DNA from: Cycloclasticus sp. 46_120_T64
GTDB lineage: Bacteria; Pseudomonadota; Gammaproteobacteria; Methylococcales; Cycloclasticaceae
Direction of reading: 5' to 3'
Assembly: GCA_002162695.1 (NCBI GenBank)
Contig: MAAM01000006.1
Location: 62,001-126,000 of the forward strand
DNA length: 64,000 nt
A model generated the notes under the pieces. It had not been told where the DNA came from. It ran no database searches and saw only the letters and a program-made list of their open reading frames with translations. The position numbers and the translations under genes are program-made. Shown piece by piece: positions 1 through 64,000 of the stretch. How positions within the stretch are numbered: position 1 is the stretch's first letter; each line of letters opens with the position of its first letter.

Positions 1-219
1 ATAACCACCCTCTTCTGTTGGGTGTACTCCCACGGAGATCGAGATCATCGGCTGCTTAACAACCAAATCCCGCATCGCCGGATAGGCCTCCCAATTAATC
101 GCCACACATAACAGATGATCGAGTGAGTCAGCCTGAGTAGCCTCGATATACGTCGCTAAATCATTCCCATATGGCGCTAAATCCACACGATCGAGGTGGC
201 AATGAGAGTCTATAAACAT
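1..219 (-). CDS. tatD: TatD-family metal-dependent DNase, N-terminal part
   Basis: The gene runs off the left edge; the first 73 residues are visible. The protein begins MFIDSHCHLDRVD, with the HCH metal-binding signature of the TatD branch of amidohydrolase-fold enzymes, and continues to SVGVHPTE, another TatD landmark. Family members are magnesium-dependent 3'-5' exonucleases or deoxyribonucleases. It is the last visible gene of the holB-pilZ-tatD run, an order common in gammaproteobacteria. A 68-base gap separates it from the pilZ stop, so it is probably co-transcribed. Family call is secure; whether it is TatD itself or a YcfH-type paralogue cannot be told from this fragment, and the holB linkage favours the YcfH type. 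Confidence 0.85.
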   Translation of the reverse strand, partial: MFIDSHCHLDRVDLAPYGNDLATYIEATQADSLDHLLCVAINWEAYPAMRDLVVKQPMISISVGVHPTEEGGY

Positions 220-287
220 AAATAACCTGCAGTTAAATAAAAAACGACCATTAAGGCCGCCAGTCAATGACTAAGATTCTCTTAGTC

Positions 288-644
288 TCACATGGTATGC
301 GTAGGGCGGCCTGAGTTTGCCGTTCCTGCCAAATAGGTTTCTATTTTAGCGCGGGCGGCACCACCGTCTTGATCATTAAATTGCACTCCAACCCCGTTCG
401 AGCGTGAACCCTCTGCGCCAATCGGCGTCATCCAAATAATTGTACCCGCCACCGGAATTCGCTCGGTTTCCCCCATTAGGCTCAGCAGCATGAAAACTTC
501 GTCACCTAATTTGTACTTCTTATTAGTCGGAATAAATAAACCACCGCCGGTGACATAATCCATAAACGCTGCATATAAGGCATTTTTATCCCTAATCGTT
601 AGCGATAAAATCCCCTGACGCATATCATTCCCACTAGCACTCAT
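288..644 (-). CDS. pilZ: PilZ-domain protein, type IV pilus assembly type
   Basis: A 118-residue single PilZ domain. The N-terminus lacks the RxxxR motif that binds cyclic di-GMP, as in true PilZ proteins of Pseudomonas and Xanthomonas, which act in type IV pilus biogenesis through PilB and FimX rather than as c-di-GMP receptors. The beta-strand segment GTIIWMTPIGAEGSRSNGVG is typical. It starts two bases after the holB stop and sits between holB and tatD, the classical pilZ location. PilU and FimV elsewhere in the window fit a type IV pilus in this organism. Function is inferred from family and context. Confidence 0.9.
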   Translation of the reverse strand: MSASGNDMRQGILSLTIRDKNALYAAFMDYVTGGGLFIPTNKKYKLGDEVFMLLSLMGETERIPVAGTIIWMTPIGAEGSRSNGVGVQFNDQDGGAARAKIETYLAGTANSGRPTHTM

Positions 645-646
645 AG

Positions 647-1642
647 TTATCCCTTAGTAAGCGATAAGGAATAACAACACACCGCAAATTCTTCAAACAT
701 CAATTGTTGGTTGACTTGCGTGGATTCTAATTCGCTTAATTGCATTAATTTATCTAATATTTGGTGAAGTTGTTTCAATTCTAGCTTAGCGGTCAAAATT
801 TTCAACTCAATTGCTAAACTTGGTTTAATAAGCTTATCGCTCGAGCAACCATGAGCACACTTCAGCGCATCGGTAAACCAAGCGATCAACCATTGTAAAA
901 CGGGCAGTTCTTTATGTGAAAAACACGCCTCAGCGAATAATAAGGGGTCTAGCTGGCCTTTAAATACACTAATTAACTGCTTAAACAAGGCGGTTTGTTT
1001 ATCTAGCGCCTCCAGCTGCGCAAGGTTTTGCGCAAGTAATGGCGCACCATTAGCCAAACTGAGGTATTCGGATGCCTGCTGACAACCGCTCAGTTCTAAC
1101 CATGAACAGGCTTGGTCACGATCGATAGTTTTTAAACTGAGCAACTGACAACGACTACGTATCGTCAGCGGGACTTTCGATAAATTATGCGCTATCAGGA
1201 TTAAACACGTATTGTCACTCGGTTCTTCTAGGGTTTTAAGTAAGCTGTTCGCCGCCTGATGTGGCATCGCATCAGCCGTATCAATAAGCACCACCCGAGG
1301 TTTTGTGTATTGTGCGCTAAGTGATAAGTTAGCCGATAATTCGCGAATGGCATCGATACGAATAGTGCTTTTACCGTCTTCCGGCTGTAGGTGGTAAAAA
1401 TCCGGATAGCTACCCGCGTTAAACAATAGACAAGAAGCACACTGCCCGCAGGCCATGCCCTCATTATTTGGCTGAAGGCAACACACCCTATTGGCAAATG
1501 AACACGCCAACTCAACCAAGCCGAGGCCTTCATCGGCGTGCAGCATTAAGGCGCTCGGTAAACGATCATGTTGCAGGTAACGATTTAATTTAGCCCAATA
1601 GTCCAACAACCATGGGTAGATATCAGCGTGTTGCTCAGCCAT
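647..1642 (-). CDS. holB: DNA polymerase III delta-prime subunit
   Basis: 331 residues, the usual length for the clamp-loader delta-prime subunit, which opens and loads the sliding clamp together with gamma/tau and delta. The N-terminal AAA+ fold has a degenerate P-loop (HADEGLGLVELA, no GKT), as expected for the non-ATPase delta-prime stator. A zinc module with Cys residues follows (CGQCASC around residues 65-71). The SRC sensor motif is in TIRSRCQLL. The start overlaps the end of tmk by 8 bases and the stop lies 2 bases before pilZ, indicating a tightly packed operon. Confidence 0.95.
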   Translation of the reverse strand: MAEQHADIYPWLLDYWAKLNRYLQHDRLPSALMLHADEGLGLVELACSFANRVCCLQPNNEGMACGQCASCLLFNAGSYPDFYHLQPEDGKSTIRIDAIRELSANLSLSAQYTKPRVVLIDTADAMPHQAANSLLKTLEEPSDNTCLILIAHNLSKVPLTIRSRCQLLSLKTIDRDQACSWLELSGCQQASEYLSLANGAPLLAQNLAQLEALDKQTALFKQLISVFKGQLDPLLFAEACFSHKELPVLQWLIAWFTDALKCAHGCSSDKLIKPSLAIELKILTAKLELKQLHQILDKLMQLSELESTQVNQQLMFEEFAVCCYSLSLTKG

Positions 1643-2261
1643 GATTTAATAATTCATCCAGATAGGTCGCGATGTGTTGCTGAACTTGTTCCACCGTATG
1701 GGAGGCATCGACCACACAAAACCTTTCAGGTTCTGCCTTCGCTCGCTGTAAATAAACCGCTCTGACATTTTCAAAAAACACTTTTTGCTCTGACTCAAAA
1801 CGGTCTGGGGTACTGCGACTCGCGGCCCGCTTTAAACCGAGCTCCACCTGCAAATCCAAGAGGATCGTTTTATCCGGCGTTAAGCCCTTTTGTACAAAAC
1901 CTTCTAACCAGGCAATATCTTCCACCCCAAAAGCCCTACCGCCGCCTTGGTAAGCATAACTGGCATCGGTGAAACGATCACACACAACCCAGTGACCAGC
2001 GGCTAAAGCCGGTTTAATCACCTGCTGTAGGTGTTGAGCCCGCGCCGCGAACATCAATAACAGTTCCGACTCATTAGCCAGTACTTCCTCATTATGGTCT
2101 AATAAAAGCCCTCTAATTTTTTCCGCAATCGGGGTTCCACCGGGCTCTCTAGTGGTTACCACGCTAATTCCAGCTTGGGTTAAATACTCAGCAATGAATT
2201 TTAAGTTCGTCGTCTTACCGACGCCCTCAACCCCTTCTAAACTTAAAAACTTAGCTTCCAT
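1635..2261 (-). CDS. tmk: Thymidylate kinase
   Basis: 208 residues. It phosphorylates dTMP to dTDP in dTTP synthesis. The P-loop is EGVEGVGKTTN near the N-terminus, the DRx motif is CDRFTDASYAYQGGGR, and TREPGGTPIAEKIR is the typical substrate-binding loop. It lies between mltG and holB, overlapping holB by 8 bases; mltG-tmk-holB is a conserved order in gammaproteobacteria. Nothing unusual is seen. Confidence 0.97.
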   Translation of the reverse strand: MEAKFLSLEGVEGVGKTTNLKFIAEYLTQAGISVVTTREPGGTPIAEKIRGLLLDHNEEVLANESELLLMFAARAQHLQQVIKPALAAGHWVVCDRFTDASYAYQGGGRAFGVEDIAWLEGFVQKGLTPDKTILLDLQVELGLKRAASRSTPDRFESEQKVFFENVRAVYLQRAKAEPERFCVVDASHTVEQVQQHIATYLDELLNHG

Positions 2262-2263
2262 TA

Positions 2264-3262
2264 TTATTTATTCCGCTGATACTTGTTAACAGCGACGTTA
2301 TGCTGTTTGAGGGTTTGAGAAAAGACGTGCGAGCCATCACCTTTAGCCACAAAATATAGATTCTTTGTTTTTACTGGGTGTAATACTGCATTAATAGCAG
2401 CCTTTCCAGGCATCGCAATAGGACTTGGTGGCAAGCCATAACGGGTATAGGTATTATAAGCGGTATCGGTACGCAGATCTCTAAAGCGAATGTCACCCTG
2501 ATAACTATCACCCATGCCATAGATAACGGTCGGGTCTGTTTGCAGCCTCATGCCTATTTCTAGCCGACGAATAAACAAACCGGCAATCGCTTTACGTTCA
2601 CTGGCCAGCCCCGTTTCTTTTTCCACGATGGAGGCTAGGGTTAACGCCTTATATACCGTATTAATAACCGCTTTATCGTCCCGTTTAGGCCACGCAGGAT
2701 TAATAAATGCCTGCATGGCACGGTAGGCGCGGGTGATTAACTCAACATCGCTAGTGTTTTTAATGAAAAAATACGTTTCTGCCAATAACAAACCCTCTAG
2801 GTTCTTTTCGGCAATATTTAACCGTTCAACATACTCCGCCATCGTCGCCTGCGCGGGTAATGTTTTTTTAATCGCTGGGTGGGCCTGCAATTCTAGCAGT
2901 AGCTGCTTAAACGTTTGCCCTTCGATAATGGTAAATGCATATTGGTTTACCTTTCCCTTCAGCAAAAAAACCAGCACCTGTCTAGGCGTCAAACCGGGGG
3001 AAAACTCGTATTCGCCGGCTTGTATTTTACTCGCGGCCCCTTCAATCCTCACCAGCCACTCAAACCAACGCCCCTCTACCACACCCAGCTGATCGAGCTG
3101 AGTAATGATTTGCCTTAGGTTTTGCCCTTTTTCAACACTGACTAAAACCGAGCCCATCTCATCGCTAATATGCGAATGATTCACCGAATCCTCGTACAGC
3201 ATCCAAAACCAACCCAGCGAAAAACTAACGACAATCAGCGCTATAGCAATTAATCGTCTCAT
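2264..3262 (-). CDS. mltG: Endolytic murein transglycosylase (YceG-like)
   Basis: 332 residues from the chosen ATG (MRRLIAIALIVV). That ATG overlaps the pabC stop as ATGA, which favours it over a start six codons further upstream. A single N-terminal membrane segment anchors the enzyme in the inner membrane. The YceG domain follows, with the signature ASIVEKETGLASERKAIAG carrying the catalytic Glu, and LQTDPTVIYGMG. The family cleaves nascent glycan strands endolytically and is thought to set their length. It sits between pabC and tmk, as in E. coli. Confidence 0.95.
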   Translation of the reverse strand: MRRLIAIALIVVSFSLGWFWMLYEDSVNHSHISDEMGSVLVSVEKGQNLRQIITQLDQLGVVEGRWFEWLVRIEGAASKIQAGEYEFSPGLTPRQVLVFLLKGKVNQYAFTIIEGQTFKQLLLELQAHPAIKKTLPAQATMAEYVERLNIAEKNLEGLLLAETYFFIKNTSDVELITRAYRAMQAFINPAWPKRDDKAVINTVYKALTLASIVEKETGLASERKAIAGLFIRRLEIGMRLQTDPTVIYGMGDSYQGDIRFRDLRTDTAYNTYTRYGLPPSPIAMPGKAAINAVLHPVKTKNLYFVAKGDGSHVFSQTLKQHNVAVNKYQRNK

Positions 3263-4107
3263 CCAACAGACTCCAAACATTGCCGCTGGATGTCGTCAGC
3301 AATAGCATTCAGCGCCCATTGCGCAAAACCAGTAGATGATTTTATTATGCTCGCTGTAGGAGTCACTAATTGGTTAATGACTCGCACCGGCATTAGGCTA
3401 TTGGTCATAAAAATTTCATCTGCATTTTCAAGCTCGCATAATGCCATCTCCTTCACTTCACAGGCAATGCCTTCATCTTTAGCTTTATCAAGCAAAAACT
3501 CGCGAATAACGCCCGCCACACCGCTATGGCTTAAACGCGGTGTTATCAAACAATTGTCTTTAACCATAAATAAATTACTCATAATCCCTTCAATAACCTG
3601 ATCCTTGACGTCTAACATCAAACCCTCACCTTCTTGGCCGCGTAATTCGGCACGGGCTAACACCCGCTCTAGCTGATTAAGGTGTTTTATTCCAGCCAGC
3701 AAGGGCTGACGGCTTAAGCGGGTTTCGCAATGAATCAATGAGCATACTGACAACTCACGACTAATAGCAACAGGCTGTTCGCTAAATGAAATAACCCGTG
3801 TGATGTCCGGCTTAACGGGGGGTAAAAACCCACGTTCTGCAACCCCGCGACTGATAATTAGTTTGAGCACGCCTGACTGCTTAGCTTTAACTAACGATGA
3901 AATTTCATCGCGTAACATCGCTTCATCTAAGAGAGGAAAACCAAGCGCGACACAACCCTTAGCTAAGCGCTTAAAGTGTTGCGCTAAAAAAGTAGCACAG
4001 CCAGCTTCTACCAGAATAGTTTCAAACAAACCATCACCGTATTGAAAACCACGATCCAATACATCAATAGAATGACCTTGCTTACCGTTAATTAACACCC
4101 TAGCCAC
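3259..4107 (-). CDS. pabC: Aminodeoxychorismate lyase
   Basis: 282 residues, a fold-type IV PLP enzyme that converts 4-amino-4-deoxychorismate to p-aminobenzoate plus pyruvate for folate synthesis. Family motifs are DRGFQYGDGLFETI near residue 18, LKLIISRG, and EGIMSNLFMV, where branched-chain aminotransferases have a similar SNLF segment. Position between pabB (8-base overlap) and mltG (4-base overlap) makes PabC much more likely than a D-amino-acid or branched-chain aminotransferase. Confidence 0.93.
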   Translation of the reverse strand: MARVLINGKQGHSIDVLDRGFQYGDGLFETILVEAGCATFLAQHFKRLAKGCVALGFPLLDEAMLRDEISSLVKAKQSGVLKLIISRGVAERGFLPPVKPDITRVISFSEQPVAISRELSVCSLIHCETRLSRQPLLAGIKHLNQLERVLARAELRGQEGEGLMLDVKDQVIEGIMSNLFMVKDNCLITPRLSHSGVAGVIREFLLDKAKDEGIACEVKEMALCELENADEIFMTNSLMPVRVINQLVTPTASIIKSSTGFAQWALNAIADDIQRQCLESVG

Positions 4108-5461
4108 CCTGAATATCTAACGCATCCAATAAAGCTTGCGCCTTATGTCTGGTCTCGGCCAATTCATGCTCAGCCATTGAATCACTGACGATACCCGCAC
4201 CCGTACGTAAACGAAATTGTTGTTCGTTAACGGTAAAGCTACGAATTAGAATATTCAAATCAAGGTCACCATCACGGTTCAGATACCCCATCGAACCCGT
4301 ATACGCTCCACGTGGCGCGTGTTCGAGTTCATTAATGATTTCCATACAACGGACTTTTGGGCAGCCGGTAATCGTACCACCGGGGAACACAGCCTTAATA
4401 ATATCCGACGGGGAGGTCTTTTCCCGTAGTTCGCCACGTACATTAGATACAATATGGTGTACCGCCGCATAAGACTCTAAACACATGGTTTCATCCACCT
4501 TTACCGTCGCGGTTTCGCAAATACGGCCTAAGTCGTTACGAATGAGGTCAATCAACATGATGTGTTCAGCATTTTCTTTCGAGTTTTGCAATAACTCGGC
4601 TGCCAAAGCAGCATCAATATCATCATCAGGGTCACGTGGACGGGTGCCCGCAATAGGCCGCATTTGTACCGTATTACCCTCACGACAAACCAAACGTTCC
4701 GGTGACGATGAACAGATGACACTGTCACCAAAACAAGCAAGTCCAGCAAAAGGTGAAGGGTTATGCGCCCTTAACGAGCGATATAGATCTAAATAGTTCG
4801 CGTTATCGAGTAACTCGCCTTGCCACTGTCGCGAAAGGTTCACCTGTAGCGTATCGCCGTCGATCAGGTACCGCTTAATCTTATCGACGCCACCACTGAA
4901 AAGCTCCGCTGGGTCTTCAGCCAGCTTCACCGCTGGACGAATGAATGGCGGCTGGTTATCTAATTGTCTAAGGTCCTGCTGGACCATTTCTATTAATTTC
5001 TCATGACCTGATTCACACACCATATAACAGCTCGAATCGGCATGATTTTTAATAATCGCAAAAGGAATTCTTACCGCACTAGCAACGGGTAATGAGTTAT
5101 CAAGCGTAATACCAGAGAGCTTGTCTTCTATCGCACCGACCAGTTCATAACTTAAAAATAAAAACCAACCACCGCTGAAGGGAATACCGTGTTCTGCTGC
5201 CGCAGTACTTGCTTTACAGTTTTCCTCGTATGTTGAATCTAGCTGCGCAAAGAAATCGTTATTCACTAATTCCTTACACTCTACTCGATCGCCAGGGAAA
5301 GCAAATAAGATGTCAAAGCCACTATCAGCTCCATCAAGCTGGTGACTTTCTAATAAAAAGGGATAGCGCTTAGGATTGAGCTGATGACAACTTAATAAAT
5401 CATAGCTGTACGGAAGATCTATTCTAGAGAAATCCCCGTAATCCCTTAACCCTAGTTTCAC
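4100..5461 (-). CDS. pabB: Aminodeoxychorismate synthase component I
   Basis: 453 residues, a chorismate-binding enzyme that with a glutaminase partner (PabA, not in the window) makes 4-amino-4-deoxychorismate. Motifs are QVNLSRQW, MRPIAGTRPRDPD, LIDLIRNDLGR and FPGGTITGCPKVRCMEII, all typical of the anthranilate synthase/PabB fold. The PIAGT rather than PISGT form fits PabB. In E. coli pabB lies elsewhere; here it is directly upstream of pabC with an 8-base overlap and 15 bases after fabF, so the two consecutive p-aminobenzoate steps are made from one transcript. Confidence 0.93.
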   Translation of the reverse strand: MKLGLRDYGDFSRIDLPYSYDLLSCHQLNPKRYPFLLESHQLDGADSGFDILFAFPGDRVECKELVNNDFFAQLDSTYEENCKASTAAAEHGIPFSGGWFLFLSYELVGAIEDKLSGITLDNSLPVASAVRIPFAIIKNHADSSCYMVCESGHEKLIEMVQQDLRQLDNQPPFIRPAVKLAEDPAELFSGGVDKIKRYLIDGDTLQVNLSRQWQGELLDNANYLDLYRSLRAHNPSPFAGLACFGDSVICSSSPERLVCREGNTVQMRPIAGTRPRDPDDDIDAALAAELLQNSKENAEHIMLIDLIRNDLGRICETATVKVDETMCLESYAAVHHIVSNVRGELREKTSPSDIIKAVFPGGTITGCPKVRCMEIINELEHAPRGAYTGSMGYLNRDGDLDLNILIRSFTVNEQQFRLRTGAGIVSDSMAEHELAETRHKAQALLDALDIQGG

Positions 5462-5476
5462 CTAGTCTCGTTATGA

Positions 5477-6715
5477 CTAATAACGTTTGAAAACAAGCGT
5501 GCCGTTAGTGCCACCAAAACCAAACGAGTTGGAAACGATCACCTCCATATCCATTTGTCTCGCTTCATTGGGCACATAGTCCAAGTCACACTCAGGGTCA
5601 GGGGTAAATTGATTGATCGTCGGCGGCGCAACTTGGTCACGAATAGCCAATACCGAGAATACCGCTTCAGCACCGCCTGCGGCACCTAGCATATGTCCAG
5701 TCATTGACTTTGTTGAGCTCATCGGAACTTTATAAGCTAGATCACCTAATAATTTTTTAGCTGCTTGAGTTTCTGCAGCATCACCCGCCGGTGTAGAAGT
5801 ACCGTGAGCGTTTATATAACTGATTTGCTCAGGGTTTAATGAGGCATCTTTTAACGCGTTACGCATACAGCGGAAAGCACCTTCACCATTTTTTGAAGGC
5901 ATGGTCATATGGAACGCATCTGAACTCATGCCATAACCGGCTAATTCAGCATAAATAGTCGCCCCACGTTTTTTTGCGTGTTCTAACTCTTCTAAAACTA
6001 ACACACCCGCACCATCACTTAGTACAAAACCATCACGATCCTTATCCCAAGGGCGACTGGCTGTTTCAGGTGAATCATTACGTCGTGATAAAGCACGTGC
6101 AGAAGAAAAACCGCCATACGAAGTAACCGAAGTTGCCATTTCAGCGCCCCCCGCTACCATCACGTCGGCATCGCCGTATTGAATGATACGCGCGGCATCA
6201 CCAATGTTGTGTGCGCCTGTTGTACAAGCGGTCACAATAGAAAAGCTTGGCCCTTTCAAACCACGTAAAATTGAAAGGTTACCAGAAATCATATTAATGA
6301 TATTGGATGGTACAAAAAATGGGGATATTTTTCTCGCCCCACCCTTTTCAAAACCAGCGTAACCGGCTTCAATCCCAGAGATTCCACCAATACCGGCACC
6401 AATGGCAACACCAATACGCTCGGCATTTTCATCGGTCACTTCAATTCCTGAGTCATCTAAAGCCTGCATCCCAGCAGCAACACCATAATGGATAAACGGG
6501 TCCATTTTCTTGGCATCTTTCGGTTTTAGATAATCATTAACATCAAAGTTTTTTACTGCACCACCAAAATTTGATGGAAAACCTGTCGTATCAAAACGCG
6601 TAATCGGCCCGATGCCGCTCTGCCCGCGCAAAATATTGTCCCAAGACTCTGAAACATTGCCACCTACTGGTGATAATAAGCCTAACCCTGTTACTACTAC
6701 TCGACGTTTTGACAC
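5477..6715 (-). CDS. fabF: Beta-ketoacyl-ACP synthase II
   Basis: 412 residues. It condenses malonyl-ACP with acyl-ACP in fatty-acid elongation. The catalytic triad is visible: Cys in [10 protein letters not shown], His in [12 protein letters not shown] and His in [13 protein letters not shown]. The C-terminal [11 protein letters not shown] loop is typical of KAS II. It follows acpP after a hairpin, so its level may be lower than that of acpP. The order acpP-fabF matches E. coli. Confidence 0.97.
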
Positions 6716-6738
6716 TATTTTCTCTCGCTAAACTAAAA

Positions 6739-6768
6739 CAAGCACGGCCTAATAAAAAGCCGTGCTTG
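6739..6768 (-). terminator. Hairpin between acpP and fabF
   Basis: Perfect 10-bp inverted repeat CAAGCACGGC/GCCGTGCTTG around a 10-base loop. In the minus direction it is followed by TTTTAGTTT, so it looks like an intrinsic terminator. It lies 16 bases after the acpP stop and could let most transcripts end after acpP, with read-through into fabF. Alternatively it is a processing or 3'-end protection structure. Confidence 0.75.
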
Positions 6769-6784
6769 AAAATAAGAAATTGAT

Positions 6785-7021
6785 TTATTCTGCGTTACCG
6801 TTAACGTAGTCAATTGCTTCTTGAACAGTGGTGATTCCTTCAGCTTGCTCATCAGGAATTTCACAATCAAATTCTTCTTCAAGAGCCATTACTAATTCAA
6901 CTGTGTCCAATGAATCGGCACCCAAGTCGTCAATAAATGAAGCTTCGTTGGTCACTTCTTCTTCTTTAACTCCAAGTTGTTCAGCAACGATTTTTTTGAC
7001 GCGTTCTTCAATATTACTCAT
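6785..7021 (-). CDS. acpP: Acyl carrier protein
   Basis: 78 residues, acidic. The phosphopantetheine attachment serine is in [20 protein letters not shown], the canonical AcpP motif. It carries the growing acyl chain through the Fab enzymes encoded on both sides. The 191-base gap upstream holds a probable promoter and a leader hairpin, so acpP can be expressed separately from fabG at high level, as is usual for this gene. Confidence 0.98.
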
Positions 7022-7047
7022 TTTTATATCCTTTGTATTTTATGGAT

Positions 7048-7066
7048 CGTAAGACCTGCTTACGAC
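7048..7066 (-). promoter_or_regulatory. Leader hairpin of acpP
   Basis: TCGTAAGCAGGTCTTACGA, 7-bp arms around a 5-base centre, lies just downstream of a TATAAT box, close to where the acpP transcript would begin. It may be a 5'-end stabilising stem-loop or a dyad operator. The sequence does not match the FabR or FadR sites known to me. The structure is directly seen; any role is inferred. Confidence 0.5.
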
Positions 7067-7072
7067 GTTCGT

Positions 7073-7100
7073 ATTATATTAATAAACCTTCGAAAATTAA
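7073..7100 (-). promoter_or_regulatory. Probable sigma-70 promoter of acpP
   Basis: A perfect TATAAT box (read on the minus strand; plus-strand 7073-7078) lies 52 bases before the acpP start. About 16 bases upstream is a poor -35 match (TTAATT). Placement in the only sizeable gap of the fab cluster supports a dedicated acpP promoter. Confidence 0.5.
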
Positions 7101-7212
7101 ACATTTCTGTTAGTTTTTCAATCGGCAACTGTCTTAAACAGCATGCATTATTCAAAAAAACTAAAGTATTTTCAATGACTTGAACAATGAATCAAGGAAA
7201 ATAAAAATATCA

Positions 7213-7944
7213 TCAGCTCATATACATGCCGCCATTAACGTGCAATGTTTCCCCTGTAATATAAGCTGCCTTATCAGAGCAGAGGAAGGCAACAGCGTGT
7301 GCGATCTCATCCGCATCACCCAAACGCGCCAATGGGACGCCTTGCAATAAAGCAGATTTTTGATCGTCACTCAATGCCTTAGTCATATCCGTATCAATAA
7401 ACCCGGGTGCGACCGTATTCACCGTAATATTACGTGAACCCACTTCTTTAGCCAGTGATTTACTGAAACCGATAATACCGGCTTTAGCGGCTGCATAATT
7501 AGCCTGCCCAGCATTACCCGTCACTCCAACCACCGAAGCAATGTTCACAATACGGCCTGATTTGTTTTTCATCATGCCGCGTAAACAAGCTTTGCTCACT
7601 CTAAAGACAGAGCTTAAGTTCGTTGTGATAATGTCGTCCCACTCAGCATCTTTCATCCTAAGCATCAAGTTGTCACGTGTGATGCCTGCATTATTAACCA
7701 GTACCGTAGGCGTACCGACAGTATCAGCAATATCTTTGATTAAGGTAACAATAGACTCTGCATTAGTGACGTTTAGTACCATCCCCTTCCCAGAATCTGC
7801 CAAGTAAGCAGAAATAGCTTGTGCACCATTTTCACTGGTTGCTGTCCCTACGACATAAAAGCCATCATTAACTAATTGTTGCGCAATAGCCTTACCAATA
7901 CCACGGCTTGCGCCGGTGACTAATGCAATTGTTTTACTGCTCAT
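7213..7944 (-). CDS. fabG: 3-oxoacyl-ACP reductase
   Basis: 243 residues, an NADPH-dependent short-chain dehydrogenase that reduces 3-oxoacyl-ACP. It has the cofactor motif TGASRGIGKAIA, NNAGITRDNL, and the catalytic YAAAKAG (Tyr/Lys) preceded by the active-site Ser in IVNIASVVGV. NNAGITRDN is characteristic of FabG. It overlaps fabD by an ATGA junction, implying translational coupling. Confidence 0.97.
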   Translation of the reverse strand: MSSKTIALVTGASRGIGKAIAQQLVNDGFYVVGTATSENGAQAISAYLADSGKGMVLNVTNAESIVTLIKDIADTVGTPTVLVNNAGITRDNLMLRMKDAEWDDIITTNLSSVFRVSKACLRGMMKNKSGRIVNIASVVGVTGNAGQANYAAAKAGIIGFSKSLAKEVGSRNITVNTVAPGFIDTDMTKALSDDQKSALLQGVPLARLGDADEIAHAVAFLCSDKAAYITGETLHVNGGMYMS

Positions 7945-8882
7945 GAAAATGCCTCTAGGGTTTTATTAAATGAACGCTCATCACCTAATGAATGAAGTTC
8001 AAGTGTTTTATTAATTCGTTTATTTAAGCCGGTTAACACTTTAGCTGGACCACACTCAACAATCTTCGTCACCCCATTACTTGCCAGTGACTCGACCGTT
8101 TCTGTCCAGCGCACAGGGGTATGTAGCTGTTTAGCTAGAGCTTGCTTAATAGCCGATGAATCTGCGTGTTGCGCCACGTCAGTATTATGAATAACCGCTA
8201 TCTCAGGGCTTGCGAAATCAATTGTAGACATCGCAGTCGTTAGTTTTTCTGCTGCAGGCAGCATCAAGGCACAATGCGATGGCACACTGACCGCGAGAGG
8301 AAGCGCTCTTTTAGCACCTTGTTCCTTGGCAAGATCAATGGCTCGGTTAACCGCAGTCGTATTACCAGCAATAACAACTTGCCCGGGCGCATTAAAGTTC
8401 ACCGCAGAAACCACTTCATCGCCAGCAGCTTGCTGACAAATATCAATCAACGCCGCCACATCAAGCCCCAGAATGGCCGCCATCGAACCGACCCCTTGTG
8501 GAACCGCCTGCTGCATAAATGTTGCACGTTGCTCAACCAACTTAACGGCATCCGTAAAACCAACACTAGAAGCCGCTACCAAGGCGCTATATTCGCCTAA
8601 GCTATGACCGGCAACAAATGCGGGGCTGATGCCCAGCTCAGTTTGCCATACACGCCACATCGCAATACTAGCGGTAAGCACTAAAGGCTGGGTGTTCTGT
8701 GTGAGATTGAGTTCTTCTATAGGACCATCTTGAGCTAAGGCCCATAAGTCACGCCCTAAGGCCTCAGATGCCTCATCAAAGGTTTGTTTTATTTGCTTGA
8801 AGTTTGTCGAAAGGTCGCCAAGCATACCAACCGCTTGTGATCCTTGACCGGGAAATACAATTGCTATTGCGTCTGTTGACAT
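7941..8882 (-). CDS. fabD: Malonyl-CoA:ACP transacylase
   Basis: 313 residues. It transfers malonyl from CoA to ACP. The N-terminal FPGQGSQAVGML and the nucleophile elbow GHSLGEYSALVA (catalytic Ser) are canonical, and the active-site His is in VPSHCALM. It lies 32 bases after fabH and overlaps fabG by 4 bases. Confidence 0.97.
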   Translation of the reverse strand: MSTDAIAIVFPGQGSQAVGMLGDLSTNFKQIKQTFDEASEALGRDLWALAQDGPIEELNLTQNTQPLVLTASIAMWRVWQTELGISPAFVAGHSLGEYSALVAASSVGFTDAVKLVEQRATFMQQAVPQGVGSMAAILGLDVAALIDICQQAAGDEVVSAVNFNAPGQVVIAGNTTAVNRAIDLAKEQGAKRALPLAVSVPSHCALMLPAAEKLTTAMSTIDFASPEIAVIHNTDVAQHADSSAIKQALAKQLHTPVRWTETVESLASNGVTKIVECGPAKVLTGLNKRINKTLELHSLGDERSFNKTLEAFS

Positions 8883-8914
8883 AATTTTATTGATTTTTTA
8901 TTTTATGTTAGAAC

Positions 8915-9877
8915 TTACATTGTGACCAAGGCAGAGCCCCATACAAACCCGCCACCGAAGGCTTCCATCAGAACCGTTTCACCTGGTTTGATACGTCCGT
9001 CCCTAACCGCCTTATCAAGCGCCAGAGGGACTGATGCAGCCGATGTATTACCTTGTTCGGCAATCGTGACGACCACCTTATCCATCGGCATTTTCAGCTT
9101 TTTAGCAACGGAGTTAATAATGCGAATATTTGCTTGATGCGGGATCAACCAATCCACATCAGACTTAACCATACCATTAGCTTCGAGGGTTTCATCGACG
9201 ATACGACTCAATGTCTTCACCGCAACTTTATATACATCGTTGCCATGCATGGTCATATAGGCCTGCGCACCATCTTGCTTTTGATCTTTAATGGGATTGT
9301 TTACATAGAGTAGGTCTTGATACTGACCGTCAGAATTCATGTGCGTGGATAAAATGCCTGTTTCTTCAGAGGCTTCCACCACAACGGCACCCGCGCCATC
9401 GCCAAAAATCACGCAAGTCGTTCGATCTTCGTAATTCATGATTCTAGAGTTCGCTTCGGCACCGATAATCAATGCCTTTTTAGCACCACCCGCCTTAATA
9501 AACTGGTTGGCGATGCCTAAACCATAGATAAAACCTGAACAAGCCGCCTGTACATCGAAGGCAACACAATCCCCCGTCCCCAGCTTATTTTGCAACAAGC
9601 AAGCCGTACTAGGGAAAACCCTATCCGGCGTGCTGGTTCCAACAATAATTAGATCTATCTCAGAGGCGTCAACGCCTGCCGCTTGCAAAGCGTTATTAGC
9701 GGCAATTTCCGCCATACTCGACGTCGTTTCATGCGGGGCGATAACATGGCGCTGTTTAATACCCGTGCGAGCATAAATCCACTCGTCGGAGGTATCCAAT
9801 ATTGATTCAAAATCTTTATTGCTAACAATCTTTTCTGGCAAATAGCTGCCAGTACCCGTTATCCGTGCATTAAACAT
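8915..9877 (-). CDS. fabH: Beta-ketoacyl-ACP synthase III
   Basis: 320 residues. It starts fatty-acid synthesis by condensing acetyl-CoA with malonyl-ACP. The catalytic Cys is in DVQAACSGFIYG, the His in LIPHQANIRII and the Asn in GNTSAASVPLAL. It lies 67 bases after rpmF. The gene normally found between them, plsX, is not there. Confidence 0.97.
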   Translation of the reverse strand: MFNARITGTGSYLPEKIVSNKDFESILDTSDEWIYARTGIKQRHVIAPHETTSSMAEIAANNALQAAGVDASEIDLIIVGTSTPDRVFPSTACLLQNKLGTGDCVAFDVQAACSGFIYGLGIANQFIKAGGAKKALIIGAEANSRIMNYEDRTTCVIFGDGAGAVVVEASEETGILSTHMNSDGQYQDLLYVNNPIKDQKQDGAQAYMTMHGNDVYKVAVKTLSRIVDETLEANGMVKSDVDWLIPHQANIRIINSVAKKLKMPMDKVVVTIAEQGNTSAASVPLALDKAVRDGRIKPGETVLMEAFGGGFVWGSALVTM

Positions 9878-9944
9878 TTGACGCTACCCTGCTTATTAAT
9901 TAAAAGAACGTAATAGTTTTACCTATTTAGTGAACTAATAATTA

Positions 9945-10121
9945 CTAGTCTTTATCGGCAACAACTTGTTCACCGCGGTAAAAACCATCGGCACTAACGT
10001 GGTGACGTAAATGCACTTCGCCCGTTGTTGGCTCAGTCGATAGTGTTTTTGCAGATAATGCATCGTGTGAACGACGCATGCCGCGTCTTGAACGTGATTT
10101 TTTACTTTTTTGTACTGCCAT
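9945..10121 (-). CDS. rpmF: Ribosomal protein L32
   Basis: 58 residues starting [20 protein letters not shown] and ending VVADKD. This is the L32 signature and length of gammaproteobacteria, in a different frame from other open frames in this stretch. The protein is basic, has no zinc-binding cysteines, and so is the C-minus form. An AGAG-type ribosome-binding site precedes the ATG. It follows yceD by 18 bases, the conserved yceD-rpmF pair. Confidence 0.96.
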
Positions 10122-10139
10122 CTCAAATTCTCCAGAGAA

Positions 10140-10652
10140 TTAATTTTTCTTTAAACTTTTCAACGCTTCAAACGGATTCTTCTTCTCTTCCGTTCCAAGC
10201 ACAAAATCTTTACTTGCGCTGCTACTAGGTAATTCAACTGGACATACCGCGTGTCGTGCGATGTCAGGAAGCACTAAAACCAACTCATCTTCCACCACAC
10301 TACTAATCGTCAAGCGATCACCTTCAATCAAACAAGGCTCATACCCATCTGGTATTAAACTGAGGAAACTCTCGTTATTAATAACGGCAAGTTTAATCTC
10401 AATGTCGACAGGGAAATCCATCGATTCCAGACAAGCGGCGCATTGTAGCACGAGATTACTCGAAATCCGACCCGTTAAAACAACAAATTTCCTAATCCGT
10501 GAAAATGTTAAGTCGGCCTTAATTGAGCCACTAGACGGCTCAACATCATCCTGTATTCGTGTTAGTTGGCCATATTCAAGCTCACCAACAATACGCCGTT
10601 CTTGGTTCGCACACAATAAAGGATCAACTTCTATCTGTAATGTCTTGCTCAT
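10140..10652 (-). CDS. yceD: YceD family protein (DUF177)
   Basis: 170 residues. It belongs to the DUF177/YceD family, linked to 23S rRNA accumulation in plants and bacteria. A CAAC (Cys-x-x-Cys) segment is in LVLQCAACLESMDFPVDIEI, and the acidic ending stretch VVEDELVLVLPDIARH is typical. It is the first gene of the minus-strand run and is divergent from maf, exactly as yceD and yceF are in E. coli. The biochemical role is not firmly known. Confidence 0.9.
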   Translation of the reverse strand: MSKTLQIEVDPLLCANQERRIVGELEYGQLTRIQDDVEPSSGSIKADLTFSRIRKFVVLTGRISSNLVLQCAACLESMDFPVDIEIKLAVINNESFLSLIPDGYEPCLIEGDRLTISSVVEDELVLVLPDIARHAVCPVELPSSSASKDFVLGTEEKKNPFEALKSLKKN

Positions 10653-10690
10653 AGTAGGTAAAATACCCTTAAATTCAATCGGTGTATTAT

Positions 10691-11284
10691 ATGAAAGATT
10701 CGCGCAAATTAGTATTAGCTTCTAGCTCTCCCTTTAGAAAAGAGCTATTAAACAAACTATTCAGTGACTTTGATTGCGCGTCACCCGATATAAACGAAGC
10801 CAGCCGAGACGGTGAATCCCCACTCGATTTATCTAAACGCCTAGCGTTAGAAAAAGCTCAAGCCTTATCCAGCCAATTCCCAGACCACCTTATTATTGGC
10901 TCAGACCAAGTCGCCATGCTCGGAGACCAACAGCTCACCAAACCTGGTTCACACGATAACTGCATCAAGCAGCTCATGCTATCGTCCGGCAAAAGCATCA
11001 CCTTCTATACCAGCCTCTGCGTGCTAGATTCAAAATCCCAGCAATCGCTAATCGATTTAGACATCTGCAAGGTCTATATGAGAATGCTGTCACACCAGCA
11101 AATAGAAGACTATGTTAGTCGAGATAAACCCTATGGCTGCGCCGCTGCGTTCAAATCAGAAGGCCTAGGCATCGCCTTATTTGATAAAATTGAAGGCGAC
11201 GACCCCAATGCCCTCGTTGGCTTACCACTGATTAAACTCATCAATCTATTAGCTAAAATGCAATGCCACAGCCTAGCCAGCTAA
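10691..11284 (+). CDS. yceF: Maf/YceF-type nucleotide pyrophosphatase
   Basis: 197 residues from the ATG at 10691; a GTG three codons upstream is less likely. LASSSPFRKELL and IIGSDQVAML are Maf-family motifs. Family members hydrolyse non-canonical or methylated nucleoside triphosphates; the YceF subgroup prefers 7-methyl-GTP. Divergence from yceD supports the YceF subgroup. No strong ribosome-binding site is visible. Confidence 0.9.
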   Translation: MKDSRKLVLASSSPFRKELLNKLFSDFDCASPDINEASRDGESPLDLSKRLALEKAQALSSQFPDHLIIGSDQVAMLGDQQLTKPGSHDNCIKQLMLSSGKSITFYTSLCVLDSKSQQSLIDLDICKVYMRMLSHQQIEDYVSRDKPYGCAAAFKSEGLGIALFDKIEGDDPNALVGLPLIKLINLLAKMQCHSLAS

Positions 11285-11351
11285 ACGCAGCCAACCCCGA
11301 GCGGCAACGAAGCTTAAACCGCTTCAACACACTGCGGCCCAAGCAACTTCT

Positions 11352-11729
11352 TTAAGCTAACAACTCAATCAAATACCCGTCCGGGTCTTTGACAAACGCC
11401 AACACCGTTTGCCCACCTTTCATTGGCCCAGCCTCACGCACCACCTCTCCACCTTTTTGGCGAATCGACTCACAGGCCTTATAAACATCCGCAACTTCAA
11501 TAGCAATATGCCCATAGGCATTACCATGTTCATAGTCACCCACATCCCAGTTATGGGTTAACTCGATCACCGCATCGGTTTCCTCGTTATTAAAACCGAC
11601 AAACACCAAACTGAAACGCTCCTGTTCAAAATCACGCCGGCGCAACAACTTCATGCCGAGTACCTTGGTATAAAACTCAATTGAACGGTCCAGATCTCGC
11701 ACCCTTAACATGGTATGGAGTAAACGCAT
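11352..11729 (-). CDS. gloA: Lactoylglutathione lyase (glyoxalase I)
   Basis: 125 residues. It converts the methylglyoxal-glutathione hemithioacetal to S-lactoylglutathione. The metal ligands expected for a nickel-type GloA are visible: His5 (LLHTMLRV), Glu in AVIELTHNW, His in YGHIAIEV and Glu in GYLIELLA. The length matches the E. coli enzyme. It lies 24 bases upstream of the transglycosylase start side, on the same strand, with no clear functional link to it. Confidence 0.95.
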
Positions 11730-11753
11730 GATTTTCCTTTCTTTATAAACTCA

Positions 11754-12350
11754 TTAAAAACTATTATTGGCACTCAAGTATTGCTGATAAAAAGCCACTA
11801 CTTTTTTTACATACTGCTGTGTTTCTGGATACGGCGGAATATTATTCCCGTATCTCGCTACCGCAGATTCCCCTGCATTATACGCCGCCAAAACGAGTTT
11901 AATATCAAATTCAAAGAGTTCCAATAAATACCTCAAATACAACACCCCGCCACGTATATTTTGCGCCGCATCATTACGGTTCGTCACCCCAAACCGCTCA
12001 GCGGTTTGCGGCATCAACTGCATCAAACCAACCGCACCCGCAGACGAAACGGCATCTTTATCATAAAATGATTCCGCGTGGATAACCGCCAACACCAAAG
12101 CAGGATCCACCTTTAAACGACTGGCTTGACGGCGTATTAATGGAGCTAGTTGACGCCGATTCTCCTTAAATCTTTTATATGCTAAACTCGCTTTCTTCGG
12201 TGTGCGCATCAGTAACCGATACCCTCCACCAGCTGGGCGGTCGGTGAAATACACCCGCCCATCACGGTCAACTTTTTTATAGAGATCAGCATGAACCATG
12301 CTTATTGGCAACAACAATAGTGCCGCGAGAACGTACGAGTATATAACCAT
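11754..12350 (-). CDS. Secreted lytic transglycosylase with DUF4124 N-terminus
   Basis: About 198 residues. A signal peptide (MVIYSYVLAALLLLPISMVHA) leads into a DUF4124-like segment (LYKKVDRDGRVYFTDRP). A Slt70-type lysozyme-fold domain follows: ALVLAVIHAESFYD with the catalytic Glu, SAGAVGLMQLMP and VLAAYNAGESAV. It should cleave periplasmic peptidoglycan. The start is uncertain: a TTG six codons upstream also opens the frame, and neither has a good ribosome-binding site. The exact subfamily is not named. Confidence 0.88.
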   Translation of the reverse strand: MVIYSYVLAALLLLPISMVHADLYKKVDRDGRVYFTDRPAGGGYRLLMRTPKKASLAYKRFKENRRQLAPLIRRQASRLKVDPALVLAVIHAESFYDKDAVSSAGAVGLMQLMPQTAERFGVTNRNDAAQNIRGGVLYLRYLLELFEFDIKLVLAAYNAGESAVARYGNNIPPYPETQQYVKKVVAFYQQYLSANNSF

Positions 12351-12586
12351 TAATGTATAATCAACCAATTCTTGTGATGCGCTAATAACTACCTTATATC
12401 ACAACAAACCCAAGCCATTTATTTAATAATGGCTAAGCACGTATAAATGACAGCAAAGCCCCTCCCCATAAGGTGAAATACGATGACCACCCACAATAAG
12501 ACAAACTATACTATTATTAATCTCTAATAAATATAGATCACATCTAACTGTCAGCCACCAGCAGACCGAAACAACCAAGGACGTGT

Positions 12587-13606
12587 ATGACACATCAAAA
12601 CGAACCCAAACAAGCCGCCGAGTACCTAAGACAGGTTATCCCCATGCTATCCAGGCAAAAGCTGCCACCCACACCGATAAACTACGCCGTCTTTTATAGT
12701 TACTTATCAGGCAACTCGCAATCACTCAATGCCATAATCGATGACATTTTCAGTCAGAAGAAAACCTTCAGCTTGGCGATCATGGTTGAGTTATACGAAA
12801 AGTACGTCAATGGCACCGCCACACTCGAGCAACAAGATAAAATTCAACAGGCATTGGAAAAAGCACTGTCTGAAGCGAGCGATGAGGTACAACAAATCAC
12901 CAGCGATGCTCAAGGTTTTGATAACAATATTAGCAAGCACGCAGACACCTTATCGGAAACCACAGACCCCGCCACGACGACTATAGTTCTTCAACAGATC
13001 ATGCAAGATACACGAGATATGGTACGAAACAATCTCGACATGCAAGCACGTATGCAAGACACCAATAACGAGATCACACGCGTAAAAGCCGAGCTCGAGT
13101 CCGTCAAAGCGATGGCCGAAAAAGACGCCTTAACCGGCCTGAAGAACCGGGGTTCTTTCGATAGAACTATAGATAACATCGTATACGGAGATAAAACAGG
13201 TAGCACATCATTAATCATTTTAGATATTGACCACTTTAAACGTATTAATGACAACTACGGGCATTTAGTTGGAGATCGAGTGATTCGCTACGTTGCCGCT
13301 CTTTTATTACAAATAGTTGGCAAGGAAAATCATATTGCACGCTTTGGCGGAGAAGAGTTTGCCATCATTTTACACAACGAAAGCCCCGACAGCCTAACCG
13401 CGCTGAGTAACAAAGTGCGCATTGCCATGGGTAATAGTAAGCTACAACGCAAGGACAGCGGAGAAACCATTGGCAAGGTCACCTTATCAGCGGGCATCAC
13501 CCAACTGAAGAGCGATGATAGCGTAGAAACGCTCATCGAACGCGCCGACAAAGCTCTTTACGAGGCAAAAGAAAGCGGCCGCAATAAAGTCGTTTTCTAC
13601 GAATAA
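12587..13606 (+). CDS. Diguanylate cyclase (GGDEF domain)
   Basis: 339 residues. The first ~165 form a helical region of unknown ligand with no membrane segment. A coiled-coil linker (around residues 145-175) leads to a GGDEF domain from about 175 to 335. The active site is RFGGEEFAIIL, an active GGEEF form, with LKNRGSFD and LDIDHFKRIND as nucleotide and metal-binding parts. The inhibitory I-site RxxD that usually lies just before GGDEF is replaced by GKEN, so product inhibition there is unlikely. It probably makes c-di-GMP in the cytoplasm, for which the window encodes at least one likely receptor (YcgR-like). AAGGACG precedes the start. Confidence 0.93.
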   Translation: MTHQNEPKQAAEYLRQVIPMLSRQKLPPTPINYAVFYSYLSGNSQSLNAIIDDIFSQKKTFSLAIMVELYEKYVNGTATLEQQDKIQQALEKALSEASDEVQQITSDAQGFDNNISKHADTLSETTDPATTTIVLQQIMQDTRDMVRNNLDMQARMQDTNNEITRVKAELESVKAMAEKDALTGLKNRGSFDRTIDNIVYGDKTGSTSLIILDIDHFKRINDNYGHLVGDRVIRYVAALLLQIVGKENHIARFGGEEFAIILHNESPDSLTALSNKVRIAMGNSKLQRKDSGETIGKVTLSAGITQLKSDDSVETLIERADKALYEAKESGRNKVVFYE

Positions 13607-13618
13607 AAATAAACCTAG

Positions 13619-13642
13619 AAAAGGCTCATTTAATGAGCCTTT
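13619..13642. terminator. Bidirectional terminator between cyclase and ABC permease
   Basis: AAAAGGCTCATT/AATGAGCCTTTT is a near-perfect inverted repeat with A- and T-rich flanks on both sides, followed by TTTCTTT in the plus direction. It overlaps the permease stop codon and serves the two convergent genes. Confidence 0.85.
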
Positions 13643-14417
13643 TCTTTATTCTATGAGTTGCCAAGGTAGCTGCTAACAAGCCAAACAACAACAGCACCGA
13701 CACGTGCAACAATACAAACGTCAATTCCCCACCCGTCATCAACGGACGCACTAAGGATATGGCATGGTACAAAGGCAAGACCTTAATTAAAGACTGCACA
13801 AAATCGGGCAAACTGGCTATCGGAAAAAACACCCCACTCAACAGCACCATCGGAGTAATAAATAAGGTGGTGTAATAAAGAAAGAAGTCATAGCCCCTAG
13901 CAAACGAAGTCACTAGTAACGCCAAGGAAGAAAAACATAGCCCCGTTAAAAACGCCACCGGCAAAACAAACAGCGCCCAAGCATCGCCAACCAGACCTAG
14001 CCCGCTAGCCACCAATAAAATCGCACTTACACTAATCAAACTTTTAGTGGCCGCCCATAGCACCTCACCAAACACCACCTCAGCCACCCCAATTGGAGTA
14101 GACAGCATACCCAACCAAGTTTGCTGTACATCCATGCGTGTATACGCCGAGTACATGCCTTCGAAGCTGGCCGAATTAACCGCGCTAGTACAAATAACCC
14201 CCGAAGCCAAAAACGCCATATAACTCAGGCCCTCAACCTCGCCAACAAACTGCCCCAAACCATAACCCAACACCAATAGGTATAGCAGTGGCTCACCAAA
14301 ATTCCCCATCAACGACGGCCCAGCCAACTTACCCCAAACACGGATATTTCGCGACCAGATAGCAATGCTACGAGATAAAAAGAGTCTGGCTAGCGATAGT
14401 TTATTCACGAAGATCAC
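13626..14417 (-). CDS. ABC-2 type transporter permease
   Basis: About 263 residues with roughly six hydrophobic segments, and the ABC-2 membrane domain as in NodJ/DrrB-like exporters (FFLYYTTLFITPMVLLSGVFF). It pairs with the ATPase upstream, overlapping it by 17 bases. The GTG at 14417 or another GTG at 14408 could be the start. Substrate unknown: NodIJ, drug and polysaccharide exporters share this fold. Confidence 0.9.
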   Translation of the reverse strand: MIFVNKLSLARLFLSRSIAIWSRNIRVWGKLAGPSLMGNFGEPLLYLLVLGYGLGQFVGEVEGLSYMAFLASGVICTSAVNSASFEGMYSAYTRMDVQQTWLGMLSTPIGVAEVVFGEVLWAATKSLISVSAILLVASGLGLVGDAWALFVLPVAFLTGLCFSSLALLVTSFARGYDFFLYYTTLFITPMVLLSGVFFPIASLPDFVQSLIKVLPLYHAISLVRPLMTGGELTFVLLHVSVLLLFGLLAATLATHRIKKRLIK

Positions 14418-15333
14418 GCCCTGTTAATTTAATAAAAACATCCTCTAAATTTGCGGGTCTAAATAAATAATCATCGTGGGTAGACTGCTCCAGCACAGCC
14501 AAGGCCAGATTAAATTTATTACCATAAAAAAAATGTATGTCGCCAGACTTCTCAAACCGAGCAATCGCCGGGTCCATCTTAACCTGCGTGATTAAAGCCT
14601 CATCTGCCGCGTGCACTTCAAGTACATGCGATTCAACTTCTGTTCGAATTAACTGCTTCGGAGGGGCATCCGCTTTTATCTCACCATGATCCATCACGAT
14701 CACCCTATCGCATAAGCGCTCAGCTTCTTCCATATAATGCGTGGTTAACACCAGAGTCATACCTTGTTTTTTCAATGCTCGAAGTTTTTGCCAAATCGCC
14801 TGTCTAGCCTGAGGGTCCAAACCCGTCGTTGGCTCATCAAGAATCAATAAGGCCGGCTTATTAATAAGCGCGCGCGCCAACGATAAGCGCCGCCGCATAC
14901 CACCCGATAACTCGGATATTTGACTATCCGCCTTATCTTGCAAGGATGCAAAATCGAGCAATTCAACAATCCTAGTTTTTAAAACATCCGCCGCTATGCC
15001 GAAGAATCGCCCGTAAACATGCAGGTTCTCTTCTACCGTAAAATCGGGGTCCAAATTATCCATCTGTGGCACAACGCCAATTGATTCACGCACCAAGGAC
15101 GCTTGCTCGGGCATCGTCAAACCAAAAATAGCTAAATGGCCATCGTCTATCGGACAATGCCCAATAAACATCCGCAAGGTCGTGGTTTTACCCGCACCAT
15201 TCGGCCCCAAGATCCCACAAAAGCAACCTGCCTCAATCTTCAAATCGAGCTTATTCACCACGGTATTGCCCGCATAGCGCTTACTAAGCTGAACTGCTTC
15301 TACAACCGTTTCTGGCGTTTTTTTGACACTCAT
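14401..15333 (-). CDS. ABC transporter ATP-binding protein (NodI/DrrA type)
   Basis: 310 residues. Walker A GPNGAGKTT, signature LSGGMRRRLSLARAL, Walker B LLILDEPTTGLDP and H-loop LTTHYMEEAERLCD are all intact. The C-terminal ~80 residues form the accessory domain seen in DrrA/NodI proteins. It energises the permease encoded downstream. No substrate-specific neighbour helps to name the cargo. Confidence 0.92.
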   Translation of the reverse strand: MSVKKTPETVVEAVQLSKRYAGNTVVNKLDLKIEAGCFCGILGPNGAGKTTTLRMFIGHCPIDDGHLAIFGLTMPEQASLVRESIGVVPQMDNLDPDFTVEENLHVYGRFFGIAADVLKTRIVELLDFASLQDKADSQISELSGGMRRRLSLARALINKPALLILDEPTTGLDPQARQAIWQKLRALKKQGMTLVLTTHYMEEAERLCDRVIVMDHGEIKADAPPKQLIRTEVESHVLEVHAADEALITQVKMDPAIARFEKSGDIHFFYGNKFNLALAVLEQSTHDDYLFRPANLEDVFIKLTGRDLRE

Positions 15334-15498
15334 GATTAAACATCATTCATTTTAACAGCGCCTATTATAACCACGAGCGTCATTAACGCATCCGCTATTT
15401 ACTCGCCCATCCAGCCAGCCATTTAAGCTTTTATGAACTTTTAAAGCACAAGGTTGCCCAAGCAGTCAGCGTTCAGATAAATACTGCGGGGGGTTTAT

Positions 15499-16572
15499 AT
15501 GACAAGCAAAGACTCTAACATTGGATTACGCCAATATCTCGATAGTGGCGGCCAGTTGGTGCAACCCCTGCCGTCACATATTAACCACCGCACACAACTT
15601 ATCGCGCTGTATCAAACCTTAGTCATCACTCGCTTATTCGACGAGGCGGCCGTCAACCTGCAGCGCACCGGCCAGTTAGGCACCTACGCCCAATCTAGGG
15701 GACAGGAAGCCATCGGCTGCGCTATTGGCAAAGCGATGCTCGCTGATGATGTTTTCATCCCTTATTACCGAGACATCGCCACCCAAATTCAACGTGGCGT
15801 TTTGCTCGAAGAAATTCTGCTGTATTGGGGAGGTGACGAACGTGGCAGCTGCTTTAGCCAACAAAAACATGACTTTCCATTATGCGTTCCCATCGCCACC
15901 CAGTTTTGCCACGCCATAGGGGTTGCCTTCGCCCTCAAGCAGCGGAAAAAAAACAACGTCGCGGTGGTCACCGGTGGTGATGGTGCAACCTCAAAGGGAG
16001 ACTTCTATGAAGCACTCAATATTGCCGGCGCGATGTCGCTACCCTGCCTATTCGTCATCAATAATAACCAATGGGCGATCTCGGTACCGGTACAACAACA
16101 AACCGCCGCCAAAACGATTGCCCATAAGGCCTACGCTGCAGGCGTAGCAGCTTGCCAAATAGACGGCAACGACCCTATCGCCATGTTAATCGGGGTTAAA
16201 CAAGCCTTGAAACAAATTCGCCATGACGGCAAACCTTTTTTTATAGAAGCGGTCAGCTACCGCATTTGCAACCACACCACCGCCGACGACGCCACGCGTT
16301 ATATGCAACAAAAAGCGCTACAAGAAGCTGAACAGAAAGAACCCTTGATACGTTATAAAAAATTTCTCCGCCAATACCAAGACTGGAACGACGAGGATGA
16401 CTCTGAGCTGTATCAAGCTTGCCAATTGACCGTTGATCAGGCCATTGAGCACTACAAAAACACCAAGCCTCAAGCAGATGGCGATTTCTTCGATTATATG
16501 TACCAAGATCTACCTGCCGACTTAGCACAGCAAAAACAACAATTCCTCGACGATTTAAATCGCCATGAATGA
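15499..16572 (+). CDS. pdhA: 2-oxoacid dehydrogenase E1 alpha (probably pyruvate)
   Basis: 357 residues. It decarboxylates a 2-oxoacid with thiamine diphosphate as half of an alpha2-beta2 E1. The ThDP motif runs from GGDGATSKGDFYEALN to INNNQWAIS. QSRGQEAIGCAIG and YYRDIATQIQRG are typical of PDH and branched-chain E1 alpha. GGGGGG lies in front of the ATG as ribosome-binding site. E1beta overlaps its end by 8 bases. Pyruvate is the default substrate; branched-chain oxoacids or acetoin cannot be excluded. Confidence 0.88.
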   Translation: MTSKDSNIGLRQYLDSGGQLVQPLPSHINHRTQLIALYQTLVITRLFDEAAVNLQRTGQLGTYAQSRGQEAIGCAIGKAMLADDVFIPYYRDIATQIQRGVLLEEILLYWGGDERGSCFSQQKHDFPLCVPIATQFCHAIGVAFALKQRKKNNVAVVTGGDGATSKGDFYEALNIAGAMSLPCLFVINNNQWAISVPVQQQTAAKTIAHKAYAAGVAACQIDGNDPIAMLIGVKQALKQIRHDGKPFFIEAVSYRICNHTTADDATRYMQQKALQEAEQKEPLIRYKKFLRQYQDWNDEDDSELYQACQLTVDQAIEHYKNTKPQADGDFFDYMYQDLPADLAQQKQQFLDDLNRHE

Positions 16573-17545
16573 ATTAACCATGATCGAAGCGATCAACCAA
16601 GCCCTGAATAATCAGATGCGCGCCAACGACCAGCTATTCATCCTAGGCGAGGATGTCGGCGCCAATGGCGGGGTTTTTCGAGCCACCGACGGCCTGCAAA
16701 ATGAGTTTGGCATGCAGCGTGTATTTGACACTCCATTGGCCGAATCGGCTATCGTCGGCATGGCCATCGGCATGGCCAGCCAAGGTTTAACACCGGTCGC
16801 GGAAATTCAATTTATGGGTTTTATTTACCCCGCTATCGACCAAATCCTCAACCACGCCGCACGCTTACGAAACCGCACCCGAGGGCGCTTAAGTTGCCCA
16901 CTGGTGATTCGCGCACCGTTCGGCGGCGGCATTCACGCCCCCGAACACCATTCCGAAAGCACCGAGTCTATTTTCGCCCATATCCCCGGTCTACGCGTGG
17001 TCATTCCTTCATCGCCCGCACGCGCCTACGGCCTATTAGTTGCGGCGATCCAAGACCCCGACCCAGTCATCTTCCTCGAGCCAAAGCGCATCTATCGTGA
17101 CGGCAAACAAGCCATCGAAGACGATGGCTCAGCCCTACCCTTAGACAGCTGTTTCCTACTTAGAGAAGGCATCGACATCAGCCTAATAAGCTGGGGTGCG
17201 ATGATCAAAGAAACCTTGGAGGCGGCGACCCTACTGGCTAAGAAAGGCATCGACGTTGAGGTCATCGATGTTGCTACCATCAAACCACTAGACATTAATA
17301 GCATCATTGATTCAGTCAAAAAAACCGGTCGCTGCATCATTGCGCATGAGGCGGCTAAAACCTGCGGCTTAGGTGCTGAAATATCCGCCTTGCTTGCTGA
17401 AAAAAGCATTACCGCATTATTAGCCCCTATTCAACGCGTCACCGGCTACGACACTGTGATGCCGATGTTCAAAAACGAACAACACTATATGCCCAGTAGC
17501 CAACGCATCATCCAAGCGGCGATTCATGCCATGGAGTACCGATGA
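16565..17545 (+). CDS. pdhB: 2-oxoacid dehydrogenase E1 beta
   Basis: 326 residues, the transketolase-like partner of E1alpha. LGEDVGANGGVFRATDGLQ near the start, DTPLAESAIVGMAIGMA and APFGGGIHAPEHHSES are standard E1beta motifs. A YPAIDQI segment follows in the expected place. It is coupled to both neighbours: 8-base overlap with E1alpha and an ATGA junction with E2. Confidence 0.93.
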   Translation: MNELTMIEAINQALNNQMRANDQLFILGEDVGANGGVFRATDGLQNEFGMQRVFDTPLAESAIVGMAIGMASQGLTPVAEIQFMGFIYPAIDQILNHAARLRNRTRGRLSCPLVIRAPFGGGIHAPEHHSESTESIFAHIPGLRVVIPSSPARAYGLLVAAIQDPDPVIFLEPKRIYRDGKQAIEDDGSALPLDSCFLLREGIDISLISWGAMIKETLEAATLLAKKGIDVEVIDVATIKPLDINSIIDSVKKTGRCIIAHEAAKTCGLGAEISALLAEKSITALLAPIQRVTGYDTVMPMFKNEQHYMPSSQRIIQAAIHAMEYR

Positions 17546-18642
17546 ATATTTTTCATTTACCCGATTTAGGTGAAGGCCTTCCCGATGCAGAAATTGTTGA
17601 GTGGCACGTCAGCGTAGGTGACAATATAAAAATAAATCAACCGTTAGTATCGGTAGAAACGGCCAAGGCGATCATCGACATCCCCTCGCCATTGAGCGGT
17701 AAAGTCAGCCATCTGTATGGACGCATTAACGAACTGATTAAAACCGGCGACCCCTTGGTTGAATTTGAGGGTGAAGGTCAGCGCGACACAGGCACCGTCG
17801 TTGGTGAAATGACCAACAACGATGCGTTAATTGATGAGCAACGCAACGACCAACAAAACGTCAGTGTTAACGCCAAAGCCAGCCCCGCCGTTAGAGCGCT
17901 CGCCCACCGAATGGAGGTCGATTTAGCGATGGTCACCCCGAGTGGCCACGATGGTTTAATCCAATCTGATGATATACGGCGAGTAGCAAGAATTCTCGCC
18001 GATATTGGCCCAATGAAACCACTTCGTGGTGTGCGCCGGGCGATGGCACGTAATATGAGCCAAGCTCATCTACAAGTAGCCCCTGCCACCGTGGTTGATG
18101 ACGCCGACATCAGCCTGATTCAGCAAACCGGTGACATCACTCCCAGATTAATTCGTGGGTTAATTGCCGCCTGTCAGGTCGAACCCGCATTAAATGCCTG
18201 GTTTGACGCCCACGCCACGGCTAGGCGCTTACTAAGCCCCATTCACCTAGGTTTGGCCGTCGATGCACCGCAAGGGCTGTTTGTCGCCGTCTTACGCGAT
18301 ATACAAAACGAGAACCTTGAGGGTATCAAACAACGGCTCGATGGCTTAAAACAAAAAATTTCTCAACGCAGCTTTTCCGCCGATGACTTACGCGGTTACA
18401 GCATAACCCTATCTAACTATGGCAGTATCGCCGGCCGCTATGCGATGCCCGTCGTGTTACCGCCAACCGTTGCGATTATTGGTGCAGGAAAGTCTCGAGA
18501 TGAGGCCGTCGTGGTTGATGGACAGGTCGTCATTCGTAATATACTCCCCCTATCCATTACTATCGATCACCGCGTAGTCACTGGCGGTGAGGCCACCCGC
18601 TTTTTGCACGCCATCATCAACGATCTACAACGGGCCGAGTAA
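17542..18642 (+). CDS. pdhC: Dihydrolipoamide acyltransferase E2
   Basis: 366 residues, short for an E2. A single lipoyl domain (residues 1-80) has the lipoyl lysine in SVETAKAIIDIPSP. An E1/E3-binding domain lies around 112-148 (SPAVRALAHRMEVDL), then the catalytic domain with ITIDHRVVTGGEATRF, whose DHR His is catalytic. The linkers are brief. The E3 partner is not encoded here; the lpd beyond the right edge could supply it. The stop lies 2 bases from the convergent DUF2064 gene. Confidence 0.9.
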   Translation: MNIFHLPDLGEGLPDAEIVEWHVSVGDNIKINQPLVSVETAKAIIDIPSPLSGKVSHLYGRINELIKTGDPLVEFEGEGQRDTGTVVGEMTNNDALIDEQRNDQQNVSVNAKASPAVRALAHRMEVDLAMVTPSGHDGLIQSDDIRRVARILADIGPMKPLRGVRRAMARNMSQAHLQVAPATVVDDADISLIQQTGDITPRLIRGLIAACQVEPALNAWFDAHATARRLLSPIHLGLAVDAPQGLFVAVLRDIQNENLEGIKQRLDGLKQKISQRSFSADDLRGYSITLSNYGSIAGRYAMPVVLPPTVAIIGAGKSRDEAVVVDGQVVIRNILPLSITIDHRVVTGGEATRFLHAIINDLQRAE

Positions 18643-18644
18643 AC

Positions 18645-19247
18645 CTAGCGCATGGCCTGCCAGCGGTGCAGATCTTCGATACGGTCGACATCCCATAACG
18701 TATCCAGCAAGCAGTGGCTCAACCCCGCATGATCCAACGCCAGCAAAGTTCGTTCTAATACGCTGGACTCACCCCAGCGAACCTCAGCAAACATTTTCCG
18801 GTGACTTTTTTTGCAAGCGATCAGCACAAAACCACCGTCTTCGGCCGGGCCTAACACCACATCCACTTGATCCAAGGCCGCAAACGCCTGATCTAAATAT
18901 TGCTCGCTCAGCAGCGGGCAATCAGCCCCCACCAACACCACCTTTTGATGCGTCGTCAAACCTTGCTGTAATGCGCACAACATCCGCTCGCCTAGCTCAG
19001 CTCCTTGCTGTGAACACAGGCGCAGCCCATACCTCGCTATACAGCGCTGAAAAAACTCATGCTGATCATCCGGCGCGCAATACAACTCGGTATCCGCCGC
19101 ATGATCAGCAACCAATCGTAGAGTCTTTTGCAATAACTCTAGGTACACATCACACGCCGCTTGCTCACCGATATCGGCAATCAGACGGGTTTTTACCAAA
19201 CCAGCCTGCGGTGCTTTAGTAAACATTTGTAGTAATTGTTTGGACAT
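18645..19247 (-). CDS. DUF2064 / TIGR04282-type glycosyltransferase
   Basis: 200 residues with a GT-A-like nucleotidyl/glycosyltransferase fold: FTKAPQAGLVKTRL at the start, VLVGADCPLL as the metal-binding region, and LGPAEDGGFVLIA. Family members are annotated as arsenosugar-biosynthesis or MobA-like transferases, but most have no tested function. GAAGGTGGG precedes the ATG. Neighbours (PDH operon, dapC) do not suggest a role. Confidence 0.82.
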   Translation of the reverse strand: MSKQLLQMFTKAPQAGLVKTRLIADIGEQAACDVYLELLQKTLRLVADHAADTELYCAPDDQHEFFQRCIARYGLRLCSQQGAELGERMLCALQQGLTTHQKVVLVGADCPLLSEQYLDQAFAALDQVDVVLGPAEDGGFVLIACKKSHRKMFAEVRWGESSVLERTLLALDHAGLSHCLLDTLWDVDRIEDLHRWQAMR

Positions 19248-19357
19248 AAAAAACCCACCTTCAGAACCATTAATTGAAACATATTTTTTAGATGCCGATT
19301 TTATCCTAAGCCCTAATCCCCTATACTAGCAGCCCATAGAAAACACAGCCCATTCGT

Positions 19358-20554
19358 ATGAACCCGGACTTAGCGCGACTGCAACCGTACCCTTTCGAAA
19401 AACTTGCCAGCATCAAACGTGGCATCATTCCGCCGGCATCCCTGCAGCACATCGCCCTATCCGTTGGTGAACCCAAGCACCCAACTCCGCAAATCATCAG
19501 CGAGGCCTTATTGGAACACTTGCATGGGCTGGGCCAATACCCAACCACCCGTGGTATCGTCGGGCTGAGTGAAAGCATCGCTAATTGGCTCAGCCAACGC
19601 TTTGCCATAGCCAGCGATAAGATCAACCCTGCAACTCATGTGTTACCGGTTAGCGGAACCCGTGAAGCGCTATTTTCCTTTGCCCAATGTATCGTCGAAC
19701 GAAATAAAAACAGCTTGGTCGCGATGCCCAACCCGTTTTATCAAATTTACGAGGGGGCCGCATTACTCGCCGGAGCGACGCCATTTTTCATCAATTGCGC
19801 CGAACAAAACGACTACCTACCGGACTACGATGCCGTTGATGATAGTACTTGGGAGCGCTGCCAATTACTCTACATCTGCAACCCAGGCAACCCCAGTGGC
19901 GCCACCCACAGTGCTCAGCAATTAGAACAACTGATTGAATTAGCCCATCGCTTCGACTTTATTATTGCCGCCGATGAATGCTATTCCGAAATTTATGATG
20001 AACAACAGGCCAAGCCCTTAGGTTTACTCGAAATTAGCGAACGTAGCGGCAATCCCGACTTTTCTCGCTGCGTGGTCTTCCATAGCCTATCCAAACGCTC
20101 GAATGCCCCCGGTTTACGCTCTGGTTTTGTTGCCGGCGATGCCAAGGTATTAAAAAGCTACTTCAGCTACCGAACATACCACGGTTGCACAATGCCGGTA
20201 CCCACCCAACACGCGAGTATTGCCGCGTGGAACGATGAGACTCACGTCAGCCACAATCGCGTACTATATGCGCAAAAATTCAATGATGTGATGACTATTT
20301 TAGCTAATAGCTTAGAGCTTAAAAAACCCGACGCTGGTTTTTACCTATGGGCAAAAACCCCTATTTCAGACATTGAATTCGCTGCTAAACTATTTGAGCA
20401 ACAACATATTACTGTGCTGCCGGGGCAATACCTCTCGCGTGAAACAGCCAACGGTAACCCTGGGCAAAACCATGTGCGCATGGCGCTAGTCGCTCCGGTC
20501 GAAGAGTGTAGCGAGGCTGCACACCGAATCAAACAATTTATAACAACACTTTAA
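19358..20554 (+). CDS. dapC: Succinyldiaminopimelate aminotransferase
   Basis: 398 residues, a fold-type I PLP aminotransferase. The PLP lysine is in HSLSKRSNAPGLRSGF, as in DapC, and CNPGNPSGA is the typical substrate/PLP loop. It converts N-succinyl-2-amino-6-oxopimelate to succinyl-diaminopimelate in lysine and peptidoglycan synthesis. dapD and dapE directly downstream make DapC much the best assignment. Confidence 0.93.
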   Translation: MNPDLARLQPYPFEKLASIKRGIIPPASLQHIALSVGEPKHPTPQIISEALLEHLHGLGQYPTTRGIVGLSESIANWLSQRFAIASDKINPATHVLPVSGTREALFSFAQCIVERNKNSLVAMPNPFYQIYEGAALLAGATPFFINCAEQNDYLPDYDAVDDSTWERCQLLYICNPGNPSGATHSAQQLEQLIELAHRFDFIIAADECYSEIYDEQQAKPLGLLEISERSGNPDFSRCVVFHSLSKRSNAPGLRSGFVAGDAKVLKSYFSYRTYHGCTMPVPTQHASIAAWNDETHVSHNRVLYAQKFNDVMTILANSLELKKPDAGFYLWAKTPISDIEFAAKLFEQQHITVLPGQYLSRETANGNPGQNHVRMALVAPVEECSEAAHRIKQFITTL

Positions 20555-20589
20555 CGTTAATTACACCGTTTTAAATACAGGATAAATAC

Positions 20590-21408
20590 ATGCAAAACCT
20601 TGAAAAAATCGTCAACGAAGCCTTCGAAAACCGTGCTGACTTCGACTCAAAAACCGTCTCTGCTGAAATCCGCTCAGCGGTTGAAAAATCACTTCAGCTA
20701 CTCGATAGTGGCGAAGCACGCGTTGCTGAAAAGAAAGATGGCGACTGGGTTGTTAACCAATGGTTGAAAAAAGCCGTTTTATTATCATTCAAAATCAACG
20801 ACAACCGCCCGATGGAAAGTGGAGCGACCCAGTATTACGATAAAGTAGAATCAAAATTCGCTGGCTATACAGAGCAAGACTTTATTGATGGTGGCATGCG
20901 CGTTGTACCTCCTGCCGCAGTTAGAGCCGGTTCGTACATTGCTTCAAACGTGGTATTAATGCCATCTTATGTCAACATTGGTGCGTATGTAGATAGCGGT
21001 ACCATGGTTGATACTTGGGCCACCGTAGGTTCATGCGCACAAATTGGTAAGAACGTTCATCTATCCGGTGGTGTTGGTATTGGTGGCGTACTCGAGCCAT
21101 TACAAGCGGGACCGACCATCATCGAAGATAACTGCTTTATTGGCGCACGTTCTGAAGTGGTAGAAGGCGTTATTGTTGAAGAAGGTTCAGTTATTTCAAT
21201 GGGCGTATACATTGGCCAAAGCACTAAAATCTTCAACCGGATGACCGGTGAAATTACCTACGGCCGTGTTCCTGCGTACTCCGTTGTGGTTCCTGGCAGC
21301 CTACCGTCTGAAGACGGCTCGCACAGCCTATATGCAGCGATCATCATCAAAACAGTGGATGCTAAAACGCGCAGCAAAACTGGCTTAAACGAACTCTTAA
21401 GAGATTAA
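20590..21408 (+). CDS. dapD: Tetrahydrodipicolinate N-succinyltransferase
   Basis: 272 residues. It has a left-handed beta-helix formed by hexapeptide repeats from about residue 105 to 235 ([33 protein letters not shown]). It transfers succinyl from succinyl-CoA to tetrahydrodipicolinate. Succinyl-CoA links this to the SucAB complex also encoded in the window. The length matches E. coli DapD. Confidence 0.97.
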
Positions 21409-21409
21409 T

Positions 21410-21760
21410 ATGGACGTCGTCTTATACGGTATCAATAATTGCGACACGATAAAAAAAGCCAAGCGCTGGCTGGCTGAAAACAATATCGAGTTTAACTTTC
21501 ACGACTACCGTAAAGACGGCTTAAGCGAGTCATTATTAAACCAGCTAGAGGATAACCTCGGCTGGCAAGCGATGATTAATAAACGCGGCACCACATGGCG
21601 TAAATTAGCGGAAGAAACCAAGTCTGCGATTGATCAGGACTCCGCGCTCGCTCTAATGGCTGAGAACCCTGCCATTATTAAGCGCCCGATTCTTACCTAC
21701 GCAGGCTCATTTGAACTGGGCTTTTCCAACGATAAATATCAACAACTTCTTATACCATGA
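21410..21760 (+). CDS. yffB: ArsC/Spx-family protein (YffB-like)
   Basis: 116 residues with a thioredoxin-like ArsC fold. The N-terminus [16 protein letters not shown] holds the family Cys, and [16 protein letters not shown] is the C-terminal signature. YffB is encoded just before dapE in E. coli too, so the location is conserved. It starts 1 base after the dapD stop and overlaps dapE as ATGA. Arsenate reductase activity is not established for this branch. Confidence 0.9.
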
Positions 21761-22884
21761 GTGAAACCTTAGAACTAACCAAGGCCTTACTGAAAAAAGT
21801 CTCGCTAACCCCTGAAGACGCTGGCTGCATGGATTTAATGGCCGACTACTTACAACAGCGTGGTTTTAATATCGAATGGCTGAACTTCGGTGAGACCAAA
21901 AACCTCTGGGCGCGCCGTGGTAACAGCGCCCCCTTATTTGCCTTTGCAGGCCATACCGACGTGGTGCCTACCGGCCCAGTAGAGGAATGGGACTCACCAC
22001 CGTTTGAACCCACCCTTAAAGATGGTTTATTGTATGCCCGTGGCGCAGCCGATATGAAAGGCAGTTTAGCGGCGATGTTAACCGCCTGTGATAGTTTTAT
22101 CGCCGAACATTCTACCCACCAAGGGTCGATTGCCTTTTTAATCACCAGTGATGAAGAAGGCCCCGCACACGATGGCACCATCAGGGTGATGCAAACGCTC
22201 GATGCGCGTAATGAAAAAATTGATTATTGCATCGTTGGCGAACCCACTAGCCATAAAGTCTTTGGCGATATGGTACGGGTGGGTCGCCGTGGTTCAATTA
22301 ATGGGTATTTAAGCCTGATTGGTAAACAAGGGCACGTCGCTTACCCTGAATTGGTAGAAAACCCCATCCATGCCTTTACCCCTATTCTGCAGCTCTTAAC
22401 CCAAGAAACCTGGGATAACGGCAATGAATTTTTCCCACCCACTAGCTTTCAAATATCAAACATCAATGCCGGAACCGGTGTTGAAAATGTTGTCCCCGGC
22501 ACCTTAAAAGTCGTCTTTAACCTACGTTTTTCCAGTGAATTAACGCCTGAAGAAATCAAGCGTCGGATCACCTATATGGTTGATCAAAATTCAGATAACT
22601 ACGAATTAATTTGGAAAGTATCCGGCCTACCGTTTATTACCGAGCGCGGTGAACTCAGCGATGCCGTTGAACAAGCCTTACTCGATGAAACCGGCAGCAA
22701 ACCCATATTATCAACCGCCGGTGGCACCTCTGATGGACGCTTTATTGCCCCCAGTGGCGCGCAGGTGATTGAGCTTGGGCCGATTAATGAAAGTATTCAC
22801 AAAATTAATGAATGCGTGAGCGTGAGCGATTTAGACCAGCTATCACGCGCTTACCATAAAATATTAGCCAATCTACTAACGTAA
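21757..22884 (+). CDS. dapE: Succinyl-diaminopimelate desuccinylase
   Basis: 375 residues, a dizinc M20-family hydrolase. Metal ligands are in [11 protein letters not shown] (His, Asp), [10 protein letters not shown] (Asp), ITSDEEGPA (Glu, with the catalytic Glu beside it), IVGEPTS and [14 protein letters not shown] (His). It releases diaminopimelate from its succinyl form. It completes the dapC-dapD-yffB-dapE run and is translationally coupled to yffB. Confidence 0.97.
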
Positions 22885-22901
22885 CCACTTAAGGAAACCA
22901 C

Positions 22902-24251
22902 ATGTCTAATCACTTCGACTATATTGCCATTGGCGGCGGTAGCGGCGGTATCGCGGGGGTTAACCGTGCCGCACAGTATGGCGCTAAATGCGCCATCGTC
23001 GAACAAGATCGTTTAGGCGGCACCTGCGTTAACGTGGGCTGTGTACCGAAAAAAGTCATGTGGTTTGCCGCAGCAACCGCCGATAGTATTCAGCACGCTG
23101 CTAATTATGGTTTTGATGTATCACTCAAGAAATTCGACTGGGCAATATTAAAACAACGCAGAGACGCCTACATTAAACGGCTAAATGGCATTTATGCTAA
23201 TAACCTAGATAATAATAAGGTCAGCCATATAAACGGTACAGCAACCTTTATAGACGCGAACACCATACAAGTTGGCGATCAGCAATATACCGCTGATAAG
23301 TTCCTTATCGCCACCGGTGGTAAACCTACTATACCGAATATTCCAGGGGCAGAATATGGCATCAGTTCTGATGGTTTTTTTGAGCTTGAACAACAAGCTA
23401 AAAAAGTAGCCATCGTCGGTGCTGGTTTTATCGCCGTTGAGCTTGCGGGTGTTTACCAAGCCCTAGGTACTCAAGTAACGTTAATTCTTCGTGGTGACCA
23501 TGCACTACGCCAATTCGACAGCATGTTAGGCACCGAACTATCAAAAGCCATGCAACAACAGGGTATACAACTGGTATTACAAACAAGCCCTAGCTCAATC
23601 GAAAAAAACGAACAAGGTAAGTTGATTATCAACAGCGAGCAAGGTGCGCTTGAAGGTGAATTTGATGAACTTATTTGGGCGATTGGCCGGCAAGCAAATA
23701 CCGACTCACTCAACATAGAAAAAGCCGCCGTCTCTCTCGATAAAAAAGGTTTTATTGTTACCGATCAATGGCAGCAAACCACTCAACAAAACATTTATTC
23801 CGTTGGTGATGTAACTGGACGAGCTGCGTTAACACCGGTTGCCATTGCCGCCGCCAGAAGACTCAGCGACCGTTTATTTAACGGCCAAACCGAGCGTAAA
23901 CTTGATTATGACCTAATCCCCAGTGTCATCTTCTCGCACCCACCCATCGGTACCATTGGCTTAACCGAACAACAGGCTAAAGAGCAGTACGGGGAGCAGG
24001 TAAAAATATACACCTCAAGCTTTAACCCAATGACTCAGGCACTATCCGATGTTAAACAGCCGACCACCATGAAATTGGTAACTGTTGGTGATGATGAAAA
24101 AATCATCGGTTGCCACCTGTTTGGTGAAAGCTCCGATGAAATACTTCAAGGTTTTGCCGTCGCCATTAAAATGGGTGCAACAAAAAAAGATTTTGACGAC
24201 ACCATTGCCATTCACCCAACTAATGCTGAAGAATTGGTAACGATGAGGTAA
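22902..24251 (+). CDS. gor: Glutathione reductase
   Basis: 449 residues, an FAD flavoprotein disulfide reductase. GGGSGGIAGVNRAA binds FAD, GGTCVNVGCVPKKVMW holds the redox-active disulfide, and VGAGFIAVELAGV is the NADPH site. The C-terminal AIHPTNAEELVTMR has the His-Glu pair of glutathione reductases; the length is that of E. coli Gor. AAGGAAACCAC precedes the ATG. It lies 18 bases after dapE. It keeps glutathione reduced, which glyoxalase I in this window needs. Confidence 0.95.
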   Translation: MSNHFDYIAIGGGSGGIAGVNRAAQYGAKCAIVEQDRLGGTCVNVGCVPKKVMWFAAATADSIQHAANYGFDVSLKKFDWAILKQRRDAYIKRLNGIYANNLDNNKVSHINGTATFIDANTIQVGDQQYTADKFLIATGGKPTIPNIPGAEYGISSDGFFELEQQAKKVAIVGAGFIAVELAGVYQALGTQVTLILRGDHALRQFDSMLGTELSKAMQQQGIQLVLQTSPSSIEKNEQGKLIINSEQGALEGEFDELIWAIGRQANTDSLNIEKAAVSLDKKGFIVTDQWQQTTQQNIYSVGDVTGRAALTPVAIAAARRLSDRLFNGQTERKLDYDLIPSVIFSHPPIGTIGLTEQQAKEQYGEQVKIYTSSFNPMTQALSDVKQPTTMKLVTVGDDEKIIGCHLFGESSDEILQGFAVAIKMGATKKDFDDTIAIHPTNAEELVTMR

Positions 24252-24359
24252 CTTAACAACCGTTTTCAACTAAAGACGGTGGGTTAAAAGCCGAGGGCTG
24301 AAAATCTTTCTTGGATCAAAACATGAACACAGGGAATACCTAAAAGGTAGAGGTTTCGT

Positions 24360-25271
24360 TTAGCAAGCCTTTAGGTCAATCATTAACTCCGCCTCACTAA
24401 AGTTCAGCTTTACAAGCTCCCTAACCACCTCGTCAAGAAACATATTCATATTCCCTAAGTCTTTTAAGTTTTCATTTTTACCTGAAAAAAAGTACTCTTC
24501 TCCATGAGCAATATTACTTCTCAAACCATATAGCTTCCCCCATATTTTCACTATATTCTCTGCACCAAAATATGCTGAACAATCGGGTTTTTGGTCAAAT
24601 TTCTTAGTCAGAAGGTTAATCTTATTTTTTACTTGCGAGGCTATTGAATCTAAATTTTCGATTTGTGTTGGCTTATGCACAACCAAAGACTCTATTATCG
24701 AAAATAAAGAAAGCGTGAGCAAACTTGAACCCGCATGTAATTTACTACTGGAGTAATACATATCTAAACTACGTCCCAAACTTGGCGCCTTCTTCAATTC
24801 CTCATGGAAATATTTAAGTTTCTCAAGCTCACCTTTGCTGACCACCCCTCCTCCATTTCTAGAGCATTCAGACAGAAAGTTTTCATTACTATGCCCTCCA
24901 AAAATATGGCCATATTTACCTCCGTGATGAGAATCCTTCTGAAATAAGGCAGTATCTCCCAATAATATTTTTGGTGTTATTAAAACAGCAACTCTTTGAA
25001 GCTCATGTATTTCATGATTATTCCCATTAAATGCTACAACAAAAAACTCTTTAGGCTCAGTCCCAGTTGACTTCACCCTTTCATACCCCTCTGCGCCTAA
25101 TAAAAAACACGCGTAAGCACCATAAGTTTTTACTAAGTGCTCAATAAAGTTATCTGCTTCCCAAGTCTTTGCTTTCCTTAAAACCAAACCTTCTGATAAC
25201 CGGAAGGGCAGCACCTCTTCGTCAAAGGACACCGTTGAGTATATAAAGCCTAAACCGCCATAAAATTCCAT
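24360..25271 (-). CDS. HEPN-like (Apea-type) hypothetical protein
   Basis: 303 residues, no membrane segment. The C-terminal third carries LYGLRSNIAHGEEYF, an RxxxxH motif (Arg251, His256) of the kind found in HEPN/Apea domains, many of which are ribonucleases in defence or toxin-antitoxin settings. The N-terminal ~150 residues are not recognised; a GGHSNENF segment stands out. Codon use is clearly more A/T-rich than in gor and zapE on either side, suggesting acquisition. GAGGATGAA precedes the ATG. No antitoxin-like partner is next to it. Function unknown; the HEPN call rests on one motif and its helical setting. Confidence 0.65.
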   Translation of the reverse strand: MEFYGGLGFIYSTVSFDEEVLPFRLSEGLVLRKAKTWEADNFIEHLVKTYGAYACFLLGAEGYERVKSTGTEPKEFFVVAFNGNNHEIHELQRVAVLITPKILLGDTALFQKDSHHGGKYGHIFGGHSNENFLSECSRNGGGVVSKGELEKLKYFHEELKKAPSLGRSLDMYYSSSKLHAGSSLLTLSLFSIIESLVVHKPTQIENLDSIASQVKNKINLLTKKFDQKPDCSAYFGAENIVKIWGKLYGLRSNIAHGEEYFFSGKNENLKDLGNMNMFLDEVVRELVKLNFSEAELMIDLKAC

Positions 25272-25360
25272 TTCATCCTCAATTATCTGTAACTATGAGC
25301 ACCCTTAAAAAGTAAGCGCTAATACTATCAACCTCACTCACTGACAGGTAAGAGCCTCAC

Positions 25361-25376
25361 CCGTAGTCTACTACGG
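25361..25376 (-). terminator. Hairpin after the DUF1244 gene
   Basis: CCGTAG TCTA CTACGG forms a 6-bp stem just beyond the stop of the DUF1244 gene. There is no T-run, so it is a weak terminator candidate or a barrier between that gene and the HEPN-like gene. Confidence 0.35.
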
Positions 25377-25391
25377 CAAATTCACCCTCTA

Positions 25392-25703
25392 TCAACCGCC
25401 AGCTTTTTTCCGCCGCGCCTCACCCTCTTCAAACGCCGCCAATTGTTCAGGCGTTGCTGGTTTTTGGTACAAACCTTTCCATTCTTTAAATGGCATACCA
25501 TAAATCACTTCTCGCGCCGCGTCATAATCCATCTCAACATCACGCTCCTTGGCTTCGGCCATATACCACTTAGCAAAACAATTACGGCAAAAATCGGCCA
25601 AATTCATTAAGTCTATATTTTGCACCTCGGTGTTGCTTTGAAAGTGTTTAACAATGCGGCGAAATGAGGCCGCTTCAATTTCTAATTGGGTTTGTTTATC
25701 CAT
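25392..25703 (-). CDS. DUF1244 family protein
   Basis: 103 residues. The FxRIVKHFQ helix followed by LADFCRNCFAKWYMAEAKER and YGMPFKEWKGLYQ is the DUF1244 pattern; a CRNC Cys pair is conserved. The family is small, soluble and of unknown function, common in alpha- and gammaproteobacteria. GGAGAATT gives a good ribosome-binding site 14 bases after the zapE stop, so it is likely in one unit with zapE. Confidence 0.85.
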   Translation of the reverse strand: MDKQTQLEIEAASFRRIVKHFQSNTEVQNIDLMNLADFCRNCFAKWYMAEAKERDVEMDYDAAREVIYGMPFKEWKGLYQKPATPEQLAAFEEGEARRKKAGG

Positions 25704-25717
25704 AATAATTCTCCAAG

Positions 25718-26824
25718 TTATGGTAAATGTGCACGTTCTAAATATTCATGGGATTGCATTTCAAGTAAGCGGCTCACGGTACGCTCAAATGGGAAGGCCA
25801 TTTTTTCACCCTGATACAGTTTTTCTGGTCGAACCTCTGCCGATAAAATCAATTTAACGTTATGCGCATATAACTCGTCGATCAAATTGATAAAACGATT
25901 CGCTGCATCATTGTTCGTATCATTCATCACCGGTACATCCGAGACCAGCACGGTGTGAAAACAACGTGAGATTTCAATATAATCCGCTGAACCACGCGGA
26001 ATATCGCAAATAATATCAAAGTCGAACCACACCACACCTTCAGCACACTGCCTGACTTGCACGGTACGCCCCTCTAATTCGAGGCTTGATTCAAATTGCA
26101 CATCCGCCACCGTCATATGCTCGAATAAGGTCGATAACACCCCATCCGCTTCTTCATCTAAGGGTGAATGATAAATTTCCGCTTGTTCTAGTTCACGTAG
26201 CCGGTAGTCAGTTCCGCTGTCCAGCTTAAGGACATCACAATTATTTTTTAGTGCTTCAATAGCGGGAAGGAATCGTGCGCGTTGTAGACCATTTTTATAC
26301 AACCCATCCGGCTCAATATTGGAGGTGGCCACCAAACAAATCCCTCGATCAAATAGGGCTTCAAACAAGCGCCCTAGAATCATCGCATCGGTAATGTCCG
26401 AGACAAAAAACTCGTCGAAACAAAGTACCCGACAATCTTTAACTGTTTGATCAGCGATAATTTGTAAGGGATCACTGACATTACCCAGTAAGGCTAACTG
26501 CTGGTGAACCTTCTGCATAAAACGGTGAAAATGGGTGCGCTGTTTTTGCTCGAACGGTAATGAATCATAAAACACATCCATTAAATAGGTTTTACCCTGG
26601 CCTACACCACCCCATAAGTACAAGCCTGTTGCAGCTTTAACGGTGGTTTTCTGCTCACGCTTGAATTTGGCAAAAAAACCTTTTTTTTCAACCGCAACGG
26701 GCGCGATAGGTTGCAGCAACGTTTTGTACAAATCATTCAATCGCTGAATAATTGCGTGTTGCGCATCATCTTTAATAAAACCGTTTTGCGTTTGATCGGC
26801 TAGATATCGATCTAATGGACTCAT
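25718..26824 (-). CDS. zapE: Cell division ATPase ZapE (AFG1-like)
   Basis: 368 residues, an AAA-type P-loop ATPase. Walker A is GLYLWGGVGQGKTYLMDVF, Walker B is RVLCFDEFFVSD, and ATSNIEPDGLYKNGLQR is typical of AFG1/ZapE. E. coli ZapE acts at the Z ring, and the family is related to mitochondrial Lace1/Afg1. The gene starts ATGAGTCC and has its own gap upstream. Confidence 0.95.
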   Translation of the reverse strand: MSPLDRYLADQTQNGFIKDDAQHAIIQRLNDLYKTLLQPIAPVAVEKKGFFAKFKREQKTTVKAATGLYLWGGVGQGKTYLMDVFYDSLPFEQKQRTHFHRFMQKVHQQLALLGNVSDPLQIIADQTVKDCRVLCFDEFFVSDITDAMILGRLFEALFDRGICLVATSNIEPDGLYKNGLQRARFLPAIEALKNNCDVLKLDSGTDYRLRELEQAEIYHSPLDEEADGVLSTLFEHMTVADVQFESSLELEGRTVQVRQCAEGVVWFDFDIICDIPRGSADYIEISRCFHTVLVSDVPVMNDTNNDAANRFINLIDELYAHNVKLILSAEVRPEKLYQGEKMAFPFERTVSRLLEMQSHEYLERAHLP

Positions 26825-26932
26825 AGTGGAAAGTAATTAATTGTGTTAGATTGGATGGCTCAAATAAATCAAGCAAGCTGTAGATGGTTTAAATTAGCAG
26901 TTGTTATCCTTGCATTGTAGCAATTATCACCT

Positions 26933-27265
26933 ATGAATATTCAAGCAAATTCGCCGAATAGCAGCCTAATAAGCCCTGCAAAAAAGCCGCTTAGCAAGCC
27001 GGCACAAGCGACCGAGCGAGTTGATAATCCGCGTAACGATGAAAAACAAACTAACAGCCTTGCCCCCACCAACGATACTGAACGCTCGAAACTTTTTGAC
27101 CAACTCGAATCCCTCGATAAAAAACAAGCCGTCAATTTCCGCCCCAGCGCGCTGGAAAATAAAAACCAATCATCTATTCAATCCTATATAACAACCCAGT
27201 CCCTCGCCGAACAAGAGTTACGCGATGAATTACAGCAACAACTCGGCATCGACGTATTAGCTTAA
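26933..27265 (+). CDS. Hypothetical protein upstream of yciB
   Basis: 110 residues, hydrophilic, rich in Asn, Gln, Ser and Pro, with no signal peptide or membrane segment. The N-terminal half looks disordered; the end (SLAEQELRDELQQQLGIDVLA) should be helical. It does not match a family I recognise. It begins 108 bases from the divergent zapE and ends 12 bases before yciB, so it is probably first in a yciB-bolA-parvulin unit. The close spacing and an intact frame support a real gene. Confidence 0.6.
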   Translation: MNIQANSPNSSLISPAKKPLSKPAQATERVDNPRNDEKQTNSLAPTNDTERSKLFDQLESLDKKQAVNFRPSALENKNQSSIQSYITTQSLAEQELRDELQQQLGIDVLA

Positions 27266-27277
27266 GCAACCACACGT

Positions 27278-27826
27278 ATGAAATTTTTAACTGATTTTTT
27301 CCCCATTATCCTGTTTTTTATCGCCTATAAATGGCAAGGGATTTACCTAGCCACCAGTGTTGCTATCGCGGCCTCGTTTGTACAAGTCGGTTTATTCTGG
27401 TTAAAACACCGCCGTTTCGACAACTCTCAGCTACTGACTTTCTTTATCATCCTTATTTTTGGCGGGGCTACCCTGTACCTACAGGATGAAACGTTTATTA
27501 AATGGAAACCCACTATCATTAATTGGCTGTTTGCCTTAGCCTGCCTACTGAGCCAATTTATCGGTAAAAAACCATTAATCAAACGAATGATGAGCGGCAG
27601 TTTAAAGCTGGCCGATACCATTTGGACAAAATTAAACACACTGTGGGCCGCTTTTTTCTGCCTACAGGGCGCGTTAAACCTCTATGTTATTTATAATTTT
27701 GATACCGACACATGGGTTAACTTCAAACTATTTGGCATGCTAGGCTTAACGATTCTATTTATCATTGCACAAGGGCTTTATTTGATGAAACACATCGAAG
27801 AACCCGAGCAACATAACGACCACTAA
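27278..27826 (+). CDS. yciB: Inner membrane septation protein A (YciB/IspZ)
   Basis: 182 residues with five or so membrane segments. The start MKFLTDFFPIILFFIAYKW and the end GLYLMKHIEEPEQ are diagnostic of YciB. It is an inner-membrane protein linked to cell-envelope synthesis and septation. A short gap leads to the BolA-like gene; yciB next to a bolA-like gene and a parvulin is common in gammaproteobacteria. Confidence 0.95.
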   Translation: MKFLTDFFPIILFFIAYKWQGIYLATSVAIAASFVQVGLFWLKHRRFDNSQLLTFFIILIFGGATLYLQDETFIKWKPTIINWLFALACLLSQFIGKKPLIKRMMSGSLKLADTIWTKLNTLWAAFFCLQGALNLYVIYNFDTDTWVNFKLFGMLGLTILFIIAQGLYLMKHIEEPEQHNDH

Positions 27827-27850
27827 CTCAAGCGAGAACAGCGTAATACT

Positions 27851-28126
27851 ATGAATACACGAAGCGAGATCATAAAAAACACCCTATCAGCAGCCATTGA
27901 ACATGAATTCATCGAGGTGCTCGATGATAGTCAATCTCACGCTGGCCACGAAGGCGCCAAAGCTGGCGGAGGACACTTCTACCTGACGATGGTATCGGCT
28001 GAGTTCAACAATAAGTCTAGAATCCAGCGCCACCAATTAATTTATGCCGCCCTTGGGGATATGATGAAAAGCGATATTCACGCACTCAGCATCAAGGCAT
28101 ACACCCCTGAAGAAAAACCTCAATAA
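27851..28126 (+). CDS. BolA family protein
   Basis: 91 residues. The BolA core is VLDDSQSHAGHEG near residue 23, then FYLTMVSAEFNNKSRIQRHQ and YAALGDMM. The His in the SHAGH loop is a candidate ligand for shared [2Fe-2S] binding with a monothiol glutaredoxin. It is of the BolA rather than the IbaG subtype by the SHAGH motif. Located between yciB and the parvulin gene. Confidence 0.92.
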   Translation: MNTRSEIIKNTLSAAIEHEFIEVLDDSQSHAGHEGAKAGGGHFYLTMVSAEFNNKSRIQRHQLIYAALGDMMKSDIHALSIKAYTPEEKPQ

Positions 28127-28138
28127 AAGGATATTTTA

Positions 28139-28945
28139 ATGAAGCTTAAACTAGCACTCTCTGCCGCCCTGTTAATGGGTGGATTATCACAAGCCAGCAT
28201 CGCTAGCGAATCAGACATCGTTGCCTCGGTAAACGGTCACGATATCAGCAAATCAACCCTACAGTTTTACGCCTTAGAGCGTCGCCAAGGGAACCCTAAA
28301 AGCAAAGTCCCAACAGAGCAGCTGATTGATGACCTGATTAATATGCAGCTGTTGAAAGAAGAGGCGCATAAGAAGAAACTAGACAAAACCGTCGACTTCG
28401 AAAAGCGCATGGACTTCATTAACTTGAGCATGTTATCTCAAGTCGCAATGGTCAATTACCTCGATAGCAATCCAATCCCTGAAGCAAGCCTTAAAAAAGA
28501 ATACGATCAACGAATTGGCGAGGTAAAAATCGTTGAGCTGAAAGCCAGCCATATTTTATTAAAAGACGAAGAAAAAGCCAAAGAAGTCATCGAGCTCCTT
28601 AATAAAGGCGGTGACTTTGCCGAGCTAGCCAAGAAACACTCCACCGGCCCAACAGGCCCTAAAGGTGGCGACCTAGGCTGGTTTACCCCCCAACGAATGG
28701 TACCTGAGTTTTCTCAAGCCGTATTGGCATTAAAAGATGGGGAATACACCCCGCAAGCTATTCGCACTCAGTTTGGTTTGCACATTATCTTACGTGCAGC
28801 TGAACGTGTCGGCACACCACCAAGCTTTGAATCAGTTAAACAAAAGATCAATGCGACCTTGGAACAACAACATATTCAAAAACATATTCAACAGCTAAGA
28901 AAATCGGCGACGATTACCCTTAGCAAAAACAACGTTAACAAGTAA
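28139..28945 (+). CDS. Periplasmic parvulin-type peptidyl-prolyl isomerase
   Basis: 268 residues. A signal peptide (MKLKLALSAALLMGGLSQASIA) shows export. An N-terminal SurA/PpiC-like helical chaperone part (about 25-150) is followed by a rotamase domain: ASHILLKDEEKAKEVI, GGDFAELAKKHSTGPTGPKG and FGLHIILRA. It should help outer-membrane or secreted proteins fold. AAAAGGATATTTTA precedes the ATG. It is followed by a strong hairpin. Confidence 0.93.
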   Translation: MKLKLALSAALLMGGLSQASIASESDIVASVNGHDISKSTLQFYALERRQGNPKSKVPTEQLIDDLINMQLLKEEAHKKKLDKTVDFEKRMDFINLSMLSQVAMVNYLDSNPIPEASLKKEYDQRIGEVKIVELKASHILLKDEEKAKEVIELLNKGGDFAELAKKHSTGPTGPKGGDLGWFTPQRMVPEFSQAVLALKDGEYTPQAIRTQFGLHIILRAAERVGTPPSFESVKQKINATLEQQHIQKHIQQLRKSATITLSKNNVNK

Positions 28946-28955
28946 AACAAAAGCT

Positions 28956-28985
28956 ATACGGGTTCTCACAAGTGAGAGCCCGTAT
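28956..28985 (+). terminator. Terminator hairpin after the parvulin gene
   Basis: ATACGGGTTCTCA/TGAGAGCCCGTAT makes a 13-bp stem with one G-T pair around CAAG, 11 bases after the stop. A short T-poor tail follows (TAGTTAAG). Confidence 0.7.
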
Positions 28986-29130
28986 TAGTTAAGTAAGCCC
29001 ATCCCGACAAAAACACCTACGTCTAAGCAAAAAATCAATACCAGGGCTTTGCCGCTAAAAAACAAGTAAGTGGATTAAACACACAAATTATGTTATTTTC
29101 CGCGATCGAAAATAATAAGTTTTAGGATAA

Positions 29131-29781
<651 letters not shown>

Positions 29782-29827
29782 ACCCCCAGCAAAAGCCGCT
29801 AACAAGTCGGTTAAGACCATTTAATAG

Positions 29828-29862
29828 CGTCACCCCATTGTTTCAGTGGGGTGACGTTTTAA
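29828..29862 (+). terminator. Intrinsic terminator of adk
   Basis: CGTCACCCCA/TGGGGTGACG, a perfect 10-bp GC-rich stem, is followed by TTTTAATTT. It lies 46 bases after the adk stop. Confidence 0.9.
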
Positions 29863-29893
29863 TTTAAAGAATATTTTTACAGGAAACGTATAA

Positions 29894-30913
29894 ATGAAAA
29901 CATATGATGTTGCAGTTGTTGGAGCCACCGGTGCCGTTGGCGAAACCATGTTATCAATTCTTGAGCAAAGAAACTTCCCTGTTGGCAAGCTATACCCTTT
30001 AGCAAGTAGTCGCTCAGCAGGCGGCACCATTCAGTTCAAAGGTAAAAATATTAAAATTGGCAATCTGGCTGATTTCGATTTTAGCCAAGTTCAAATTGGC
30101 TTGTTTTCTGCGGGTGGTTCAGTTTCTGCCGAATACGCACCGCAAGCCGCAGCCGCTGGTTGCGTTGTTATTGATAACACCTCGCACTTTCGTTACGAAG
30201 ATGACATTCCACTCGTCGTACCCGAAGTTAATCCAGAAGCGATTGCTCAGCATACTAAGCGAGGCATTATTGCCAACCCGAATTGTTCAACCATTCAAAT
30301 GTTGGTTGCACTGAAACCGATTTACGACGCTGTTGGCATCGAACGTATTAACGTATCAACCTACCAAGCCGTTTCAGGCACCGGTAAAAGCGCCATCGAA
30401 GAACTCGCCGGGCAAACAGCCAAACTATTAAACGCAAAAAAAGCTGAAGCAAAGGTCTACCCAAAACAAATCGCCTTCAACGTCTTGCCACAAATTGACG
30501 TGTTTCAAGATAATGGTTACACCAAAGAAGAAATGAAAATGGTTTGGGAAACCAATAAAATTTTCAATGACGACAGCATTAAAGTGAACCCTACCGCGGT
30601 TCGTGTGCCGGTATTTTTTGGCCACTCAGAAGCCTTACATATTGAAACAAAGGAAAAAATCAGCCTACAAAAAGCACGTGAATTACTCAGTAACTTCGAG
30701 GGCATTACCCTTATGGATGAGCGTGTTGATGGCGGTTATGCAACAGCCGTTACAGAATCGGCCGGCAACGACGATGTCTTCGTTAGTCGCTTAAGGGAAG
30801 ATATTTCACACCCTAGGGGCTTAAACATGTGGGTTGTCGCCGATAACGTTCGTAAAGGTGCCGCACTGAATAGTGTTCAAATTGCTGAACTGCTAGTAAA
30901 AAGCTATCTATAG
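29894..30913 (+). CDS. asd: Aspartate-semialdehyde dehydrogenase
   Basis: 339 residues. It reduces aspartyl phosphate to the semialdehyde, a step shared by lysine, threonine, methionine and diaminopimelate synthesis. VVGATGAVGETML binds NADP; the catalytic Cys is in IANPNCSTIQML; the His is in FFGHSEALHIET. It feeds the dap genes at 19-23 kb. ACAGGAAACG precedes the ATG. asd followed by fimV is a known gammaproteobacterial order. Confidence 0.96.
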   Translation: MKTYDVAVVGATGAVGETMLSILEQRNFPVGKLYPLASSRSAGGTIQFKGKNIKIGNLADFDFSQVQIGLFSAGGSVSAEYAPQAAAAGCVVIDNTSHFRYEDDIPLVVPEVNPEAIAQHTKRGIIANPNCSTIQMLVALKPIYDAVGIERINVSTYQAVSGTGKSAIEELAGQTAKLLNAKKAEAKVYPKQIAFNVLPQIDVFQDNGYTKEEMKMVWETNKIFNDDSIKVNPTAVRVPVFFGHSEALHIETKEKISLQKARELLSNFEGITLMDERVDGGYATAVTESAGNDDVFVSRLREDISHPRGLNMWVVADNVRKGAALNSVQIAELLVKSYL

Positions 30914-30991
30914 ACTATAGTTATTGCTGAACATTAATTTCAACACCTTATGTTTTTAGGGACTAAAGACTTGTTAGTTTAGGAGCAATAC

Positions 30992-33250
30992 ATGAACAAA
31001 CCCACGAAGGCTATTGCAGCACTTTGTTTACTTCAATCTGCCAACCTTTATGCGCTGGGCGTCGGAGAAATAGAAACATATTCTGCACTTAACCAAGTTT
31101 TAAGGGCGAAAATACCTTTACTCAGCTCTAAAAACGAAGACCCTAGTAATGTTCGTATTGGAATTGCCTCACGTGAAGTCTTTAAAAAATCAGGCATCGA
31201 TCGGCCTCATTATTTAACCGAAATAAAATTCACTCCGGTACTGGCTAAGAATGGCGAAATCAGTGTTGAGGTTCGTTCTAGTTCGACCATCAAAGAGCCT
31301 TTTGTCAACTTCATCCTTGAAATCGAATGGCCACAGGGGCGTACTCTAAAGGAATTCACCATTCTATTAGATCCCCCTGTCACCATGTCGGACTTCACAC
31401 CAAGCCCGGTGGCCCTTCCTCATAAGGTAAAAAAAAACACCCTAAGTACAACTCTAACACCTCGCGTTGCGATCACTAAGAAGCAACAATATGGCCCAAC
31501 TAAAAGCAACGATACTATTTGGGGTATTGCGAAGAGCCTAGCCGCAAATAATTCAGCGGCCGACCACCAAAGGATGATGCTGGCTCTATACGATAACAAC
31601 CCAAAGGCTTTTTACAAAAAAAATATGAATGCGCTGAAAAAAGGCGCTATTTTACAAGCTCCTAGCCAACAACAACTCGATAGCCTTAGCCAAGCACAAG
31701 TACTCTCACAATATAAAGAACATAATACGCAGTGGTCAACGAGCACCGCCCCAAGCAAGCTGGCACAAACAAACATTAACGAACCAACTGCAACTCCCAG
31801 CGGTGATAAAAAAAAACCTGATGGTCAAACCAAGACAGGTCAGTTAACACTACTCAGCAGCTCAAAACCAAACAGTCGTGGTACTGCAGGCAAAGGGCTA
31901 GCTACCGACGACACAACTCACCCTGCAAACAATACAGAGGCTCAAGCCAGCATGGCCCTAGAAATGGCCACAACCCTGGAAGCAGAAAATAGCGAAGTCA
32001 AATCTCGCCTCAGTGACCTAGAAGGCCAGGTCGAAAAACTACAACGTTTACTCACCCTTAAGGATCAGCAACTCGCGCAATTACAGGCGACAAAGATCGA
32101 AAAAGCCCCCGTTCAAAAAACACCGCCAGTAACGACAAAACCTGAGCCCGTCGACACCGCATCGTTCATTGACACCGACGACAAGCTGCCCTTATATGCG
32201 GGTGGTGGCCTGCTGATCGCCCTTCTCGGACTCGTGCTCGCTCGACGTAAAAAGCCAGCCAAAATCGACAAGAAGCAGCCATCGTTTACCAGCAATGAAG
32301 CCGTTGAAATAGCGACCAGTAGTTCGCTAGCAGAAGAACAAGCTAACGACACAACAAGTCTCGACACTAGCCCAACCATTATCACAGAAGAACCCTTATT
32401 GAGTGAATTCAGCCCCAGTGAATTTAACGCAAACAAACAAACACAAGAGGCCGATCCACTCACCGAATGTGATGTTTATATCGCCTACGGTCGTTACCAG
32501 CAAGCGCAAGATATTATTGAAAGCGCATTAAATACCGATCCAAACAACCAACACTATAAACTCAAGCTACTAGACGTACACTTCGCTTCTGGCGATGCCG
32601 CTGCGTTTGAACTCCTAGCTGAAAGCTTGTCAGACATCCAACAAACCGATAACAATCGCTGGCAGAATATCGCCGAAATGGGCGCTGAACTCTGCCCAGA
32701 GTCCGCGCTATTTAATACTCACACCGATGCTGGCCAGCAAAGCCCAAGCGCCCCAGCTAATGTTGACAACGAACAACAGCTAGAAAACACACTTGATGAC
32801 AGTGTTGAGCCTGAGCTCGAGCAGTTCGACGCAACCCAAGAGCCTACCGAGAGTGAGCTGAGCAATGAAAACACGCCCAACGAAGTGGGTAATGAAATTG
32901 AATTTAGCGTCGTCGACCCTAATGGTGGCGATGAAGAAACAACCATAGAGCTTAGCGATATTGCAGAGCCAGAAACCGAGTCTAAACCCGCCGATGAGTT
33001 TGAATTCAATTTTGACTTAATCAAAAATGAAGGCGAGAGCGACTCAACTGAACCGGCATTTGAAGAGAGCAGTATCGACTTCGACGATGACTTTGCAGAC
33101 GACAACGCTGAAGACACTAAAATATCACTCGCACAAGCCTATATCGAAATGGAAGATAATGCCTCTGCTCGCCAGTCCTTAGAAGAAGTTATTCAGTCCG
33201 GCACCGATGAACAAAAGCAACGCGCACAAGACATTCTCGATAGTTTATAA
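30992..33250 (+). CDS. fimV: FimV-like pilus/polar hub protein
   Basis: 752 residues. A signal peptide precedes the FimV N-terminal domain (GVGEIETYSALNQVLRAKI). A LysM-like peptidoglycan-binding stretch lies about 168-215 (SNDTIWGIAKSLA), then a coiled coil about 320-365. A single membrane helix is at about 398-416 (LLIALLGLVLARRKK). A long acidic cytoplasmic region with TPR-like repeats ends with the FimV C-terminal domain (SLAQAYIEMEDNASARQSLE). FimV organises type IV pilus and polar functions. The acidic part is very rich in Glu and Asp, as in the family. Confidence 0.9.
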   Translation: MNKPTKAIAALCLLQSANLYALGVGEIETYSALNQVLRAKIPLLSSKNEDPSNVRIGIASREVFKKSGIDRPHYLTEIKFTPVLAKNGEISVEVRSSSTIKEPFVNFILEIEWPQGRTLKEFTILLDPPVTMSDFTPSPVALPHKVKKNTLSTTLTPRVAITKKQQYGPTKSNDTIWGIAKSLAANNSAADHQRMMLALYDNNPKAFYKKNMNALKKGAILQAPSQQQLDSLSQAQVLSQYKEHNTQWSTSTAPSKLAQTNINEPTATPSGDKKKPDGQTKTGQLTLLSSSKPNSRGTAGKGLATDDTTHPANNTEAQASMALEMATTLEAENSEVKSRLSDLEGQVEKLQRLLTLKDQQLAQLQATKIEKAPVQKTPPVTTKPEPVDTASFIDTDDKLPLYAGGGLLIALLGLVLARRKKPAKIDKKQPSFTSNEAVEIATSSSLAEEQANDTTSLDTSPTIITEEPLLSEFSPSEFNANKQTQEADPLTECDVYIAYGRYQQAQDIIESALNTDPNNQHYKLKLLDVHFASGDAAAFELLAESLSDIQQTDNNRWQNIAEMGAELCPESALFNTHTDAGQQSPSAPANVDNEQQLENTLDDSVEPELEQFDATQEPTESELSNENTPNEVGNEIEFSVVDPNGGDEETTIELSDIAEPETESKPADEFEFNFDLIKNEGESDSTEPAFEESSIDFDDDFADDNAEDTKISLAQAYIEMEDNASARQSLEEVIQSGTDEQKQRAQDILDSL

Positions 33251-33256
33251 AACAAC

Positions 33257-33287
33257 TTGTCTATATAGTCCTTTGCTATATAGACAA
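33257..33287 (+). terminator. Perfect hairpin after fimV
   Basis: TTGTCTATATAG/CTATATAGACAA, a perfect 12-bp inverted repeat around a 7-base loop, begins 6 bases after the fimV stop. It is A/T-rich and has no T-run after it, so it may be a terminator, a 3'-end stabiliser or a dyad operator. Confidence 0.6.
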
Positions 33288-33300
33288 ACCTTGCTCAAAT

Positions 33301-33477
33301 ATGAAGCTAAGGCGATCAATACAGCGTCGTGATATGTCTAACTCAAAAAAAGCAGCCTTCCAAGAACCACCAACTATTAGGCAGCGATTCATCCAATTAT
33401 GGCAAGCTGTTCATTATGGCTTGAAGTACAAGCTATTCATCAGCAATATGCTCCCTTTAAGCGCTACAAGCCGGTGA
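33301..33477 (+). CDS. Possible small basic peptide, 58 codons
   Basis: An open frame MKLRRSIQRRD...SATSR, with an internal ATG at 33334 that would give 47 codons. It is strongly basic and contains RFIQLWQAVHYGLKYKLFI, which could be amphipathic. No ribosome-binding site precedes either ATG and no family is recognised, so it may be noise in the fimV-soxY gap. Confidence 0.18.
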   Translation: MKLRRSIQRRDMSNSKKAAFQEPPTIRQRFIQLWQAVHYGLKYKLFISNMLPLSATSR

Positions 33478-33584
33478 AAACCTTTCTGCCAAGCAAGGGG
33501 CGCTCACTCACTAAGCCGTCTTGGAGAAAGACTAAACCTCGGCTAACAAAAAATACCCTGGCCTCCACCCTAAGGAGATAATAC

Positions 33585-34043
33585 ATGACTATTTCACGTA
33601 GAAAATTCATCCATCTATTAAGCCTAGGATCCACCGCGTGCATCAGCTTATTAAACCCCGTTAGTGCTTGGGCTATCTGGGCCCACAAAGCCTTTAACGC
33701 CGATGAACTAGACACCGCCTATCAAAACCTGTTTGGCTCCAGCACATTGACCCAATCAAACGATGTCATATTAAAGCTACCTAAAATCGCAGAAAATGGT
33801 GCCGCCGTTCCAATCAGCATTAAAACGGATATGATCGGGGTCGAATCCATCAGCATTTTTGTTAAAGATAATCCTTTGCCACTCACCGCTTCATTTCAAA
33901 TACCGAACGGCACGATTGCCAAGATATCAACCCGTATTCGTTTAGCTCAAACCAGCACCGTCACCGCAGTAGTAAAAGTTGGCGACCAGCTCTACAGCCA
34001 AAGCCAGGAAGTTAGCGTCACTCACGGTGGCTGTGGCGCTTAA
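33585..34043 (+). CDS. soxY: Sulfur-carrier protein SoxY
   Basis: 152 residues. A twin-arginine signal (MTISRRKFIHLLSLGS) marks folded export to the periplasm. The C-terminus VTHGGCGA carries the carrier Cys in the swinging arm, close to the canonical GGCG(G). SoxYZ holds sulfur intermediates as Cys adducts during thiosulfate oxidation. Only soxZ accompanies it; soxA, B, C, D and X are not in the window. Confidence 0.92.
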   Translation: MTISRRKFIHLLSLGSTACISLLNPVSAWAIWAHKAFNADELDTAYQNLFGSSTLTQSNDVILKLPKIAENGAAVPISIKTDMIGVESISIFVKDNPLPLTASFQIPNGTIAKISTRIRLAQTSTVTAVVKVGDQLYSQSQEVSVTHGGCGA

Positions 34044-34108
34044 CTTAATCGCCGACTAAACAGCATTATACTTATTACAAACAAGACTCGTGTTATTCGG
34101 AGACAACA

Positions 34109-34411
34109 ATGAAAATTACCGCAAGGTTTAAAAACGAGGTCACCAGCGTACGAGTACTGGCAACTCACCCGATGGAAACAGGCCGCCGTAGCGACCAACA
34201 AACAGGCGAACTGATCCCAGCAAAGTACATCCAAGAATTAAGCTGTGAGCACCAAGGTAAGATTGTATTTATTGCCCAGTTTGGCACCTCGATGTCAGAA
34301 AACCCTTACCTTTCGTTTTCATTTAAAGGTGGACAAAAAGGTGACACCCTACAATTACGCTGGAATGATAATACCGGTGATGTAGAAAAAACCGACACCA
34401 TCATTAAATAA
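34109..34411 (+). CDS. soxZ: SoxZ, partner of SoxY
   Basis: 100 residues with the immunoglobulin-like SoxZ fold (TSVRVLATHPMETGRR near the start, NPYLSFSFKGG near the end). It forms the SoxYZ heterodimer, and lacks its own signal, as expected if it is carried to the periplasm with Tat-exported SoxY. It lies 65 bases after soxY with its own CGGAGACAAC. Confidence 0.93.
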   Translation: MKITARFKNEVTSVRVLATHPMETGRRSDQQTGELIPAKYIQELSCEHQGKIVFIAQFGTSMSENPYLSFSFKGGQKGDTLQLRWNDNTGDVEKTDTIIK

Positions 34412-34722
34412 TGTCTCCTGCGAACCACCCTAACCAGCATTACTGCGCCTAATAAAACTAGCAAGGGATGATACTAAGGCTATTAGAACAAACACTTCCC
34501 CGCCCCTGTCGCCGAGCCCAACCACACTGCTAAAACTACCCATCAACGGCTGTGCGATAAAACATACGAAGAACTCAGCATCGGAATATAAGAAAAACAA
34601 TATATTCCGCATAAGCTCTTCCACCCCGAGCTACTTTATCAATAAGCTCGCATACTGGAGTTAACGGCTGCAACAGGCTCGGAGCAAGCTCCTGCATCAA
34701 ACTATTTGGCGACGGATGAAAA
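34412..34722. other. 311-base stretch between soxZ and pilU
   Basis: The convergent ends of soxZ and pilU. It contains two short minus-strand open frames (described separately) and a small palindrome GGAGCAAGCTCC near 34680. No clear intrinsic terminator with a T-run was seen for either gene. Confidence 0.5.
34430..34624 (-). CDS. Possible small membrane protein downstream of pilU
   Basis: A 64-codon frame with a GTG start. It contains two hydrophobic stretches, the second ending in ASFIRRSNAG, which resembles a membrane anchor with basic tail. It overlaps the frame at 34575-34730. No ribosome-binding site is clear and no family is recognised; it might be the second half of a frameshifted small gene. 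Confidence 0.2.
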   Translation of the reverse strand: MEELMRNILFFLYSDAEFFVCFIAQPLMGSFSSVVGLGDRGGEVFVLIALVSSLASFIRRSNAG

Positions 34723-34730
34723 CTATTCAT
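34575..34730 (-). CDS. Possible 51-codon gene coupled to pilU
   Basis: An ATG overlaps the pilU stop (ATGAATAG), a typical translational-coupling junction. The peptide MNSFHPSPNSLMQELAPS... ends FLIFRC. Sequence around its stop could continue in another frame as the 34430-34624 frame, so together they could be a broken gene. Evidence is only positional. Confidence 0.22.
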   Translation of the reverse strand: MNSFHPSPNSLMQELAPSLLQPLTPVCELIDKVARGGRAYAEYIVFLIFRC

Positions 34731-36009
34731 CTGTTGGTAACTGAGGTGTCCATACACCGCCCGACGCGCCCTCTTCAGATTCTTCACGCTTGGCCTGCTC
34801 TATTTCGTCATCAGTTAACTCCAATGACAAGGAAAAGCTTTTTTTCTCCTCAGCTACGGGTTTAACGGCTAACGGTTCGGCTTCAACGGGTGCCGTATCG
34901 GGCCGTGCCTCACTAGCTGCTGACGGAGTAGATTCGGCGGACTTAGCCGCATCGTACATTTTAATTTTCAAACGAAGGTTATTCACCGAGTCTGAATTAG
35001 CCAAGGCTTCATCCTTGGTAATTTTCCCTTCGGCGTATAAACGTAATAGGTCCATATCGAAGGTACGCATCCCCATCTCAGCCGAATTTTCCATCACCTC
35101 CTTAATCCCACCTATATCACCATCATGGATTAATTCAGAAATGAGCGGTGAATTCAGTAAAATTTCAAACGCCGCCGCACGCCCACCCTCTATCGTGCGC
35201 ACTAAACGCTGTGAAATAAAGCCGCGTAGGTTCAGCGATAAGTCCATCAACAATTGGTTTTTCCGCTCTTCAGGGAAAAAGTTAATGATTCTATCCAGTG
35301 CTTGGTTCGAGTTATTGGCGTGCAAGGTCGATAGGCATAAATGCCCCGTTTCGGCAAAGGCCATCGCGTGATCCATCGTTTCCTGCGCCCTGATTTCACC
35401 AATCAAAATAACATCCGGCGCTTGGCGTAAGGTGTTTTTCAGCGCATCTTCATAGGTATCCGTGTCCACCCCCACCTCACGCTGGTTGACGATAGATTTT
35501 TTGTGTTCGTGGACAAATTCAATCGGATCTTCAATGGTAATAATATGCCCCGCTTCATTGCGATTACGGTGGTCTATTAACGACGCTAAGGATGTCGACT
35601 TGCCCGAACCAGTGGCACCAATAAATAAAATAAGCCCACGCTTTTCAATAATCAAGTCGGTTAAAATCTTCGGCAAACCTAATGCCGATGCGGTGGGAAT
35701 ATCCGTCACAATATTACGCACCACCATCGCATAACTATTGCGCTGCATAAAGATATTGACCCGAAAACGGCCCACACCTTTCTCTGAAATGGCTAAATTC
35801 ATTTCAGGTTTTTCAGCAAACTCTTCGATTTGCTTAGCAGACATCACCCCTTCGGCAATCTCTTTCATCATATCCGGCATCAGGGTTAAGGCGTCGATTT
35901 CCGTCATATGCCCTTGGACTTTAGCCGAAGGCCGCGCCCCAACCGATAGATACAGGTCGGAGCCATGATTGTCGACAAGATACTTTAACCATTGATGAAA
36001 TATTTCCAT
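34723..36009 (-). CDS. pilU: Type IV pilus retraction ATPase, PilU-type
   Basis: 428 residues. Walker A GATGSGKSTSLASL, Asp box ITIEDPIEF, Walker B VILIGEIRAQETM and His box TLHANNSNQALDRI are intact. MEIFHQWLKYLVDNHGSDLY and the longer C-terminus (about 60 residues beyond PilT, low complexity) fit PilU better than PilT. PilU works with PilT in pilus retraction. pilT is not adjacent here. GAGGG precedes the ATG. Confidence 0.88.
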   Translation of the reverse strand: MEIFHQWLKYLVDNHGSDLYLSVGARPSAKVQGHMTEIDALTLMPDMMKEIAEGVMSAKQIEEFAEKPEMNLAISEKGVGRFRVNIFMQRNSYAMVVRNIVTDIPTASALGLPKILTDLIIEKRGLILFIGATGSGKSTSLASLIDHRNRNEAGHIITIEDPIEFVHEHKKSIVNQREVGVDTDTYEDALKNTLRQAPDVILIGEIRAQETMDHAMAFAETGHLCLSTLHANNSNQALDRIINFFPEERKNQLLMDLSLNLRGFISQRLVRTIEGGRAAAFEILLNSPLISELIHDGDIGGIKEVMENSAEMGMRTFDMDLLRLYAEGKITKDEALANSDSVNNLRLKIKMYDAAKSAESTPSAASEARPDTAPVEAEPLAVKPVAEEKKSFSLSLELTDDEIEQAKREESEEGASGGVWTPQLPTDE

Positions 36010-36279
36010 GACCGAACCCTCTATTGGCTTTCTGAAACCTCTTCATAACGTAACGAGCGTAGACAAAAATGAGTGACTAAACGCGGTTTACTCGCGTAAA
36101 TGAGCATTTTGAGCTGATGTCAGCAACAGTGCCGCTTTAAGCGGCACTGTATTGTCAAACGCAGTCGTTATGATGAGGCCTCTAGCTATTTACATTCGTT
36201 TTATCCGGCTATATAACGAGCCAATAAAACACCTAATGTCAGTATAGCTTAAGCGAATATTTGCATACGATAAGCGGCT
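36010..36279 (-). other. 270-base gap between copD-like gene and pilU
   Basis: Contains the strong hairpin at 36126-36150 that should end the copper transcript. The remainder should hold the pilU promoter, but no convincing -35/-10 pair was picked out. Confidence 0.5.
36126..36150 (-). terminator. Hairpin after the copper cluster
   Basis: ACAGTGCCGC/GCGGCACTGT, a perfect 10-bp stem with loop TTTAA. It lies about 130 bases after the fusion-gene stop and before pilU. It lacks a T-run, but is the only strong stem there. Confidence 0.6.
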
Positions 36280-38292
36280 TTAATGCACGTGTTCATCGGG
36301 TGGCGGCAATATTTCCTCTTCAGCCGCCAGCGCGCTAAATTGCTGCAACAAAAACGCCATATCTTGCCAAGCCTCTGGGTCTTGTTGGGGAATCCAGCGC
36401 GAACGCATATAACCAAAACGGTCGATAGTAAACTCGAGGTGATTTAATGGCTGCTCATCGTGCTCACCACTATTTTGAAAGGTTCGACGAAACTGCAGGT
36501 AGGTACGGGCAATCGCTGCAGACTCTTCGGTGACCAAGGGAAAAGGGTATTGTTGAATCAACTCAGCGCTCATCAAACCACCTCCACGCAACGCAACCCC
36601 AATAATAACCACATCATTCGCCACCATCTCAGCATAATGTTTTTTCAAACTATCCAAGCGAGCCCTACCCTCCGGCCAGGAGAAAAACACTAACAGCGTC
36701 GACTTGGACTCTCGTAAATCTTTTAAATTGCCATTTTTTACGAGACTTGAATAATAAAAGTCCGGCGCACCGATAAATGGTTTATTGGCAATAATATAAG
36801 GCTGAATAACACGCGCCGTATAACCTTCAGAAAAAGCGCGTAAATAATTGATCACGTCCCATAAGTCATCTTCATCCAGTATCTCACGGAATGACGGCAT
36901 CGCCTTATCATCACCCATCCCATGGGTTAACCACCAAAACATATCACCCACGGTATGCAGTGCCGTATGTGGCTCAGTCAAATTAGCCGGCTCTGCCGAT
37001 AAGGTTTTAGCTAAAACGCCATCGCCCTTGCCTTTAACTCCATGGCAAGCGGTACAGTTATTGCTAAATAAATCTTCACCATTTTTAATCGATACCGCCA
37101 CATAGGGTACTGTTGAATTTCGGTAAGTATCGGGATAAGCCTCGACCCCAAGTGGCGGTAGCGCCACCCCTAAACCACTGATCAACAAAATAGAACCGGC
37201 AATCATCGCCGACCTTTTATTATGCTGATAACGAATTAAATAAGTCACAACAACAATAGCCGCCATAATTAAAGCGATCCCCACCAGCACTTGCATACGT
37301 ACATCAGCGCTTTCTTGCCAAGTCGCCTCAATCGAAAAACGGAAGCTGAAGGGCCATACAATCACTTCTTCGTGCGAGGCCGGTGTGGTGCCTTTCAAGA
37401 CACTAGCAGCACCAAGCAGCAACAAACCAACCGACGCTTCTAGGCTAATCCAAGCGGCAATCGCCCAGTTAATCGACGCACTCGCCTGCTGGTTTGCGTA
37501 TTGAGGCATATAGCGAAAACGAATCATTGCCGCAACAGACAGCATCACAAAAAACAGGACGATTTTAGTTACTAAAAAAGTGCCATACGGGGTTGAAAAC
37601 AACTCTCCCCAGCGGCTCACCTGTAAAAAACCGATGACGATACCGCTCAGTAAAATAACCCCCACCATCATGCTCGCCATCACCGAAAAGCGTCGCAACG
37701 TCGCTTCAATCAGTGCATGATCCGCCTGTTCGCTCTGCTGATGAGAACAGCGTAACAACAACGCTAGTACCGGCAAACCACCCAACCAACAAGCCGCCGC
37801 AAGAATATGAAAACTATTGCCTAATAAACCCGGCCACATCGGTTCCAAGGCGGCCGCATGGCTTTTAAACGAGCCGGCTAATAACAACAATGCGGTTAAA
37901 AACGCCAGTAATAACAAGAAACTTTTATACGCCATACGCGCCATCAGCGCACCGCGTAGTAACAAGGCAAACAGTATCAACACCGCCATCGTTTGCTGTA
38001 ACAACCACACACTGCCAAAGCGGGTGGAAAACAAAACAATCTCAAGCACCTTTAAATCAAACGCAGCCGCTGTACGTTCCTCAATAGACACCGCCTGTAA
38101 AGACGGCATCAAGAAACCCGCGAGCAACAAAACACCCGCCAAAGCCGTGCAAATTTTTAAATTGCGCTGACGCCAGCCATCAATAACACCTGATCCGCCC
38201 TCAAGGGCCAGCATAGAAACCACCACCGTGCCAAGAATAAGTAACGCAGTACTGGCTTGTAGCCAATTAGCGGCGTGATACACATAGTCCAT
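36280..38292 (-). CDS. CopD / cytochrome c / thioredoxin-like fusion protein
   Basis: 670 residues in three parts. Residues 1-300 form a CopD-like domain with about eight membrane helices, plus another helix pair about 333-385. Residues about 403-490 are a c-type cytochrome domain (CTACH at 413-417, probable axial Met465 in KAMPSF). Residues about 503-655 look like a thioredoxin/AhpC-TlpA fold (APDFYY, LLVFFSWPEG, VVIIGVAL) but lack the CxxC: WPEGR stands where WCxxC is expected. The C-terminus has HVH. The cytochrome and thioredoxin-like parts should face the periplasm. The start overlaps the copC-like stop (TAATG). Copper uptake linked to electron transfer is plausible but inferred. Confidence 0.82.
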   Translation of the reverse strand: MDYVYHAANWLQASTALLILGTVVVSMLALEGGSGVIDGWRQRNLKICTALAGVLLLAGFLMPSLQAVSIEERTAAAFDLKVLEIVLFSTRFGSVWLLQQTMAVLILFALLLRGALMARMAYKSFLLLLAFLTALLLLAGSFKSHAAALEPMWPGLLGNSFHILAAACWLGGLPVLALLLRCSHQQSEQADHALIEATLRRFSVMASMMVGVILLSGIVIGFLQVSRWGELFSTPYGTFLVTKIVLFFVMLSVAAMIRFRYMPQYANQQASASINWAIAAWISLEASVGLLLLGAASVLKGTTPASHEEVIVWPFSFRFSIEATWQESADVRMQVLVGIALIMAAIVVVTYLIRYQHNKRSAMIAGSILLISGLGVALPPLGVEAYPDTYRNSTVPYVAVSIKNGEDLFSNNCTACHGVKGKGDGVLAKTLSAEPANLTEPHTALHTVGDMFWWLTHGMGDDKAMPSFREILDEDDLWDVINYLRAFSEGYTARVIQPYIIANKPFIGAPDFYYSSLVKNGNLKDLRESKSTLLVFFSWPEGRARLDSLKKHYAEMVANDVVIIGVALRGGGLMSAELIQQYPFPLVTEESAAIARTYLQFRRTFQNSGEHDEQPLNHLEFTIDRFGYMRSRWIPQQDPEAWQDMAFLLQQFSALAAEEEILPPPDEHVH

Positions 38293-38690
38293 TATGGCTG
38301 AACCGGTTTGGCCTGCTTAATGCGAAATTTGAACTTTGAATCCACTACGTGACCATCGACCGATAACACTCGGTAAAAAACGCTATATTTACCCGCCTCA
38401 AGCGTCGGTAATGTCAAGCTAAGTAATTTGTCATTACCTTCGGCCAGTACGGCTTTCTGCTCGCTGACCACATCACCCGCTTTATTTTTCACCACAATGG
38501 TCGAATAAGCCGGTTCAAGCCGCTCGCTGAACCAAATCTTAATCACTTCGGGTGATCGAGTCAGCACCGAACGCCGACCCGGATCAGAACGTTCATATTT
38601 CGCGTGTGCAAACACCGCAGAACAAGACACTAACAAGGCAAACAAAAGCCCCGTGGTTAAAAATCGTTGATGAATAATAGTCGTACGCAT
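38292..38690 (-). CDS. copC: CopC-like periplasmic copper-binding protein
   Basis: 132 residues. A signal peptide ending at VFAHA precedes a mature protein beginning with His or near it (AHAKYERSDPGRRSVL), which fits the CopC N-terminal copper ligand. KIWFSERLEPAYSTIVV and VDGHVVDSKFKFRI, with the C-terminal His, are standard CopC sequence. CopC delivers or binds Cu(II) for CopD. It overlaps the downstream CopD fusion by one base. Confidence 0.9.
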   Translation of the reverse strand: MRTTIIHQRFLTTGLLFALLVSCSAVFAHAKYERSDPGRRSVLTRSPEVIKIWFSERLEPAYSTIVVKNKAGDVVSEQKAVLAEGNDKLLSLTLPTLEAGKYSVFYRVLSVDGHVVDSKFKFRIKQAKPVQP

Positions 38691-38727
38691 GAAAAACCTC
38701 TTAAATAAGCGCTAAATTTAAATACAG

Positions 38728-38760
38728 CAGCCGTCTAGTTGCTTAAAAACTAGACGGCTG
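38728..38760 (-). terminator. Perfect 13-bp hairpin between His-rich gene and copC
   Basis: CAGCCGTCTAGTT/AACTAGACGGCTG with loop GCTTAAA. On the minus strand it is followed by a T/A-rich stretch (GTATTTAAATTTAG). It lies 64 bases after the His-rich gene and 38 bases before copC, so it probably ends or attenuates the first transcript. Confidence 0.7.
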
Positions 38761-38823
38761 GAAGGGAGTACTGAGCAATACCACTCGCTAAGCCAGTCGA
38801 TACGGGCTTAGCGGAACGCTCGA

Positions 38824-39303
38824 TTAATGTTGGTGAGCCGAATGGTCGTGCTCAACGGGCGACTTGCTAACACTCGGATCATCGGCAGCTACTGGCCGCT
38901 TGGCTAAAGGGGTGAACTTGGAGCGCCACGCAGCCTCATCAGGAAACTTAACCGACACCCAAACCCCCGTTGTTTCAGTTAGCGTAAACTCGCCGCTACC
39001 GTTTAAAAAGTTGTCTCCCGCAGCGGTCAGTTTAATAACCGTTCGTGTCTCATCGGCATTCATAATCGTTGCCGAGCCATGCGCTATTTCAACATCGATA
39101 GGGTTACCCGCGTGATCGGTCATATACACCGTAATCTCTTTTTCGGCCGTCACAATCTCAATATGATAGGGTCCAGCCATATGCGTTTGACCACCGTGCA
39201 AGGACATCGATGGGTGAGAATCTAAGTATTCATCCGAATGTGATGCGGCAATTAGCGGGAATACCATTAAGGAAACGAGCAATAAAGCTAATATTTTGTT
39301 CAT
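38824..39303 (-). CDS. Exported His-rich hypothetical protein
   Basis: 159 residues from the ATG at 39303, which has GGGAG in front; a longer frame upstream lacks a signal for starting. A signal peptide MNKILALLLVSLMVFPLIAA is followed by a His-rich N-terminal stretch (ASHSDEYLDSHPSMSLHGG) and ends HDHSAHQH. The middle is a beta-rich domain of about 90 residues (ETTGVWVSVKFPDEAAW). Both His-rich ends suggest periplasmic copper or other metal binding. It precedes copC in the same direction. I do not recognise the family. Confidence 0.75.
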   Translation of the reverse strand: MNKILALLLVSLMVFPLIAASHSDEYLDSHPSMSLHGGQTHMAGPYHIEIVTAEKEITVYMTDHAGNPIDVEIAHGSATIMNADETRTVIKLTAAGDNFLNGSGEFTLTETTGVWVSVKFPDEAAWRSKFTPLAKRPVAADDPSVSKSPVEHDHSAHQH

Positions 39304-39798
39304 AAAAAAACTCCCAGTATTAAAATCCATATAGACCTTAGGCAACAAAAAACAACCGATAGAGAACTGCCGGAATTTCATTACCAAAGGCACTAAAAAC
39401 AGTATACCTGTAGACCAGCCTATCACGTAAAAATTTAACAATCATAGCTTGACGCTGAAGGCTGTAAGGATGCAGAAAGTGGAAATCTCAAGAGTTTTCT
39501 AAACCCAACGGAGCTGAGGCTTAATATACAGCCATGTCGCATATTAATCGGGGGGGGGTCGACTTCATATTTCAGCCCAACGATGGGCGATGTATTGACT
39601 TCGGATACGCGGTTTTTAAGGTGACACTGAGTTGACGAATATCACGGGGTGAAGCTTAAATCACCAGCCACTCTCACATATTCGGTTTAGATATTGTTAG
39701 GCTTAAACCTCGGCAATATCCTGCATTGCGCTGCCTTCCGCGTCGCCTAGTAACAGCTAATTCACCTTACAATCGTCAGCCCAAGCTAGGGGCGGTGC
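39304..39798. other. 495-base non-coding stretch with repeats and a G9 tract
   Basis: No coding frame is supported. It contains a run of nine G (39550-39558), a small palindrome GCCCA ACGA TGGGC near 39575, the inverted repeat at 39690-39720, and the fliT terminator at its right end. The promoter of the copper cluster should lie near its left end, but no clear consensus was picked out. Confidence 0.55.
39690..39720. repeat. Palindromic repeat copy R3
   Basis: GATATTG and CAATATC arms enclose TTAGGCTTAAACC. The core TTGTTAGGCTTAAAC matches the reverse complement of R1 and R2 near 44.1 and 44.5 kb in 14 of 15 positions. It is a degenerate member of a short intergenic repeat family. Confidence 0.5.
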
Positions 39799-39804
39799 CT
39801 AGCT
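39784..39804 (-). terminator. Hairpin at the end of fliT
   Basis: AGCTAGG/CCTAGCT with a 7-base loop overlaps the fliT stop codon. It probably ends the fliC-flaG-fliD-fliS-fliT transcript. Confidence 0.55.
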
Positions 39805-40107
39805 CGTTGTTAAATAGGCATTAATTGCTTTGTGAGCATGCCCTGCCTTGGACATTTCCATACGCAAGCTATCCATTTGACTGTGTGAATATTGTGTCAA
39901 AATTTTATTTTTTTCCAATACAAATTGAATACCCTCGGCCAACTTTACGGGCTCAATATCGGGTTTTGAAGCAAACAAGGTTTTAACCGCCACATCCCTT
40001 GTTTTTTCCAAGGTCACAAACTCATCCCACTGCGCGTTTTCAGCTAAATCTATCAGCTTTTTAGTATCCGCAATAATAGACAACAGTTGTGGGAAATCGC
40101 TGTTCAT
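39799..40107 (-). CDS. fliT: FliT-like flagellar chaperone
   Basis: 102 residues, all helical by composition. Sequence similarity to FliT is weak, but size, helical pattern (LLSIIADTKKLIDLAENAQW, LEKNKILTQYSHSQMDSL) and the position directly after fliS agree. FliT escorts the filament cap FliD. It starts 9 bases after the fliS stop. Confidence 0.75.
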   Translation of the reverse strand: MNSDFPQLLSIIADTKKLIDLAENAQWDEFVTLEKTRDVAVKTLFASKPDIEPVKLAEGIQFVLEKNKILTQYSHSQMDSLRMEMSKAGHAHKAINAYLTTS

Positions 40108-40116
40108 TGCTAAAGC

Positions 40117-40509
40117 CTATCGTGTCGCGTTAGGGGCAATCGCATCCCAGCCCATTTTAATTTGGCTTAATAACTGGCCCGCCTCATCCAACAAAGCCTC
40201 ATCACTTTTAATATTAGCTTGTAACAAAATATGGTTAATGTATTCGTACAAAGCATCAAGGTTTTTAGAAATATCACCACCCTGTTTAAAATCTAAGCTG
40301 GCTTTTAGACCATCTACGATTGAAATAGCGCTACCAATTTGCTCGCCTTTCTTCGCTATATCATTCTGTTTTAGTGCCCCTTTAGCCGACAAAATTCTCG
40401 ATAATGCCCCATCTAACAACATTTGAATCAACCGGTGCGGGGACGCATCCATTACACCGCTATGGGCACTTGTTTGCTGGTATTCTTTTAACGCATTTGC
40501 ATTGTTCAT
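40117..40509 (-). CDS. fliS: Flagellin export chaperone FliS
   Basis: 130 residues. ALKEYQQTSAHSGVMDASPH and RLIQMLLDGALSRIL are diagnostic; the later LDALYEYINHILLQANI helix completes the four-helix bundle. It binds the flagellin C-terminus and prevents premature polymerisation. It follows fliD by 35 bases, with AGAGGG in front of the ATG. Confidence 0.95.
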   Translation of the reverse strand: MNNANALKEYQQTSAHSGVMDASPHRLIQMLLDGALSRILSAKGALKQNDIAKKGEQIGSAISIVDGLKASLDFKQGGDISKNLDALYEYINHILLQANIKSDEALLDEAGQLLSQIKMGWDAIAPNATR

Positions 40510-40544
40510 AAATAGACCCTCTGTATAACCAAGTTATACGTTAA

Positions 40545-41963
40545 TTACTTATTTGGATTATAAGCACCTGGTAAATTAGCCAACTGCTGTGTTAAAAAAC
40601 TACTTTGGTTTTGTAGTGAACTAACGAGCACATCCATCGCTGTAAACTGAGCCAACAACCGACTCTCTAAGCTGGCTAGGCGCCTATTTAAAGCATCTCG
40701 TTGCTCACTAACATCTTCAACTCTTACTTTTAAACCATCCGTTCTACTGCTAATAATTCCTGTAGAGCTAACATAGCCTTCAATTAAATTATCCAGCGTA
40801 TTTGACAAGCCACTAGTTGATGCAAAAAGCTGCCCTAAATCATCAAAGTTAGACTCTAGCTTTGTATCAAGTAGTTCTGTGTTAAGGGTTAACTGACCGC
40901 TTTTATCAGTGGTAATACCTATTTCAGCTAACGTACTAAAAGGAGCACCGGACAAACCAGAAACGGAGGATGATATTTGGGTTCTCAACGCGTTTTGAAT
41001 ACCCCTTAACGTAGAGTCTCCCAGTAACACACCACCAGACTCAGTAGTAGCATTGTAATGACCCAGGGAAGTAAATGTTTCAACCACCTTGTTATAACTT
41101 GTTATAAATGCATTAATTTTAGCCGTTACAGCATCCTTATTTAAACTGACGGATAAACTTTCGCCTGCACCCACCCCCGTGCCGTTAATGGTTACACCAT
41201 CAATAACACCAGAAAACGTGTTGTTTTCACGACTAATTAATTGCCCATCAACCTTTATTTGGCCATCTAACGCACTGGTTGGTTCATCTAAATTGGCATT
41301 TATTAATCGTGATAAACCCGTGTTATCAAGATCAGCGGCATCATTAAATAAGCCATTCCCATCTTCATCCACAGTCACCGTAATTGTATTATCTAAACCG
41401 GTCTTATTCGAGGTGAGAACCAACTTGCTTTCTGTCCCCCCCGCCCCATCATCAACATTAATAATGGCCGCCGTTAAACCTGTATTATCCGTCGCCGCAT
41501 TAATAGCATCACGAAGTTCTGCTACAGTGTCTGTTGCAGAAACAGTGATAGAAAAACTTTCAGAACCTTGCGCAAACTTTAGCGTACCCGCCCCAACTAC
41601 GGTCGTTGATGTTGGAAAAGCCCCATCTTTGGTCAGTAGCTTTTGCGCTCTTGCCATTTGAACAACTTCAATACCATATTGAGAGACGGTGGCGGTGCTA
41701 TCTACCGATGCAGTAAACACCTGGGTATCTGTACTATTTGCGGTACGTTGCTGAAAATCAGTCAGGCTTTGTAGCGCCTTAACTGAGGTTTGAAATGATG
41801 CTAACGCGCCTTTTAATGATCCAAAAGCTGAAATTTCAGCCTGATACTTAGCTTCCTTAATATTATAATTTTGTGTTTTCGTTAAACCTTCAGCCGATAC
41901 TAAACCTGTGACTAACGCAGAAATATCAATTCCTGATCCTAAGCCTGGAGATGAAATTGACAT
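40545..41963 (-). CDS. fliD: Flagellar filament cap FliD
   Basis: 472 residues. The FliD N-terminus (MSISSPGLGSGIDISALVTG) and C-terminus (LESRLLAQFTAMDVLVSSLQ) are canonical. A flagellin-hook IN motif lies in the middle (about 130-190). It caps the filament and promotes flagellin assembly. It follows flaG by 51 bases. Confidence 0.96.
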   Translation of the reverse strand: MSISSPGLGSGIDISALVTGLVSAEGLTKTQNYNIKEAKYQAEISAFGSLKGALASFQTSVKALQSLTDFQQRTANSTDTQVFTASVDSTATVSQYGIEVVQMARAQKLLTKDGAFPTSTTVVGAGTLKFAQGSESFSITVSATDTVAELRDAINAATDNTGLTAAIINVDDGAGGTESKLVLTSNKTGLDNTITVTVDEDGNGLFNDAADLDNTGLSRLINANLDEPTSALDGQIKVDGQLISRENNTFSGVIDGVTINGTGVGAGESLSVSLNKDAVTAKINAFITSYNKVVETFTSLGHYNATTESGGVLLGDSTLRGIQNALRTQISSSVSGLSGAPFSTLAEIGITTDKSGQLTLNTELLDTKLESNFDDLGQLFASTSGLSNTLDNLIEGYVSSTGIISSRTDGLKVRVEDVSEQRDALNRRLASLESRLLAQFTAMDVLVSSLQNQSSFLTQQLANLPGAYNPNK

Positions 41964-42014
41964 GATTAACTCCTACCTTATTGTTAATAAAACTAACATA
42001 TTTAACGGTCTAAT

Positions 42015-42422
42015 TTACGCCTTCCCATTGACCAATAAGCCAAGGTTATTATCACTAACCATTGCAACTGTTTCTGAAAAATGCTCCGCCAACGCTAAAA
42101 TCTGATCGGAAGGAAACTTTCGTATCTCTTCTCCTGTTTCCCTATCTATCACCGTAATAATACTTCGGCCTGTTTCTTCTTGTAGCGTAAACTGAATGCC
42201 TCTTTGAATGTTTTGAACAAAACTATTCAGCTCGCTCACCTTCTCTTCTATTGCCTCACGCGATTCAGGTTCAAGTTGTATGCTTTCAGCAACTTTGCCT
42301 AAGCTCTTCACATCTTTTTTATCCACACTACTAGCAATATCTAATGGTGACACGGCAACACGCTTTGGTTGTTCTGGCGTAGTCACTGCCTTAACAACTG
42401 GTTGTATTTTTCCCGCTTCCAT
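42015..42422 (-). CDS. flaG: FlaG family protein
   Basis: 135 residues. The C-terminal FlaG domain has IQFTLQEETGRSIITVIDR and IRKFPSDQILALAEHF. The N-terminal 60 residues are variable. FlaG affects filament length in several species. It lies between fliC and fliD, the usual place in polar flagella. Confidence 0.92.
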   Translation of the reverse strand: MEAGKIQPVVKAVTTPEQPKRVAVSPLDIASSVDKKDVKSLGKVAESIQLEPESREAIEEKVSELNSFVQNIQRGIQFTLQEETGRSIITVIDRETGEEIRKFPSDQILALAEHFSETVAMVSDNNLGLLVNGKA

Positions 42423-42441
42423 TGATTAACTCCTTCTGAGG

Positions 42442-42469
42442 TTGGGTTAGCCCATTAAGGCTAACCCAA
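42442..42469 (-). terminator. Perfect hairpin between fliC and flaG
   Basis: TTGGGTTAGCC/GGCTAACCCAA, 11-bp perfect stem, loop CATTAA. It lies 15 bases after the fliC stop. No T-run follows, so it may be a partial terminator or 3'-end stabiliser giving more fliC than flaG-fliD RNA. Its arm resembles the GGTTGGGTT part of repeats R1/R2. Confidence 0.7.
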
Positions 42470-42484
42470 TGACCTTAGGTAACT

Positions 42485-43933
42485 CTACTGTAGTAAAGCC
42501 AATACGTTTTGCGGTAATGAATTAGCTTGCGATAAAATTGAAACACCTGCTTGTTGTAAAATTTGCGCACGTGTTAAGTTGGCCGTTTCTGCTGCGAAAT
42601 CCGCATCTAAAATACGACTACGCGCAGCGGATAAATTCTCAGCTGAGGATTGCAAATTACTAACCGTTGATTCAAACCGGCTTTGCACCGCACCCAATGT
42701 ACCACGAATACTATTAACTGAGTCCAGCGCGTTATCAACTGAGGTAATCGCTGCTTGCGCACCCGATGCAGAGCTAATATTAAGCGCGGTGCCTGACGCA
42801 GCATAAGTGGCTGCCGCAATTTTTATATCACCCGTTGCAGCAGCCGCAACGACAATGTCACTACCGCTAGTCAATGTTACTTGACCATAATTAGTAATCG
42901 CTGTACCGCCAACACCTGCTGTCGCACCGGTAACATTAAAACCACCCATAGTGGTTAAGGCAGATCCTTGGTCAGACGTAAGGTCAATATTTCTTCCATC
43001 CGCCGCAGTCAATGTATATGTGGTTGCCGATGTTACCTCAGCAGTGACACCTGTTTGCCCTTGAACCGCATTAGCTGCGTTAACAATTTGCGAGACCCTG
43101 TCTGCATTTGTTGTTGCTGCACCCATCGCACCAAGGTCAACCCCATTAATATAGAGCCCCCCAACTGCAATAGCTGTTGTCGCACTTATTGCACCTGACG
43201 TTACTACTGTTTCTGCCGAAGCAGTCACCGAAGTCGTCGTACTAATTGAATTAACAGCATTGACCGCGGCTAATGCTGAAGTGGCTCCAGCTTGAACACC
43301 TGCGACTCTTGAAATGCCATCATTAATTCTTGTTCCAATAGACGTACCGTTTATTGAAACTGCGCCTGTAGTCAACGCAGTAGTATTAGTTGTAGTACCC
43401 GTAGCAAGAGCCTGCCCACCAACACCTAAGGCACCTGCCTGTGCATTACCTATCCCAAAACTAATTGTTTGGTTTGCATTAGCACCCACCTGAAACACCG
43501 CTGAACTTAAGCTACCATCAATAATATTACTGCCATTAAACTGAGTGGTGGTAGCAATACGATCAAGCTCATCGGTCAACTGTTGCACTTCTTCTTGTAG
43601 TGAGGCTCTATCAGCAGCATTATTTGTATCGTTAGCCGATTGAATGGAGAGTTCCCTGACACGCTGAAGAATATTGGTAACCTCGCTTAAAGCACCATCG
43701 GCCGTTTGCGCTAACGAAATACCGTCGTTTGCATTTCTTGCCGCTTGATCTAGACCACGGATTTGAGCTGTCATACGTGTGGAAATAGCAAGACCCGCCG
43801 CATCATCTTTTGCGCTGTTAATTCGCAAACCGGAAGAGAGTCTTTGTAGGGATGTATTCAGGTCACCCTGAGAGGAATTCAAGTTCCGCTGCGCGTTTAA
43901 TGAGGCAACATTAGTATTAATAAACTGAGGCAT
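42485..43933 (-). CDS. fliC: Flagellin
   Basis: 482 residues. The conserved D0/D1 N-terminus ([40 protein letters not shown]) and C-terminus ([30 protein letters not shown]) flank a variable centre of about 180-370 residues rich in Ala, Thr, Val and Gly. It is the filament subunit. It is the only flagellin gene in the window. It has its own sigma-28 promoter, AAAGGAG before the ATG, and a leader hairpin. Confidence 0.97.
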
Positions 43934-43947
43934 TTTATTGCTCCTTT

Positions 43948-43963
43948 GTAAGCGTCTGCTTAC
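43948..43963 (-). promoter_or_regulatory. Leader hairpin next to the fliC ribosome-binding site
   Basis: GTAAGC AGAC GCTTAC, a 6-bp stem immediately upstream of AAAGGAG. It could influence access to the ribosome-binding site or mRNA lifetime. Role inferred. Confidence 0.45.
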
Positions 43964-44023
43964 CCATATTTAAAACTGACGGATATATCTTTTTGTTCTA
44001 GATATTCACCGTCTCCGATTAGC

Positions 44024-44050
44024 TTATCGGCGTATACTCGCTTTCCTTTA
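44024..44050 (-). promoter_or_regulatory. Sigma-28 (FliA) promoter of fliC
   Basis: TAAA, 15 bases, GCCGATAA: a perfect match to the gammaproteobacterial FliA consensus, reading toward fliC about 90 bases upstream of its start. Confidence 0.92.
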
Positions 44051-44124
44051 GCATTTATTTCAACGTTTTTAAAACAGGCCATTAATTGTGAGCCACATCA
44101 CAAGTTGCCAGTTCGGCTGCGACC

Positions 44125-44156
44125 GTAGATTGGGCTGCGCTGTTTAAGCCCAACAA
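44125..44156. repeat. Palindromic repeat copy R1
   Basis: A 32-base imperfect palindrome (TTGGGCT / AAGCCCAA arms). It matches R2 at 44542-44573 in 26 of 32 positions. A C-G pair in the stem here is a T-A pair in R2, a compensatory change that suggests selection on structure. Confidence 0.6.
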
Positions 44157-44237
44157 CATATACCGCAGTGACACAAAAGCGACCATTTTCACATAATAAA
44201 TGCGTGATACAATAAACTCATAAATAGGAGATTAAAT

Positions 44238-44441
44238 ATGTCCACAATGAATAGTGAAATATACACGGCATTAATTGATGCTGGTTCCAGTGAAGAAAAA
44301 GCTAAAGCTGCTGCGGTATCGGTGACAGACTACGAAAGGGTTATTAATGATGTAAGGTCAGAGCTTAGATTAATAAAGTGGGGCATTGGGTTAATTATTG
44401 CTGCCGAAGTCTTACCCTTGATGAAAAGCTTTTTTGCTTAA
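44238..44441 (+). CDS. Small coiled-coil membrane protein (DUF1640-like)
   Basis: 67 residues. A helical N-terminal half (SEIYTALIDAGSSEEKAKAA), then a coiled-coil segment (DYERVINDVRSELRLI), then a C-terminal membrane helix (WGIGLIIAAEVLPLMKSF). This layout resembles small DUF1640/CCDC90-like proteins, whose role is unknown. AATAGGAGATTAAAT gives a good ribosome-binding site. It is the only plus-strand gene between fliC and flgL and is bracketed by repeats R1 and R2. Confidence 0.7.
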   Translation: MSTMNSEIYTALIDAGSSEEKAKAAAVSVTDYERVINDVRSELRLIKWGIGLIIAAEVLPLMKSFFA

Positions 44442-44541
44442 TTGGAAGAAAGAATCTCTGAAGCATTGGCTTTAGTTTCAACCACCTCCCCTGATTTAAA
44501 CCATCCTCTTCCCTTAGAATCATAGGTTGCAGGGTGCATGC

Positions 44542-44573
44542 CTAGGTTGGGTTGCGCTATTTAAACCTAACAA
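44542..44573. repeat. Palindromic repeat copy R2
   Basis: Second copy of the 32-base palindrome, about 100 bases after the 67-codon gene and 34 bases before the flgL stop. It has GCATGC just outside on one side and ATGC on the other. Confidence 0.6.
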
Positions 44574-44606
44574 TGCAGTTCAAATTACCGCTACATTTTT
44601 TGGGTA

Positions 44607-45842
44607 TTAAAGCAGGTTAAATAGCGACAGGTTTTGTACTTTAACAAAGGCTTGCTGAGCCGCTTGCAGTGCAACAATTTGCAGGTTAAAACGGCTAATC
44701 GCTTCAGCCATATCAAGGTCTTCTATTTGCGATTTAGTTGTTTGAATACTCAGCTCTAAATCTTGGTTTATTTCATCTTGGCTATCTAACACATTCAAGC
44801 GCGCACCTAGTTGCGCACGTACGTCTAAGATGCGCCCGAGAGCGGTATCGAGTTGATCAAGCTGATCGTATAGAGGAATTGAAATAGGCCGAGTCACTGT
44901 AATATCACCGGCCGTTCCATCGGTAAAACTCAACGTATTGTTCCCCTCAGTGGTCGAGGTCAGCAATAACTGATTCGTTGCACCGCCAGCTGTCACGCCG
45001 ATACCACCCGTATTATTTATCGCCGTTCTAAGCTTAGTCACCGCATCGTTCACTGTGCCGGTAGAGTCGATATCCACATTGGTACCCGTTACCCCATTAC
45101 CCGCTGTATCAAACTCATAAATAATACCGTTAACCGTTAAGGTGTCACCATCCGCCGGCAGCACCCCTCCAAATGTGAGCAGGGTCTCCTCCAATGCGGG
45201 CTTAGCCGTATTTAAATCCGCCGCTAAACCATACAAGGTAGCAAACATGCTTTCTGCGTTACCGTTTTTATCTTTCAAATCAAAAAACACTTCGGCTCCA
45301 GCGTTGCCATCGGTAATCGATCTATTTTCACCTATTTTTAAATAACGCACGCCTTGGTCACCGCTGTAGCTAAAACTACCGGTTGCCGCAGAGCCGCTAA
45401 ACGGTTCGGTTTGCGCTTTAAACCCTGCATACAAGTAATCGCCATTGGCATCTCTAGTATTCGCTAGAGCCACTAACTCATCGACCCGTTGAAACATTTC
45501 TACCGCTATAGATTTTTTATCCTCCGCTGTGTTTGAATCATTAAAGCCTTGCACCGCTAATTCGCGCACACGCTGTAAGCTCTCGGTAACGCCTTGCAAA
45601 GTACCCTCCGATAACGACAATCGATTCCTAGCATAATCAAGGTTATCTTGAAATTGATCCAAACGGCTCAGCGATTCGCTTAGGTCCAGCAATTGCACTG
45701 CACCAGCAGGGTCATCCGAGGGCGACAGAATGCGTTTCCCTAATGAAATTTGTTGCTGCGTTTGGTTAAGCGCTGTTTGCTGCAACAAGATGGTATTAAT
45801 TCCCTGTTGCTGCGCCAAGCTAGTTGAGAGTCTGTCTACCAT
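44607..45842 (-). CDS. flgL: Hook-filament junction protein FlgL
   Basis: 411 residues, longer than the ~300-320 of many FlgL proteins. The flagellin-like N-terminus (QQQISLGKRILSPSDDPAGA) and C-terminus (AISRFNLQIVALQAAQQAFV) are conserved. The extra length is an inserted beta-rich part at about 225-318 (DTLTVNGIIYEFDTA) resembling flagellin IN-type modules. It starts at the flgK stop through a TAATG junction. Confidence 0.93.
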   Translation of the reverse strand: MVDRLSTSLAQQQGINTILLQQTALNQTQQQISLGKRILSPSDDPAGAVQLLDLSESLSRLDQFQDNLDYARNRLSLSEGTLQGVTESLQRVRELAVQGFNDSNTAEDKKSIAVEMFQRVDELVALANTRDANGDYLYAGFKAQTEPFSGSAATGSFSYSGDQGVRYLKIGENRSITDGNAGAEVFFDLKDKNGNAESMFATLYGLAADLNTAKPALEETLLTFGGVLPADGDTLTVNGIIYEFDTAGNGVTGTNVDIDSTGTVNDAVTKLRTAINNTGGIGVTAGGATNQLLLTSTTEGNNTLSFTDGTAGDITVTRPISIPLYDQLDQLDTALGRILDVRAQLGARLNVLDSQDEINQDLELSIQTTKSQIEDLDMAEAISRFNLQIVALQAAQQAFVKVQNLSLFNLL

Positions 45843-47779
45843 TACCTGAAGGCTCCTAATAAGGTGTCGAAGATGGCTCGCGAGGTTAAAATAACCTGGC
45901 TAGCCGCTTGATAGGCCTGCTGAAAACGAATTAAATTAGCCGCTTCTTCGTCTAGGTTAACCCCGCTAATACTGTCTTTGGAAGCTATGGTTTGATTTAG
46001 TAAACCCCGCTGAGCTAAACCATTAGCTTCGGCCGCTTGTACCTTACGCCCCACATCAGAAACAATGCCGCCGTAGGCATCTTGAAAGGATGCGGTGCCG
46101 CCGGTTAGGGTTAAGGCTTTTTGCAGGTCAGCGAGTAAATTGGCATTTCGGTTATCACCCACCCCGCCAGTATTGTCGGATAAAACCAAGGTATCTGCGT
46201 TGGTCGGGTTACCGCTTAGAGTGAAACTAACCGTACCAAAGCCACCCACTGTAATGGATCGTGACACCCCATTATCGGTACTGGGATTATATGCTACCGA
46301 ACCGGTTGTTGGCCCCGGCCCATAACTAAAATCATATTCGTTATTCGCGCTATCAAAGGTCAAGGTAATCGGGTTCGAATCAACGGTCGCATTCGCTAAC
46401 TGGTTTGTTAATAAACCACTAACCGCTACATTACTAATATCACCGGTGCCTGAATTTAACGGTGTTACCGTGCTAATAACCGGCGCAGCCGCGGCTATTT
46501 CTCTAGGGTCGTTGATAAATAGTTTAAAATCACCGGCTGCATCGCGCGTAGGTCTTATTCTGTAGCTATCGCCATTCACTAGCCCCGTTGTATCAAAGGT
46601 TAAACCATCCACTGTTGCCGGTGTTGCAAAGGCCGTTGGCCCTGCGGCCACGCTATTATCCGATAAACGGGTAATGGTATAGTTCCCCCCCGTAGCCGTT
46701 AACGTATAGTCACTGGTAGTTAAGCCCGTGGTATTCGCCACCGACACCGCTAGGGTTCCTGTTCCAGCTAATTTAATAGGAGTGATGGTCGGATCGGTAA
46801 AAAAGTCCAAGCCTTGCGCGCCGTTAAGATCCAAGCCATTATTGTGCTGCGCATTCATCGTATAAGATAATGACACCGCCACTTGGCCCAGGGTATTAAT
46901 CGCGGGGTCTAGCACTTCATCTCTGAATCGCAACGAGCCGCCCATTTCCCCCCCCGTCATAAACTGGGTAACCACAATATTGCCACTTTTTTGTTGCAGC
47001 ACCACATCAATAGCACTCACATCAAAGCCAGTTTGTTGAATAGCTAAACTGTTTGACTGCTGATCAAACACGAGGGCTTGGCCACTGCCAATAAAGATAT
47101 TCATCGCGCCATTGCTCTGTACATTGGTACTCACGTTGACTTTTTCTGACAACTGATCAACTAAGTGATCGCGTTGATCCAATAAGTCATTCGGAATTTT
47201 ACCGCCGCCAGCGCCCGTTGCTAAAATAATTTTTTCATTCAGCGAGGCAATGCTGCTGGCAAGGTTATTAATATCACTAACGGTATCATTTAAACGCCCA
47301 TTCACCTGCGAGGTGAGGTCGGCAAACAACTGATCCAAGGTGGCAAAACTGCCTTCTATCGCCTTGCCTTCGGTTAAAAGCGCTTGCCTTGCAGGAATAG
47401 ACGTTGGGTCGTCTGAAACGGCTTGCACGGCATTAAAAAAATCTTGTAAGCCATTGCTTAAGCCGATATTTTCATTCGTGAGCACATTATCAATTTGCGA
47501 AGCCAGGTCAAAATAACTGTCTAATTCTGCGGTGGCCGATGAACTGCTGCGAAACTGGGTGGCTAAAAACTCGTCATAGGCACGCGTTACCGCCGTTGTC
47601 TCAACACCCACCCCCACATAACCAAAACCTGAAAATTGCGGCGGGCGCGCATCAAGCTCAACAGATTGCCGGCTATACCCTTCAGTTGTCACATTGGCTA
47701 TATTGTGGCCCGTGGTGTCTAAGGCACTTCTAAAGGCCGACAAGCCCGACAAACCGGTAAGTAATAAATTACCGGCCAT
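45842..47779 (-). CDS. flgK: Hook-filament junction protein FlgK
   Basis: 645 residues from the ATG with AAGGTG in front (MAGNLLLTGLSGL); a GTG three codons earlier overlaps that site. N-terminal rod/hook motif SALDTTGHNIANVTTEGYSR and C-terminal ANLIRFQQAYQAASQVI are canonical. The centre is large and variable. It connects hook and filament. Its own sigma-28 promoter lies at the end of flgJ. Confidence 0.95.
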   Translation of the reverse strand: MAGNLLLTGLSGLSAFRSALDTTGHNIANVTTEGYSRQSVELDARPPQFSGFGYVGVGVETTAVTRAYDEFLATQFRSSSSATAELDSYFDLASQIDNVLTNENIGLSNGLQDFFNAVQAVSDDPTSIPARQALLTEGKAIEGSFATLDQLFADLTSQVNGRLNDTVSDINNLASSIASLNEKIILATGAGGGKIPNDLLDQRDHLVDQLSEKVNVSTNVQSNGAMNIFIGSGQALVFDQQSNSLAIQQTGFDVSAIDVVLQQKSGNIVVTQFMTGGEMGGSLRFRDEVLDPAINTLGQVAVSLSYTMNAQHNNGLDLNGAQGLDFFTDPTITPIKLAGTGTLAVSVANTTGLTTSDYTLTATGGNYTITRLSDNSVAAGPTAFATPATVDGLTFDTTGLVNGDSYRIRPTRDAAGDFKLFINDPREIAAAAPVISTVTPLNSGTGDISNVAVSGLLTNQLANATVDSNPITLTFDSANNEYDFSYGPGPTTGSVAYNPSTDNGVSRSITVGGFGTVSFTLSGNPTNADTLVLSDNTGGVGDNRNANLLADLQKALTLTGGTASFQDAYGGIVSDVGRKVQAAEANGLAQRGLLNQTIASKDSISGVNLDEEAANLIRFQQAYQAASQVILTSRAIFDTLLGAFR

Positions 47780-47833
47780 TTCGTTCACCTTGTGCTGTTT
47801 GATTATTCATCATTGCCTGTTCCTTGTAGTCAT

Positions 47834-47860
47834 TATCGGCCTAAGTCACTTAAACTTAAG
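47834..47860 (-). promoter_or_regulatory. Sigma-28 (FliA) promoter of flgKL
   Basis: TTAAGTTT, 11 bases, GCCGATAA: 7 of 8 and 8 of 8 against the consensus TAAAGTTT-N11-GCCGATAA. The -35 part overlaps the flgJ stop codon. It lies about 55 bases upstream of flgK. Confidence 0.82.
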
Positions 47861-48779
47861 CTTTTTTATCGGCGATTGGATTTAAGCCGCTGAGCTGCTC
47901 ACGGCCTAAAATTGAAACAATTTTCTTTGCATAAGCGGGATCTGTTGCATAACCGGCTTTTTGCAGGCCTTTAATAAAACCTTCGTTTGAATCGACTTTT
48001 TCTAGTGCCTGCTGGTACCGTGGGTTTTGTTTTAAGAATTGCACGTAGTCGCTAAAACTTTCTTGGTAGCTGTCATAGGCGCGAAAATTCGCTTGCTGCT
48101 TGGCTGCCACGCCATTGTTAAATTCAACCGTTTGCAGCGACACCGTTTTACCGTCCCAGCCGTGCGAGGCTTTTATACCGAATAGGTTATGACTATTTTG
48201 CCCTTCATTATTGTGCATCACGTGTTTGCCCCAACCCGTCTCTAAGGCCGATTGTGCAAGTAACACTTTCGCATCCACCCCCAGTTCTTTCGCGGCTTGT
48301 TGCGCTTGTGGCCACATCTGACGAATAAAGTCGCTAGGTGATTCGATTTTTTCAGCCTTGCTAGTACGGGTTTTTATGCTGCTTTCTTGTAATGCGCCTG
48401 CTATTCGCTGCACGGCAACATCACGGTAGTCTGCTAGGCCTTGCCCCTCGACCTTTTCTTTATTGCTAGCCGAACCGCCGAGTTGTTGCACGATCATATC
48501 GGCCAAACCAAGGTTTCCACGTTTGGATAGATCCAATGAAATTTGGTCATCGTACATCGATTGATAGAACTTGGTTTTTTCGCCATCGATCAATTCAGAA
48601 TCGGGCACCGTATCACGCATGCTCTTCAGCATCATTTTCAGGAAAATGGTTTCAAACTGACGAGCGACTTCCTCAAGTGCATCCTGCTGCTCAGCATTAT
48701 CCCCCCCAGCTTTAGCCTTTAACTGGGCCAGCCCATTAAAGTCAGCGTAAACATCGGCTTGTGAGATTGAATTACTCAT
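47856..48779 (-). CDS. flgJ: Rod-capping protein and muramidase FlgJ
   Basis: 307 residues. The N-terminal rod-binding domain has FETIFLKMMLKSMRDTVP and FYQSMYDDQISLDLSKRG. The C-terminal glucosaminidase domain has AQSALETGWGKHVM (catalytic Glu) and HNLFGIKASHGWDG. It cuts peptidoglycan so the rod can pass, and caps the growing rod. It lies 2 bases after the flgI stop. Confidence 0.95.
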   Translation of the reverse strand: MSNSISQADVYADFNGLAQLKAKAGGDNAEQQDALEEVARQFETIFLKMMLKSMRDTVPDSELIDGEKTKFYQSMYDDQISLDLSKRGNLGLADMIVQQLGGSASNKEKVEGQGLADYRDVAVQRIAGALQESSIKTRTSKAEKIESPSDFIRQMWPQAQQAAKELGVDAKVLLAQSALETGWGKHVMHNNEGQNSHNLFGIKASHGWDGKTVSLQTVEFNNGVAAKQQANFRAYDSYQESFSDYVQFLKQNPRYQQALEKVDSNEGFIKGLQKAGYATDPAYAKKIVSILGREQLSGLNPIADKKA

Positions 48780-48781
48780 GC

Positions 48782-49894
48782 TTAGATGACGATTAACTCG
48801 GCGGTTAAGGCACCGGCACTTTTTAATGCCTCTAAGATAGCCACTAGGTCACTCGGCCCTGCCCCCACTTGGTTTACCGCCGCTACAATTTGATCCAGCG
48901 ACACCCCTGGGTCAAACACAAACATACGTTTATCCTCCTCAACCACGCTAATGTCTGTTTCTGGGGTAACCACCGTTTCACCCTCGGAAAAAGCTCCTCC
49001 AGCATCTGGCTGACTGACATTGCTTCTTTCGGTAATGGTGACCGTTAAGTTGCCGTGGGATACCGCTGCTGCACGCACTTTCACTTGGTTATTGATAACC
49101 ACCGTGCCGGTTCTTGAGTTAATGATAATACGCGCCGCCGTTTGTGCCGGCTGCACTTCCAAGTTTTCCAACAAACTCATAAAGGCCACCCGCTGCGCTG
49201 GGTCACGCGGCATATTCACTTTAATACTGCCGCCGTTAACGGTGTGTGAGGTTTGTGGGCCAATCGCGGTATTAATTGAGTTTGCCAAACGGTTAGCCGT
49301 AGTAAAGTCAAAACTGTGTAAATTGAGGGTAATACTGCTACCTTCATTAAACGGGCTATACACCGTGCGTTCAACGGTTGCGCCATTAGGAATGCTACCG
49401 ACGGTTGGGATATTAACACTCACCTTAGAGCCATCGGCACCCGAAGCGCTCAAACCACCCACCACTAAATTACCTTGGGCAATACCATACACCTGACCAT
49501 CCGCACCTTTTAACGGTGACATCAATAAACTACCACCCCGTAGGCTACTGGCCTCACCTACGGCATTAACGGTGACGTTAATTTTCTGCCCGGGGCTGGC
49601 AAATGGCGGCAGGCTGGCGTGAATAATAACCGCCGCAACATTTTTCGATTTAATTTGGATCGCCGCTGGAATCTTAACCCCCAAGTGGCTCAACATACTG
49701 CGTAAACTCTGCGAGGTGAAATCACCCGCTTTGACCTTATCGCCGGTGCCGTTTAAACCGACCACAATGCCGTAACCCACCAGTTGGTTAGAACGCACCC
49801 CTGTAATAGAGGCTAGGTCTTTGATCCGTTCGGCCTGAGCAGTGCTGAGCATCAGGGCTAAAACAATAAACGAAATGAGTGATTTTATATTCAT
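48782..49894 (-). CDS. flgI: Flagellar P-ring protein FlgI
   Basis: 370 residues from the ATG at 49894 ([21 protein letters not shown], a signal peptide). [17 protein letters not shown] and [15 protein letters not shown] are FlgI landmarks. It forms the ring in the peptidoglycan layer. A longer upstream frame overlapping flgH lacks the signal at its start, so the shorter start is used. Confidence 0.95.
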
Positions 49895-49904
49895 AATAAA
49901 CTCC

Positions 49905-50585
49905 TTAGAACGGGAACACCGCACTAATAAAGAAGCGGGCTATCCAGCCTATTTTATTGGCATCGGCGAGCGCGCCTTCACCGGTGTACATGATTGTGGC
50001 ATCGGCAATTTTGGTTGATTCAACCGAATTATCGGGGTTAATATCCGTCGGGCGAATAATGCCCGCGACTCTAATATATTCATTACCTTGATTTAGCCGT
50101 ACACGCTTTTCACCGCGTATTCTTAAATAGCCATTCGGTAACACATCCACGACGCTGACGGTAATGCTGCCGCTTAAACTATTTTTCTGCGTGCTTTCAC
50201 TTTCACCGGTAAATGCATTCGATGAACTTAAGGCGCTGTTTAAGTTTAAGGCTTTAAATGAAGGGTCTAATACACCCAATATGGTTGGTACAGAAATATT
50301 GCTTGTATTATCTTTTTTAATATCGGTATCAGATTCTTTTGTCGCGTCCGTTTTTTCCACCAAATTGATGGTTAGAATATCGCCAATCCGTCGTGCCCTG
50401 ATATCTTCAAATAAACGTACTTCATAACCGGCCTGATAAATGGAGCCGTTATTGTTTTGCGGCACTTGGTATGACACTGGTTTTGCCGGTGCATACTCTA
50501 AATCGTGCCGTGGTTTGGCCATATTGTCCATCATCGCGCAACCCGGTAGCAGGATGATTAAACTAATAAGATTGATGATTTTCAT
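49905..50585 (-). CDS. flgH: Flagellar L-ring lipoprotein FlgH
   Basis: 226 residues. The start [16 protein letters not shown] is a lipoprotein signal with lipobox LPGC, and AGAGGTGATGGCG precedes this [23 protein letters not shown] and [16 protein letters not shown] are conserved. It forms the outer-membrane ring with FlgI. Confidence 0.95.
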
Positions 50586-50601
50586 CGCCATCACCTCTGG
50601 T

Positions 50602-51390
50602 TTATAGTTCCTGCGTTAAACGCTGTAACATTTGATCGGTATTGGATATCGCTTTAGAGTTCATCTCATACGCACGCTGGGTTTCAATCATACTCACCAG
50701 TTCTTCTACCACGTTGACATTAGAGGTTTCTAGCGCACCACCAGCGATGCTACCCACGCCCGATTCACCCGGCGTAGTAACCGTTGGAGTACCACTAGAC
50801 ACAGACTCCCTAAATTGATTTTCACCAATAGGGTCTAAACCCGCTGGGTTCACAAAATCAGCCAAGGTCACGCTGCCGACTTGGGTTGGTGCTGTATTGC
50901 CTGCCTGCAATACCGACACCGTACCATCCACCCCCACCGTTATACTCAAGGCATCCGTTGGAATGGTAATGGCAGGCTCTAGCGGATAACCACCTGAGGT
51001 GACCATTTGCCCGGTACCATCCAGTTTAAAGCTACCATCACGGGTATAAGAGATGCTGCCATCGGGGCGTAATACTTGAAAAAAACCACGCCCATTAACC
51101 GCCATATCTAATGAGTTACCCGTTTGCTGCAAACTGCCCTGGGTATGTGTTTTTTCGGTGGCCACCGTGCGCACACCCGTACCAACTTGTAAGCCCGTGG
51201 GTAGAATCGTATCTTGCGATGACTGCGCACCCACCTGCCTAACGTTTTGATACAGAAGATCTTCAAAAATAGCACGAGACTTTTTATAACCGGTGGTATT
51301 AACGTTGGCCAAGTTATTGGAAATAACCGACATCCGAGTTTGCTGTGCTTCCAAACCCGTTTTACTGATCCACATTGCTGCTGTTGACAT
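50602..51390 (-). CDS. flgG: Distal rod protein FlgG
   Basis: 262 residues. Starts with the flagellar basal-body motif ([20 protein letters not shown]) and ends [20 protein letters not shown]. The standard size and order after flgF identify it as FlgG, the distal rod. Confidence 0.96.
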
Positions 51391-51408
51391 TTTATTCTCC
51401 TTATCTGC

Positions 51409-52149
51409 TTAGCTTAGACGCATGAGTTGTGCGCTAGCGGCTTCATTCTCACTGACGGTTTTCATCATTTTCACCTGTAGTTCGAAATTCCGCGCTAAAT
51501 CAATCATCGTCACCATCGCGTCAACGGTACTGACATTACTGCCTTCGACCGCGCCCGACAGCAAACTCACGTCGGCGCTGGCCTCGGCCTCAGCACCGCT
51601 TTTCAAACGAAACAGGCCGTCCTCGCCTTTTGTTATATCGGCCAACGCAGGATTCACCAGTTTAATTCTATCGATCGTGGCTAAGGTTGACGCGTCGCCA
51701 CCTAAGGCAATAATACTGATGGTGCCATCATTGCCTATCTCAATTTTTTTTGCTGCAGGCAGAGTCACCGCCCCGCCATCACCCATAACGGCCAGGCCGG
51801 TGCCCGTCATTAATAAACCATCGGGGCTGACTCTTAAATCACCCGCGCGGGTATATGCCTCGCTACCATCGTCGGTTTGCACCGCAATCCAACCATCACC
51901 CTTAATAGCAACGTCTAACTCACGGCCGGTTTGCTGGATGCTGCCATGGTTAAAGTCAAACCCTGGGCGCTCAGCCATCGCATATACATTTAACGGCAAG
52001 CCGGCGCCAAACACCGGCATGCTTCTAAATTGCGCTAAATCGGCTTTAAACCCCGTGGTATTCGCATTCGCTAAATTATGCGAATTAACCGCCTGGCCCA
52101 ACAGCGCCTGTTTGGCACCGTTCATTGCTACATAAAGGCTGGTATCCAT
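51409..52149 (-). CDS. flgF: Proximal rod protein FlgF
   Basis: 246 residues with the rod motif NSHNLANANTTGFKADLAQF and the C-terminal VDAMVTMIDLARNFELQVKM. Position between flgE and flgG supports FlgF. Confidence 0.95.
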   Translation of the reverse strand: MDTSLYVAMNGAKQALLGQAVNSHNLANANTTGFKADLAQFRSMPVFGAGLPLNVYAMAERPGFDFNHGSIQQTGRELDVAIKGDGWIAVQTDDGSEAYTRAGDLRVSPDGLLMTGTGLAVMGDGGAVTLPAAKKIEIGNDGTISIIALGGDASTLATIDRIKLVNPALADITKGEDGLFRLKSGAEAEASADVSLLSGAVEGSNVSTVDAMVTMIDLARNFELQVKMMKTVSENEAASAQLMRLS

Positions 52150-52176
52150 ATTTAATCTCCCTTAATGGCTTATTAA

Positions 52177-53436
52177 TTAACGGATGTTAATGATCGCGGT
52201 TTGGATTTCACTTTCGGTCGAAATCGCCTGCGCGTTGGCTTGGAAGTTACGCTGTGCAGTAATCAAACTCACCAATTGGCTGGCAATATCCACATTAGAG
52301 GCTTCTAATGCACCCGATTGAATGCCACCAAAACCCGAGGTACCTGATGAGCCCACCACCCGATCGCCGGCAGCAAAGGTTTCTCCCCAAGAGGTATCGC
52401 CTAGCTGACGCAAGCCCTTAGTATTTGGGAAATTAGCCATCGCCACCTGACCCAGGGTGCTGGTTTGGCCATTAGTAAACGTCGCCGAAATAACGCCCGT
52501 ATCATCAACACTAATACCGCTCAAACGCCCCGATGCAAAACCATTTTGAGCTAGCGAGTTAACCGCAAAATCACTGCCGAACTGAGTGGTACTAGAATAA
52601 TCGTAGCTGAGTGTTAATGGGTTCGAGCCAGCACCGGTTATCGTTAGGGCGTCGAACGTAATTTGCCCGGTGGTCGTCGTTGTTCCATTATCGGTAATGT
52701 CTTGAAAGCTACCATCCCCGTTAAACCCCAGTGTAAAGAAGTCATTCGCCCCAGCAAGCGGTAACACTTGACCGTTCACCGTCGTATGTACAGTCCAGTC
52801 ATTATTAGCTGGGTCGGTCGCTACATAATACATCGTGGCAGGGTATGCATTGCCGATTGAGTCGTACACCGTTGTTGAGGTTGAATGGTTAAATGTATTA
52901 GCATTGGTCGCCGAGAACGGGGCAACCGTCGGGGTAGTTTGAGTCGCATCTAAGTTTAATACTGGCGTCACCGTTGACGTTGGGTTGGGCGCAGAATCGT
53001 TGGTACTCAACTGCAAAGACGCTAGGGATCCCGTATTGAAGGTGCCATTGGTATTCGCCGCAAACGTCTGCAATTGTCTGCCTGAACTATCCACCACAAA
53101 ACCATCTCTATCGGTTGAAAAAGCTCCTGCACGGGTATAAGCGTTGGTACCCCCATCACTTAAAATAAAGAAGCCTTCGCCGTTAATCGCCAAATCCAAA
53201 CTGCTCGAGGTAAACTCAACATTACCCTGACCAAATTGTTGTGACACACTCGCCACCCGCACACCACTACCCGGTGTGGAACTACCCACCCCAGAAAAAG
53301 ACGTTGTAAACACGTCGGCAAACTCTGCCCTTGACTCTTTAAAACCATTGGTTGATGCGTTGGCAATATTATTACCAATAACAGACAAATCGGTCGCAGC
53401 GGCATCTAGGCCACTTAATGAAGTACGAAACGCCAT
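52177..53436 (-). CDS. flgE: Flagellar hook protein FlgE
   Basis: 419 residues. The N-terminus MAFRTSLSGLDAAATDLSVI and C-terminus SNVDIASQLVSLITAQRNFQ are conserved. The variable D2 region in the middle is rich in Thr, Asn and Gly. It is the subunit of the hook. It lies 20 bases after flgD. Confidence 0.96.
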   Translation of the reverse strand: MAFRTSLSGLDAAATDLSVIGNNIANASTNGFKESRAEFADVFTTSFSGVGSSTPGSGVRVASVSQQFGQGNVEFTSSSLDLAINGEGFFILSDGGTNAYTRAGAFSTDRDGFVVDSSGRQLQTFAANTNGTFNTGSLASLQLSTNDSAPNPTSTVTPVLNLDATQTTPTVAPFSATNANTFNHSTSTTVYDSIGNAYPATMYYVATDPANNDWTVHTTVNGQVLPLAGANDFFTLGFNGDGSFQDITDNGTTTTTGQITFDALTITGAGSNPLTLSYDYSSTTQFGSDFAVNSLAQNGFASGRLSGISVDDTGVISATFTNGQTSTLGQVAMANFPNTKGLRQLGDTSWGETFAAGDRVVGSSGTSGFGGIQSGALEASNVDIASQLVSLITAQRNFQANAQAISTESEIQTAIINIR

Positions 53437-53456
53437 AACATTCTCCTAATTAATAA

Positions 53457-54137
53457 TTAAAATATTCTTGAAACACTGCTGAATGGCACACTACCCAGCC
53501 CGGTTAAATTCAATTGCAGCGGTTTACCCAAGCCACCGAGGGTGACACTTTCTACATTCGCTGCAATTTGTGCGTCCAACTCAAAGTTCTGCCCATCGAT
53601 ACGCGCTTGCCCGTCGATGTTATATAAACCTGGAGGGGCCATTGTGCCATCGGCCCGTTTTCCATCCCAAGTGAATGGCACTGCGCCGGCAGATTGGCTG
53701 CCTAAAGGCAGGGTTTTCACTATTTGCCCAGATTGATCGGTAATCCTAATGGAAACGTCTGGTGAACTGGCCGGTAAGGTCAACTCACCGGCAATCGAAC
53801 CGCCCTCGGCTAACACCCCTGCTGGCAGGGGTACCGACACCTGCCGACCGACCAAGTTGGCTGCTTGGAGCGCTTGATCATTTGAGATGCTTGAGGCAAA
53901 TTCTGAAAATGATTTTTGCAAATCACCAATCCCATTAACCGTACTAAACTGAGCAATTTGCCCTAAAAAGTCGCCATTTTCCATCGGCTCCATCGGGTCT
54001 TGGTTGTTTAACTGGGTGACCATTAATTTGAGAAAGTCCCCTTGGCCTAGGTCACTTTTTTTCGAGTTAGCTACAGTCGGTGACTGATTGGCTAAACCTA
54101 AACTCTGTAAGGCGCTATAATCGACTTGATTGGACAT
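53457..54137 (-). CDS. flgD: Hook-assembly scaffold FlgD
   Basis: 226 residues. The N-terminal DFLKLMVTQLNNQDPMEPME is the FlgD signature. A FlgD Ig-like domain follows (FTWDGKRADGTMAPPGLYNI). It caps the growing hook. Between flgC and flgE as usual. Confidence 0.96.
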   Translation of the reverse strand: MSNQVDYSALQSLGLANQSPTVANSKKSDLGQGDFLKLMVTQLNNQDPMEPMENGDFLGQIAQFSTVNGIGDLQKSFSEFASSISNDQALQAANLVGRQVSVPLPAGVLAEGGSIAGELTLPASSPDVSIRITDQSGQIVKTLPLGSQSAGAVPFTWDGKRADGTMAPPGLYNIDGQARIDGQNFELDAQIAANVESVTLGGLGKPLQLNLTGLGSVPFSSVSRIF

Positions 54138-54149
54138 AAATATTCTCCG

Positions 54150-54572
54150 TTATTGACCAATTTTTAAGGTTTGTTGTAATAGTTGTTTTGCCGTGTTCAA
54201 CATTTCAACGTTGTTTTTGTAGCTTTGGCTGGCCGACATCATATTGGCCATCTCATCCACGATATTGACGTTAGGTTTAAAAATATAACCTTCCTCATTC
54301 GCCATCGGGTGCTGCGGTGCATACTCTTCACGTAACGGCGCTTGGCTTTCAATCACCCCGGCGACTCGTACACCCTTAGCGGCCGATTGCTGGTTATTGC
54401 TAATTTCGTTTTGCAATACCGCCGCGAAAACAGGTTGGCGAGCACGGTAAGTTTCACCCGTACTACTACTGACGGTATCGGCGTTTGCCATATTGCTGGC
54501 AACCAAATTTAACCGCGTTGTTTGCGCACTCATGCCGCTACCGGCGATATCGAAAATATTATATAAAGACAT
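54150..54572 (-). CDS. flgC: Proximal rod protein FlgC
   Basis: 140 residues: MSLYNIFDIAGSGMSAQTTR, NLVASNMANADTVSSS and the end VNIVDEMANMMSASQSYKNN. Small rod protein, 2 bases upstream-side from flgB's stop. Confidence 0.96.
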   Translation of the reverse strand: MSLYNIFDIAGSGMSAQTTRLNLVASNMANADTVSSSTGETYRARQPVFAAVLQNEISNNQQSAAKGVRVAGVIESQAPLREEYAPQHPMANEEGYIFKPNVNIVDEMANMMSASQSYKNNVEMLNTAKQLLQQTLKIGQ

Positions 54573-54574
54573 GG

Positions 54575-54967
54575 TTATTCCCCTCTAAGCGCTGAAAGGT
54601 AAGAGGATATTTTGCCGTTAACAAAGCGCAGCGAAGTTTGATAATCCATCGCGTTTTCTGCGTACTGGGCTTGTTCAATCTTGGCATCGACGGTGTTGCC
54701 GTCTAACGATGCGCTGCTTGGAATGCGATACGCTAATGAGACAGCAGCGGGGGTTTTATCAAACCCCATATGTTTATTATGTGTTTGATTGACGTGAGCT
54801 GACGGTGTATTCAAGGTGTTTAATACCGACTTGAAGTCAAAGTCTCTCGCTTTATACCCTGGGGTATCGGCATTCGCCATATTTGACGCCAATACTTCGG
54901 CCCGTTTTGAACGGTAGGTCAGCGCTTGTTCGTGTACGCCAAATAATGAATCGATGGTAGTTGCCAT
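54575..54967 (-). CDS. flgB: Proximal rod protein FlgB
   Basis: 130 residues from the ATG with CAGGAGCGAGAC in front; a start nine codons upstream lacks such a site. LASNMANADTPGYKARDFDF is the rod motif. It is the first gene of the flgBCDEFGHIJ run and follows a sigma-54 type promoter. Confidence 0.95.
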   Translation of the reverse strand: MATTIDSLFGVHEQALTYRSKRAEVLASNMANADTPGYKARDFDFKSVLNTLNTPSAHVNQTHNKHMGFDKTPAAVSLAYRIPSSASLDGNTVDAKIEQAQYAENAMDYQTSLRFVNGKISSYLSALRGE

Positions 54968-54997
54968 GTCTCGCTCCTGTTTCGTTAAAAACAATAA

Positions 54998-55014
54998 AGC
55001 ATGAAGCGTGCCAA
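54998..55014 (-). promoter_or_regulatory. Sigma-54 (RpoN) promoter of flgB
   Basis: TTGGCACGCTTCATGCT on the minus strand: -24 GG and -12 GC dinucleotides 10 bases apart, close to the consensus TGGCACG-N4-TTGC(A/T). It lies about 30 bases upstream of flgB. In polar-flagellum bacteria such promoters are activated by FlrC/FleR-type regulators, not found in this window. Confidence 0.85.
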
Positions 55015-55066
55015 CTTTTTATGACTTTATATTCAATAACTTAGAGAGACAAGAAAGACTCTTCAC

Positions 55067-55113
55067 AAAAAAACGGCAAGGAAAGCGGCAAGGCGGCAAC
55101 CGCTAATAAGCGG
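55067..55113 (-). terminator. Possible terminator of cheR
   Basis: A G/C-rich stretch with a CCGCT/AGCGG stem and repeated CGGCAAGG units ends, in the minus direction, in seven T. It lies just after the cheR stop and before the flgB promoter. The exact stem is unclear. Confidence 0.4.
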
Positions 55114-55128
55114 CAGCGGTGGGTTAAT

Positions 55129-55941
55129 TTAGACTTTACGGTAACACTTACAGCCGGCCACTCGAATGGTCTGCAAACCGTTAAGCTCGGCGGGAATAAT
55201 TTCTGAACTGCTTAAAAACAGGTAAGCACCCAATTTCATGGTTTGAATAATCCGCTGCAGAATATCCAGCTTGGTTGCTGCGGAAAAATACAATAAAACA
55301 TTTCGGCAAAAAACGATATCAAACTGCCCAAGCCTCGACAAATCATCCAGTAAATTGACTTTACTAAAACTAACCGCTGAGCGGTGTGCCCGAGAAATTT
55401 GCCAGCCCTCTTTTATCCCTGAGAAATCACTGTGTTTTAACTCATTGGGTAGCCCGCGAGACAACTCAAGTTCAGCATAAATCCCCTCACGCGCACGTTT
55501 TAAAATATTCTCAGATAGATCTGTTGCGGTGATTTTAAGCTGCGATGCTTGCCCACCGCTCTTAAGGTACTTATTAAAGCTCAAACTAATACTATAAGGT
55601 TCCTGCCCCGAAGAGCACGCAGCCGACCACACCCTAAGAGGCGAGCTTAACCGCGACAATTCGGCAAACAGTTTATTTTCTAAATAATGGAAGTGTGAGC
55701 CATCTCTAAACCAAAACGTTTCATTGGTAGTCATGGCGTCTACCGCCTTCACCGCCAAGTCATTAGTGGGCATCGCATCAATCAGGCTCAATAAGTCCGA
55801 TAAGCTATCAACCCCCGCCTCATCGATTAATGGCCGCAGACGATTATTCACCAAATATTGTTTATTATCGGATAATGCAATGCCACTGCATTGCATTAAG
55901 AAATCCCTAAAACGATGGAACTCCTGACGACTAATAGACAC
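55129..55941 (-). CDS. cheR: Chemotaxis methyltransferase CheR
   Basis: 270 residues. The N-terminal helical CheR domain is followed by the SAM-binding domain (VWSAACSSGQEPYSISL; TATDLSENILKRAREG; FDIVFCRNVLLYFS). It methylates glutamates on chemoreceptors. The start is a GTG with AGGGGATGG in front; no better ATG is in frame nearby. It follows cheV by 30 bases, the cheV-cheR pair of polar-flagellum bacteria. Confidence 0.94.
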   Translation of the reverse strand: MSISRQEFHRFRDFLMQCSGIALSDNKQYLVNNRLRPLIDEAGVDSLSDLLSLIDAMPTNDLAVKAVDAMTTNETFWFRDGSHFHYLENKLFAELSRLSSPLRVWSAACSSGQEPYSISLSFNKYLKSGGQASQLKITATDLSENILKRAREGIYAELELSRGLPNELKHSDFSGIKEGWQISRAHRSAVSFSKVNLLDDLSRLGQFDIVFCRNVLLYFSAATKLDILQRIIQTMKLGAYLFLSSSEIIPAELNGLQTIRVAGCKCYRKV

Positions 55942-55971
55942 TAAGCCATCCCCTATCTTAACGGTCCAAGA

Positions 55972-56898
55972 TTAGCCAATCCCCTGAAGTTCACGCATAC
56001 GCACTTGAATCGCTTCAGCTAACTCATCGGGTTTGTACTTGGCCATAAACATATCAGCCCCTACACGTTCAACCATCGTTTGGTTAAATACCCCGCTCAA
56101 CGAGGTATGTAACATAACAAACAACCCTTCTAGCTCAGGAATCTTACGTATCTCAGTGGTCAAGGTGTAACCGTCCATTCTCGGCATCTCGACATCGGAA
56201 ATAAGCATCGTTAGGAATGATGGAACATCAATACCATCAGCCACCCACTTGCGTATTATGTCAAAAGCCTCTTTACCATCATTAGCAATCGTGCAGCTGA
56301 GTCCGAGGTCATCCAACACACGTTTGACCTGCGCTTGCGCCACATGAGAATCATCAACGACCAACACATGGCCGACTTTCTTCAGGCGTTTATCGAGTGT
56401 TTCTTTTTTGACACCCTCTTGACCTGAGCCGACTTCACTAAGAATCTTTTCTACGTCGATAATTAATACATAATCGCCATCAATTTCAGTCAGCGCGGTC
56501 ACATAACCACCGGACTCGGCACCTTCAGGCGGTGGGTTAATATCTTTCCAAAACAAATTAACAATTCGGTCCACACCGCCCACTAAAAAGCCTTGTACTG
56601 AACGGTTAAATTCAGTGATGATGACAAATGAATTATCTGTCTCAGGCAAAGGCTCTTCGCCAATGGCCATTGACATATCCATCACCGGAATATCTTTGCC
56701 GCGTAATTGGGCAACACCACGTACAACGGGATTGCCGCCCGGTATTCTGGTCAACGATGGCACTTGTATGACTTCTTGTATTTTGAATACATTAATGCCA
56801 AATTTTTGCCCACCATTTAGGGTAAAAATTAGCAGTTCTAATCTATTGGTACCCGCTAAGTTCGTGCGGTTATCAATCCCTGTTAATATTCCCGTCAT
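55972..56898 (-). CDS. cheV: Chemotaxis coupling protein CheV
   Basis: 308 residues from the ATG with AAAGGTGG in front. The N-terminal CheW-like domain (about 1-165) has LRGKDIPVMDMS. The C-terminal receiver has LVVDDSHVAQAQVK and the phospho-acceptor Asp in LISDVEMPRMDGYTL. It couples receptors to CheA with a phosphorylatable domain. Divergent from flgA. Confidence 0.95.
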   Translation of the reverse strand: MTGILTGIDNRTNLAGTNRLELLIFTLNGGQKFGINVFKIQEVIQVPSLTRIPGGNPVVRGVAQLRGKDIPVMDMSMAIGEEPLPETDNSFVIITEFNRSVQGFLVGGVDRIVNLFWKDINPPPEGAESGGYVTALTEIDGDYVLIIDVEKILSEVGSGQEGVKKETLDKRLKKVGHVLVVDDSHVAQAQVKRVLDDLGLSCTIANDGKEAFDIIRKWVADGIDVPSFLTMLISDVEMPRMDGYTLTTEIRKIPELEGLFVMLHTSLSGVFNQTMVERVGADMFMAKYKPDELAEAIQVRMRELQGIG

Positions 56899-57012
56899 CA
56901 CTGCCACCTTTATATTAATATTCTTTAAGTTTTCGACATGCACTTAAAATACGGCATATTTAATGCATACGTACTTAACACATTCTAATTTTACGCTAAG
57001 CATAGACCAAAA

Positions 57013-57717
57013 ATGATGAAACTGCTTTTAAAAACCTGGATTTTTATACTACTTTATATACCGCTAACCGCGATGGCTAAACCGCAGTTTGAAAGCCATC
57101 AAGTCATTAAACAACTCGCCCACGAGCATTTACTCAAGTTAATTAATGATAGTGATGGTGAGTACCAATTAAGCGTACAAAACATTGACCCGCGTATTAA
57201 GTTAAAAAAATGCCCTGCCCCCATCTATATTCAACTCACCACAGAGCATATAAAAACCGGTAAGAACACCTTAAAAGTCAGCTGTCCCTCATCACAGCCA
57301 TGGCGTATATTCATTTCCGCACAGGTTAAATTATTCACCTCGGTTATTGTTACTAAACACCCGCTAGCTAAAGGCCAGCAAATTCAAGCAAAGGATCTGA
57401 TATTACAGCGTACCGATGTGACCCTACTACGTTCGAGCTACCATACCGACAAACAACAGTTGATCAACTATATCGTTAAGCGACGCCTTAAGCGGGGTGA
57501 GGTTATTAACAATCGACACCTAGCAAAAGCTATACTCATTAAAAGAGGCGCGATGGTCAATATTCTTGCCAAAAGCAAGGGCTTCAAAATCAGCATGCAG
57601 GGCGTTGCGCTGAATAATGCTAGCAAGGGTGAATTAATCAAGGTGAAAAATAGCAAGAGCAAGAAAATCATTCAGGGCGTCGCCATTGACAGTCAAACGG
57701 TCAGAGTGACATTATGA
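57013..57717 (+). CDS. flgA: Flagellar P-ring assembly chaperone FlgA
   Basis: 234 residues. The signal peptide (MMKLLLKTWIFILLYIPLTA) is followed by a SAF domain (TKHPLAKGQQIQAKDLILQR; RRLKRGEVINNRHLAKAI). It helps FlgI assemble in the periplasm. It is divergent from cheV with a 114-base gap that must hold both promoters; no firm consensus was found there. Confidence 0.92.
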   Translation: MMKLLLKTWIFILLYIPLTAMAKPQFESHQVIKQLAHEHLLKLINDSDGEYQLSVQNIDPRIKLKKCPAPIYIQLTTEHIKTGKNTLKVSCPSSQPWRIFISAQVKLFTSVIVTKHPLAKGQQIQAKDLILQRTDVTLLRSSYHTDKQQLINYIVKRRLKRGEVINNRHLAKAILIKRGAMVNILAKSKGFKISMQGVALNNASKGELIKVKNSKSKKIIQGVAIDSQTVRVTL

Positions 57718-57733
57718 AAAACTCTCCTACACT

Positions 57734-57760
57734 TAAAGAAAAACCCTCATGGGTCGATAT
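57734..57760 (+). promoter_or_regulatory. Sigma-28 (FliA) promoter of flgM
   Basis: TAAA, 15 bases, GTCGATAT: full -35 core match and 6 of 8 at -10. It lies between the flgA stop and flgM, 26 bases before its ATG. It would let FliA control its own anti-sigma factor. Confidence 0.78.
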
Positions 57761-57786
57761 AATGAATACACAGATCAGAGGTTCTT

Positions 57787-58119
57787 ATGTCTATTAATGT
57801 AAAAAACAGCACTAACAAGGCCAACCAAGCCTCATCGAGTAAAACAGGCGCTAGTGCAAAAAGCGGCAAAGGCAGCAGTTCAGCTAAAGCGCCACAGAGT
57901 CAACCGGCTAGTGAAGACAGCGTAAGCCTAACCAGCACCGCCGCTAGACTGCAGCAAATTGAACAATCGCTAAATGAGATCCCGGTTGTTGATAGCGCAC
58001 GCGTCGACAGCATTAGTCAATCTATTGACGATGGCCAATATCAAATCAACGACGATAAAATTGCCGACCGTATCATTAAAAGTGAGTCCGCTATCCACGA
58101 ACTCAAAAAAACATCATGA
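57787..58119 (+). CDS. flgM: Anti-sigma-28 factor FlgM
   Basis: 110 residues, with a disordered Ser/Ala/Lys-rich first half and a C-terminal FlgM domain (DSVSLTSTAARLQQIEQSL; RVDSISQSIDDGQYQIN; IADRIIKSE). It holds FliA inactive until the hook is complete and FlgM is secreted. AGAGGTTCTT precedes the ATG. It overlaps flgN as ATGA. Confidence 0.94.
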   Translation: MSINVKNSTNKANQASSSKTGASAKSGKGSSSAKAPQSQPASEDSVSLTSTAARLQQIEQSLNEIPVVDSARVDSISQSIDDGQYQINDDKIADRIIKSESAIHELKKTS

Positions 58120-58610
58120 CGGCTAATAAACCCAAACAATTAATCGATATACTGCAAACTATGGTGGATCTATCGACACAGTTTAATGAGCTACTGCTAA
58201 AAGAAAAAAATGCCCTAGAGAACTCAAACAGCAAGCTGTTACTGGATGTATCGACGGCTAAAAAATCACTTGCCATTCGCTTGGAGAACAGCACAAAAAC
58301 AGCCCATACATTCCTGAACAATATCAAGTTAAACAAGGGCTTATACGGCTTAGGTGATTTCATAAAACGGATGAAACCTAGCGATAGCCAACGCCAACTG
58401 ACCCAGCACTGGTTAGACATCCAAAGCCTCACCGAGGCTAATAAACAATTAAATGATGCAAACGGCGCTATTATTGAGCTAAACCGCCGCCATGCACAAC
58501 GTTCAATCGATATACTCCATGGGCACACGGGCAATAATAACAGTGCCACCTATGGCGCAGATGGACAGGCGATGAAAAAGCGGGCTGGCAGAAAAATTTC
58601 CGTCGCATAA
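58116..58610 (+). CDS. flgN: FlgN-type export chaperone
   Basis: 164 residues, all helical (LIDILQTMVDLSTQFNELLL). It shares the FlgN family pattern and the position after flgM. FlgN escorts FlgK and FlgL. Coupled to flgM through a 4-base overlap. Confidence 0.88.
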   Translation: MTANKPKQLIDILQTMVDLSTQFNELLLKEKNALENSNSKLLLDVSTAKKSLAIRLENSTKTAHTFLNNIKLNKGLYGLGDFIKRMKPSDSQRQLTQHWLDIQSLTEANKQLNDANGAIIELNRRHAQRSIDILHGHTGNNNSATYGADGQAMKKRAGRKISVA

Positions 58611-58617
58611 TGACTAT

Positions 58618-59361
58618 ATGAGTTTCCTATCTAGCCTAAAATCGATCCTAAGTTTTGAAGAAGAAAACCGCGCATTTGAGGCCGGCAATCCAAACTTCAT
58701 CACCCAAGCATCACGCATCAAACACGCGTTACAAATACTGATGGAGTCGCACGTACATATATCCATTCTGCTCGACGACGAGTCTGAGCACACCACCCGC
58801 TTAATCGGTGTATCCAACAACGGTTTATTATTAGACCAACTCAACAATCGCGAGGCGCACAACAAGATGCGCTCGGCTAAAGACATTCAAGTATTGGCAA
58901 AACGCAGCGCAATACCCTTCAACTTTAACAGCCGCGTACTAAGTTTAGCCAAGGGTGGCGGCTACTTCATCAGCATGCCAGAGAAGATTTATCACCCGCA
59001 AAAAAGGGACTTCTTTCGCATTCCCTTAGAAAACATCGAAAAATATAAGTTCTCGGCCTCCCTGCAATACTCAGAAAACACCCTAACAGGTCATATTATT
59101 GACGCCAGCTTTGGCGGCATTTGCGTGGCGGTCTATGCAAACTGCTATGTAAAAAAAGGCGATATTCTGTCCCCAGCCAGCATGGTTCTTAAAAATGGCG
59201 ACAAAATTATTTCAGACTTCACCGTTTGCACAGTAAAAAAAGCCCATCAAGACGGTTTCACTCGCCTGGGTTGCCAGTTTCTTAACATCGAGCCGGCCGA
59301 AAAAAAGAACTTACATAAATTTATTACCGAGTCCTCACGTGAGCGTGCAAAAAAACCGTAA
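58618..59361 (+). CDS. YcgR-like c-di-GMP-binding flagellar protein
   Basis: 247 residues. An N-terminal YcgR/PilZN beta domain (about 20-130) is followed by a PilZ domain with PQKRDFFRIPL (RxxxR) and IDASFGGICVAV (D/NxSxxG), both needed for c-di-GMP binding. YcgR proteins slow the motor when c-di-GMP is high. It lies 7 bases after flgN, in the flagellar operon, which fits a motility brake. The diguanylate cyclase at 12.6 kb could feed it. Confidence 0.9.
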   Translation: MSFLSSLKSILSFEEENRAFEAGNPNFITQASRIKHALQILMESHVHISILLDDESEHTTRLIGVSNNGLLLDQLNNREAHNKMRSAKDIQVLAKRSAIPFNFNSRVLSLAKGGGYFISMPEKIYHPQKRDFFRIPLENIEKYKFSASLQYSENTLTGHIIDASFGGICVAVYANCYVKKGDILSPASMVLKNGDKIISDFTVCTVKKAHQDGFTRLGCQFLNIEPAEKKNLHKFITESSRERAKKP

Positions 59362-59365
59362 TTAA

Positions 59366-59384
59366 GCCGATAAATAGCCGATAA
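59366..59384. repeat. Tandem GCCGATAA copies after the YcgR-like gene
   Basis: AGCCGATAAAT occurs twice in a row. Each copy contains GCCGATAA, identical to the FliA -10 element. Neither copy has a TAAA at 15-base spacing, so they are probably not both promoters. Confidence 0.4.
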
Positions 59385-59467
59385 ATAAACCGCTTTAGGC
59401 TAACCCTTAAAAGCTCATTGATGCTATTATTCTCCGCGGATTAATACCGTGCTTATTAAAAATAAAC

Positions 59468-59544
59468 GCCTCGGTAGCTCAGCTGGATAGAGCGCACCCC
59501 TCCTAAGGGTGAGGTCGCAGGTTCGAATCCTGCTCGGGGCACCA
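59468..59544 (+). tRNA. tRNA-Arg (CCT anticodon)
   Basis: 77 bases with acceptor GCCTCGG/TCGGGGC (two wobble pairs), D-arm GCTC...GAGC, anticodon stem CACCC/GGGTG with loop CTCCTAA (anticodon CCT), T-arm GCAGG TTCGAAT CCTGC, and encoded CCA. It reads AGG arginine codons. It stands alone between the YcgR-like gene and sucA. tRNA-Arg(CCT) genes are frequent integration sites, but no integrase or repeat was seen beside it. Confidence 0.95.
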
Positions 59545-59642
59545 AACAAGTACAGTAAAATAACAACAAATTGATATTACATTTTATTAAACATTCTCTA
59601 CTACACTACCCTAAACAACTTCAAATCTGACGGAATCATTTG

Positions 59643-62462
59643 ATGAACAACTTACTTCAGTTATTTAAGAGCAGTTCCGCCTTTAACGGCGCGAATGCAA
59701 ATTTTGTTGAGGACATGTACGAACAGTACCTCAACGACCCTGATTCAGTTGATGAACAGTGGCGAGAGCAGTTCAACACTATTCAATCTAGCACCGAAAC
59801 CATTGACATCCCCCACTCATCCATTAGGAAACACTTTGCCGATTTAGCAAAGTCCCCCACCGGATTACGTGTTATTCAAGGTGGTGAATCTGCCGAGCAG
59901 CTAGCCAAACAAGCCGCTGTTTCTAGGTTAATGAATGCCTACCGCATTAATGGGCACAAAAAAGCCACGGTTAACCCGCTGGAAGAAACCAACCCAACGG
60001 TGGTTCCTGAACTTGACATAGCCTTCCACGGTTTAAGTGAGTTAGACCTCAATACAAAATTCAATACCGGCACTTTACACAACACGCCTGAACAATTAGC
60101 CCTTAAAGATATCCTGCCCATACTCAAAGAAACCTATTGCAACAGCATTGGTATTGAGTATATGCACATCAGTGATCTTGAAATGCAATCATGGGTTCGA
60201 CGCAGAATGGAAGGCCCGCGTGGCAACCTGACTCTTGATGTCGAGCAAAAAAGGTGGTTACTGAAACTATTAACCGCTGCTGAAGGCATCGAAAACCACT
60301 TGCATAGAACCTATGTCGGGCAAAAACGTTTCTCCCTAGAAGGCGGTGAAAGTTTAATACCGATGTTAGACGAAATGCTACAGCGTTCTGGTGAACACGG
60401 TGTGAAAGAAACCGTTATTGGCATGGCTCACCGAGGTCGATTAAACGTCCTGATCAACATCTTTGGTAAAAAGCCATCGATCTTATTTGAAGAATTTGAA
60501 GGTAAACGCGCAGCCTCACCCGCCACCAATGGCTCCGGTGACGTTAAGTACCATATGGGTTTCTCATCGGACATCGCGACCCCAAAAGGCGAAATGCACC
60601 TTGCCTTAGCCTTTAACCCATCTCACCTTGAAATCATCAACCCAGTGGTCGAAGGCTCAGTTCGAGCTAGACAAGATCGCCGTGGTGAAAACGGTGAAGA
60701 CGAAGTATGCGCCATCCAAATTCACGGTGACTCGGCCTTTTCTGGCCAGGGCGTGGTGATGGAAACCTTACAGATGTCTCGCACCCGAGGTTACGGTACC
60801 GGCGGCACCATCCATATCGTTATCAACAACCAAGTAGGTTTTACCACCAGCAACCCAGCCGATACGCGTTCAACTCTGTATTGTACCGATGTCGCTAAAA
60901 TGCTTGAAACACCGATCCTACACATCAACGCCGACGATCCGGAAGCTATCATGTTTGCCGCTCAATTAGCGGTCGATTTCCGTAAAGAGTTCAGACAAGA
61001 CATCGTACTCGACATGGTTTGTTATCGCCGACGCGGCCACAACGAAGCCGATGAACCTGCAGTAACCCAGCCATTGATGTACAAGACCATTCGTGCACTA
61101 CCAACAACACGGAAGATCTACGCCAATCGCTTGGTGCAAGAAGGCTCGTTAGCGGCTAATGAACCCGCCGAATTAGAAGCCACTTATCGCTCGGCTTTAG
61201 AAAAAGGCGAGATCGTATCGCGGCCTATTCTTGAGCACAAAGTAAATCCATTCGTCGCTAAATGGGACGCATTTTTAAGCAGCGAGTGGGATGACCACTG
61301 CGACACAACGGTGAGCGCTAAGGAATTCCACCAAGTTTCAGAACTCATGCTGAAACTACCACCCGAGTTTGCCCTGCAATCAAGAGTTGAAAAAGTACTC
61401 GAAAGCCGTAAAAAAATGTCCGTTGGCGCACAACCGATCGACTGGGGTTACGCTGAAAACATGGCCTATGGCACCTTATTAGCCAAGGACACCAACATCA
61501 GGATGACCGGGCAAGACGTAGGCCGTGGAACCTTCTTCCATCGTCACGCGGTATTGCATAATACGCAAAATGGTGAAACCTATACCTCGTTAAGACACTT
61601 AATGTTGGAACAAGGTCAATTCTCCTTATATGACTCCTTCCTCTCTGAAGAAGCGGTGTTAGGCTTCGAATATGGCTACTCCACCACTGAGCCCGATGAC
61701 CTTGTCATCTGGGAAGCCCAATTTGGTGATTTCGCCAATGGCGCACAAGTCGTGATGGATCAATTTATCAGTTCTGGCGAAACCAAGTGGGGCCGCTTAT
61801 GCGGGCTTACCATGTTATTACCACACGGTTACGAAGGCCAAGGCCCGGAACATTCATCGGCTCGTTTAGAACGTTACCTGCAATTATGTGCCGAGCATAA
61901 TATGCAAGTTTGTGTACCTTCCACACCGGCGCAGATATTCCATTTATTACGCCGCCAAGCACTGAGCAAGTTCCGTAAGCCACTCGTGGTAATGAGCCCT
62001 AAAAGCTTATTGCGTCATAAACTGGCCACCTCAACCTTAGAGGAATTAACCGAGGGTTCATTCCAACCGCTGATCGAAGAAATTGATTCTATCGATGCTA
62101 ACAAAGTGACCCGCGTTGTCGCCTGCTCAGGAAAAGTTTATTACGACCTACTCGAGCAACGTCGAAACGATAACCTTGAGCACGTAGCCATTGTAAGGGT
62201 CGAGCAATTATATCCATTCCCAATCGATCAATTGCACACCACCCTAGATAGCTACCCTAATGTGAAACAATTTGTTTGGTGTCAAGAAGAGCCAATGAAC
62301 CAAGGGGCTTGGTATCAAATAAGACATCGTTTCTTCGACTTATTGAGCGAGAACCTAGAATTAAAATACGCAGGTCGTCCGATGTCTGCATCGCCGGCAG
62401 TTGGGCAATTTAGCCTGCACGTCGAACAACAACAAAAGCTTATTCAAGAAGCACTTTATTAA
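59643..62462 (+). CDS. sucA: 2-oxoglutarate dehydrogenase E1
   Basis: 939 residues from the ATG at 59643. N-terminal FVEDMYEQYLNDPDSVDEQW, ThDP-binding HGDSAFSGQGVVMETLQM and INNQVGFTTSNP, and the later GQDVGRGTFFHRHAVL are diagnostic. It decarboxylates 2-oxoglutarate in the TCA cycle, giving the succinyl-CoA used by DapD. sdh genes, often upstream, are replaced here by flagellar genes and a tRNA. Confidence 0.97.
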   Translation: MNNLLQLFKSSSAFNGANANFVEDMYEQYLNDPDSVDEQWREQFNTIQSSTETIDIPHSSIRKHFADLAKSPTGLRVIQGGESAEQLAKQAAVSRLMNAYRINGHKKATVNPLEETNPTVVPELDIAFHGLSELDLNTKFNTGTLHNTPEQLALKDILPILKETYCNSIGIEYMHISDLEMQSWVRRRMEGPRGNLTLDVEQKRWLLKLLTAAEGIENHLHRTYVGQKRFSLEGGESLIPMLDEMLQRSGEHGVKETVIGMAHRGRLNVLINIFGKKPSILFEEFEGKRAASPATNGSGDVKYHMGFSSDIATPKGEMHLALAFNPSHLEIINPVVEGSVRARQDRRGENGEDEVCAIQIHGDSAFSGQGVVMETLQMSRTRGYGTGGTIHIVINNQVGFTTSNPADTRSTLYCTDVAKMLETPILHINADDPEAIMFAAQLAVDFRKEFRQDIVLDMVCYRRRGHNEADEPAVTQPLMYKTIRALPTTRKIYANRLVQEGSLAANEPAELEATYRSALEKGEIVSRPILEHKVNPFVAKWDAFLSSEWDDHCDTTVSAKEFHQVSELMLKLPPEFALQSRVEKVLESRKKMSVGAQPIDWGYAENMAYGTLLAKDTNIRMTGQDVGRGTFFHRHAVLHNTQNGETYTSLRHLMLEQGQFSLYDSFLSEEAVLGFEYGYSTTEPDDLVIWEAQFGDFANGAQVVMDQFISSGETKWGRLCGLTMLLPHGYEGQGPEHSSARLERYLQLCAEHNMQVCVPSTPAQIFHLLRRQALSKFRKPLVVMSPKSLLRHKLATSTLEELTEGSFQPLIEEIDSIDANKVTRVVACSGKVYYDLLEQRRNDNLEHVAIVRVEQLYPFPIDQLHTTLDSYPNVKQFVWCQEEPMNQGAWYQIRHRFFDLLSENLELKYAGRPMSASPAVGQFSLHVEQQQKLIQEALY

Positions 62463-62488
62463 ACACAGACTTTACAAAGGAATAAATA

Positions 62489-63724
62489 ATGAGCATTGAA
62501 GTCGTAGTACCTACTCTCCCTGAATCTGTTGCCGATGCAACATTAGTAACTTGGCATAAAAAAGCCGGCGAAACCATTTTGAAAGATGAAAACCTTGTTG
62601 ACCTAGAAACAGACAAGGTTGTATTAGAAGTGCCTGCACTACAAGATGGTGTGCTTGCAGAAATCATTCAGCCAGAAGGCGCTACCGTGTTAAGCGGCCA
62701 AGTGATCGGACGCATTGAATCTGGCAGCGGAGCGAGTGCCGACATCGTCGCCACGGCTACTTCGAGTGAAGCCCCTGCCGAGAAATTCTCCGGCTCAACC
62801 GAAACATTAAGCCCTGCCGTTAGAAAATTAGTTTCAGAGCACGGCTTGGACACCAACTTAATTACTGCATCCGGCAAAGGCGGCAGAATCACTAAGACCG
62901 ATGTGTTAAATTTCATCAAGTCTCAGGCAAGTGGCGGCGTAAACAACGCCCCTGCTACACCAGCAGCAGTAGCACCGGCTAAAGCCGCCAAGGCCGAGCA
63001 AATGCCAATCTTACCAACCAGCGATAGAGCCGAGCAACGCGTACCGATGACTCGCCTACGAGCAAAAGTGGCAGAACGCTTATTACAAGCCCAGCAAAAC
63101 ACCGCCATGTTAACGACTTTCAACGAAGTTAATATGCAGCCAATCATGGATATCCGTACTAAATACAAAGATACCTTTTTAAAAGTACACGATAGCAAAT
63201 TAGGTTTTATGTCATTCTTTGTAAAAGCCACTGTTGAAGCCTTAAAGCTTTACCCTGCGGTGAATGCATCAGTTGATGAACAGGACATCATTTACCATGG
63301 TTATTACGATATTGGTATTGCCGTATCATCACCACGCGGTTTGGTTGTTCCTGTATTACGCGACGCTGATCTTAAAAACTTTGCCGGCATTGAAAAAGGA
63401 ATTTCTGACTTTGGTGCTAAAGCAAGAGATGGAAAATTAAGTTACGAAGACTTATCCGGCGGAACATTCACCATTACTAATGGCGGAATCTTCGGTTCGA
63501 TGATGTCTACCCCTATTCTGAACCCACCACAAAGCGCTATCTTAGGTATGCACGCAATCAACCAGCGCGTGATGGTTGAAAATGGTGAAATGGTTATTCG
63601 TCCGATGATGTACTTGGCGCTTTCTTATGACCACCGCATCATCGATGGTAAAGAGGCGGTATCATTCTTGGTTACCATTAAAGACTTCCTTGAAGATCCA
63701 TCAAGATTACTTTTAAACGTATAG
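62489..63724 (+). CDS. sucB: Dihydrolipoamide succinyltransferase (E2)
   Basis: 411 residues. One lipoyl domain (lysine in [15 protein letters not shown]), an E3-binding domain ([18 protein letters not shown]), an Ala/Pro-rich linker, then the catalytic domain with [32 protein letters not shown] precedes the ATG. 26 bases after sucA. Confidence 0.97.
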
Positions 63725-63730
63725 TCGTAA

Positions 63731-64000
<270 letters not shown>

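Follow-up and report, generated by a model that had tools for sequence, protein, structure and literature searches.

A CopD protein with cytochrome c and cysteine-free thioredoxin-like domains in Cycloclasticus, and its genomic association with copper membrane monooxygenases

The Locus and Its Three-Part Protein

The window analyzed here, 64,000 nucleotides of contig MAAM01000006.1 from Cycloclasticus sp. 46_120_T64, contains on its minus strand a single 670-amino-acid frame (P0001; 36280..38292), with its ATG at 38292 and its stop at 36280. An earlier note, made from the letters of this DNA without database searches, had read this frame as uninterrupted and as joining a CopD-like membrane part, a cytochrome c and a thioredoxin-like domain. 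The frame is indeed free of interruptions, and the three domains and their order have been recovered by Pfam, alignment, a family profile and fold matches of the predicted structure. In the AlphaFold2 model (pLDDT 78.6, nine-row alignment), about ten membrane helices are followed by a cytochrome c and then by a thioredoxin fold, the relative placement of the domains being unreliable at a pTM of 0.51. Scanning a sequence collection and searching genomes brought up full-length relatives with the same domain order in Gammaproteobacteria, a Betaproteobacteria MAG, Solimonas aquatica and a Rokubacteria MAG. Since the three-part order is kept at full length down to 29% identity, an assembly join or a chance read-through is excluded. 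Counts of conserved residues given below rest on 17 full-length aligned relatives.

The copper context proposed for the fusion in the earlier note is supported by the gene next to it. A copC of the periplasmic Cu(II)-binding type (38292..38690, minus strand; Pfam CopC, E 1.7e-19) ends with a stop codon that overlaps the ATG of the fusion by one base (TAATG), and its product retains in the alignment the N-terminal His and the D-G-H of the Cu(II) site. This gene adjoins the fusion in nearly all the loci compared and is its most constant neighbor. Further upstream, also on the minus strand, lies a gene for a secreted His-rich protein with a predicted beta-sandwich (38824..39303), which resembles CrdA, P19, FetP and FtrA in its predicted fold. 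In a model of modest confidence (pLDDT 66), its core matches CrdA with a Z of 11.5 and the copper proteins P19, FetP and FtrA with a Z of 10–11; searches by sequence gave no match. The same gene adjoins the fusion in L001, L002, L008, L066 and, within family f182, in three genomes (L137–L139). A 13-pair hairpin (38728-38760) separates it from copC and is possibly a terminator or an attenuator; promoter and terminator scans of the locus gave hits at chance level, from which this hairpin stands out.

The CopD Part

The CopD membrane part comprises residues 1–310 (37363..38292, minus strand) and eight helices, as delimited by Pfam, alignment, model, positive-inside count and residues shared with YebZ. 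The Pfam CopD family (PF05425) matches residues 197–299 above the gathering score (E 2e-20; 73.5 bits versus a cut-off of 32.1), whereas the cut-off of the NCBIfam equivalog NF033808 is missed (116.4 bits versus 195, E 1.8e-33). By these profile scores, the protein is a member of the CopD family, yet outside the standard CopD equivalog. H145, H162, H307, W169, K243 and E285 are invariant across the 17 aligned relatives, as are the CXXCH motif and H442 further along the chain. All of these CopD-part residues but H307, which is absent from YebZ, are common to the fusion and the E. coli protein, and H145, H162 and H307 are predicted, from the topology given below, to lie near the periplasmic face. 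Two extra membrane helices, seen in the model at residues 329–381 (37150..37308, minus strand), link the CopD part to the cytochrome. Lys plus Arg amount to 0.152 per loop residue inside versus 0.062 outside, and by this positive-inside pattern both ends of the fusion and its two soluble domains are predicted to be periplasmic.

The Cytochrome c Part

The cytochrome domain occupies residues 388–491 (36820..37131, minus strand), with a Pfam Cytochrom_C match at 402–485 (E 6e-13). The CTACH heme site and probable axial Met that had been claimed for it were both borne out: the heme site is C413-T-A-C416-H417 (37042-37056, minus strand), and the probable axial ligand is Met465 within MPSF, an MPxF motif, as expected from sequence for a class I cytochrome c. 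The predicted structure matches 6h5l_B (Z 14.9, rmsd 1.8 over 100 residues), and the closest solved cytochrome by sequence is cytochrome c552 of Thioalkalivibrio (7o9u, 9vr0; E 5.6e-13). In the alignment, four congeners (L018–L021) have lost the Met of MPxF and carry FHSP, FHSA, FHSS or YHSP instead; their axial ligand might thus be changed, and the redox role of the domain there may differ or be gone.

The Thioredoxin-Like Part and the Tail

The third domain spans residues 496–660 (36313..36807, minus strand). With the fusion sequence alone, the Pfam AhpC-TSA match at 509–598 stays under the cut-off (E 0.0063); the relative L003 clears it (27.8 versus 26). A thioredoxin-like identity, as the earlier note had it, is upheld by a 13-sequence family profile, which among solved structures matches the peroxiredoxin AhpE over 505–653 (E 4.5e-5) and ResA over 506–596 (E 7.8e-5), and by thioredoxin-fold matches of the predicted structure for residues ~490–660 (Z 13–14.5). 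The replacement of the Cys motif by WPEGR was also correctly read (residues 539–543), and the whole third part lacks Cys. The catalytic CXXC of the AhpC/TSA-ResA type and the copper-binding Cys pair of the SCO/TlpA type are accordingly both absent. Among the relatives, the domain is Cys-free in 13 of 17 and none has a CXXC at the usual site; in G785, a distant member, the motif site holds a single Cys. The protein ends in DEHVH (36283..36297, minus strand), a possible metal site picked out by alignment. A C-terminal HxH is present in 16 of the 19 complete relatives inspected; two others end in MxH, and the last has neither motif. In genome G571, the copy beside the amo genes (L067, G571a) is without the HxH tail, and an unlinked paralog (L068) retains it.

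Distribution and Origin

Five of the 18 genomes of the genus itself carry the fusion, as does one further family of the order; nearly all sampled genomes of the order outside two families are without it. It reappears in distant members of the class (4/369 genomes sampled) and of the phylum (3/398). A different situation is found in family f182, in which the fusion occurs in 110 of 125 genomes, or in 92 of the 99 of good quality, mostly as two copies. The f182 genome tested holds three identical amoA genes, from which we infer that this family consists of beta-proteobacterial ammonia oxidizers and is Nitrosomonadaceae-like.

In the present genome, the fusion cassette was likely gained horizontally. 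In the congener G001, soxZ and fliT, the genes that flank the locus, lie only 23 bases apart, so that about 5.4 kb including the cassette is extra here (34412-39805: a PilU-like gene, the fusion, copC and the CrdA-like gene). In the tree, the protein clusters (97/95) with a pair from another family and apart from its four congeners. Two further features of the surroundings can be mentioned. Right downstream of the fusion (36040-36190) lies a dispersed repeat, about 100 bases long, that is also present in many of the genus's genomes, and soxY and soxZ (33585-34411) form an isolated pair within the neighborhood examined.

A phage or plasmid origin was rejected: no PHROG matches the fusion, and plasmid hits are partial, never spanning most of the protein and mainly covering the cytochrome part. 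The hits on Burkholderia plasmids (L135 3878-5059, and L136) keep the cytochrome c and the degenerate redoxin end and have no CopD. The Burkholderia protein matches the fusion over the stretch that reaches from the extra helices to the cytochrome inclusive (E 7e-33, one-sequence search) and again at the redoxin end, and its gene adjoins genes for a sulfonate-type ABC transporter. The cytochrome–redoxin half therefore exists alone, and its link with copper is not a general one.

Association with Copper Membrane Monooxygenases

The fusion is genomically associated with the copper membrane monooxygenases (CuMMO). In four loci (L004, L007, L066, and L067), the order within the operon is pmo or amo genes, PmoD, copC and the fusion; a fifth (L069) has the same order with PCuAC after the fusion. 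The neighbor was assigned as PmoD by its match to 6CPD (E 4e-17). L007 (pmoB, PmoD, copC, fusion) is a MAG contig labeled Klebsiella pneumoniae, a label that is probably wrong. Outside the f182 survey, 14 of 16 carrier genomes have a member of the AMO/PmoA family; of the other two, L008 still has PmoD and copC beside the fusion. In a neutral sample of the class (369 genomes), the fusion was found in four genomes and AMO in 11, all four carriers being among the 11; Fisher's test gives 4e-7 by genome and 4e-5 by genus, the genus count being the only way in which relatedness is handled. The link is weaker within the genus itself, where CuMMO is present in 5/5 carriers versus 7/13 non-carriers (P 0.11). 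Given that many CuMMO genomes are without the fusion (7 of the 11 in the sample of 369), it must be regarded as an accessory that CuMMO does not require. The present genome has the fusion outside both of its pmo operons: two pmoCAB operons lie elsewhere (L044 and L045), each followed by a PmoD-like gene. The two operons are different; one PmoD-like protein keeps Cx7MxH, like the CuA-type PmoD, and the other has Asn for His.

The pmo and amo operons have been reported to hold copC and copD (PMC6189053, PMC5960693, PMC13374858), their content including pmoCAB, pmoD, copC, copD and PCuAC (PMC6189053), and CopD of ammonia-oxidizing bacteria is expressed (PMC5960693). The cases within operons, together with the co-occurrence with CuMMO, identify the fusion very probably as what the literature calls the CopD of these operons. 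The CopD of Methylosinus, Nitrosomonas and Nitrosospira has the same place in the operon and probably belongs to the same protein family; the papers found treat it as a plain CopD. In the openly available papers searched, neither a cytochrome nor a redoxin part is mentioned for it. Of the claim that the three-part order is undescribed, what stands is that no paper was found naming the extra domains; as an arrangement it is far from unusual, being nearly universal in f182. The novelty is thus one of description, not of existence.

A role in oxidase assembly, also suggested in the earlier note, is not supported: the genomic link is to pmo/amo, and this reading was rejected in the absence of any oxidase gene as a conserved neighbor among the loci compared. 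The same neighborhoods bear on a broader alternative, in which the fusion would import copper for cuproenzymes of every kind, cytochrome oxidases included, and the CuMMO link would mirror a high copper demand. Ordinary CopC–CopD systems do support oxidases (PMC13344008), two carriers (L005 and L008) have no detectable CuMMO, and the fusion is unlinked to pmo genes in the present genome. However, the repeated placement in pmo/amo operons next to PmoD, as well as the lack of a conserved oxidase neighbor, makes the general importer an unlikely reading.

Comparison with Known Fusions and Partners

Other CopD proteins with added domains have been described. YcnJ of Bacillus subtilis (CopC–CopD–YtkA) resembles the fusion in having a CopD with extra extracellular domains, and it sustains copper enzymes when copper is limiting (PMC13344008, PMC12362106); its extra domains are, however, CopC and YtkA, with no heme and no redoxin, and it serves heme-copper oxidases. 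CtiP of Corynebacterium glutamicum likewise joins CopD to an assembly domain for a copper enzyme (PMC9145763), but this domain is CtaG, for cytochrome oxidase, and there is no cytochrome or redoxin. The cytochrome c/FTR1 family iron permeases, which are among the hits to the cytochrome part, combine a metal permease with a c-type cytochrome, although here the permease is FTR1, for iron, and not CopD. Finally, cytochrome c552 of Thioalkalivibrio works together with thiocyanate dehydrogenase, a copper enzyme whose gene is flanked by copCD (PMC9456337, PMC5328954); unlike the fusion, it is a free, unfused periplasmic protein, and its enzyme is a different one.

Possible Function

A tentative reading, to which we give a little short of an even chance, is that the fusion is the CopD component of a copper cassette (PmoD, CopC, the fusion and often a CrdA/P19-like protein) serving CuMMO, and that it carries a cupric reductase or redox gate of its own. 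In this way copper import may be coupled to redox chemistry, as the earlier note had proposed. Periplasmic CopC would bind Cu(II) and hand the ion on at the periplasmic mouth of CopD, which is lined with His residues. There the two extra helices would keep the cytochrome c domain close by, so that it could give (or take) an electron and alter the redox state of the copper. The Cys-less redoxin domain and the HxH tail may form a docking or copper hand-over surface rather than a thiol enzyme, and the copper delivered would load CuMMO. The domains with their order and conservation, the topology pattern and the association with CuMMO in operons and genomes are observed, and what we infer in this scheme is the binding and path of copper, the direction of electron flow and the hand-over to the monooxygenase. 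The genomic association does not speak to the direction of copper or electrons. The strongest external support for a built-in redox partner comes from YcnJ: a His of its CopD is essential for copper supply, and His residues of both CopC and CopD are needed for copper-limited growth (PMC13344008). No reductase is known for YcnJ, as the same authors remarked, and in their view it may depend on a dedicated cupric reductase (PMC13344008).

An alternative is that the fusion delivers electrons: CopD would take them from quinol, perhaps via heme b, and the cytochrome would pass them to the monooxygenase, the electron donor of pMMO/AMO being unsettled. When superposed on CydA of cytochrome bd oxidase, the model of the CopD part gives a Z of 20.7 (rmsd 3.9, 286 residues), and a profile comparison with the family of the heme b protein HemJ (PF03653) gave a P of 9e-4, with H162 and K243 aligned to the conserved His and Lys of HemJ; the controls in this comparison, CydA and PmoC, gave P 0.4–0.5. 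But the HemJ probability is only 24%, helical bundles match easily, and homology to CydA was dropped, as the high fold match is accompanied by an empty profile comparison (P 0.41). In addition, the most constant neighbor is the copper-binding CopC, and several CuMMO lineages are without the fusion, which leaves electron delivery improbable.

CopC and CopD were originally described as resistance proteins, and the cytochrome resembles c552, which accepts electrons from thiocyanate dehydrogenase, a copper enzyme of the periplasm; the fusion could on these grounds serve in copper detoxification, with its cytochrome turning Cu(I) in the periplasm into Cu(II) and passing the electron to the respiratory chain. 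The operon context, however, is one of copper-using enzymes, and no efflux pump or multicopper oxidase is a conserved neighbor, so that detoxification appears very improbable.

Significance

The copper source and the electron donor of pMMO/AMO are unsettled, and active AMO has not been purified (PMC6189053). A bolder form of the redox-coupled copper cassette, which we consider somewhat doubtful, is that the CopD of ammonia and methane oxidizers is a copper permease coupled to redox chemistry through a cytochrome of its own; it would then be the cupric reductase or electron partner that has been missing, and would load CuMMO or feed it. The fusion would also provide a transporter family that has no known reductase with one that is built in. 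If the CopD of these operons is a heme protein with a redoxin, it becomes a defined and testable candidate for either role, copper source or electron donor, and this matters in the organisms that control methane and ammonia oxidation.
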